Positions 1 to 37,006 of a stretch of 37,006 bases of DNA are shown one piece after another; position 1 is the stretch's first letter, and each line of letters opens with the position of its first letter. Below the pieces are notes generated by a model. The model worked only from the letters and a program-made list of their open reading frames with translations. It searched no databases and was not told the DNA's origin. Source of the stretch: Thermoanaerobaculia bacterium. Its GTDB lineage: Bacteria > Acidobacteriota > Thermoanaerobaculia > Multivoradales > JAHEKO01. Location: NCBI GenBank assembly GCA_945787575.1, contig CALZKB010000042.1, positions 1-37,006 of the forward strand, read 5' to 3'. The translations under genes were made by a program, and so were the position numbers.

Positions 1-96
1 TCGGCAGCGCGCCGAACGCGCTGGGAGCCGGCCAAGAAGGACGGCGTTCGCGCAAAGATGTGGATCGATCTGACGATCGAGTTCAGACCTCAGTAA
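1..96 (+). CDS. TonB-family protein, C-terminal end (partial)
   Basis: Reading frame 1 is open from the window edge to a TAA at 94-96 and gives 31 residues. They contain RWEPAKKDG, then an alternating hydrophobic strand ending IEFRPQ. This matches the end of the TonB C-terminal domain, where a W/F-x-PA-x-x-DG turn is followed by a last beta strand ending I-x-F. TonB-like proteins carry energy from the inner membrane to outer-membrane receptors. The 5' part lies outside the window, so membrane anchor and length cannot be judged. It converges on the CsgG-like gene ending at 135. The 38-base gap holds only a weak 4-bp stem. The assignment rests on a short tail and is moderately sure. Confidence 0.6.
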   Translation, partial: SAARRTRWEPAKKDGVRAKMWIDLTIEFRPQ

Positions 97-134
97 CGCG
101 CTGGAGGGGACGGCAGACGCCGGAGCCGAGCGAT

Positions 135-872
135 TCAGGAACCGTTCTCGGTCTCGCTCTCCAAAGGTGGCAACACCGGCTCGGTCGCCAAGCGCCCGGC
201 GAGACTCGTGAGAACCGGCTCGAGCGCCTCGCGGAACGTGGCGGCCGGATCCGGGTCCCCTTCGCCGAGCTCGAGGGCACGAGCCTTGCTGATGGGAGCT
301 TCCACGCGCAGGGCATCAGCCCAGATCATCCTGCCGTTTTTCGCCTCCCACAGACGCGCGCTGAAGGCCGTCACGAAGGTGCGTTGATCGGTCGCCAGGC
401 CGGGGAGCTTGCCCATGGTTCGGCTCATGAGCCCGGGGGTCACAGCGGAATACTCGGTCAGGGCGCCCCCCACGACGTAATCGACCCCTAGAATGCGGCC
501 CGCCTTCACCGCCGTGGCGGGGGTGAGCTCCCCTCTCGCCGACAATCCTTCTTCGACCGCCAGCCGATCGAGCTCTTCGCGCTCGACGACCTCGAATAGA
601 CCGGTGGCTTCGAGGTGGCGCGAGAAGATGTCGCGGGCGGCACCATCACCGCGCGACAGCCACCACTCATCGGCCACGGGGGCGGAGAAGTGGAGCACCG
701 CGATCCGAGGCAGACGATCCGCGCCGTCCGCCTCCCCTTCGGCGGCGACCGCGAAGGAGGGTACCGATAGCGAGGCGGCCAGGATCGATGCGAGCGCGAG
801 CCTTGCCGGGGGCGGAAGGTCGAAAAAAGAGGCCCGACGCCACCAGCACCGGGCCTTCTCGGTAACCGTCAC
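135..872 (-). CDS. Exported CsgG-like protein (second gene of pair)
   Basis: A 245-residue protein with a hydrophobic stretch near residues 24-44 that looks like a signal peptide (about LALASILAASLSVPSFAVAA). The mature part begins with RIAVLHF, then a long helix and FEVVEREELDRL, then a GVDYVVGGALTEY strand. This order is typical of the CsgG / curli-assembly and DUF4384/PEGA-associated periplasmic fold. CsgG itself forms an outer-membrane secretion pore, but many relatives are simple periplasmic or lipid-anchored proteins of unknown role. There is no lipobox cysteine here. The GTG start at 872 is chosen because GCAGGGAG lies just before it. It follows the paralogue ending at 884 by 11 bases, so the two form an operon. 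Confidence 0.7.
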   Translation of the reverse strand: MTVTEKARCWWRRASFFDLPPPARLALASILAASLSVPSFAVAAEGEADGADRLPRIAVLHFSAPVADEWWLSRGDGAARDIFSRHLEATGLFEVVEREELDRLAVEEGLSARGELTPATAVKAGRILGVDYVVGGALTEYSAVTPGLMSRTMGKLPGLATDQRTFVTAFSARLWEAKNGRMIWADALRVEAPISKARALELGEGDPDPAATFREALEPVLTSLAGRLATEPVLPPLESETENGS

Positions 873-883
873 CGACTCCCTGC

Positions 884-1594
884 TCAGTCGATCTTGATTG
901 TGTCCTTAGCGCTCTCGCGGCGACGGCGCTCTTTCGCGTCGTACTCGGCCATGCAGGAGCCCTGGATCACCAGCGCGCACTCCAGATAGTCGGCGACCTC
1001 GATCACCATCGCGCGAATCGCCTTGCCTGCCGGAGTGTCCTTCTCCCTGGCCAAGTTGCCACCGAAGCCCCCCTTGTAGAGGCCGATGTCGAACCCCTTG
1101 TCTTCCGAGCGTGCTTCGACCGTGCGCGTCGTCGTCACGGCTCCGGTCGTCGTGTCGACGACGCGGATATCGACGGCGAGGTAGATCTGCTTCTTCTTGC
1201 CGCCAAGGCGCACGCCGCGGAACCCGATACCAGCGCGATCGCGCCCGCTCTCCTCGTACGCCGTCACCGTACCGGTCACGAGATACTGAGCCCCGACCAT
1301 CTTGCCGATCTCCGCGGCCGTCGACGGCTCGACCCGTCCGGAAGCTCCGAGGTCCTGCTCGTCGAGGATCGCGCCGAGCCGGTTGCGCTCGACCATCTGG
1401 AAGGACCCGACCGAGGCGAGCTCGTTGGTCAGCATGCCGGCCAGATCGCGACCGACGCCCGAATGCCACCAGTAGACGCCGGTCACGTTGTTGCCGAAAT
1501 CGTTGACCGCCATAACCGGCCCTTGAGCGGAGGCGAGCGCCGGTATGAACAGCCCGACTACTGCGCAGAGGGCAATGAAGTTTCGTCCGTGCAT
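884..1594 (-). CDS. Exported CsgG-like protein (first gene of pair)
   Basis: A 236-residue CsgG-family protein with a clear signal peptide (MHGRNFIALCAVVGLF... ending ASA-Q at about residue 24). It has AVNDFGNNV, a GxxFQMVERNRL helix and the strand GAQYLVTGTVTAYEE, the same order as its neighbour. The second half (about residues 125-236) carries DIRVVDTTTGAV, the strand usually found in CsgG proteins. The ATG at 1594 is preceded by AGAAGGAGAAC, an excellent Shine-Dalgarno sequence. The frame is open a further 1.3 kb upstream, but that part is antisense to two real genes and is not coding. The lone cysteines near the C terminus might form a disulphide. Role unknown; the pairing suggests a two-protein envelope complex. 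Confidence 0.75.
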   Translation of the reverse strand: MHGRNFIALCAVVGLFIPALASAQGPVMAVNDFGNNVTGVYWWHSGVGRDLAGMLTNELASVGSFQMVERNRLGAILDEQDLGASGRVEPSTAAEIGKMVGAQYLVTGTVTAYEESGRDRAGIGFRGVRLGGKKKQIYLAVDIRVVDTTTGAVTTTRTVEARSEDKGFDIGLYKGGFGGNLAREKDTPAGKAIRAMVIEVADYLECALVIQGSCMAEYDAKERRRRESAKDTIKID

Positions 1595-1762
1595 TCCCTG
1601 TTCTCCTTCTGAGTCTCGTTGGAATCCAAAAAGCGAGGGCTGCTCGCGGACCGCGCCAAGCGCAGGCCAACGTGAGCTGCTAGTGTCATTGTTACATGGC
1701 GCGCGACCCGAGCGGTTGTTACCGATCGACGAGCACGAAGGGCGCCTGAGAGAGGCGAGCGG

Positions 1763-2470
1763 ATGATTGTGGCTCCCGGCGAAAGCGGATGGCGCTGCAT
1801 CACCCAGCCCGACCATGCGAGACTCAGTCGGAGGATCCTCGAGCTCTGGCGACGTGACCCGCTGCCCAGCCACCCACGGCGTAGGGAGCTGCTGTTCGCG
1901 ACCGGCGAGCACGACAATGGATGGCAAGAAGCGGATTCCGCGCCGCGGCTGGCTCCGACCGCGGATCGACCGGTCGACTTTGCCACTCATCCCCCATCGG
2001 AGCGATATGAGATCTGGCGGCGTGGGATCGACCGACACAGCCGCCGTAGTCCTTACGCCGCGGCGCTGATCGCCGAGCATGCAGGGTTCCTGCATTCGCT
2101 GGACGGCGAGGACGATGAGCTCGAAGGGTTCGTCGGAGAAGTTCGGGCCCGTCGCGACGAGCTCGCCACGCAAGCTGGGCTCGAGCTCGCCACGCTCACC
2201 GCCGACTACCGTTGGCTCCACCTCGCCGACTTGCTCTCCCTCGTCGCCTGCACCCAGTGGCCCGACCGCTTCGAACGCTGGGGATTCGACATCCGGTGGA
2301 TCGACGATCGTCTCGCCGTCTCGCCGTTTCCGTTGGCCGGAGTCACGACCTTTGCCGTCGCCGGGAGACGGCTTCCCAAGCGCTCGTACAAGGGTGATTC
2401 CGACCTCGCCGGCGAGCTCGCGGCGGCAACGTGGCAGGAGTTCATCTTCAAGTTGGGGCCAGGCAGCTGA
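1763..2470 (+). CDS. DUF3891 family protein
   Basis: A 235-residue protein, apparently cytoplasmic, with no signal peptide. It has QPDHARLSRRILELW near residue 16 and GEHDNGW at residues 49-54, the hallmark pair of the DUF3891 family, which looks like a helical, HD-type metal-binding fold. His18, His50 and Asp51 are likely ligands. No reaction is known for the family. The ATG at 1763 follows an AGAGAGG-type ribosome site 7 bases upstream. It ends 39 bases before the alkyltransferase gene on the same strand. That gene appears to have its own -10 box, so the two need not be co-transcribed. Confidence 0.75.
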   Translation: MIVAPGESGWRCITQPDHARLSRRILELWRRDPLPSHPRRRELLFATGEHDNGWQEADSAPRLAPTADRPVDFATHPPSERYEIWRRGIDRHSRRSPYAAALIAEHAGFLHSLDGEDDELEGFVGEVRARRDELATQAGLELATLTADYRWLHLADLLSLVACTQWPDRFERWGFDIRWIDDRLAVSPFPLAGVTTFAVAGRRLPKRSYKGDSDLAGELAAATWQEFIFKLGPGS

Positions 2471-2497
2471 GCGCCAGATCCGCGCCGGAACGCATGA

Positions 2498-2503
2498 TAG
2501 CGT
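2498..2503 (+). promoter_or_regulatory. Candidate leaderless -10 box of the alkyltransferase gene
   Basis: TAGCGT lies six bases before the ATG at 2510 and no Shine-Dalgarno sequence is present. It fits the TAnnnT spacing seen before pilB and the dnaJ-like gene in this window. I see no clear -35 box, so this is the weakest of the series. Confidence 0.3.
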
Positions 2504-2509
2504 GGCCGA

Positions 2510-3058
2510 ATGCAGGATTCTGCCGCTGACGGCCCCGAAGGCGCCGGCGACCGACTGCGAGTTCTGATCCCTTCCCCCCTCGGAGTCATCGGGTTGGAGT
2601 TCGAGGACGGAGTGGTCGGGGGGGTCGAGATTGTACCCGTCGGCAAGCGCCGTCAGCAGTTCCGCGCCTTCGTCGATCTTTCGGTCTCGGATCGCTCTGA
2701 CGAGCTCGACGAAACGATCGGGCGTCTCTCGGAGTACTTCGCCGGAGCGAGGCGAAAGCTCGACATCGAGTACGACATCGCACTCACCGGCGTGGACGAA
2801 TTCGGCACGCGCGTCCTCGAAGAGACGGCCAGAGCGCCGTACGGCCGGACTCGCACCTACCAGCAGATCGCGGCCGCCATCGGACGTCCCGGCGCCTATA
2901 GGCAAGTCCTCTCGGCGCTCGTGGCCAACCCACTACCGATTCTCATCCCCTGCCACCGGGTCGTACCCAATCGGGCGGGCATCGGCAGCTACGTCGCCGC
3001 CACGGCCAAGAAGGAGTGGCTTTTGAAGATGGAACGGCGCAGCCTCGCCGAAGGCTAG
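2510..3058 (+). CDS. ogt: Methylated-DNA--protein-cysteine methyltransferase
   Basis: A 182-residue suicide repair protein that takes the alkyl group from O6-alkylguanine onto its own cysteine. The C-terminal DNA-binding domain (about residues 97-175) has GTRVLEETARAPYGRTRTYQQIA, the recognition helix region with the Arg finger, then NPLPILIPCHRVV with the acceptor Cys148, then a glycine turn and KEWLL. The N-terminal part (1-95) is the usual RNase H-like fold. Length is normal for Ogt without the Ada N-terminal zinc domain. The segment RQVLSALVANP replaces the more usual AVGxAxxxNP, a mild divergence. The stop codon lies inside a perfect 14-base palindrome shared with the convergent PEGA gene. 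Confidence 0.93.
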   Translation: MQDSAADGPEGAGDRLRVLIPSPLGVIGLEFEDGVVGGVEIVPVGKRRQQFRAFVDLSVSDRSDELDETIGRLSEYFAGARRKLDIEYDIALTGVDEFGTRVLEETARAPYGRTRTYQQIAAAIGRPGAYRQVLSALVANPLPILIPCHRVVPNRAGIGSYVAATAKKEWLLKMERRSLAEG

Positions 3059-3063
3059 CCTTC
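3050..3063. terminator. Palindrome over a convergent gene junction
   Basis: GAAGG-CTAG-CCTTC is a perfect inverted repeat. Its centre carries the TAG stop of the alkyltransferase gene, and it sits 15 bases from the end of the convergent PEGA gene. There is no T-run, so it is at most a weak two-way terminator or a 3'-end stabiliser. Confidence 0.35.
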
Positions 3064-3078
3064 ACGACCGCTCGAGCT

Positions 3079-4155
3079 TCATCGTGAGTCGCCGTCGACG
3101 ATCGGATCGAGCGTGAAGGCGAGTTCGAGCCGGGAATCGGCGTCGGCGATCAGCTCGCGCCGCACCGTCGCGTAGCCCTCCCGCTCGACCTCCAAGGTGT
3201 GGACCCCCGCCGAGAGCATGAGCCCGGCGTGGAGATCCGCGAGCTCGGCCCCCGAGCCGAGGAGGTTGCCATCGAGATAGACCAGGGCGTTCGACGGCTC
3301 GACCGTAAGGTGGAGTCGAGCCATTTCGACGCCACTTCTCGTGCCCTTGAGACGGCTGACGACCTCCTCCCCCGTCTCCTGCCTCTCACGGCGCTCCAGC
3401 CGAAGTTCGGGTTTCACCGCCTCGCCCTCCAGCATGTCGATCTCCATATCGAGCACCAGTCGATTGAGTACTTTGACGGTGCGCGACTGGGTCTCGAAAC
3501 CGGGCTTGTAGAAGGAGATCTCGTAGACGCCCTTTTCGAGCCACAGATGCCCCGGAAAGCCGTCGTACTGCCGCGCGATTCCCACATACTGTCCGTCGAC
3601 GTAGATCTCGGTGCTCTTCGGCCGGACCTTGAGATCGATCGCTCCCATCCCGTAGCCGGCCCGATCCGAGTAGACCACCGGACCGACCGGGCCGTAGCCC
3701 CATCCCCAGTAGCCCCAGTATGGGTGCCAGTAGCTGGGATAGCCGTAGCCGAACCCGAAGCCGTAACCATAGCTGTGGCGGTAGTAACCGTGGCCGCGGT
3801 AGTGTCCACCGTGCCGGCTCGTCGATCGAGACCGATCGTGCCGGGTCCGAGTCCGCGCGGCACCCGAGCCGCCGTGAGCTCGGCTCGATGCCGAAGAACG
3901 AACCGATCCGCTCCGCGAGGAGCCAGAGCGCGGGACGGCTTGACGAGAGCTCGATCCCGAGCCCGCCGAAACGGTCGCGGACGACGATCCACTCGACGAG
4001 GAGCTGCTCGAACGGCTCGCGCTGGAGCCGCTTCGCGAAGAGCTCGCTTTGTCACCCGGCGAAGCGGTGACTGCGTCGGCAGTCATCCAGGATGCGATCG
4101 CCAAAGCCACGACGGTGAGGATGGGAGCGGGGGAATTCCGGAGCTTTTGGATCAT
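3079..4155 (-). CDS. Exported PEGA-domain protein with Ser-rich and Tyr/Gly-rich stretches
   Basis: A 358-residue protein starting at the ATG at 4155, which has GAGAGGAG upstream. The longer open frame to 4293 lacks a ribosome site. Residues 1-32 form a signal peptide. Residues 37-115 are almost only Ser, Arg, Gly and Ala. Residues 116-155 are very rich in Tyr, Gly, Trp and His. A first PEGA domain covers about 173-232 (STEIYVDGQYVG, then KGVYEISFYKPGF). A second covers about 281-340 (NALVYLDGNLLG, then AGVHTLEVEREGY). PEGA domains are small beta folds found on surface and S-layer-linked proteins. The low-complexity half suggests an extended envelope or surface linker. Role unknown. Confidence 0.75.
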   Translation of the reverse strand: MIQKLRNSPAPILTVVALAIASWMTADAVTASPGDKASSSRSGSSASRSSSSSSSGSSSATVSAGSGSSSRQAVPRSGSSRSGSVRSSASSRAHGGSGAARTRTRHDRSRSTSRHGGHYRGHGYYRHSYGYGFGFGYGYPSYWHPYWGYWGWGYGPVGPVVYSDRAGYGMGAIDLKVRPKSTEIYVDGQYVGIARQYDGFPGHLWLEKGVYEISFYKPGFETQSRTVKVLNRLVLDMEIDMLEGEAVKPELRLERRERQETGEEVVSRLKGTRSGVEMARLHLTVEPSNALVYLDGNLLGSGAELADLHAGLMLSAGVHTLEVEREGYATVRRELIADADSRLELAFTLDPIVDGDSR

Positions 4156-4314
4156 GGCGAACTCCTCTCGGCAGCGAAGTCTCTCACCAGAGCTATCTTG
4201 CAAACAGCGGGCCAGTTCACTCGAGTTCGACAGCCCCTTCGGTAGAGGAGGGTTCGCGGCTAGCGGCATGACGGAGTGTCCTCGGACCGGCAAAGTCGGC
4301 GTCCTCAGGAAAGG

Positions 4315-5256
4315 TCAAAGCCGCTCCGCCGGGAGATCCAGCCGGGGATCGAGCTGTTCGAGCTCCCCCAGCAGTTTCCGGTTGTTGCCGGTCTCTGCCG
4401 ACGGTGGGACGATCTCCGTCTGATAGTAGTGGTCACCCTTGGTGCCGTCGACGGCGGCGACGCCCTTGTCGACAAGCCGAAAACGCTGCCCGCTGCGCGT
4501 GCCCGGAGGTATCCGGACCTCGACCGGACCGTCGATAGTCGGCACCCGCACGGAGGCGCCGAGGCTCGCTTCGGCGACCGTGATCGGGACCTTGGCGAAG
4601 ATATCGCTCCCCCTGCGGCTGAAGTAGTCGTGCGGCCGCACCCGGATCACGACGTAGAGATCTCCCTGCCCGGCGAGCCCCGCGTTGCCTTGGTCGCGTA
4701 CTCGCACGCGACTCCCGTCGCCCACGCCGGGTGGAATCCGGACACGGACCCGCTCGAGGTGCACTTCAAAACCGCGCCCCTCGCACGGCTCGCAGCCGGC
4801 GCCGGCACACTCCTCACAAACCGATTCGCGCTGCACTGAGAGTGAGACGACGACGCCGCGGATCGCCTCCGCGAAGTCGAGCCCTACTTCGGATTGAAGG
4901 TCGACTTCGGCCGCTTCGCCCCCGTCGATCGGTTCGGGACTTTCCGCCGGCAGCAGCTCGAGCACCAGCTCTTCGAATCGGTAGACTAGGTCGGGGGCGG
5001 TCAGCTTCGCCCGTCGCACTCGGTGCTTTACCTGGGCACTCCTCGGGCGTGCCGCTCCCTCGGCCCAAGCTCTCCTGGCCCTCACATCGGACAGCAGGGC
5101 GTAGGCTTGGGCGGCTGCCTTGAAGCTGCGCTCGGCCCTCGGATTCCCGGCATGCAAAGCCGGGTGCCATCGCCTGGCGAGCTTCTGATAGGCCCGCCGG
5201 ATCGTCAGGCTGTCGGCATCGCGAGAGACCCCCAGGACTTCGTAGGGATCGACCAT
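4315..5256 (-). CDS. DnaJ-type J-domain protein with degenerate HPD motif
   Basis: A 313-residue DnaJ relative. The J-domain spans residues 3-66 (DPYEVLGVSRDADSLTIRRAYQ, then LARRWHPALH), but the invariant HPD tripeptide reads HPA (His31-Pro32-Ala33). The Asp is normally needed to stimulate the ATPase of DnaK. There is no Gly/Phe-rich region. A single zinc site (Cys147, 150, 155, 158) replaces the usual two. Two client-binding beta domains follow (about 165-300), with IPPGVGDGSRVRVRDQGN and IPPGTRSGQRFRL. It may hold clients without DnaK, or use an altered DnaK contact. It has its own leaderless-type promoter at 5264-5291. The PEGA gene starts 159 bases further on. Confidence 0.85.
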   Translation of the reverse strand: MVDPYEVLGVSRDADSLTIRRAYQKLARRWHPALHAGNPRAERSFKAAAQAYALLSDVRARRAWAEGAARPRSAQVKHRVRRAKLTAPDLVYRFEELVLELLPAESPEPIDGGEAAEVDLQSEVGLDFAEAIRGVVVSLSVQRESVCEECAGAGCEPCEGRGFEVHLERVRVRIPPGVGDGSRVRVRDQGNAGLAGQGDLYVVIRVRPHDYFSRRGSDIFAKVPITVAEASLGASVRVPTIDGPVEVRIPPGTRSGQRFRLVDKGVAAVDGTKGDHYYQTEIVPPSAETGNNRKLLGELEQLDPRLDLPAERL

Positions 5257-5263
5257 CAGGCCA

Positions 5264-5291
5264 AGTCTAGCAGTCCGTGACCGCCGTTCAA
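5264..5291 (-). promoter_or_regulatory. Leaderless-type promoter of the dnaJ-like gene
   Basis: On the minus strand TTGAAC (5291-5286) is followed by a 16-base spacer, TAGACT (5269-5264), seven bases, then the ATG at 5256. The start point would fall at or next to the ATG. No Shine-Dalgarno sequence is present. Confidence 0.55.
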
Positions 5292-5299
5292 TCGTACCG

Positions 5300-5509
5300 G
5301 GGACTTACGTCGCGGGCTGCAGGCCTGCGTTTCTCACCGCGTTTCGAGCGTGCGGTGGAGACACCAAGACGATGGAGATGAACCGCTCGCGAGGCGTCGC
5401 GACCGAGGGCACCACGGGCGTAGCTGTAGCTACACCGCGGATGAACGACCGAGTGCAAGGCAGCGGAAGCGGGCAGATCCGCACTAGCAGCCGGAACGAC
5501 AGATTCAGG
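5300..5509 (-). repeat. Candidate dispersed intergenic repeat element with hairpin
   Basis: This gap between the GHMP kinase and the dnaJ-like gene carries no convincing gene. Its minus strand has a short open frame ending SPPHARNAVRNAGLQPAT-stop (TAA at about 5308). I recall this tail from many spurious small ORFs in related genomes, which would make it a multicopy non-coding element; that is memory, not a search. At its centre (5412-5440) the minus strand forms a hairpin: GGTGTAGC, loop TACA, GCTACGCC, extended by CCGC/GTGG around one bulged base. No T-run follows, so it is not an intrinsic terminator. Confidence 0.4.
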
Positions 5510-6532
5510 CTATAGGCGCACCACCTCCAACGGCTCGCAGGCAGGTGCGGTGAGCAGAACCCGAGCCCCGGCGTCGCCTATCGCCTCAGCTACGAACTTC
5601 TTGCGCTCCCCCGGCGCGAGAACCGCGATGCATCCGCCGCCCCCGGCTCCCGTCGCCTTGCCTCCCCAGGCCCCATGGACGGCCGCGACGGCGAGAAGGC
5701 GCTCGATCTCGGGCGTCGAGACCCCGTCCGCCAAACGGCGGCGATGGGACCACTCGTCGCTCATCGCGGCACCGACGGCAGCGAGATCTCCCGACTCGAG
5801 GGCAGCCGCCGCACGAGTCGCCGCTTTGCAGATGCCGTCGAAGTGAGCGATGCTCTCGGCTTCACCGTCGAGTCGACGGCGAATGACTTCCCAGTTCTTG
5901 CCGGCGGAGAAATGGCTGCGGCCCGTGTAGGCCACGATCAGGCTCCTCCCCAGTGCGTCCAGGTCGCAGTCGAGCGGCCTCACCTGCTCTCCACCGACGG
6001 CATAGAGGATCTCCAACGCCCCGCCGAGCAGAGGCGGATACTGATCCTGCCGTCCGGTCGGCAGCCCCATCAACCGAGCCTCGAGATCGCGAGCCAACGC
6101 CGACACCCGCGAAGGACTCGAGGGCGGTCGATCGAGCAGCGCCTCGACGCTCGCGATCAGCCCCACGGCCAGAGCCGAGCTCGCCCCTAGCCCACCTCCG
6201 CGAGGAGAGCCGCTCGTCACGCGAACATGCACGGGAGGTGCCGCCAGCTCCTCGAGAATAAGTCCGATGAGGTCGGTCGTCGGCTCCCGGCCCAACTCGA
6301 TAGCCGTCGCGGCCCGAAACGATGTCCCGCCTTGCTCGACCGCGAAGCCACCCCCGGACAGCCGTAACTCGACCTCCACCGGAAGGTCGATCGCGACGTT
6401 CACCGTGCGAGCGCCCCGATGAAGCACGCCGAGCGGCCAGATGTCGAGCGTTCCACCGGCAAGATCGACGCGGCACCAGGCGCGCGCTCTGGCGCCTTGT
6501 GGACGACCGGGCGATTCTCTTACGGACGCCAT
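5510..6532 (-). CDS. GHMP-family sugar kinase (heptose-7-phosphate kinase-like)
   Basis: A 340-residue kinase of the galacto/homoserine/mevalonate superfamily. Motif 1 region is RVDLAGGTLDIWP (21-33). The ATP loop is PRGGGLGASSAL (110-121). PTGRQDQYPPLLGG (158-171) and motif 3 KATGAGGGGC (292-301) follow. The AGGTLD start and the GRQDQY segment resemble HddA-type D-glycero-D-manno-heptose 7-phosphate kinases and L-fucose kinases more than mevalonate or homoserine kinases. With HldE and a heptosyltransferase in the same window, a heptose substrate is a reasonable guess, not shown. The ATG at 6532 is 28 bases after the M23 gene's stop and in the same operon. The open frame runs on upstream to 6619, which would overlap that gene. 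Confidence 0.8.
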   Translation of the reverse strand: MASVRESPGRPQGARARAWCRVDLAGGTLDIWPLGVLHRGARTVNVAIDLPVEVELRLSGGGFAVEQGGTSFRAATAIELGREPTTDLIGLILEELAAPPVHVRVTSGSPRGGGLGASSALAVGLIASVEALLDRPPSSPSRVSALARDLEARLMGLPTGRQDQYPPLLGGALEILYAVGGEQVRPLDCDLDALGRSLIVAYTGRSHFSAGKNWEVIRRRLDGEAESIAHFDGICKAATRAAAALESGDLAAVGAAMSDEWSHRRRLADGVSTPEIERLLAVAAVHGAWGGKATGAGGGGCIAVLAPGERKKFVAEAIGDAGARVLLTAPACEPLEVVRL

Positions 6533-6560
6533 CCTTCGAGAAGCTTGGCGACGGCGACGG

Positions 6561-7922
6561 TCAACTGCCGCCCGAGGGTCGGCCGCCGTCTTCGACCGCC
6601 GCGACCGTGAACTCGGCACGTTGGTCGACCGGGAGCTCGTAGATCCCCTCTCCCAATAGTGCGCGGCGAAGCCGATCCCTCTCGGCGAGGTACGACGGCA
6701 TCTCCTCCCGCTTCACCGGTTCGGCGGGAGCGCTCCTCAAGGAAAGTGGGTCGATCCACTGCCCGTTCTTCTGAACGCGGTAGTCGAGGTGAGATCCGGT
6801 CGCCAGACCGCTCGAGCCAACGAAACCGACGACGTCCCCCTGTCGGACTCGTTGCCCGGCGCGGACGCTCTTGGCAAACTTCGAAAGGTGCAGGTACCAC
6901 GTTACATAGCCGCTCGGATGGCGGACCTTGACGGTGCGCCCGCCCCCTCCGCTCCACCCTGCCGAGACGACGACCCCGTTGGCCGTCACCCGAACCGGAG
7001 TCCCCGTGGGAGCACCGTAGTCGACTCCGTAGTGCGGTCGGTACCTCTTGAGTACAGGGTGGAAGCGCCGGTTGCTAAAGCGAGAGGTGACCCGCGAGTA
7101 GCGCATCGGAGACCGCAAGAACATCTTGCGCAGCGGCCGCCCCTCCGCGTCGTAGTAGCCGTGCGTGTCACCCTCGCCGTACCGATAGGCCTCGAGAGTC
7201 GTGCCGCGATTGGCGTACGAAAGGGCGAGAATCTCGCCCAACGAATGATAGTCGCCATCCAGATAGACCACTTCGTAGAGCACCTCGAAGGTATCGCCCT
7301 GTCGAAGATCACGGGTGAAATCAAGGTCCCATTGCAGCACTTCGGCCATCCGATACGCGACCGCCGGGTCGGCGCCCGCGGTGCGCAGCGCCCCTTCGAG
7401 CGAGTCTTCGAGAGTTCCCTTGACCCGCCGGACCTGCCGGCGGCGACTGAAAGGCCGCCACTCACTCTTCCAGCCGCCGGGTGCCAGCTCGACGGCGGCC
7501 CGGCCGACTCCGTCGAGGGTCAGCTCGAAGGCGCGCAACCCGGTTCCGGGCTCCTGAATCGCCGCGTAGCGATCCCGTGGCCGCAGCCTCCTCAGATCTG
7601 CGTACTTCGCCAACTCGTCGACCAGCGCCTGCGCTTCGGCTGAGTCGAGCTCGAGCTTCGACAGCACGTCACTGATCGTCTCTCCGCGCTTGAAAGGCAC
7701 TTCGAGCGCGATCTCTCCGGCGCCGGCGACGATGAGCCCACTGCAGTCCATCGACGCCCGCAGCGGAGCGTAGCCGGCAGTAGGAAAGAGCGGGTACGGC
7801 GACTCGACGCTGGCTCGGATGCGATCCGTCAGGCCAGTCAGGATCGCCGCTCCGACCGCCAGCGTCAAGGGGAGAGCCCAACGCATGCGACCCCACCTAC
7901 CAATCTTCCGAATCCGCCCCAA
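6561..7922 (-). CDS. M23 (LytM-type) peptidoglycan endopeptidase
   Basis: A 453-residue envelope protein. A membrane anchor or signal peptide lies at about residues 13-35. Residues 70-240 form an N-terminal region of the OapA/Csd3 type, with FKRGETISDVLSKL (LysM-like) and LRQGDTFEVLYE. The M23 domain spans about 285-400: RFHPVLKRYRPHYGVDYGAP supplies the first His and Asp ligands, and HLSKF the helper His. The final motif reads SHLDYRV where the classical form is HLHxxV. The HLD form occurs in MepM/YebA-like relatives, so activity is still likely. The TTG start at 7922 has GAGGTGGG upstream. An ATG at 7886 with GGTGGGG is nearly as good. It leads the operon with the GHMP kinase. Confidence 0.87.
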   Translation of the reverse strand: MGRIRKIGRWGRMRWALPLTLAVGAAILTGLTDRIRASVESPYPLFPTAGYAPLRASMDCSGLIVAGAGEIALEVPFKRGETISDVLSKLELDSAEAQALVDELAKYADLRRLRPRDRYAAIQEPGTGLRAFELTLDGVGRAAVELAPGGWKSEWRPFSRRRQVRRVKGTLEDSLEGALRTAGADPAVAYRMAEVLQWDLDFTRDLRQGDTFEVLYEVVYLDGDYHSLGEILALSYANRGTTLEAYRYGEGDTHGYYDAEGRPLRKMFLRSPMRYSRVTSRFSNRRFHPVLKRYRPHYGVDYGAPTGTPVRVTANGVVVSAGWSGGGGRTVKVRHPSGYVTWYLHLSKFAKSVRAGQRVRQGDVVGFVGSSGLATGSHLDYRVQKNGQWIDPLSLRSAPAEPVKREEMPSYLAERDRLRRALLGEGIYELPVDQRAEFTVAAVEDGGRPSGGS

Positions 7923-7967
7923 AAACCCACCTCGAATGCGAAGAGAACTGCGTCTTGAACGAGACGG

Positions 7968-7973
7968 ATCATA
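7968..7973 (-). promoter_or_regulatory. Extended -10 promoter of the M23 operon
   Basis: The minus strand reads TGG-TATGAT, a good extended -10 (TGnTATAAT type), about 46 bases before the TTG start and 82 before the ATG option. The -35 position falls in the left arm of the dyad at 7984-8023, so a protein bound there would block it. Confidence 0.5.
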
Positions 7974-7983
7974 CCACAGGGCG

Positions 7984-8023
7984 AACTCTTTGAGTCCGCG
8001 TAATTACCTATGGCTAAAGAGTT
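7984..8023. promoter_or_regulatory. Concentric 40-bp dyad, candidate operator
   Basis: AACTCTTT (7984-7991) and AAAGAGTT (8016-8023) are perfect inverted arms. Exactly midway, with eight bases on each side, lies the palindrome GTAATTAC (8000-8007). All share the centre 8003.5. This AT-rich island stands out in GC-rich surroundings and overlaps the expected -35 region of the M23 promoter. It looks like a binding site for one or more dimeric regulators. Confidence 0.5.
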
Positions 8024-8073
8024 TCTAGAGCCGTGATCGGCGAGCGAACCGCACCGCTCTTCTCAGAGCGACG

Positions 8074-8538
8074 CTAACCCATGACCTGGGTCACCAGCGG
8101 ATCCGGGTCCTCCGGCAACTTCTCGCTGAACGCGGTGCTGCCGTCTTTCAGAATCAACAGCCAAGGCGCACTGTTGACTCGGTATTTCTTCGACAGGTCA
8201 CCTCGCGCGTCGAGATAGACTTTCGCCTCGAGCGCGGCCTTGTCCTGGAGGAAGGAGCGGACGGTGGCCGCATCCTCCTGGAAGTTGATCGTGATGACGT
8301 TGGCGCGGTTTCCCCAGCGCTTGGACAGCGCGTTGACTCGCTCGACGACATCCCTGCCCCGAGGCGCCCACGAGGTCCAGAACACGACGATGTGAGTCCC
8401 CTTTTGGAGGTCGCCTTCGGTTAGCTGCCCACCGTCGAGACCGGGCAGTTGCAGTTCGTCGGCGCTTGCCTCGTGGGGCAAACCGATGGCGACCCCGATG
8501 GCGAGCAAGAACCAAGCGGATAGCGGACGGGTCTTCAA
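8074..8538 (-). CDS. Exported thioredoxin-fold (TlpA-like) protein without CxxC
   Basis: A 154-residue protein with a signal peptide (residues 1-26, ending ASA) and a TlpA/thioredoxin fold. It has the strand HIVVFWTSWAPRGRDVV, then NVITINFQED, then the cis-Pro loop SAPWLLIL. Where active members have WCxxC, this one has W57-A-P-R-G, so both cysteines are gone and it cannot act as a disulphide reductase. The TTG start at 8538 is chosen because TAGGAGG sits nine bases upstream. Its first three bases are the stop codon of the anti-sigma gene, which suggests coupled translation. A longer frame to 8610 would overlap that gene. Third gene of the sigma operon; a sensing or scaffold role is possible. 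Confidence 0.72.
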   Translation of the reverse strand: MKTRPLSAWFLLAIGVAIGLPHEASADELQLPGLDGGQLTEGDLQKGTHIVVFWTSWAPRGRDVVERVNALSKRWGNRANVITINFQEDAATVRSFLQDKAALEAKVYLDARGDLSKKYRVNSAPWLLILKDGSTAFSEKLPEDPDPLVTQVMG

Positions 8539-8551
8539 TCTGTGTGGCCTC

Positions 8552-8782
8552 CTACGCCGCTCGGTGCGGCAGGGCACCGAGGATTCGCATCCAAAGCGTG
8601 CGAGGTGCAATCATGCGCTGACAGCTCTCGCGAATCAAGGTTCGGACGCTCTCCGTTTGAGCGAGCCGCGCCGCACAAAGCCCGCAGCCGCTCAAGTGCG
8701 CCTCGAATGCGTCCCACGACGACCCAGGGGGCAAAGCGTCGGCACCGAAGGTCAACGCTTCCCGTGCTTCAGTGCAGGTCAT
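8552..8782 (-). CDS. Soluble zinc-binding anti-sigma factor (zf-HC2/ZAS type)
   Basis: A 76-residue protein with Cys3 and H29-xxx-C33-xx-C36 (AHLSGCGLC), the zinc site of the ZAS anti-sigma family. Members such as RsrA hold an ECF sigma factor inactive and release it on a signal, often thiol oxidation. There is no membrane segment, so it should act in the cytoplasm, unlike ChrR/RseA-type membrane partners. The ATG at 8782 has CGGGAAG upstream. The frame is open to 8863, but that part lacks a start with a ribosome site. It lies between its likely partner sigma gene (ends 8940) and the thioredoxin-fold gene. Its target is inferred from position. Confidence 0.75.
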   Translation of the reverse strand: MTCTEAREALTFGADALPPGSSWDAFEAHLSGCGLCAARLAQTESVRTLIRESCQRMIAPRTLWMRILGALPHRAA

Positions 8783-8939
8783 CTTCCCGTCTCGTCTCCG
8801 ATGCGTCTCGACCCGTGCGAAACGGCCCGCGCCGGTCTCCGAGCTGGCACCGCGGCGAGCCACCTATTCTAACGGGTCGAGCGAGCGGACAAATTCCCCG
8901 CTTCGGGCGTCACCCGCGGGTCGGATCGAGAATGAGCGG

Positions 8940-9554
8940 TCAGGCGCTCTTGCGGCGGCTACGCATCTTGGCAGGCTCCCCGTTGCGCAGGTAGCCGTGC
9001 TCTCGACCGTAGAGCAGGAGAGCGGTCTCGAGGAGCTTGCGACCTCTGTAGAGACGGCTCATCACGGTGCCTACGGGCACTTCGAGGATCGCTGCGATCT
9101 CTTTGTAGGAGAGATCTTCGAGATCCGCGAGCACGACCGCCATTCGATAGTCGGGTGGTAGAGACTGGATCGCTCGTTGAACGTCGTGGTCGAGTACCCC
9201 TTCGAGCGCTTGGTCCTCGGGGCTCTTCGCCTTCTGCCGAACCTCTTCGCTCACTCTCGTTTCGAAGGCGTCCTCGATCTCCGCGAAGTCGCTCTGCAAC
9301 GGGGTCGCCTGCTTCTTGCGGTATGAATTGATAAACGTGTTCTTCAGGATCTTGAAGAGCCACGCCTTGAAATTCGTTCCTTCCTGAAACTTGTCGTAGT
9401 ACTTGTAGGCTTTGAGGTAGGTCTCCTGGACGAGATCCTCGGCGTCCTGAGCGTTGCGAGCCATCCGGTAGGCGGTGTTGTAGAGACTGTCGAGAAACGG
9501 CATCGCCGTCGCCTCGAAGTCCCAGCTGTGCTTGTGGATGTCCTGCCTCGCCAT
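8940..9554 (-). CDS. ECF-type RNA polymerase sigma factor
   Basis: A 204-residue sigma factor. Region 2 (about 17-81) has [20 protein letters not shown] and [20 protein letters not shown], which bind the polymerase clamp and the -10 DNA. Region 4 (about 128-180) has [23 protein letters not shown] and [13 protein letters not shown], the helix-turn-helix for the -35. There is no region 1.1 or 3. The ATG at 9554 is preceded by GGAGGAG, and the frame upstream to 9674 has no comparable site. With a ZAS anti-sigma gene downstream and a GGGAAC-N18-GTC element upstream, it resembles the SigR/RpoE-like redox and envelope stress group. Autoregulation is likely. Confidence 0.92.
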
Positions 9555-9592
9555 CGGCTCCTCCGCTCCCAGACTCGGATTCCGGTTTACGC

Positions 9593-9622
9593 ATGGACCG
9601 TGCCAGGGCGTAAGTCGTTCCC
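9593..9622 (-). promoter_or_regulatory. SigR-like ECF promoter of the sigma operon
   Basis: The minus strand carries GGGAAC (9622-9617), an 18-base spacer and GTCCAT (9598-9593), about 38 bases before the ATG. SigR-type ECF factors recognise GGGAAY-N18-GTT, so this is a close match and suggests the sigma factor drives its own operon. Confidence 0.55.
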
Positions 9623-9736
9623 ACATCGCACTTTCTCGGCGCGCGTCACCTTGGAAACGCGTGTTTCGTCCCACCTTAGGGACGGCTGCTGTCCGTGCCT
9701 GAGGGCGTGCCCGGCGATGAGGACGCGGACCTCGAG

Positions 9737-11194
9737 CTAGAGGATCGGCAGCAGGCTCGACTTGGCGAACTCGACGAGCGGTTCCGGCCAGACCCCGAGC
9801 AGGAGGGTCGCCAGGGCGCAGAAGCCGATCGCCACCACCAATCCCGGCGCCGCGAGCGGCGCCGGGGTGTCGTCATCGGCTTCCTTGAAGTACATCTGGA
9901 CGACGATCCCCAGGTAGTAGTAGAGGGACACCGCGCTCATCAAGACACCGATGACCGCGACCCAAGTCCAGCCCGCTTCGACCGCGGCCGCGAACAGGTA
10001 GACCTTGCCGAAGAAGCCACCGGTCGGGGGAATGCCGGTGAGGGCCAGCATGAAGAGCAGCATCATCGCCGCGAGCAGCGGTGCCCGGCGAGCGAGCCCG
10101 GCGTAGTCTTCATAACGCTCACCGGCGTACTCCTTGCGCTCGAGCAGTACCACCGTGCCGAAAGTCCCGAGGGTGATCAGGCTGTACGCCAGCATGTAGA
10201 AGAGCACCGCCCAGAGGCCGTCCTCGGAAAAGGCAAGCACGCCCATCAACACGTAGCCGGCATGGGCGATGGAGCTGTAGGCGAGCATCCGCTTGACGTT
10301 CTTCTGCGTCAGCGCCGCGAGGTTTCCCCAGATCATAGTCAAGGCCGCCACCGCAGCCGTCACGATCTGCCAATCGACCCGCAGTCCGGGCAGCGCGACG
10401 AAAAAGATCCTCACGAGAATCGCGAAAGACGCCGCCTTCGAGCAGACCGCCAGGAAGGCGGTCACCGGAGTCGGGGCGCCGACGTAGACGTCCGGCGTCC
10501 AGATATGGAAAGGGACAGCCGCCACCTTGAAGAAGAGGCCGATCGCCATCAGCAGCCAGCCGATCGCGATCAGAGTCGGCTTGGTCTGCGCCGCTGCCGG
10601 CAAGGCGCTGGCGACCCCTTCGAGGCCGACGGTCCCGGTCGCTCCGTAGACGAGCGAGATGCCGTAGAGGAGGATGCCGCTGGACAGAGCTCCGAGCACG
10701 AAGTACTTGATCGCCGCTTCGTTGGACCTCGTCTCGAGCTTGAAGTAGCCGGCGAGGATGTAGCTCGACAACGCCATCAACTCGAGCGAGATCCAGATCG
10801 ACAGCAGGTTGAAACCGCTCGCCATCAGCAGCATACCCGTCGCCGCGAGCATCAAGAGGGAGAAAAACTCACCCGCGCGGTAGCCGCCCTCCTCGACGAA
10901 ACGGCAGGAGACGATCGCCGTCAGCCCGGTCGCGAGAATCAGTAACAGCTTCCAGAAGAAAGCGTAGCCGTCGACGATGAACATACCGGCGAGGATCGGC
11001 CGAGCACCGCTCTCCACTCCGATCCACACCAGCAAGACCGCGGTCAGCGCGAGCGAGAGCACGGTGACGACCGTCGCGGTCCGGCTCGTCACGCCCTTGC
11101 CGATCGACGAGACGATCAGCAGCAACATGCCCGCAGTGAGCAGAAAGCCCTCGGGCAGGAGGCTGAGAAACTCCTCGAGCGGAATCGGGGGCAT
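9737..11194 (-). CDS. nuoN: NADH-quinone oxidoreductase subunit N
   Basis: A 485-residue polytopic membrane protein, one of the three antiporter-like proton-pumping subunits of complex I. It has about 14 hydrophobic helices and the core segment [22 protein letters not shown] (about 235-256), with KAASFA and [14 protein letters not shown], which carry the conserved pump lysines. It is the last gene of the operon. The ATG at 11194 follows the nuoM stop by three bases, with GGAG inside the end of nuoM. No clear intrinsic terminator is seen in the 182 bases before the sigma gene. Confidence 0.95.
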
Positions 11195-11197
11195 CTG

Positions 11198-12778
11198 CTA
11201 CTCGGAGACCTCGGCAGGAGCCGTGACTGCTGCCACGTCGACGTTGGCGGCGTAATCGGCATCGACTCGCCGTACGATGTAGTCCACCGGCTTTTCGAGA
11301 ATCGCAAAGAACGGCTTGGGGTAGAGACCGATCCAGAAACAGAGGATCACCAAAGGCATCAAGTAGAGCAGCTCGCGCTTGTTGAGATCCTCGAGATCTT
11401 CGTTATCCGGGTTGTCGAGCGGGCCGAAGAACACCCGCTGGAACATCCACAGCATGTAGGCGGCACCGAGGACGATGCCGATCGCCCCGACTAGTGCCCA
11501 CCACCACGTTCGACTGAAGGCGCCTACCAGAATCGTGAACTCACCGACGAAACCGTTCAGGGTCGGCAGCCCTATCGAGGCCATGGTGATGATGAGAAAG
11601 ACCGTCGCGAACAGCGGCATCTTGCTCGACAGTCCTCCGTAGTCCGCGATCATCCGGGTGTGGCGACGCTCGTAGATCACGCCGACGAGCAGGAAGAGGG
11701 CGCCGGTCGAGAGGCCGTGGTTGATCATCTGCAGGATGCCGCCGTTCAAGCCGGCCGAGTTGAGAGCGAAGATGCCGAGCATGACGAAACCGAGGTGACT
11801 TACCGACGAGTAGGCCACCAGCTTCTTCATGTCCTTCTGCGCCATGGCGACGAGCGCACCGTAGATGATGCCGATGAGCGACAGGGCCACCATCCAGGGG
11901 AGTAGTGCCCTGGTCCCTTCCGGCAGGATCGGTAGCGAGAAGCGCACGAAGCCGTAGGTGCCCATCTTCAGGAGGACGCCGGCGAGGATCACCGAGCCCG
12001 CGGTCGGCGCCTCGACGTGCGCGTCCGGCAGCCAGGTGTGGAAGGGGAACATCGGCACCTTGATCGCGAAACCGACGAAGAACGCCAGGAAGATCCACCA
12101 CTGCATGCTCGGTGGGATCAACGCGCTGATCTCGTGGAACTGCAGGATCGCGAACGTCCTCGGGTTACCTAGCCCTTCGAAACCCAGCAGTCCGCTTGAG
12201 TTGTAGAAGTAGAGCGCGAGGACGCCCAACAGCATCACCACCGAGCCGACCAGGGTGTAGAGGAAGAACTTGATGGCGGCGTAGAGCTTGCGCGGGCCGC
12301 CCCAGATGCCGATCAGGAAGTACATCGGCACGAGCATCACTTCCCAGAACACGTAGAAGAGGAAGAAGTCCATCGCCATGAAGACGCCCAGCATCCCGGT
12401 CTGGAGCAGCAGCATGAAGATGTAGTACTCCTTCTCGCGCTCTCCGATCGCCGACCATGAGGAGAGAAAGGAGATCACGCCCAGCAGAGTCGTGAGCAGC
12501 ACCAGGAGGAGCGAGATGCCGTCGATCCCAAACTCGTAGCGCACGCCGATCGACGGGATCCAGGAGGCGCTCTCGCGGAACTGGAACAGCTCTCCCGTTC
12601 GCTCGAACTCGAACCACAAGGGTAGCGAGATCAGGAAATCGACGAACGCCACGAGCGTCGCGAACCGCCGGATCGACCCGCCGCTCTCCTTGTTCATGAA
12701 CAGGATCAGTAGCGCGCCGACCAACGGCAGGTAGGTGACGACGCTCAGGATCGGGATGTTGTGTATCCAATCGAACAT
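11198..12778 (-). CDS. nuoM: NADH-quinone oxidoreductase subunit M
   Basis: A 526-residue antiporter-like membrane subunit of complex I. The family signature PMFPFHTWLPDAHVEAPTAGSVILAG lies at about 223-248, followed by KMGTYGF and the KDMKKLVAYSSVSHLGFV helix. Both contain lysines of the proton channel. YFLIGIWGG and the Glu in FWEVMLVPMYF (about 145) match the N-terminal channel. Normal length. It starts 18 bases after nuoL and ends three bases before nuoN. Confidence 0.96.
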   Translation of the reverse strand: MFDWIHNIPILSVVTYLPLVGALLILFMNKESGGSIRRFATLVAFVDFLISLPLWFEFERTGELFQFRESASWIPSIGVRYEFGIDGISLLLVLLTTLLGVISFLSSWSAIGEREKEYYIFMLLLQTGMLGVFMAMDFFLFYVFWEVMLVPMYFLIGIWGGPRKLYAAIKFFLYTLVGSVVMLLGVLALYFYNSSGLLGFEGLGNPRTFAILQFHEISALIPPSMQWWIFLAFFVGFAIKVPMFPFHTWLPDAHVEAPTAGSVILAGVLLKMGTYGFVRFSLPILPEGTRALLPWMVALSLIGIIYGALVAMAQKDMKKLVAYSSVSHLGFVMLGIFALNSAGLNGGILQMINHGLSTGALFLLVGVIYERRHTRMIADYGGLSSKMPLFATVFLIITMASIGLPTLNGFVGEFTILVGAFSRTWWWALVGAIGIVLGAAYMLWMFQRVFFGPLDNPDNEDLEDLNKRELLYLMPLVILCFWIGLYPKPFFAILEKPVDYIVRRVDADYAANVDVAAVTAPAEVSE

Positions 12779-12796
12779 GTCGTTGCCTCGAGTCCT

Positions 12797-14860
12797 TTAT
12801 CTCCTCAGCCCGACGACCACGTAGAACCACACGAGCATGGCCATTCCGATGAGCAGGACGAGCGCGTACTGCGAGACCAAGCCTGTCTGCAGACGCCTGA
12901 AGAAGCGTGAGCCGGATTGTGAGACCACTCCGACGAGGTTGACCAGACCGTCGACGAAGTACTTGTCGAAAAACCCGGACAGAAGCGAGATCCCGACCGT
13001 GAGGTGCCGCGAGCCGTTCACCAATACTCCGTCGATGAACTTGCTGTCGAACCGGAAGAGCCCACGGGCGCACGCCCAGGTGCCGCGGACCGCGGTCGCG
13101 TCGTACGCCTCGTCCACGTAGTACTTGTTGAACAGCCAACGATGGACGGTCGGGAACTTCGCCGCCCAGCGCTCGCCTTCCGCCAGGCCACGATCACCTC
13201 CGTAGTACTTGCGCGCCAGCCACCAGCCGGCGAACGCCACTACCACCGACAACGCCATCAGGAAGAGCTCGATCCCCAGGCTCGCATGGTGCTCGCCGTG
13301 GCCGACGTGCGCCACGACCTGGCCGACGAAATGATCGAAGACGTTGATATCGATGCTGCCGAGCTTCGGAATACCGACATAGCCCGAGAACACCGCGCCG
13401 ACCGCCAGCACGATGAGCGGGATCGTCATCGACGGCGGTGACTCGTGGAGGTGATGATGCTGCTCTTCACTGCCCCGGAACGGGCCGTGGAAGGTCATGA
13501 ACAATAGTCGGAACATGTAGCAGGCGGTCAGCCCGGCGGTTACCAGACCGACGACCCAGAGCAGTTTGTGATCCGCCCAGGTCGCGGCCAGAATCTGATC
13601 CTTCGAAAAGAAGCCCGCCAGCAGTGGTGCCCCGGCGATCGCCAAGGTGCCGGCGACGAACGTCCGGTAGGTCCACGGCAGATGCTCTTTGAGACCTCCC
13701 ATCTTGCGCATGTCCTGCTCGCCGCTCATCGCATGGATCACCGAGCCCGAGCCGAGGAACATGAGACCCTTGAAGAACGCGTGGGTCATCAGATGGAAGA
13801 TCGCCGCCGTGTAGGCGCCGACTCCGCAGGCGAGAAACATATAGCCCAACTGCGAAACCGTCGAATAGGCGAGCACCTTCTTGATATCGGTCTGCGCGAG
13901 TCCGATCGTCGCGGCGAAGATCGCGGTCAAGGCGCCGATGATCGCCACCAGCTCCGACGTGCCGTGGGCCAGTTGGTAGAGGACGTTGGAACGGACGACG
14001 ATGTAGACCCCGGCGGTCACCATCGTCGCCGCGTGAATCAGCGCCGAGACCGGGGTCGGACCCGCCATGGCGTCCGGAAGCCAGACGTGGAGCGGAATCT
14101 GGGCGCTCTTTCCGGTCGCGCCGATGAACAGCGCCAGGGTCACGAATGTCGCGAGCGTCATGCCCAGCACGTAGTCGCCCTGGACAAGGGCGGGTTCGGC
14201 CTCGATCGTCCCGAAGAGCTTTTCGTAGTTCAAAGTGCCGAAATGAGCCACCAGCGCGAACATCCCGGCGAGGAACGCGAGATCGCCGACGCGGTTGACG
14301 ATGAACGCCTTGCGACCGGCGTACGGAGGGAACTCCTCATCGAAATAGAAGCCGATCAGCAGGTAGGAACACAGGCCCACCCCTTCCCAGCCGACGAACG
14401 TCACCAGGTAGTTGTTGCCCAGAACGAGCATCAACATCATGCCCATGAACAGGTTCAGGTAGGTGAAGTAGCGCTGGAACCCGGGTTCGTGGTCCATGTA
14501 GCCGACCGAGAACCAGTGGATCCAGAAGCCGACGAAGGTGACGACGAAGAGCATCACACATGAAAGCGGATCGAGAAGGAAGCCCATCTCGACCGAGACG
14601 TCGGCGAAGCTGCCGTCATCGAGCCCCATCGACCCGGCCGGGATCCACTCGTAGACCGACTGCTCGAACGGCTCGTGGGCGGAGTACTGCTCGCTCCCGA
14701 GGTAGCCGCTGATCGCAAGCACGCTGACGAGAAGCGCCGCCAGCACCGACCCGCACGCCACCATCCAGACGCCCTTTTTGCCGAGACGATCGCGCAGCAC
14801 GACGCCGTTCAAGAACGCCCCCAGAAAAGGCAGCACGGGGATCAGCCAGAGCCACCTCAT
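12797..14860 (-). CDS. nuoL: NADH-quinone oxidoreductase subunit L
   Basis: A 687-residue membrane subunit, the most distal proton pump of complex I, with the long C-terminal lateral helix. VGWEGVGLCSYLLIGF (about 153-168) and QIPLHVWLPDAMAGPTPVSALIHAATMV (about 235-262) are family signatures. The KKVLAYSTVSQLGYMF helix holds a pump lysine. Its ATG overlaps the nuoK stop in an ATGA junction. The last 100 residues contain the amphipathic helix and final anchor. Length is typical for bacteria. Confidence 0.96.
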   Translation of the reverse strand: MRWLWLIPVLPFLGAFLNGVVLRDRLGKKGVWMVACGSVLAALLVSVLAISGYLGSEQYSAHEPFEQSVYEWIPAGSMGLDDGSFADVSVEMGFLLDPLSCVMLFVVTFVGFWIHWFSVGYMDHEPGFQRYFTYLNLFMGMMLMLVLGNNYLVTFVGWEGVGLCSYLLIGFYFDEEFPPYAGRKAFIVNRVGDLAFLAGMFALVAHFGTLNYEKLFGTIEAEPALVQGDYVLGMTLATFVTLALFIGATGKSAQIPLHVWLPDAMAGPTPVSALIHAATMVTAGVYIVVRSNVLYQLAHGTSELVAIIGALTAIFAATIGLAQTDIKKVLAYSTVSQLGYMFLACGVGAYTAAIFHLMTHAFFKGLMFLGSGSVIHAMSGEQDMRKMGGLKEHLPWTYRTFVAGTLAIAGAPLLAGFFSKDQILAATWADHKLLWVVGLVTAGLTACYMFRLLFMTFHGPFRGSEEQHHHLHESPPSMTIPLIVLAVGAVFSGYVGIPKLGSIDINVFDHFVGQVVAHVGHGEHHASLGIELFLMALSVVVAFAGWWLARKYYGGDRGLAEGERWAAKFPTVHRWLFNKYYVDEAYDATAVRGTWACARGLFRFDSKFIDGVLVNGSRHLTVGISLLSGFFDKYFVDGLVNLVGVVSQSGSRFFRRLQTGLVSQYALVLLIGMAMLVWFYVVVGLRR

Positions 14861-15174
14861 CCGGAAAGCTCCCTTGCCTGATCGAGCTCGGTGGTCTGGC
14901 GGAGCCGGAAGAGCGCGATCAGAATGCCGAGCCCGACGGCCGCCTCACCGGCCGCTACGGCGATCGTGAAGATCGCGAAAATCTGGCCGGTCAAGTCGCC
15001 ATGGCTGAAGGAAAAGGCGATCAGATTGATGTTGACGGAGTTGAGAACCAGCTCGATCGACATCAAGACGGTGATCATGTTGCGACGCACCACGATGCCG
15101 ATCGTCCCGATCAGGAACAGCAGAGCGGAAAGCACCAGATAGTGCAACGTGCCGACGTCGAGGAGCGTGCTCAT
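14857..15174 (-). CDS. nuoK: NADH-quinone oxidoreductase subunit K
   Basis: A 105-residue three-helix membrane subunit related to MrpC. It keeps the two glutamates of the E-channel: one in MSIELVLNSVNINLIAF (about residue 40) and one in AVAAGEAAVGLGI (about 76). Two bases separate it from nuoJ. Its stop overlaps the nuoL start, so translation is coupled. Confidence 0.95.
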   Translation of the reverse strand: MSTLLDVGTLHYLVLSALLFLIGTIGIVVRRNMITVLMSIELVLNSVNINLIAFSFSHGDLTGQIFAIFTIAVAAGEAAVGLGILIALFRLRQTTELDQARELSG

Positions 15175-15176
15175 CG

Positions 15177-15710
15177 CTACTGCTTCCGCCCCAGGACGAC
15201 GGCTCCGATCATCGCGACCAGCAGGAAAACCGAAACGATCTCGAACGGCAGGAGATACTGCCGATAGAGGCTCCAGGCGATCGCCTCGGAGTTGCCCCGC
15301 GCCACCCCTTCGACGTTCGAGAAGGCGGGCGGAGCGACCGGCGGATCAGCGAAGCTGACGGGTAGGAACGCGGTGATGAACACGGCCGCCAGGAGGAGCG
15401 CCGCCAACACCGCCAGCCACCAGTGGCCGCCGTACTTATCGCTCTCCATCAGCTGATGTTGATCGACCAGCATGATCACGAACAGGAAGAGCACCATGAT
15501 CCCGCCGCCGTAGACGAAGATCTGCACGATCGCGACGAACTCGGCGTGACGCAGCAGGAACAGCACCGCCACACACAAGAACGTCACCAGCAGTGAAACC
15601 GCCCCGAACATCGGATTGCGCAGCGTCACCACCCCCAACGCCCCGATCACCGCCGCCAAGGCGAACAGGAAGAAGAGAATCGAAGACCCGTGCGCGACTA
15701 GAAAATCCAC
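15177..15710 (-). CDS. nuoJ: NADH-quinone oxidoreductase subunit J
   Basis: A 177-residue five-helix membrane subunit of complex I. The hallmark is AIVQIFVYGGGIMVLFLFVIML, containing the helix-3 YGG pi-bulge region. The GTG at 15710 (GTG-GAT-TTT) is chosen because AAGGGGA lies just upstream and the protein then begins at the first helix. A longer frame to 15761 adds only charged residues without a ribosome site. The 60-base gap to nuoI is the largest inside the operon. Confidence 0.93.
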   Translation of the reverse strand: MDFLVAHGSSILFFLFALAAVIGALGVVTLRNPMFGAVSLLVTFLCVAVLFLLRHAEFVAIVQIFVYGGGIMVLFLFVIMLVDQHQLMESDKYGGHWWLAVLAALLLAAVFITAFLPVSFADPPVAPPAFSNVEGVARGNSEAIAWSLYRQYLLPFEIVSVFLLVAMIGAVVLGRKQ

Positions 15711-15770
15711 GAGAGTCCCCTTCCGTGTCCTTCCAACCGTGCCGGTCCGCTCTGGAAGCACGCCAACACG

Positions 15771-16250
15771 CTAACGGACCTCATCGTCCGTATAGGCCGG
15801 CCGAACCTTCCAGTCTTGCAGCTCGTCGATGTCTACGTACAGATTCTCCCACCGGTCATAGCTCGCCAGCTCATAGGTCTTCGAGGTCAGCCAGATCGAT
15901 TTCGGGTTCGTCGGACACGCCTCCTCGCACAGTCCGCAGAACATGCACCGCTGTACGTCGATGTCGAACCGGTCGAGCGCTTTCTCCTTCTTCTCGGTGA
16001 CCGGGTTCATCTCCTGGTGCCAATCGATATAGATGATGTCGATCGGGCAGTCGCGCGCGCACAGCGTGCACTTGATGCAGCGCTCCTCGTCGAGGCGAAA
16101 CATGCCGCGAAAACGGTGCGCCGGCTCGCACCGCTCCTCCGGGTACTGCACCGTCTCCTTCTTCTTGAACAGGTGGCGGAAGGTGATCCCGAGCCCCGAG
16201 AAGAGGTCGAGGAGCATGAACCGGTCGAGCAGACCGCGCATCGCGCTCAT
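15771..16250 (-). CDS. nuoI: NADH-quinone oxidoreductase subunit I
   Basis: A 159-residue peripheral subunit that holds clusters N6a and N6b, two [4Fe-4S] centres passing electrons to NuoB. The motifs are CIKCTLCARDCP (Cys58, 61, 64, 68) and CMFCGLCEEACP (Cys102, 105, 108, 112). The N-terminal amphipathic helix (about 8-28) rests on the membrane. The ATG at 16250 overlaps the nuoH stop (ATGA). The frame is open for 0.9 kb further upstream, but that is a shadow of nuoH. Confidence 0.95.
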   Translation of the reverse strand: MSAMRGLLDRFMLLDLFSGLGITFRHLFKKKETVQYPEERCEPAHRFRGMFRLDEERCIKCTLCARDCPIDIIYIDWHQEMNPVTEKKEKALDRFDIDVQRCMFCGLCEEACPTNPKSIWLTSKTYELASYDRWENLYVDIDELQDWKVRPAYTDDEVR

Positions 16251-17344
16251 AGCAGAGTCTTCCAGATGCCGACGCCGAACACCGTGAACAGCACCAGAGG
16301 GATCAGCCACTTCCAGCCGAGGTCCATCAGCTGATCGAATCTGTAGCGTGGAAAGGTGCCGCGAAACCAGATGTAGACGAAGAGGAAAGCGAAGAGCTTG
16401 GCCGAGAACCAGATCAACCCGGCAAGCCCGGGGGTCATGAACGGGATCCACTGGAGGTCGAGGAAGCTCGCCCACCCGACGTTGGGGAAGGGCGCGAGCC
16501 AGCCGCCGAGGAAGAGCGTCACCGCCAGCGCCGAGATGACGATCATGTTCGCGTACTCGCCGAGGAAGAAGAGGGCGAAGCGCATTCCCGTGTACTCGGT
16601 GTGAAAGCCGGCAACCAGCTCGGACTCCGCCTCCGGCAGATCGAACGGATTGCGGTTCGATTCCGCCACTCCTGCGACGAAGTAGATGAAGAAGGCGATC
16701 AAGCCGAAGGGAAAGAACTGGAAGACGAACCAGCGCCCCTGCTCGAACTGCGCTCCAACCACCCCCTGGAGCGACATCGTGCCCGCCATCAACAACGGGA
16801 TGACGAGGGAGAAGCCCTGCGGGATCTCGTACGAGATCATCTGTGCCGCCGACCTCAGTCCGCCGAGCAGCGAGAACTTGGAGTTCGAGGCCCAGCCTCC
16901 GATGATGATTCCGTAGACCCCGACCGTCGCCATCGCCACGACGAAGAGCAGCCCGACGTTGACGTCGGTGATGAAGAAATCGAGAGCCCCGCCACTCTGT
17001 TCGGCGGAGGGGCCGAACGGTATCACCGCCAGAATGACGAACGCCGGCGCCACCACCAGACAGGGTGCCAGGACGAAGGCCCAACGAACGGCCTTGTTGG
17101 GGATCACGTCTTCCTTGACGAGAAGCTTGGCGATGTCCGCGACCGGCTGCAGAATCCCCCACGGCCCGACGCGATTCGGTCCGAGTCGAACCTGCATGAA
17201 GCCGAGGATCTTGCGCTCGGCCAGCACGAGGTACATGATCAGCGGCAGCACGCCCAGGAAGATGAGCGCCAGGATCTTGAACAGCGGCGACACCGCGTAG
17301 GTAAAAAGCGTCGGCCCCACCGCCTCGCGCAGCGCTTCAAGCAT
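16247..17344 (-). CDS. nuoH: NADH-quinone oxidoreductase subunit H
   Basis: A 365-residue membrane subunit forming most of the quinone chamber, joining the peripheral arm to the membrane arm. RLGPNRVGPWGILQPVADIAKLLVKED (about 54-80) is the signature loop. ESNRNPFDLPEAESELVAGFHTEY (about 209-232) holds the acidic residues of the E-channel entrance. The ATG has GGAGG eight bases upstream. The gene starts 12 bases after nuoD and overlaps nuoI by four bases. Confidence 0.96.
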   Translation of the reverse strand: MLEALREAVGPTLFTYAVSPLFKILALIFLGVLPLIMYLVLAERKILGFMQVRLGPNRVGPWGILQPVADIAKLLVKEDVIPNKAVRWAFVLAPCLVVAPAFVILAVIPFGPSAEQSGGALDFFITDVNVGLLFVVAMATVGVYGIIIGGWASNSKFSLLGGLRSAAQMISYEIPQGFSLVIPLLMAGTMSLQGVVGAQFEQGRWFVFQFFPFGLIAFFIYFVAGVAESNRNPFDLPEAESELVAGFHTEYTGMRFALFFLGEYANMIVISALAVTLFLGGWLAPFPNVGWASFLDLQWIPFMTPGLAGLIWFSAKLFAFLFVYIWFRGTFPRYRFDQLMDLGWKWLIPLVLFTVFGVGIWKTLL

Positions 17345-17356
17345 CCGCGCCTCCGC

Positions 17357-18493
17357 TCATCGATCGACCTCGCCCAGAACGATATCCGTAGTCCCGATGA
17401 TCGCCACCAGGTCCGACAGCAAGTGGTCCTTGGCAAGCTCCGGGACGACCTGGAGGTTGTAGAAAGAGGGGGCGCGCACGCGACAGCGGTCCGGATTCGG
17501 CGTTCCGTTGCCCACGATGTAGAAACCGATCTCTCCCTTCGGCCCTTCGATCCCGAAGTAGGCCTCGGCACCCTTGTTGGCCTTGAGGACGCGCGGCCGC
17601 TTCGCCATCACCTCGCCGTCGGGTAGCTTGGCGAGGCACTGCCGGACGATCCGGGCCGACTGCCGCATCTCTTCCATCCGGACGAGATAGCGGTCGTAGG
17701 TGTCGCCGTTGGGGAAGACCGGAACGTCGAAGTCGACCTCGTCGTAGGCTTCGTACGGCGTCGCCTTGCGCAGATCGAAGTCGACGCCGCTGCCGCGGAG
17801 CATCGGACCGGTGATGCCGTACTGGAGCACCTGTTCCTTCGACAAGACCCCGATGCCGACTGTTCGCTTCTTCCAGATCCGGTTGTTGGTCAGCAGCCCC
17901 TCGTACTCCGCCACCTTGGCCGGGAACTTGTCGATGAACGCCGAACAACGATCGGTCCAGCCTACCGGCAGGTCGAAGGGGAGGCCACCCGGACGCATGC
18001 AGTTGAGCGTCAGCCGCGCACCGCAGTATTCCTCGAAGAGGTCGAGCACCTGTTCACGCTCGCGAAAACAGTAGAAGAACGGCGTCATCGCACCGACGTC
18101 GATGGCGTGGGTAGCGAGCCACAGCAGGTGGCTCGAGATCCGCTGCAGCTCGCAGAGGATCGTCCGGATGTAGCTCGCCCGCGGCGGCACCGTGATGCCG
18201 GTCAGCTTCTCGACCGCTCCTACGTAGGCGAGGTTGTTGGTTGCCGCCGCCACGTAGTCGATCCGGTCGGTGTGGGGGACATTCTGGAAAAACGGGTGCA
18301 GCTCGAACAGTTTCTCGGTCCCGCGATGGAGGTAGCCGATGATCGGGTAGCTGTCGAGTATCCGCTCGCCGTCGATCTTGAGGTTGATGCGCAGCACGCC
18401 GTGGGTCGACGGATGTTGCGGGCCGAGGGCCAGCTCCATCTCCTCGACGTCGAACAGCGTGTCGTGGCCCGGTTTGGCGCCCGTCTCGCCCAT
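17357..18493 (-). CDS. nuoD: NADH-quinone oxidoreductase subunit D
   Basis: A 378-residue peripheral subunit (49-kDa homologue) that lines the quinone site. GPQHPSTHGVLR (24-35) carries the quinone-binding His. LHRGTEKL (55-62) holds Arg57. THAIDVGAMTPFF and MRPGG are also present. It is a separate protein, not fused to NuoC. The ATG overlaps the nuoC stop by four bases. Arg57 lies where I would align the arginine that human NDUFAF7 dimethylates in NDUFS2, which matters because a MidA/NDUFAF7-like gene lies upstream. The longer open frame to 19147 is a shadow of nuoC. Confidence 0.96.
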   Translation of the reverse strand: MGETGAKPGHDTLFDVEEMELALGPQHPSTHGVLRINLKIDGERILDSYPIIGYLHRGTEKLFELHPFFQNVPHTDRIDYVAAATNNLAYVGAVEKLTGITVPPRASYIRTILCELQRISSHLLWLATHAIDVGAMTPFFYCFREREQVLDLFEEYCGARLTLNCMRPGGLPFDLPVGWTDRCSAFIDKFPAKVAEYEGLLTNNRIWKKRTVGIGVLSKEQVLQYGITGPMLRGSGVDFDLRKATPYEAYDEVDFDVPVFPNGDTYDRYLVRMEEMRQSARIVRQCLAKLPDGEVMAKRPRVLKANKGAEAYFGIEGPKGEIGFYIVGNGTPNPDRCRVRAPSFYNLQVVPELAKDHLLSDLVAIIGTTDIVLGEVDR

Positions 18494-19362
18494 CAGGAGG
18501 CGCCTTTCTGTTCTGTTTCCTCGGCCTCGCCGGTCGCCGCGCCCTCGGCGTCCTCCTCGGCGCTCTCCTCCGGCGGTGGTCGCCATCCCGTCCCGGTGCC
18601 TGCCACCGGGCCCGCCGACTCGTCGTAGTACTCGGGATAGATCGCGGTGCCGGTGTCGATTCCCTCCACCGGGAAGTCCTTGCGCAAGGGGTGGCCGTTG
18701 AAACCCTCCCACATGAGGATCCGGGTCATATCCGGATGATCGGCGAAGGTAATGCCGTACATGTCGAAGACCTCGCGCTCCGGCCAGTTCGCCCCCCTCC
18801 AGATCGGCACGAGAGTCGGTACCTGCGATTCCTCGTCGGTGGCGAGTCGCATCCTCACGCGCTGAGCAGTGTCGAGGTTCATCAGGTGGTAGATGACCTC
18901 GAAGCGCGGCAGCTCCTCGCGTTCTCCGTAGTCCGCGCCGCAGATGTCGAGCAGCAGTGTGTAGCCGTAATCGTCGTGGAGGGTGCGAGCAACCTCGCGA
19001 ATCGCCTCGCGCTCCACCATCAGCACGAGGTCGCCGGCGATCGTGCGAGCCCAGAGGACGCCGTCGCCATGTGTTTCGAGAGCTCCTGCCGCCACCGGGT
19101 CGTCGGCCGCATCGACCCACTCGGGCACCGCGGGGTCCCTCTGCCACGGCGGCTTGGCGGCCTCCGCCGCCTCCTTCGCGGCCTTGGCCTTGGCCGCCGC
19201 CTCAGCCTTGGCTTTGGCTGCCGCCTCGGCCTTCGCCTGCTCCGCTGCTTCGTCCACCTCGGGCGGGGCGGAGGACTCGGCGGCCTCGCCGGCTGGGGGT
19301 TCGCCCTCCCGAGAGTCGGGGGCCTCCGGAGAGTCTGGCGCCTTGGTCTCTTCGTCGCTCAT
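18493..19362 (-). CDS. nuoC: NADH-quinone oxidoreductase subunit C, with long N-terminal extension
   Basis: A 289-residue protein. The conserved 30-kDa subunit core spans about 95-265, with REVFDMYGITFADHPDMTRIL and GHPLRKDFPVEG. It packs against NuoD and NuoB. Before it lie about 75 residues of low complexity: an acidic, Pro-rich start, then Ala-Lys-Glu repeats (EAAAKAKAEAAAKAKA-like, about 45-68), which should form a rigid charged helix. After the core is a Glu-rich tail of about 25 residues. Both extensions are unusual for NuoC. There are 12 bases between nuoB and this ATG. Confidence 0.94.
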   Translation of the reverse strand: MSDEETKAPDSPEAPDSREGEPPAGEAAESSAPPEVDEAAEQAKAEAAAKAKAEAAAKAKAAKEAAEAAKPPWQRDPAVPEWVDAADDPVAAGALETHGDGVLWARTIAGDLVLMVEREAIREVARTLHDDYGYTLLLDICGADYGEREELPRFEVIYHLMNLDTAQRVRMRLATDEESQVPTLVPIWRGANWPEREVFDMYGITFADHPDMTRILMWEGFNGHPLRKDFPVEGIDTGTAIYPEYYDESAGPVAGTGTGWRPPPEESAEEDAEGAATGEAEETEQKGAS

Positions 19363-19374
19363 CGGTCCCGGTTC

Positions 19375-19851
19375 TTAGGACGCCTTCTGTTTCGCCACCG
19401 TCATGCGGTCGATCTTGCGCTGCAGGTGGAGCAGCCCCCAGAGCAGAGCCTCGGGTCGAGGCGGGCAGCCCGGAACGTAGACATCGACGGGAATCACACG
19501 ATCGACTCCCTGGGTCACGGCGTAGGTGCGGTACGGACCGCCGCAGGTAGCGCAGGCGCCCATCGCGATCGCCCACTTGGGGTCCGGCATCTGGTCCCAC
19601 AGCCGGCGGACGATCGGCGCCATCTTCTCGGTGACGGTGCCGGCGACGATCATCAGGTCGCTCTGCCGCGGACTCGCGCGGAAGACCTCGGCGCCGAAAC
19701 GAGACATGTCGTGGCGGGGGTCGAGCACCGCCATCATCTCGATCGCGCAGCAGGCGAGCCCGAACTGCATCGGCCAGATGGCTGAGCGCCGCGCCCAGTT
19801 GAAGATCTTGTCGTAGGTGGTGGTGAGGACGTTCGCCTCGACGTTGTCCAT
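19375..19851 (-). CDS. nuoB: NADH-quinone oxidoreductase subunit B
   Basis: A 158-residue subunit holding the terminal [4Fe-4S] cluster N2, which gives electrons to quinone. The ligands are the tandem pair Cys34-Cys35 ([11 protein letters not shown]), Cys100 (MGAC) and Cys129 ([10 protein letters not shown]). An additional Cys103 (GACATCGG) is present where many homologues have Ser. The ATG at 19851 overlaps the nuoA stop (TGATG), so the extra 5' open frame to 20082 is a shadow of nuoA. Confidence 0.96.
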
Positions 19852-20207
19852 CAAGCCCAAGTGAGAGCCCCCCGGTTCCACGCGTAAACGTAGCCGATGA
19901 TCAAGATCACGAGGAAGACGACCATCTCGATGAAACCGAAGAGGGCGAGCTTGTCGAACATCACCGCCCAGGGAAAGAGAAAAACCGTCTCGACGTCGAA
20001 GACGACGAACAGCACCGCCAACAAGTAGTAGCGGATCGAGAACCGGTTGTCGTGGGCGAGAGTTACGGCCGGGTTGCCGCACTCGTAGGGGTCGTCGTTG
20101 GTCGCTCCGGATCCGGCCATTCGGAAGAGCTTGGCCGCGACCAGCGTCGCCACGAGAAACAGGACGGAAACGAGGGCGAAAACCAGTATCGGTAGGTAGT
20201 TTTCCAT
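19851..20207 (-). CDS. nuoA: NADH-quinone oxidoreductase subunit A
   Basis: A 118-residue three-helix membrane subunit. The loop [10 protein letters not shown] carries the conserved Glu-Cys that shields the quinone entrance. [27 protein letters not shown] (about 55-82) is the family signature. It is the first gene of the operon, about 54 bases downstream of the start point predicted from the promoter at 20268-20295. Only a poor ribosome site is visible. Confidence 0.95.
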
Positions 20208-20267
20208 TCAGCGATGCCGAAGAGATTCTGCCCTCGTTGCGCGTCGACCTTTGCCTGAAGCGCGGTC

Positions 20268-20295
20268 ATTCTACCGGAGGTCCAAGGGGAGTCAA
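20268..20295 (-). promoter_or_regulatory. sigma70-type promoter of the nuo operon
   Basis: The minus strand has TTGACT (20295-20290), a 16-base spacer and TAGAAT (20273-20268). This is 5 of 6 at each box and the best housekeeping promoter in the window. It lies between midA (stop 20391) and nuoA. It would give a leader of about 54 bases. Confidence 0.65.
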
Positions 20296-20390
20296 GGACG
20301 TTGCACAGGCCGCGATGGACGCTCCTCCGCTCCTTCGAACGGCTCGATCCTTAGGCTCGCCCGACCCTCGCTGCGGAGGTCGATCCGAGC

Positions 20391-21449
20391 CTACATCTCG
20401 CTCCCACCCAGCGGTAGCTCGAACAGTCCTTCGCCGACGATGGCGCGGCGTTGGACGAGGATCCGAATCGCCGTGCCCATCCCTTCGGGATCGAGCAGCT
20501 GAGCCGCCTCCAGCCGGGTGACCTGGTCGGCTTCGGCCAACCCCTCGAACAGCCCACACGCCCCGAGCCATTCGGCTTGAGAGACGAGGGCGATCGTCTC
20601 GAGCCCTGCCGCCTCCCCCTCTTCGATCAGCGCCGTGAAGTCGACGTGAGCCGTGATGTCCTGCCGCCCGACGTCGACGAACGGATTGCGATGGACCGTG
20701 TGGTGGCGGTGGCAGGCCAGCGTGCCGTGCCGGCGGACGCGACGGTCGAGCAGGCGGTAACGCTCGAAGCCGTAGTCGCAGGTGACCATCAACCCCGCCT
20801 CGAGACAGTCGGCGAGTTGGCGGTAGAGGGGGCGCCAACCGGGCGAGAGGTCCACCCACTGTCCGGGCTCCGCCAGCTCCGAATACGACCGCAGGAGCGA
20901 AGAGATCTCAGGTGAGGAGATGGCCTCGGGCACCCATTCGAATTCCTCGCCCTCGAGCCCTACTTGGATCTCTTCCCACCCTTCGACAGTCCTGCGAAGT
21001 CGATGAAACGGCAGGGCGTCGAAGAGCTCGTAGGAGAACACCAGGCCGCGAATCGGCCGCCGATGGACCTCCGAGAGATCGGCAATCCCTTCGGCGCCCG
21101 GGGGAACCGGCCTCGCGACCCGGTCCCACGCCCAACGGCGGCCAGTGCCGTCCTCAGGCAACGCGGCGAGCACCGCCTTCATGTGGCTGCCGTCGCCATA
21201 GCCGGCCTCCAGCAGGTCCGCGCCTCCTGCCAGCTCCTCGCCCAGGCGTTCGATCAGCCTCGCCGTCGCGGCTCCGAACAGTGGTGAGAACGACGAGCCG
21301 GTGACGAAATCTCCTCGCGGACCGATGCGCGGCTGCTCGGTGGCGTAGTAGCCTCCTTCACCGTAGAGTGCTTCCTCCATAAACTCAGCGAACGGGATCG
21401 GCCCGTGCCGCCCGATGCGGGCGCGCAGCCGTTCTTCCGGGGAGCTCAT
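20391..21449 (-). CDS. SAM-dependent methyltransferase, MidA/NDUFAF7 family
   Basis: A 352-residue class I methyltransferase of the DUF185/MidA/NDUFAF7 family. Near the N terminus, GPIPFAEFMEEALYGEGGYY is the family signature. LLEAGYGDGSHMKAVL (about 80-95) is the SAM loop. LVFSYELFDALPFHRL (about 135-150) and TVHRNPFVDVGRQDITAHVDF (about 250-270) are further family motifs. In humans NDUFAF7 dimethylates an Arg of NDUFS2, the NuoD homologue, during complex I assembly. This gene sits 183 bases upstream of nuoA on the same strand, which suggests the same job here. It has a separate -10 region shared with the divergent heptose kinase gene. Confidence 0.88.
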   Translation of the reverse strand: MSSPEERLRARIGRHGPIPFAEFMEEALYGEGGYYATEQPRIGPRGDFVTGSSFSPLFGAATARLIERLGEELAGGADLLEAGYGDGSHMKAVLAALPEDGTGRRWAWDRVARPVPPGAEGIADLSEVHRRPIRGLVFSYELFDALPFHRLRRTVEGWEEIQVGLEGEEFEWVPEAISSPEISSLLRSYSELAEPGQWVDLSPGWRPLYRQLADCLEAGLMVTCDYGFERYRLLDRRVRRHGTLACHRHHTVHRNPFVDVGRQDITAHVDFTALIEEGEAAGLETIALVSQAEWLGACGLFEGLAEADQVTRLEAAQLLDPEGMGTAIRILVQRRAIVGEGLFELPLGGSEM

Positions 21450-21475
21450 GGACCGAAGTGTATAATCCCGCGCAA
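21450..21475. promoter_or_regulatory. Bidirectional leaderless promoter core (midA / hldE kinase)
   Basis: Only 26 bases separate the two divergent start codons. The plus strand has a perfect TATAAT (21461-21466) nine bases before the kinase ATG. The minus strand has TATACA (21464-21459) nine bases before the midA ATG. The two -10 boxes overlap. Neither gene has a Shine-Dalgarno sequence. No good -35 box is seen for either. Confidence 0.5.
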
Positions 21476-22516
21476 ATGATTGAAGATACGGGACTTCCGT
21501 CGACCGAGCGGCTGCTCGAGCTAGTCGATGCGATGGCCGGCCGGCCGGTCGTCATGCTGGTCGACATGGTGGCGGATCGCTTCGTCAGCGGCACGCCGAA
21601 GCGGATCAGCCGCGAAGCCCCGGTTCTGATCCTGCGGCACGACAGCGAGACGGTGATCCCCGGTGGCGGCGCCAACGCCGTCGCCAACGTCGCCGCCCTC
21701 GGAGGCCGCCCGCTGCCGCTGGGCGTCGTCGGTGACGACGCGAGTGGCCGCGAGCTGCGCGCGCTGTTCAACGCCCGCGGCATCGACATCGACGGGATCG
21801 CCGTCCGCGTCGGCTACCGCACTCCCACCAAGGTGCGCATTCTCGGCGGCGGCCGCCATTCCATCAAGCAGCAGATCGTCCGCTACGACATCGAGGACGC
21901 CGTCGATCTCGGCGGTGAGGAGCTGGCGTTGTTCGATCGCGCTCTCGACCGTTGGCGGGGGATGGCGAGCGCCGCCGTTCTCTCCGACTACGGCTACGGC
22001 GCGGTCGAGCCGCGCCTCGCGCCAAAGCTCCGCGCGGCACTGGCCGAAGGGGGGGCTCTCCTGTGCGACAGTCGCCACCGGCTTGCCGACTTCGAGTCGA
22101 TCGACGCCGCTACCCCCAACGCCGAAGAGGCGGAGCAACTGCTCGGCCGCGAGCTCAACGGAGATCTCGACGGTGCGGGTGAGCAGCTCCGCCGCACGCT
22201 CGGCTGCGCCACCCTGCTCGTCACCCGGGGGAGCTCCGGGATGAGCCTTTTCCTGGAAGGCGCGGCCGCCCACCTGCCGGTCCACGGCACCACTCAGGTG
22301 GCCGACGTCACCGGTGCCGGCGACACCGTGATCGGTACCTTCGCTCTGGCGACCGCAGCGGGGGGCTCCCCGCTCGAGGCAGCCCTGCTCGCCGACTATG
22401 CCGGCGGCGTCGTGGTGATGAAGATGGGGACCGCGACGCTCTCCGGAGAGGAGCTGATCACCGCCATCAAGAGCGACACCGAACTGCCGGAGCGCATCAC
22501 GTGGGCCGGATCCTGA
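21476..22516 (+). CDS. D-beta-D-heptose 7-phosphate kinase (HldE kinase domain, PfkB family)
   Basis: A 346-residue ribokinase-fold enzyme. GTPKRISREAPVLIL resembles the RISPEAPVPV block of HldE/RfaE1. GGGANAVANVAALGG (the PfkB N-terminal signature) and DVTGAGDTVIGTFALA (anion hole and catalytic Asp) follow. In LPS heptose synthesis it phosphorylates heptose-7-phosphate at C1. The start motif GDxMLDRY is altered to VDMVADRF. The ATG at 21476 is chosen over the GTG at 21458 because the TATAAT box lies between them. It is a separate gene from the adenylyltransferase, overlapping it by 16 bases, where many bacteria have one fused hldE. Confidence 0.85.
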   Translation: MIEDTGLPSTERLLELVDAMAGRPVVMLVDMVADRFVSGTPKRISREAPVLILRHDSETVIPGGGANAVANVAALGGRPLPLGVVGDDASGRELRALFNARGIDIDGIAVRVGYRTPTKVRILGGGRHSIKQQIVRYDIEDAVDLGGEELALFDRALDRWRGMASAAVLSDYGYGAVEPRLAPKLRAALAEGGALLCDSRHRLADFESIDAATPNAEEAEQLLGRELNGDLDGAGEQLRRTLGCATLLVTRGSSGMSLFLEGAAAHLPVHGTTQVADVTGAGDTVIGTFALATAAGGSPLEAALLADYAGGVVVMKMGTATLSGEELITAIKSDTELPERITWAGS

Positions 22517-22994
22517 ACCCGAGCGAGCTCGCCGCGGAGATCGAGCATCTGCACGCCGAAGGTCGGACGGTGGCGCTGGCCAATGGCCATTTTGACCTCC
22601 TCCACGTCGGCCACGTGCGCTACCTGACCGACGCCGCCGCCGAAGCGGACGCCCTCGTCGTCGCGATCAACGACGACAATTCGGTGGAACGCTTGAAAGG
22701 CGCGGGGCGTCCGATCGTGCCGGCGGTCTGGCGGCGGTCGAGCGCGCCGAGCTCCTCGCCGCGCTGACCGTCGTCGACTACGTGACGATCTTCGAAGGCG
22801 ACACCCCCGGCCCCCTCCTCTCCAGGGTCCGCCCCGACGTTCACTGCAAAGGCACCGACTACGGCACTCCCGACAAGGTGCCGGAATACGAGATCGTCCG
22901 AAGCTACGGGGGACGGACCGTCCTCGTCGGCGATCCCAAGGATCATTCGACGACCGAGCTCATCGCTACCGCCAAGAGTCTCGGCGAGCGCTGA
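22501..22994 (+). pseudogene. Heptose 1-phosphate adenylyltransferase (HldE second domain), frameshifted
   Basis: The first frame, from the GTG at 22501, gives [19 protein letters not shown] (the HxGH nucleotidyltransferase motif, residues about 22-40), then [19 protein letters not shown]. There it leaves the family pattern and hits a stop near 22767. The family sequence resumes in another frame as [23 protein letters not shown] (from about 22740) and runs to the TGA at 22994, including KGTDY. The shift equals one lost base (or two gained) near 22722-22740, in a GGCGG-rich run. Intact neighbours of the same pathway make a sequencing or assembly error plausible; a real mutation would break ADP-heptose synthesis. 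Ribosome site CCGGAG precedes the GTG. Confidence 0.8.
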
Positions 22995-23021
22995 CGACCC
23001 GACGGCGAACGAAACCCGGCC

Positions 23022-24032
23022 ATGGCGCCTTCCCGCATCCTCATCGTGCGCACCAGTGCGATGGGCGACGTAGTTCACACCCTGCCGCTCGCCACGGCAC
23101 TTCGCCGGCGTTGGCCCGGCGCGAGAATCGGCTGGGTCGTCGAAAGGCGCTTCGCTCCCCTTCTCGCCGAGCATCCGGCGCTCGACGAGGTCCTCGAAGT
23201 CCAACTCAGAGAATGGCGGCGACGACCGTTCGCCCGAGCGAGCTGGCGCGAGTTGGCGAGCTTCGTACGTGAGCTCGATCGGTTCGGGGCAGATGTCGCG
23301 ATCGATGCGATGGGCAATCACAAAGGGGCTTTGATCGCCTCCCTCAGCCGCGCCGAGCGGCTGCTCGGACCGGCGAGGAGCGATCGACGTGAGCCGTCGA
23401 GCGCGCTCTGGATCGGGGAGTCCGTCCGCCTCGTGGGCGAGCATGTCGTAGACTGCCAGCGGTCTCTCGGCGCCGCCCTCGGCGCAAGCGGGAGTGACAT
23501 CGACTTCGGAGGGGAGGGGATCCTGCCCGCGAGCTCCGCCGCCGACGTCCCCGGAATCCTGATCCACCCAGGCGCCGGATGGCGCAACAAGGAGTACCCG
23601 CCGGCACGTTGGGGTGCCGTGGCGCACGTGCTGGCGGATGTCACCGGCAGCGACGTCGGTGTCCTGGTGGGTCCCGCGGAGGAGGCGCTCGCCGCCGAAG
23701 TCGTCGCTCGGTCCGAGGGAAAAGCGGTCCCGATCCCAGCCGTGGGGCTTGCCGAACTGGTGGCGGCGTTGCGTGGCTGCGAGCTCCTACTCGCGGGAGA
23801 CACCGGACCCCTTCACCTCGCGCGCGCCCTCGGCACCCGTGTGCTCTGTCTCCTCGGACCCACCGATCCAGCCCGCAACGGCGTTTGGTCGTCGCCACAG
23901 GGGAACCTCTTCCACCGTTTGCCCTGCAGCTACTGCTACCGGCGTCTGGACGAGGCCAAGGCTTGCCTGCTCGCAATCGAGCCGAGCGCGATCGCCGCCC
24001 GAGCACGGCTGCTGCTGGCGGAAGCAGCCTAA
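23022..24032 (+). CDS. Lipopolysaccharide heptosyltransferase (GT9 family)
   Basis: A 336-residue cytoplasmic-face glycosyltransferase. The N-terminal RILIVRTSAMGDVVHTLPLATALRRRWP is the GT9 signature. ILIHPGAGWRNKEYPPARWGAVA (about 185-207) and LLLAGDTGPLHLARALGTRVLCLLGPTDPARNG (about 258-290) form the ADP-heptose site. The end CSYCYRRLDEAKACL matches heptosyltransferase I (WaaC) more than WaaF. It adds heptose to the LPS inner core, using the product of the two genes just upstream. It starts 27 bases after them without a strong ribosome site, probably in the same transcript. Confidence 0.88.
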   Translation: MAPSRILIVRTSAMGDVVHTLPLATALRRRWPGARIGWVVERRFAPLLAEHPALDEVLEVQLREWRRRPFARASWRELASFVRELDRFGADVAIDAMGNHKGALIASLSRAERLLGPARSDRREPSSALWIGESVRLVGEHVVDCQRSLGAALGASGSDIDFGGEGILPASSAADVPGILIHPGAGWRNKEYPPARWGAVAHVLADVTGSDVGVLVGPAEEALAAEVVARSEGKAVPIPAVGLAELVAALRGCELLLAGDTGPLHLARALGTRVLCLLGPTDPARNGVWSSPQGNLFHRLPCSYCYRRLDEAKACLLAIEPSAIAARARLLLAEAA

Positions 24033-24057
24033 GTATCTTTGTTGGTCACCACTTAGA

Positions 24058-24087
24058 TTGACGCTTTCGCAATCGTGGCTGTAGACT
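24058..24087 (+). promoter_or_regulatory. Leaderless-type promoter of pilB
   Basis: TTGACG (24058-24063), an 18-base spacer, TAGACT (24082-24087), then eight bases to the ATG at 24096. Transcription would start at or within a few bases of the ATG. No Shine-Dalgarno sequence is present. It is the best defined leaderless promoter in the window. Confidence 0.6.
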
Positions 24088-24095
24088 CCCGCCCT

Positions 24096-25853
24096 ATGAC
24101 TATCACTCCGACAGCCGGGGAAAAGGGAGCCCATCGACTGGGCGATCTGCTGGTCGACGCAGGCAAGATCACCGCCGAACAGCTTCAGATGGCGCTAGAG
24201 GCTCAACGCGAGGAGGGGGGGCGGCTGGGAACGCACCTCGTGCGCATCGACTACATGTCGGACCCGGAGCTTGTCGAGTTCCTCGCCGATCGCTACGGAG
24301 TGCCGGCGGTCGACCTCACCGACCTCGAGATCGACGAGGCGGTTATCCAGCTCGTGCCGGCGGACGTGGCGCGCAAGTACACGGTCCTGCCGGTTGCCAA
24401 GACCGGCGCCAAGCTCACGATCGCCATGGCCGACCCGACCAACGTGTTCGCCATGGACGACATCAAGTTCATGACCGGCTACACGGTCGAGCCGGTCGTC
24501 GCCTCCGACACCGCGCTGCGCGAGGCGATCGACGACTACCACGGATCGACCCACGCCATCGAGCTGCGCAAGGTGATGGAGGACATCGCCGAGGCGGACG
24601 AGGCGGATCTCGAGGTCCTGGACGAAGAGGAGGACATCAACCTCCAGGAGCTCGAACAGCAGTCCGAGGAAGCTCCGGTCGTGCGCCTCGTCAACATCAT
24701 CCTGACCGACGCCATCAAGCGCAACGCTTCGGACATTCACATCGAGACCTACGAGAGGCAGTACCGCGTCCGTTACCGCATCGACGGCGTCCTTTACGAG
24801 ATGATGCGCCCGCCGATGAAGCTGAAGGAGGCGATCGCGAGTCGCCTCAAGATCATGGCTAAGCTCGATATCGCCGAAAAGCGGCTCCCCCAGGACGGCC
24901 GGATCAAGATCAAGACCCGTGGTGCGGGCAAGGTGAGGGATCTCGACTTCCGCGTGTCGAGCCTGCCGACGATCTTCGGCGAAAAGATCGTCATGCGCCT
25001 GCTCGACAAAGAGAAGCTCATGCTCGACATGACGAAGCTCGGGTTCGAGGCCGACCCGCTGCGGCGATTCGAACAGGCGATCTTCCGTCCCTACGGCATG
25101 GTGCTCGTGACCGGGCCGACCGGCTCCGGCAAGACGAACACCCTCTATTCGGCGCTGTCGCGGATCAACTCGCCCGAGACCAATATCATGACGGCCGAGG
25201 ATCCGGTCGAGTTCAACCTCGAGGGGATCAACCAGGTCCAAATCAAGGAGCAGATCGGACTGAACTTCGCCGCCGCCATGCGCTCCTTCCTCCGCCAGGA
25301 CCCCAACATCATTCTCGTCGGTGAGATTCGCGACTTCGAGACCGCCGAAGTCGCGATCAAGGCGGCGATGACCGGCCATCTGGTGCTTTCGACCCTCCAC
25401 ACCAACGACGCACCCTCGTCGGTGAACCGGCTGATGAACATGGGAGTGGAGCCTTTCCTGGTGGCCAGTTCCGTCCACCTCGTCGTCGCCCAGCGACTCG
25501 TCCGCATGATCTGCTCGAGCTGCAAGGAGGCGGTCAAGGTACCTCCCCAGAGTCTCGTCAACCTCGGCTTCTCGACCGAGGAATCGCACACCTTGCAGCT
25601 GTTCAAGGGCAGAGGCTGCGAGCGCTGCTCCGGGACCGGTTACAAGGGTCGCCTCGGCCTGTTCGAGGTGATGGAGGTCGATGACGAGATCCGAGACATG
25701 GTGCTTTCCGGTGCCAGCGCCTACGAGCTGCGTGAGAAGGCTCTGGTCAACGAGATGATCTCGCTGCGGCAGAGCGGCTTGCAGAAGATCCGCGACGGGG
25801 TCACGACCATCGAAGAGGTCGTCCGCGAGACCGTCACCGACGTCGCGATCTGA
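24096..25853 (+). CDS. pilB: Type IV pilus assembly ATPase PilB (GspE family)
   Basis: A 585-residue secretion ATPase. The N-terminal MshEN-type domain (about 10-160) starts with RLGDLLVDAGKITAEQL. The motor part has Walker A GPTGSGKT (about 339-346), the Asp box with PNIILVGEIRDFETAEVA, and the His box TGHLVLSTLHTNDAPSSV. A zinc site is formed by two CxxC pairs, CSSC and CERC, before GYKGRLGLFEVM. It powers pilin polymerisation. Upstream, the GTG at 24075 is in frame but lies before the -10 box, so the ATG is preferred. PilT, PilC and pilin genes are not in the window, and the gene stands alone between LPS and cofactor genes. Confidence 0.93.
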   Translation: MTITPTAGEKGAHRLGDLLVDAGKITAEQLQMALEAQREEGGRLGTHLVRIDYMSDPELVEFLADRYGVPAVDLTDLEIDEAVIQLVPADVARKYTVLPVAKTGAKLTIAMADPTNVFAMDDIKFMTGYTVEPVVASDTALREAIDDYHGSTHAIELRKVMEDIAEADEADLEVLDEEEDINLQELEQQSEEAPVVRLVNIILTDAIKRNASDIHIETYERQYRVRYRIDGVLYEMMRPPMKLKEAIASRLKIMAKLDIAEKRLPQDGRIKIKTRGAGKVRDLDFRVSSLPTIFGEKIVMRLLDKEKLMLDMTKLGFEADPLRRFEQAIFRPYGMVLVTGPTGSGKTNTLYSALSRINSPETNIMTAEDPVEFNLEGINQVQIKEQIGLNFAAAMRSFLRQDPNIILVGEIRDFETAEVAIKAAMTGHLVLSTLHTNDAPSSVNRLMNMGVEPFLVASSVHLVVAQRLVRMICSSCKEAVKVPPQSLVNLGFSTEESHTLQLFKGRGCERCSGTGYKGRLGLFEVMEVDDEIRDMVLSGASAYELREKALVNEMISLRQSGLQKIRDGVTTIEEVVRETVTDVAI

Positions 25854-25854
25854 A

Positions 25855-25869
25855 CGGGCGCTACGCCCG
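25855..25869. terminator. GC hairpin between convergent genes
   Basis: CGGGCG-CTA-CGCCCG is a perfect six-bp stem directly after the pilB stop. Its loop CTA is the stop codon (TAG) of the convergent adenosyltransferase gene. No T-run is present. It may act in both directions. Confidence 0.4.
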
Positions 25870-26424
25870 GCTATCCCACAAGACGTCTTCGACGCCTCGG
25901 CGGTAGTTCTCCGCGCGCGCCATCACGAAGAGCAGGTCGGACAGCCGGTTGAGATAGGCAATCGCGTGCTCGCCGACCGCTTCTTCCCTGGCCAGAGCCA
26001 CGATCCGTCGCTCGGCGCGGCGACAGACCGTGCGCGCCAGATGCAGAGCCGCGGCCCCCGTTGAGCCGCCCGGGAGGATGAAGTTCTCGAGCGGTGGGAG
26101 CGCCGCACTCAGGGCGTCGATCCAAGCTTCGAGCCGTTCGATGTGGCGCTTCTCGATCCGCGGCACCGGCATCCGCTGCTTGTCCTCCTCGAGAATGCAC
26201 AGGTCCGATCCGAGGTGGAACAGGTCGTTCTGGATCTGCGCGAGCGGTTCGCTCGACGACTCTCCAATCTCGCCCGCGAGTGCCGTCCCGATCGCAGAGT
26301 TGAGCTCGTCGACCGTGCCGTAGGCCTCGATTCGCCGAGCATCCTTGGGCAGGCGCTGGCCGCCTCCGAGCGCAGTGGAGCCGTCGTCTCCGGTTCGGGT
26401 GTAGACCTTGGTGATGCGGGGCAT
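25861..26424 (-). CDS. PduO-type cob(I)alamin adenosyltransferase
   Basis: A 187-residue helical trimer-forming enzyme that moves the adenosyl group of ATP to cob(I)alamin, making coenzyme B12. The N-terminal [22 protein letters not shown] is the ATP-binding signature, with [16 protein letters not shown] close behind. [16 protein letters not shown] (about 130-145) and [14 protein letters not shown] (about 158-171) complete the family pattern. The leader from the likely -10 box (minus-strand TAGACT, 26458-26453) is only about 20-28 bases, too short for a cobalamin riboswitch. No B12 biosynthesis gene is near; it may serve a mutase elsewhere. Confidence 0.92.
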
Positions 26425-26440
26425 ACGGGGCTGCGGTCGC

Positions 26441-26462
26441 GAGTAGACTCGCAGTCTAACTC
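26441..26462. promoter_or_regulatory. Near-palindromic divergent promoter region (adenosyltransferase / pabB)
   Basis: GAGTAGACT, three bases, then AGTCTAACTC form a nearly perfect inverted repeat (one extra T). Each arm gives a TAGACT -10 box on its own strand: plus at 26444-26449, 13 bases before the pabB ATG; minus at 26458-26453, 28 bases before the adenosyltransferase ATG. No clear -35 boxes. It could also be an operator. Confidence 0.4.
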
Positions 26463-28232
26463 ATGGTCGGAGCCTCGAATCCCCAAGTCCGCGCCCTCGT
26501 CCATGACGCCGGAACGGGCGCATGGCTCGTATTCGGAAAGGTGCGCGAGATCCGGGCGGTCGAGTCGGCCGGCGAGGTCCGGGAGAGGTTGCGCGACGCC
26601 GAGGCGGAGGCGGAGCGCGGGAGGTGGACGGTCGCCTTCGTCACCTACGAAGCGGCCTCCGGCCTCGATTCGAAACTCGTGACCCGCTCGACGCCCCCGA
26701 CGAACATGCCGGTCGCCTGGTTTGCGACCTGCGAGCCGCCGCGGCGGATGGCGACCTCCCAGTTGGCGAGCGCCGGCGAGCTCTCGATGGGACCGTTGCG
26801 TCCAAGTCTCGACTCGAGAGCACACGCCGACGGTGTTCGCACGATCCACCAGGCGATCGCGCGGGGCGACACCTATCAGGTCAACTTCACGCACGCGATC
26901 GAGGCCCCTTTCAGCGGCAGTGCGTGGGGTCTGTTTCGGAGACTCTGGAGCAATCAGCAGGCTGCCTACGCCGCCTGGATCGACACCGGTCGTCACGTCC
27001 TGTGCTCCGCCTCTCCCGAGCTCTTCTTCGAGCTCGACGGAGTGAACATCGTCAGCCGCCCGATGAAGGGGACCGCCCCGCGCGGGCGCACGACACAGGA
27101 AGATCGAGAGCTCGCCGACGAGCTTGCGGCCTCACCCAAGAACCGCTCCGAGAACGTGATGATCGTCGACATGATCCGCAATGACCTCGGACGCATCGCT
27201 GAGCCGGGATCGGTGCAGGTCTCGAGCCTTCTCGACGTCGAGCGCTACCCTTCGGTCTTTCAACTGACTTCGACCGTCGAGGCTCGCACCTCGGCATCGG
27301 TCGAAGAGATCTTCGCTGCGCTCTTTCCCTGCGCGTCGATCACCGGGGCACCGAAAAGAAGAACCATGGAGATCATTGCCGAGCTCGAGAGCCGGCCCCG
27401 GGGCGTCTACACCGGTGCCATCGGCTGGATCGCTCCCGAGCGCCGTGCTCGGTTCAGCGTCGCGATTCGGACTGCCGTCGTCGACCGGGCCACGTCGACA
27501 CTGACCTACGGGACGGGCGGTGGCATCGTCTGGGAGTCGGAGCCCGAAGCCGAGTATCAGGAGTGCAGCGACAAGACCCTCGTCCTGTCCCGGACCCCGC
27601 CGACCTTCTCCTTGCTCGAGACCATCCTGTGGACTCCCGGCCGCGGCTATCGACTGCTGGAGCGCCACCTCGATCGCCTTGCCGACTCCGCCGACTTCTT
27701 CGACATCCCTCTGGATCGTGCGGTCCCCGAGGCGCAGCTCGAGGAGGCGAGTCGAGCGTGGGGCGCACCGCGTCGCGTTCGCCTCACCGTCGCTCAGGAC
27801 GGCACGGTCGAGATCCACTCGTCTCCCTTCCAACCGAGGCCCGTCCCGTGGCGCGTCGCCCTCGCGAAAACGTCGGTCGACCGTACCGACGTTCGCCTTT
27901 ACCACAAAACGACCCAGCGCGAGATCTACGAGCGAGCCGCGGCCGAATGCCCCGGCGTCGATGACGTCGTGCTCTGGAATCAGGACGGAGAGCTCACCGA
28001 GACGACGGTCGGCAACCTCGTCCTCGAGCTCGACGACGGGCTGTGGACCCCGCCAGTCTCGAGCGGCCTGCTGGCGGGAACCGAGCGGGCGGTCCTGCTG
28101 CAGTCGGGTCGTGCGAAGGAGCGGGTGTTGCCCGTCTCATCGCTCACCGAATGTCGGAACCTCTGGGTCGCGAACTCCGTGCATGGCCTGGTCGCCGCCC
28201 AATTGGCAACCAGTCCCCGACTCGGACCTTGA
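26463..28232 (+). CDS. PabB-PabC fusion: aminodeoxychorismate synthase component I / 4-amino-4-deoxychorismate lyase
   Basis: A 589-residue two-domain enzyme of p-aminobenzoate (folate) synthesis. Residues about 1-378 are the chorismate-binding domain. PMKGT (200-204) has Lys202, typical of aminodeoxychorismate synthase rather than anthranilate synthase. SENVMIVDMIRNDLGR, SITGAPK (292-298) and IRTAVVD follow. Residues about 380-589 are a class IV PLP fold. YHKTTQRE has the PLP lysine Lys482, and ELTETTVGNLVLELD plus SGLLAGTERAVLL match PabC. The fused lyase should convert the product directly to PABA plus pyruvate. The glutamine amidotransferase PabA is not in the window. No Shine-Dalgarno sequence precedes the ATG. 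Confidence 0.92.
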   Translation: MVGASNPQVRALVHDAGTGAWLVFGKVREIRAVESAGEVRERLRDAEAEAERGRWTVAFVTYEAASGLDSKLVTRSTPPTNMPVAWFATCEPPRRMATSQLASAGELSMGPLRPSLDSRAHADGVRTIHQAIARGDTYQVNFTHAIEAPFSGSAWGLFRRLWSNQQAAYAAWIDTGRHVLCSASPELFFELDGVNIVSRPMKGTAPRGRTTQEDRELADELAASPKNRSENVMIVDMIRNDLGRIAEPGSVQVSSLLDVERYPSVFQLTSTVEARTSASVEEIFAALFPCASITGAPKRRTMEIIAELESRPRGVYTGAIGWIAPERRARFSVAIRTAVVDRATSTLTYGTGGGIVWESEPEAEYQECSDKTLVLSRTPPTFSLLETILWTPGRGYRLLERHLDRLADSADFFDIPLDRAVPEAQLEEASRAWGAPRRVRLTVAQDGTVEIHSSPFQPRPVPWRVALAKTSVDRTDVRLYHKTTQREIYERAAAECPGVDDVVLWNQDGELTETTVGNLVLELDDGLWTPPVSSGLLAGTERAVLLQSGRAKERVLPVSSLTECRNLWVANSVHGLVAAQLATSPRLGP

Positions 28233-28280
28233 AACAGAGGGCGACGACCGCGCGTAGTTCCCTTCAAGGAGGGTCGGCCC

Positions 28281-28556
28281 ATGTTCGAGTTCGTCAGCCT
28301 GTTGTCTCTCGTCGTCCTCGGAGCGATCGCTCTCGGCGTACTGGCGGTTCTCGCCTTCGCCCTCAAGTTCACCTTCAAGCTGCTGGTGCTTCCGTTCGCG
28401 GTGCTGCTGGTCGTTTTCAAGGTGCTCTTCTTCGCCGCAGTCGCCGTGCTCTGTGCCGTCTTCCTGCCGCTGGCGGCGGTTCTTGCCCTGGTCGCGCTCC
28501 CTCTGCTCTGCCTGGCCGCGCTCGTCGGCCTGGGCGTCAAGCTCGCGGTCGCTTGA
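28281..28556 (+). CDS. Small very hydrophobic membrane protein, unknown function
   Basis: A 91-residue protein made almost only of Leu, Val, Ala and Phe, with three or so membrane helices and a few lysines (KFTFKLL, FKVLFF, VKLAVA). It has an exceptionally good ribosome site (AAGGAGGG, seven bases before the ATG), which argues that it is real. It is 48 bases downstream of the pabBC fusion and could be co-transcribed. I do not recognise a family. Similar tiny hydrophobic proteins occur next to phage-shock and stress genes, but nothing here supports that. Confidence 0.6.
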   Translation: MFEFVSLLSLVVLGAIALGVLAVLAFALKFTFKLLVLPFAVLLVVFKVLFFAAVAVLCAVFLPLAAVLALVALPLLCLAALVGLGVKLAVA

Positions 28557-28581
28557 CGGCGAGGATCCTCACTCCTCGCCG
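28557..28581. terminator. Nine-bp GC hairpin between convergent genes
   Basis: CGGCGAGGA, loop TCCTCAC, TCCTCGCCG is a perfect stem beginning right after the stop of the small membrane protein gene. The loop holds the TGA stop (minus strand) of the M16 gene. There is no T-run on either side. Confidence 0.4.
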
Positions 28582-30779
28582 GCTTCGAAGAGCGCCGGGG
28601 CGACTTCGGAGTTCAGAGTCGCCTTGCTGACGGTGCTTTCGAGGTAAGGCTCGCCGTCGAACGTCGCATCGATCCGGAACGGCAGAATCATCCCGTCCGA
28701 ATCCCGGAAGTCCGAGTAAACCTGCAGAACCTCTCCCGGCGATCCCGTGAAATCGCTGCCGCGGAAGGCGAGCTCGACGACGCGACTGGTCTCCGAATCG
28801 AGCGCGACTTGGAAACGCTCACCGGCCACGTCGATCTCCACGTAGTCGACCTCAGCGCCGCGACTCTTACCCGAACCGGCGGCTACCGCATCGACGCGGC
28901 CCTCGACGAACGAGCGCAACAGAACAGGCAGGGTCCTCGGTAGGCCGGCCGCGACGTTGCGCCGTTGCGCGCCCTCCAACGGTCGACGCCCCTGCGGCGT
29001 CTCGACGAACGCGACCTCCGGCGAGAAGACGGTCGTCATTGCGCCGAACGGCAGGATGACCACTTGCCGCATTCGATCGGGATAGAGCACCCACTGGTCA
29101 ATCTCGGCTTCGAGATCACCCTGCGGTGTAGACGCTCTCGCCGAGGCGTGCTGACGGATGTTGTCGAACCGGGCGAAGACCGTCTCGCCTCCGTGGGCGG
29201 CGACGGCCGCCGCCATCAGCTCGGCGCCGCGGGTCCGCGTCGCGATCGCCGCCTCCACCGCCTCTTCGTCGAGGGGCGGAATCGTCGCGTCTACTTCGGT
29301 GAGCTCACCGAACTCCGCGAGCGACCGATCGCGGCCTTCGTCCGGTCCCACGACGAAGATCGTGAACGCGCCAGGATCGATGTACTTGCTGCCGATCTGT
29401 GCCACCTGCTCGGTGGTCACGCTCTCGATGCCCGGGACGTAGTGGGAGAGCCGATCGAGTGGATAGCCATGGTATTCGTAGGTGAGCTGCTGTCCGAGGA
29501 TCTCGGCGGCCGAGTCCGAGGCAAACACGAAGGAGCTGAGGATGTTCCGCTTGGCACGCTCGACCTCCTCCTCGGTGGGCGGTTCTTCGCTGACGATCTT
29601 GCGCGCTTCCGTCAACAGCGACTCGATCGCCGCGCCGGTCGTTTCGGTCTTGGTGCTCGTGTAGAGCTGAAAGAGACCGTCGCGGTCCCAGCGGCTCCCG
29701 AGCGAACCTCGAACCGCGTACGCCAAGCCCTGCTCCGATCGAACGCGCGAAAGCAGTCGCGACGTAAACCCCCCCGAGAGCACCTCGTTGAACACCTCGA
29801 TGGCGTAGAAGTCCGGATTGTCCTTCCGTACGCCGAGGTGTCCGATGAGGATGCTCGACTGCGTCACGTCGTTCTTCTCGACGTAGAAGACCCCGGGCTT
29901 CGGCTCGGTGTCGTAGCCGCCCTCGAACGGCTCCGTCGGCGTCTCCCCTTGCCACTCTCCAAAGGAGTCCCGCACGAGCTCGACCATCGAATCCGTCTCG
30001 AAGTCGCCGACGATGCCGAGGATCATGTTGGCCGGATGGAAGTAGCGGCGATGAAAAGCGATCAGATCAGCGCGGGTCAAGGCGGCGACGCCGGTGAAGG
30101 TCTCCTGCCGGGCGTAGGGGGAGTCCGCTCCGAGCACGACTTCGACGAACTCCCGCCGCAGGATCGCGTCGGCGTTGTCGTTCTGACGCGCGATCGCGTC
30201 GTTGAGCCTGTTCTTGGCGACCGCGATCTCCTCTTCGTCGAACAGGGGGTTGCGAAGGATGTCGACGAGCAGCTCGAGAACCTCGGGAAAGTCCTCGACG
30301 AGAGAGCTCGCTGCCGCGCTGCCGGAGTCGACTCCGATCCCGGTTTCGATGCTCGCGGCCCGGTTCTCGAGCAACCGATCGATCTCGGGACCGGTCATCG
30401 ACATCGTGCCACCGGTGCGGAGAACGGCGCCGACGAGTCCGGCGACACCGACTTTCTCGGCCGCCTCCAATCGAGCGCCGGTTCGGATCCGCACGAATGC
30501 ATCGATCAAGGGAAGCTCGTGATCCTCGACGAGAATCAACACCATGCCGTTGGCGAGCTCCACCCGGGTCGGCTCGGGGACCTCGAATTCCGGGAGCGGC
30601 GGGTAGACCAGGCTGTCGGCCCTTTTCGCCACCCTCTCGGCGGGTCTCTCTTCGAGCACCTCGTCCGGCGTTGCGGGCGGCATGACGCCGCCACAGCCGA
30701 GCACCCAGGCCAGGGCGAAGCTCAGCGCAGCGAGACTTGCTGCCGGCCTCTTCCAAACTCGCTTCCTCATCGCGGTCAT
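28569..30779 (-). CDS. M16 peptidase-like lipoprotein, inactive partner
   Basis: About 736 residues. The N-terminal signal ends in a lipobox (AWVLGC), so it is probably a lipoprotein. Two M16 domains follow (about 60-270 and 275-510), with FHPANMILGIVGDFE and TSRLLSRVRSEQGLAYAVRG. The zinc motif HxxEH is lost: the equivalent helix reads GLVGAVLRTGG. It is therefore a non-catalytic subunit like those of two-chain M16 enzymes. A C-terminal domain (about 520-736) with beta-rich, LolA-like character (GGETVFARFDNIRQHA, YSDFRDSDGMILPFRI) is an extra module. Starts at 30788 (TTG), 30779 and 30770 (ATG) are all possible. It follows the active M16 gene by about ten bases. Confidence 0.82.
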   Translation of the reverse strand: MTAMRKRVWKRPAASLAALSFALAWVLGCGGVMPPATPDEVLEERPAERVAKRADSLVYPPLPEFEVPEPTRVELANGMVLILVEDHELPLIDAFVRIRTGARLEAAEKVGVAGLVGAVLRTGGTMSMTGPEIDRLLENRAASIETGIGVDSGSAAASSLVEDFPEVLELLVDILRNPLFDEEEIAVAKNRLNDAIARQNDNADAILRREFVEVVLGADSPYARQETFTGVAALTRADLIAFHRRYFHPANMILGIVGDFETDSMVELVRDSFGEWQGETPTEPFEGGYDTEPKPGVFYVEKNDVTQSSILIGHLGVRKDNPDFYAIEVFNEVLSGGFTSRLLSRVRSEQGLAYAVRGSLGSRWDRDGLFQLYTSTKTETTGAAIESLLTEARKIVSEEPPTEEEVERAKRNILSSFVFASDSAAEILGQQLTYEYHGYPLDRLSHYVPGIESVTTEQVAQIGSKYIDPGAFTIFVVGPDEGRDRSLAEFGELTEVDATIPPLDEEAVEAAIATRTRGAELMAAAVAAHGGETVFARFDNIRQHASARASTPQGDLEAEIDQWVLYPDRMRQVVILPFGAMTTVFSPEVAFVETPQGRRPLEGAQRRNVAAGLPRTLPVLLRSFVEGRVDAVAAGSGKSRGAEVDYVEIDVAGERFQVALDSETSRVVELAFRGSDFTGSPGEVLQVYSDFRDSDGMILPFRIDATFDGEPYLESTVSKATLNSEVAPALFEAGEE

Positions 30780-30789
30780 CGCCTCCAAC

Positions 30790-32319
30790 TCACTCGCCTC
30801 GGACTCCGGCGTCCTCGGTCACGATCATGCCGACCGTGCGGTTCTCCGCGCGCAGTGTCTGTCGTGTCACCCGCAGGATGTCTTCCTTCGTCACCGCTTC
30901 GATCCGGTCGATGTAGCGGAACAGCTCCCGCCAGTCGCCATAGAGCGTCTGAAAATCGACCAGATTGCTGGCCAGGCCGGAGTTGCTCCTCAGCGAGCGC
31001 AACAGTCCGGCCTTGGCACGCGCCTTGAACCGGTCTAGCTCCTCGTCCGTCACCTCTTCAGACTGGATCCGCTCGATCTCCTCGCGGATCGCTGCCCGAA
31101 CCTCCTCGTTGGAGCTGTTCGGACTGGGGAAGGCATATGCCAGCCATAGCGTCGGGTACTTGCTTCCGGGGAGTTGCGAGAACGAACCGGCATTGGCGGC
31201 GATCCTCTTTTCTCTCACCAGAGACCGGTACAGCCTGGAGGTGCGTCCTCTGGAGAGGATGTCGTCGATTGCATCCCACACCGGCTGATCGGGGTGAGTA
31301 TGGCCTGGGATGTGGTAGCCCTCGATATACAGCGGCTGTGAAGGATCGACCAGCGTGATCACTTTCTCCGCGAGCTGCTCGGGCTCAACGGTTCGCAGCG
31401 ACTCCGGCAATGGACCGGCCGGAACTCGACCGAAGTACTTCTCCAACAGAGGGATGAGGGTGTCGGGGTCGATGTCGCCGACGATCGCCGTCACCATGTT
31501 GGCCGGTACGTAGTACTTCTCATAGAACTTTCGGGCGTCGGTCATCGTGATCGACTGGAGGTCGCTCATGTAGCCGACGACCGGCTGCTTGTAAGGATGC
31601 GCCACGAAGGCGGTGGCTTGGAACTGTTCGAGGAGTCGCCCGATCGGCTGGCTGTCTGTGCGCTGCCGTCGCTCCTCCTGAATAACAGCACGCTCCTTGT
31701 AGTAGTCGCGAAACACTGGCTGCAGGAAGCGGTCCGACTCGAGATAGCAGAAGAGCTCGATCTTGTTCGCAGGCAAGGAGTAGATGTAGCCGGTGAAGTC
31801 GGTGTTGGTGAACGCGTTGATGCCGACGCCGCCCTCGCCGCTGAGGATCCGGTCGAACTCGCCCGGCACGACGAAAGCGGCAGCGGCCTCCTCCGCTTCC
31901 TCGAAAGCGGCGTGGAGCTTGTCCAATCGTTCGGGATCCGGAGCGAGCGACAGCCGTTCTGCCTGGTATTCCTCGTAAGCCGCCTCCATCGCGTCGAGCG
32001 CGAGCTTCTCCGTCTCGTAGTCCGTTGTGCCGAAGTTCGGCGTCCCTTTGAACGCCATGTGCTCGAACATGTGAGCGACTCCGGTGATCCCCGGAGTCTC
32101 CTGAGCCGATCCGACGTTGACCAACGTCTCGAAGGAGAAGACCGGGGCGACCGAGCGCTCCACGAGAATGAACGTCCAGCCGTTCTCGAGTCGGTGAAGC
32201 GTCGTGCGCTCCTCGAAGTCCGTCAGGTCCTGAGCTGTGAGCTGGCCCGTCGTTCCTGCAAGGAGAACCGCCAACCCGATCGCTGCCGACAGCGTTCCAC
32301 CACCGTGTCGAATCATCAA
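30790..32319 (-). CDS. Exported M16 zinc metallopeptidase, active subunit
   Basis: A 509-residue protein with a signal peptide (cleavage about residue 30, after LTAQ). The inverted zinc motif H83-MF-E86-H87 (GVAHMFEHMAFKGT) is intact. GGVGINAFTNTDFTGYIYSLP and YYVPANMVTAIVGDIDPD are family features. RTSRLYRSLVREKRIA lies in the second domain and carries the usual Arg for substrate ends. It works in the periplasm or at the surface as an oligopeptidase, probably as a dimer with the next gene's inactive partner. GAGGAG lies about nine bases before the ATG. A helical insert (about 110-160, Glu/Ala-rich) is longer than in mitochondrial-type relatives. Confidence 0.92.
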   Translation of the reverse strand: MMIRHGGGTLSAAIGLAVLLAGTTGQLTAQDLTDFEERTTLHRLENGWTFILVERSVAPVFSFETLVNVGSAQETPGITGVAHMFEHMAFKGTPNFGTTDYETEKLALDAMEAAYEEYQAERLSLAPDPERLDKLHAAFEEAEEAAAAFVVPGEFDRILSGEGGVGINAFTNTDFTGYIYSLPANKIELFCYLESDRFLQPVFRDYYKERAVIQEERRQRTDSQPIGRLLEQFQATAFVAHPYKQPVVGYMSDLQSITMTDARKFYEKYYVPANMVTAIVGDIDPDTLIPLLEKYFGRVPAGPLPESLRTVEPEQLAEKVITLVDPSQPLYIEGYHIPGHTHPDQPVWDAIDDILSRGRTSRLYRSLVREKRIAANAGSFSQLPGSKYPTLWLAYAFPSPNSSNEEVRAAIREEIERIQSEEVTDEELDRFKARAKAGLLRSLRSNSGLASNLVDFQTLYGDWRELFRYIDRIEAVTKEDILRVTRQTLRAENRTVGMIVTEDAGVRGE

Positions 32320-32370
32320 GAATCTCCTCGTCTCGGGCTGGGAAGGCCGGGCGAATGCCCGACAAGCCGA

Positions 32371-32376
32371 AGCATA
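32371..32376 (-). promoter_or_regulatory. Possible extended -10 of the M16 operon
   Basis: The minus strand reads TGC-TATGCT (TGn-TATAAT-like), about 50 bases before the ATG at 32319, and starts just past the T-run of the terminator at 32391-32420. The -35 region is poor. Confidence 0.3.
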
Positions 32377-32390
32377 GCATCGCTCCCTGC

Positions 32391-32420
32391 TACAAAAAGA
32401 AGCCGCGCTCGAGAGCGCGG
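32391..32420 (-). terminator. Intrinsic terminator after the C25 protease gene
   Basis: On the minus strand CCGCGCT, loop CTCG, AGCGCGG is followed by CTTCTTTTTG. This perfect seven-bp GC stem plus T-run is a standard rho-independent terminator. It separates the C25 gene from the M16 operon. Confidence 0.75.
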
Positions 32421-32544
32421 CGAGTCCCGTGATTGGGACAAATCCAAGGAGGGAGTGGCAGGCCAGGGGGGGTTAGACCCGCCACCTCCCCACCTTTCAC
32501 CAAATCGACATCGCTGTCGACCTATCTCGCGGACACGGGTCCGC
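32403..32544 (-). other. Run of five stem-loops in the C25 3' region (candidate structured RNA)
   Basis: Reading down the minus strand after the C25 stop there are five inverted repeats in 142 bases: GCGGAC/GTCCGC (32529-32544, 4-base loop), TCGACA/TGTCGA (32505-32520, 4-base loop), GGGAGGTGGC/GCCACTCCC (32451-32490, one bulge), GTCCC/GGGAC (32424-32439, 6-base loop) and the terminator stem (32403-32420). No reading frame here looks coding. It may be a structured 3' UTR or a small RNA; I do not recognise an RNA family. Confidence 0.4.
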
Positions 32545-32579
32545 AAACCTGGTTCTAGTCATGTTTGGTGGTCCGTTCA

Positions 32580-35174
32580 TCACTGAACCCGAACGGCCGG
32601 ATCGCCCATCAAGGTGTAGGTTTCGAGCAAGAACTGGATCGTGGTCGGCCCGGCGGCGTCGATCGCGCCGACGACGGCATCGCCCACCCGGTTACCGGGA
32701 ACGAAGAGCCGATCGAAGTAGTCGGTGCTGAGGCCGAGCGCGGCACCGCTGAGAGAAGGGCTGGTGGGCGCCCAGAGCGTCACCGCGCCGCCATTAGTCA
32801 CCTTGACGAGAGCTTCGCTGACGGAGTCGATTCCGGGGTACTCGAAGCGACCGGCCACGCAAGTGAGCGCCGACACGACCGCGGGCATCCCGGTGTCTTG
32901 GAGAACGGGACCGTCGGCCGTCGTCAGCAGCTCTTCGCTAGCCAGCAGCTCGACGCCACCGTGCCCGAAGTAGTTGATGACTCGCTTGCCTCCGTCGAAC
33001 CCGGCGAACATGGCGGTTCGCGCCGTGTCGACGTCGTCGTACTCGAGGTAGACACGGGCCACGTCCATCTCCGCCGGCAGATGGCCCGCCGCCGTCTCGC
33101 TCTGAGTCGTGAAATCACCTGCGGTGTCCGGGTTGTCGGCGAGCATCATCGCTTCGTTCAACCACGCACCGCTCGCCGCCTCGAACGCGGCGACCTTGTC
33201 GATGTAAAGGTCGAACTCCTCGGCGGTGCGGACCGGTATCCGACCGATCGGCACGTCCAGTTTGCGGTCGCCATCGATGTCCGCGAGCAGGTTGTCGGCG
33301 GCTGCCATGCCGTACGGGGTGGCCGCGAAAACGGTCGAGAAGAGGTTGTCGCCGAAGCCGAGATAGTCCTTCGGGTCGTAGGTCCCGGTGCCCGCGAAGA
33401 CGACGTAGCGGGGCACGAGGCTCCAGTTGGAATCGGCGAAGATCAGGAAGTCCTGCACCGCCCAGGGATCGGCGATCCCGTGGGAGAAGCTGTCGTAGAG
33501 GTCCTCCAGCGTCAGCACGTAGGAGACGAATCCATCGGCCTGCCTGAGCTCGGCGAGCCGTCCGGCGGGACCGACGAGCGACTCCGGCGCGATCACCACG
33601 TAGTCGGCGCCGTCGAGGAACACCGTCGGGTTGGACCGGACGGCGTCGGCCACCACCCTCGAGGTCTGGCGAACCGCCGAGAGAGTGGTCACGATGTGCA
33701 GCGCGTCGAGATCGTCCGGTGCGAAGCTCGCCCGGTACTGGCCCCCGCCCTGGGGCTCGATCAAAGCGTCGCTGTACAGGACCGGAACGGCCTGGATACC
33801 GAGGTTGAGCACCACGATGTCCGCGCCGGGCAGATCCTCGACCGTCACCGTGGGGTTGGTGTCCGCTCGGAGGAGGAGCGCACCGTCCGCAGGCCGGTAG
33901 TAGCGAGGGTAGTCGAGCTCGAACCAGTCCACGAAGAAGGCGGAGCCGATCGTGCCGTCGAGCACCGCCTCCACTTCGATAATGTTGTCAGTCGTCAGCA
34001 GCGACGCGTCGAAGGAGACGGTCTGTTCTGTAGACAACAGGCCGATCCACAGCATGTCGCCGACGTGGGTCCCGTTGACGTAGATCACGGCATGGTGGTT
34101 GTTGTGGCCGCTCCCCTTGGTGGCGCCGGCCAGCCGCACCTTCAACGAAGCCGTCCCTCCGCCTGTCGCGACGTCGGGGCTGTGGAGGGGGAAGCCCAGA
34201 CGGCCGATGACCGGATCCTCGGCTCGGAGACCGGTCCAGTACCAGAAGTCGACACCCTCGAACTTCGTTACGGAGATCGCCGGAACCTGGTCCTCTTCGG
34301 CGCGAGCCGCGCTCTGGAAGACCCCTCCGACGCTCGCCGTCGCCGCCGGAGCGCTACCGATCGGGATTTGCTGGCCGGTCTCGCCCAGCTCGATCCAGTA
34401 GACGTTCTCCGTCGTGTAGAAGCTATCGAAGCCCGCGGCGAAGAACAGGATCTCCGTGCCGCCGGCGGAGCTCATCCAGGCCACCTCGCTGCCCTGGCTA
34501 CGGACCCTCAACGTGCCGCGATCGATGTAGGTCTCGATCCTGCTGACTGTCTGTCCGAGCGCCGTCGCCAGCTCCAGCGAGGTAACGCGATAGAGACCGC
34601 TCTCCGGCACGAACGCCTTGGCGACGGTCGTTGAGAATGTCGGGTCGGGCACCACGTCTTCGGTATGGGGCCCGGGGGGCGGCTCGACCCCCAGCGTCTC
34701 GAAGACCTGGACCGGCGGTGTGAAGGGCGGCTCCGCCGGCAGCTCCCGATCGAAGTGGACTCGGAACGGGCCGTGGACCCGGACCCCTCCGAAGATCGAG
34801 CGCTCGACGAGCACGTAGCGGGCCCTTGTTCCGGGCGCCGCCCGACGCTCGAGGACGCGGTAGGTCGTCGGCGTCGGAGCCAGCGTCGGCGGTGCGATCC
34901 ACTCCTGGTGCACTGGGACGGAGCGCCCGCCCCGGACCCGCTCGAGCCGGAAGCTCACGCTTCCCGCCTCCGGCCCCGTGTGCCACTGGACGACCGACAT
35001 CGAGCCGGCCAGATAGCCACGCAATCCGAAGACGTGGCCGGACTGGCTCGGTGTTCCGACTTGGGTGGGCTGCGACTGTGCCACCCCCGCTGATAACAAG
35101 GCGCCGGCGACGACGAGAACGCAGATTCGACGATCGCGAAGGGTATCGAGGAGTCGAGGGGGGATGGTGAACAT
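32580..35174 (-). CDS. Exported gingipain-type (C25) cysteine peptidase, paralogue 1
   Basis: An 864-residue exported protein with a signal peptide (about 15-34, ending AQS). The N-terminal half is beta-rich, with a fibronectin-like start (SGHVFGLRGYLAGSMSVVQW) and a segment with HHAVIYVNGTHVGDM (about 355-370). The C25 caspase-fold domain covers about 540-850. YFGHGG carries the catalytic His (about 738) and ALTCVAGR the catalytic Cys (about 772), 34 residues apart as in gingipains. LADNPDTAGDF (about 690) and YGMAAADNLLADIDGD are further markers. It ends at MGDPAVRVQ with no type IX secretion tail. AAGGAGA precedes the ATG. A close paralogue lies just upstream in the same orientation. Confidence 0.85.
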   Translation of the reverse strand: MFTIPPRLLDTLRDRRICVLVVAGALLSAGVAQSQPTQVGTPSQSGHVFGLRGYLAGSMSVVQWHTGPEAGSVSFRLERVRGGRSVPVHQEWIAPPTLAPTPTTYRVLERRAAPGTRARYVLVERSIFGGVRVHGPFRVHFDRELPAEPPFTPPVQVFETLGVEPPPGPHTEDVVPDPTFSTTVAKAFVPESGLYRVTSLELATALGQTVSRIETYIDRGTLRVRSQGSEVAWMSSAGGTEILFFAAGFDSFYTTENVYWIELGETGQQIPIGSAPAATASVGGVFQSAARAEEDQVPAISVTKFEGVDFWYWTGLRAEDPVIGRLGFPLHSPDVATGGGTASLKVRLAGATKGSGHNNHHAVIYVNGTHVGDMLWIGLLSTEQTVSFDASLLTTDNIIEVEAVLDGTIGSAFFVDWFELDYPRYYRPADGALLLRADTNPTVTVEDLPGADIVVLNLGIQAVPVLYSDALIEPQGGGQYRASFAPDDLDALHIVTTLSAVRQTSRVVADAVRSNPTVFLDGADYVVIAPESLVGPAGRLAELRQADGFVSYVLTLEDLYDSFSHGIADPWAVQDFLIFADSNWSLVPRYVVFAGTGTYDPKDYLGFGDNLFSTVFAATPYGMAAADNLLADIDGDRKLDVPIGRIPVRTAEEFDLYIDKVAAFEAASGAWLNEAMMLADNPDTAGDFTTQSETAAGHLPAEMDVARVYLEYDDVDTARTAMFAGFDGGKRVINYFGHGGVELLASEELLTTADGPVLQDTGMPAVVSALTCVAGRFEYPGIDSVSEALVKVTNGGAVTLWAPTSPSLSGAALGLSTDYFDRLFVPGNRVGDAVVGAIDAAGPTTIQFLLETYTLMGDPAVRVQ

Positions 35175-35290
35175 GTCGGCGGTCTCCTTGGCGGTCGGCG
35201 TCTCGTCGGGGCGGCGGTTGCTCCGCGTGTTGGCGCCTCCTCCTGGAGCAAGACCGCGACCAACATCTCCACTGAGGCTCTAAATCTCTC

Positions 35291-35296
35291 ATTCTA
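35291..35296 (-). promoter_or_regulatory. Candidate -10 box of C25 paralogue 1, and the surrounding gap
   Basis: The 302-base gap 35175-35476 holds on the minus strand the upstream gene's terminator, then a TAGAAT box (35296-35291) in an AT-rich patch, then an unusually long leader of about 110 bases before the ATG at 35174. No clear -35 box. I see no gene in the gap. Confidence 0.4.
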
Positions 35297-35420
35297 AGGG
35301 TTTTAACTTCTCCCGCCTCGGCCGCACCGCGACTTCCCGGCGGGGCTCACCTGCCGCTTCTTCCCTGCTTCAGATAGGAATTAGTTCCGGCCTCGGTACT
35401 TCAGTCCGCCTCGCGAGCAC

Positions 35421-35452
35421 GAAAAGAAAGGCGTGCCCCGAAGGACACGCCT
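35421..35452 (-). terminator. Intrinsic terminator of C25 paralogue 2
   Basis: On the minus strand AGGCGTGTCC, loop TTCG, GGGCACGCCT is followed by TTCTTTTC. It is a ten-bp stem (one G-T pair) closed by the very stable TTCG loop. It starts 24 bases after the gene's stop. Confidence 0.8.
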
Positions 35453-35476
35453 CGCTGGAACTCTATCGTCTCCAGA

Positions 35477-37006
35477 CTACGGGAGCTCGACCGCGGGATC
35501 GCCCGTGATGCCGTAGGCGTTCAACATCTCGCTCGAGCCACCCTGGTCGGCGAAGGCGGTCAGGGTGCTCAGAACGAGGTCGCCCAACGCGGCTCCCGTG
35601 GAGCTCTCCAAGGCTTCGACGTAGAGCCTGTTCATCACGTGCGCCAGACCACTCACCGAGAGACCACTCGGAGCCCAGACGGCGATCGCGCCGCCGTCCT
35701 CGTCGGTGACCAGCGCCTCGGCCACCGACTCGACGGCCGGCACGTCGGACCGACCCGCGACGCAGGTCAGGGCCGAAACGACCGGCAGTCGGTCTCCGTT
35801 GTCGAGCAGACCCATGTCGCCGACACCGAGCAGGTTCTCGGCGGCCAACTGCATCACGCCACCGTGACCGATGTAGTTGACGAGCTGGACACCTTCGTTC
35901 CACGCCGCCTGGAGAGCGGCCCGCGCTTCCGCCGTCGACAGCGACTCGAGATAGACGTGCTGTCGGTCGTAGCTGACTAGAATCGAGGAGACCGTATCGC
36001 TCTGCGCAGAGAAGTCGCCCGCGGCGTCCGGGTTGTCGGCCAGCAACAGCGCCCGGCCTCTCCAGTCGCCACTCGACCCGTCGTAGGCCTGCAACTTGTC
36101 GACGTAGCCGCCGAGCTCGCTCTCGCTGACGATCGGCAGACGTCCGATGGCGAGCTCGGGAATCGAATCGTCGCCGATGAGATCCGCCAACGCGTTGTCC
36201 GAAGCCACGAGACCGTACGGAGATCCGACGAGCACGATCGGCAGGAAGTTGTCTCCGTTGCCGAGCAGGTCGCGCGGATCGAACGTGCCGCGGCCGGCCA
36301 GCACCACGTAGCTCGGAGCCTCGGACCAGTTCGCCCTGGCGTAGTCGAGCAGGTCGCGGATCGCCCACGGGGTGACGATGCCGCCGCTGAAGGCGTCGTA
36401 GACGTCCTCGAGGGCGATCGCCATCGACGACTTGCCCTGGCTCGTGCGGTAGCTGGCCAGGCGATCGGCCTCCGCCATCCAGTCGACCGGCGCGATCACC
36501 AGATGCTCCACCTGATGATGGGTCGCGCGCAGATCGATCTCCGGCTCCACGAGTCGCAGATTCTCACCCGCGAGCGCCGCCGAGAAGGTCGTCACGAAGT
36601 ACTCGACACTGCTCTCGCCCGGGACGAAGCTCGCCTGGAATCCATCGGTCCCCATCTCCACGCGGACGTTGCGCGCCAGTTTCGGTTGCGCCGCGCTCTC
36701 GAGCTCGAGTACCGCGACGTCCGCGGACGAGAGGCTCTCGACCGTGACCACCGGATTGCCGTCACCGGTCAACCGCAACGCATCGCCGACCGCACGATAG
36801 AGCCGCGGGTAGGTGAGCTCGAAGCGGTCGATGAAGAAGATCGAGGCGGTTGAGCCACCCTCGAGCGTCCCCTCGACCTCGATGTTGGTCGCCGGCGTCA
36901 GCAGCGAACCGTCGAAGTCGAAGGTCGCCTCGTGACGCTCACGGCCACCCCAACTGGTCTCGCCGACCTCGACGCCGTTGACCCGCACGATCGCGTGGTG
37001 ATCGTT
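35477..37006 (-). CDS. Gingipain-type (C25) cysteine peptidase, paralogue 2 (5' partial)
   Basis: The frame is open to the window edge, so the N terminus is missing; about 509 codons are seen. The first codons, NDHHAIVRVNGVEVGE, match HHAVIYVNGTHVGD inside paralogue 1, so roughly 350 residues should lie outside. The shared blocks continue: FIDRFELTYPRLYR, DPRDLLGNGDNF, LADNPDAAGDF, NYIGHGG with the catalytic His, and VSALTCVAGR with the Cys, again 34 residues or so apart. It ends GDPAVELP without a sorting tail. Order and spacing point to a tandem duplication. Each copy has its own terminator, so they are separate transcription units. Confidence 0.85.
   Translation of the reverse strand, partial: NDHHAIVRVNGVEVGETSWGGRERHEATFDFDGSLLTPATNIEVEGTLEGGSTASIFFIDRFELTYPRLYRAVGDALRLTGDGNPVVTVESLSSADVAVLELESAAQPKLARNVRVEMGTDGFQASFVPGESSVEYFVTTFSAALAGENLRLVEPEIDLRATHHQVEHLVIAPVDWMAEADRLASYRTSQGKSSMAIALEDVYDAFSGGIVTPWAIRDLLDYARANWSEAPSYVVLAGRGTFDPRDLLGNGDNFLPIVLVGSPYGLVASDNALADLIGDDSIPELAIGRLPIVSESELGGYVDKLQAYDGSSGDWRGRALLLADNPDAAGDFSAQSDTVSSILVSYDRQHVYLESLSTAEARAALQAAWNEGVQLVNYIGHGGVMQLAAENLLGVGDMGLLDNGDRLPVVSALTCVAGRSDVPAVESVAEALVTDEDGGAIAVWAPSGLSVSGLAHVMNRLYVEALESSTGAALGDLVLSTLTAFADQGGSSEMLNAYGITGDPAVELP

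Follow-up and report, generated by a model that had tools for sequence, protein, structure and literature searches.

Bacterial 3' untranslated regions (3' UTRs) often exceed the 40-50 nt that a terminator needs, and in the groups studied most of them are not conserved between orthologues (PMC7821165). Our analysis of a 37,006-nt stretch of the GC-rich genome of an uncultured member of the Acidobacteriota (hereafter the window) revealed an array of five hairpins (SL1-SL5) between genes for a C25-family peptidase (C25-2) and an M16 peptidase, all encoded on the minus strand (Table 1). Given its location past the stop codon, its strand bias and its final terminator, the array fits a 3' UTR approximately 180 nt long. 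It is probably the 3' UTR of the C25-2 mRNA, composed of an intrinsic terminator and additional hairpins that in all likelihood serve no regulatory purpose of their own.

Table 1. Genes and RNA secondary structure elements at the C25-2/M16 locus (positions in the window).
Feature	Description	Position	Strand	Support
C25-1	C25-family gene, in tandem with C25-2	35477-37006	-	
C25-2	Peptidase family C25, 864 aa	32580-35174	-	Pfam PF01364, 3.1e-63
Array	SL1 to SL5	32402-32545	-	
SL1	6-7 bp, loop CCGU	32528-32545	-	-10.4 kcal/mol folded alone
SL2	10 bp (3 G-U), GNRA-type GCGA loop	32501-32524	-	-10.1 kcal/mol vs -6.3 on plus strand
SL3	19 bp, two 1-nt bulges, 11-nt loop	32446-32496	-	-30.2 kcal/mol vs -21.0 on plus strand
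SL4	5 bp, 6-nt loop	32424-32439	-	Folding
SL5	GC-rich 8-9 bp terminator stem	32402-32421	-	Folding and terminator geometry
Terminator tail	T-rich, TTCTTTTTG, directly 3' of SL5	32393-32401	-	Sequence
M16	M16 peptidase, start 82 bases past SL5	30790-32319	-	Pfam PF05193/PF00675

The preliminary description of this locus had listed five consecutive perfect or near-perfect stem-loops on the minus strand, the last of them a classic terminator with a T-run. All five are present and fold separately, with pair probabilities mostly of 0.9-1.0 and lower values at the bases of SL1 and SL2; as SL3 holds two single-base bulges, the wording "near-perfect" is correct. SL5 has eight pairs, seven of them G-C, and a loop of four, and is followed immediately by the T-run TTCTTTTTGT; together with its tail it is a predicted textbook intrinsic terminator, as had been stated. 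The small ORF that overlaps the array (32316-32546) had no Pfam match, and a tRNA/tmRNA search found none.

Folding of the 151-nt array on the minus strand gave an MFE of -78.7 kcal/mol, compared with -57.7 +/- 4.4 kcal/mol for dinucleotide shuffles (z -4.8). The plus-strand fold was weaker (z -3.5), because the G-U pairs of SL2 and SL3 exist on the minus strand only. Without the terminator SL5, SL1-SL4 still reached z -3.7; this exceeds what a terminator needs, so that a selected function is conceivable.

The computed features are the stems, their strand bias, the geometry of the terminator and the absence of the array from a sister species; to these we add transcription, termination and protection of the 3' end by inference. 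RNA polymerase moving along the minus strand would pass SL1-SL4 and stop at SL5 and its T-run, so that the terminator would insulate the downstream M16 genes; the M16 gene is probably a separate transcription unit. SL1-SL4 would form during transcription, compacting the 3' end of the mRNA and making it resistant to 3'-to-5' exonucleases. That the extra hairpins may protect the mRNA in this way is suggested by general knowledge of such structures. The 3' UTR reading is supported by the position of the array between stop codon and terminator on the coding strand, by the stronger fold and the G-U pairs on that strand, by the hairpins that also follow C25-1 and paralogues on other contigs, and by the occurrence of one hairpin between the C25 and M16 genes in the sister. 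As 3' UTRs are mostly unconserved (PMC7821165), missing conservation is no argument against it.

Relatives of the array were sought by several approaches. The comparison with Rfam that the preliminary description had called for gave no family match, the whole window yielding zero matches at gathering score. Relaxed thresholds returned only sub-threshold look-alikes, all far under the cut-offs, including the terminator-ended small RNAs SorY, suhB/mmgR and SorX; such look-alikes arise because the terminator is GC-rich. DNA searches of the genome itself, of 59 relatives, of 72 genomes of the order and of 396 genomes of the phylum, the last scoring the best two candidates per genome, recovered the locus itself and otherwise only short chance matches of approximately 15-33 nt. 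Neither the array nor any part of it was thus found a second time in its own genome above chance level. A covariance model combining structure and sequence, built from the single sequence, recovered only the array itself, other matches scoring at most 20 bits. Without conservation, the chief computational means of testing for a functional RNA is lost; with no relative found, the array looks like an ordinary structured transcript end that evolves fast, and not like a new RNA family.

The most probable alternative is a trans-acting small RNA derived from the 3' UTR. It would be produced by endonucleolytic processing of the C25-2 mRNA or from an internal promoter, with the terminator-ended array persisting as the product. 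The array is compact, stable and ended by a terminator, its size is typical for small RNAs, and the weak Rfam look-alikes named above point in the same direction. However, no promoter-like site was found in or around the array, no Rfam family or homologue was recovered, and few bases are left unpaired that could pair with targets. The only positive evidence for a small RNA is the fold, and we consider this alternative unlikely. More specifically, we regard it as very improbable that the 3' end of the C25-2 mRNA gives rise to a lineage-specific small RNA in which SL1-SL4 are the functional part and which regulates other transcripts, for example those of other C25 and M16 genes of this genome. 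As to the earlier suggestion of either a structured 3' UTR or a stand-alone small RNA, position, strand and fold thus uphold the former part, but the latter finds no promoter-like site, Rfam family or homologue in its favor.

Structured region, terminator and ORF follow one another on the same strand, and SL5 ends 82 bases before the M16 start; the array could therefore be read as a riboswitch or attenuator leader of the M16 gene, with the stems sensing a signal and SL5 acting as a conditional terminator. This is very unlikely, since the sister M16 gene lacks the region and no fold competes with SL5: upstream of the sister orthologue (74% identical) lie just about 80 bases with one hairpin, while forbidding SL5 costs approximately 16 kcal/mol and the best alternative fold does not pair its arms, so that no antiterminator is seen. 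No Rfam riboswitch match was found either. The M16 gene belongs to a back-to-back pair at 28569-32319 on the minus strand, encoding proteins of 739 and 509 aa with a 1-base gap between the genes. Several relatives (loci L005, L007, L008, L010 and L012) likewise have a second M16 match just 3' of their M16 orthologue.

M16 orthologues in the other two genomes of this genus are 74-77% identical, and the closest named record with the gene is MAG 13_May_SF_Bin86 (74% identity). Among 80 named M16 loci, the sister MAG (L038, the G001:C112 stretch) was the one case with a detectable C25 gene beside M16. The sister C25 gene preceding M16 is the orthologue of C25-1 (63% identity to C25-1 and 38% to C25-2), and the gap of about 80 bases that separates it from M16 contains one terminator-like hairpin (GGAAGGGCGCGC-CGTGAA-GCGCGCCCTTCC) followed by TTTG; C25-2 and the array are therefore missing there. 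By this comparison, C25-2 and the array make up one segment that the sister lacks, and either gain here or loss there would fit the two genomes. In the genomes searched, the best identity of C25-2 is about 40%, to a paralogue from the same genome and to the C25-1 orthologue of the sister; the phylum search yielded no close orthologue, the best match outside the family being 36% identical.

In the sister, neither C25-2 nor the array lies between C25-1 and M16, which also agrees with the array being a leftover or terminal part of a mobile or repeated element that arrived with the C25-2 gene. However, the intergenic regions flanking C25-2 showed no significant mutual similarity, and the array has no second genomic copy, so we regard such an origin as highly improbable.

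Besides the tandem pair in the window, the genome contains at least four further C25 homologues, on contigs C3, C20, C34 and C164. C25-1 has its own hairpin and T-rich tail just past the stop codon, and its 3' region showed no similarity to that of C25-2. C25 paralogues on other contigs (L030, with three hairpins, and L034) also finish with strong hairpins. Hairpin richness 3' of C25 genes was considered as a general rule and rejected, as it holds for a few of them (L030, L183 and L181) and not for most. Downstream of another C25 paralogue on contig C34 (L139, 5500-5710), three strong hairpins were found, including stems of approximately 13-14 bp, and the fold excess there exceeds that of the C25-2 array.

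The genomic background for fold strength comprised 1,396 intergenic windows of 150 nt, taken from the window and from 20 stretches (400 kb) of its genome. The best sampled position in the array region had a fold excess of -16.3 kcal/mol, close to the 1st percentile of the background (-16.4 kcal/mol), a percentile that is approximate, since genes were mapped by a simple heuristic based on ORFs and GC3, and fold excess was calculated from 10 shuffles per window. A stronger excess occurred in 14 background windows, coming from eight places. Folding of the array is thus more than chance, yet it is not unique or exceptional in this GC-rich genome. That GC-rich intergenic sequence happens to fold around a single genuine terminator is the least likely explanation: about 12% of the intergenic windows hold at least four hairpins of at least 5 bp, but just one of the 400 shuffles matches the MFE of the array. 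A fold excess within approximately the top 1% of the sampled intergenic windows of this genome counts against a plain 3' UTR. The strongest excess in the 400 kb sampled was found in an intergenic region of contig C5 (L124, 8331-8540), which contains a near-perfect inverted repeat of about 28 bp (GGCGAAGAACGTGGTTCTTTCCGGCTGG / CCAGCCGGAAAGAACCACGTTCTTCGCC).

If transcribed, the array would be one further case of a structured bacterial 3' UTR that evolves fast, belonging to a peptidase gene missing from the sister, and of little significance beyond that; strong local folding without homologues is insufficient to claim a new RNA family. Among known systems, SorX and SorY (Rfam RF02784 and RF02651) resemble the array in being hairpin-rich and terminator-ended, and both match it weakly; however, their scores of 12.2 and 19.2 bits fall well short of the gathering scores (46.6 and 111, respectively), and the array is not a member of either family. 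SL5 shares with intrinsic (rho-independent) terminators the GC-rich stem of 8-9 bp, the short loop and the T-rich tail, whereas SL1-SL4 have no such tail. Compared with the long structured bacterial 3' UTRs (PMC7821165), the array differs in having five hairpins in a row, beyond the needs of a terminator, but it has in common with them the extended region between stop codon and terminator, the stem-loops and the poor conservation between orthologues.
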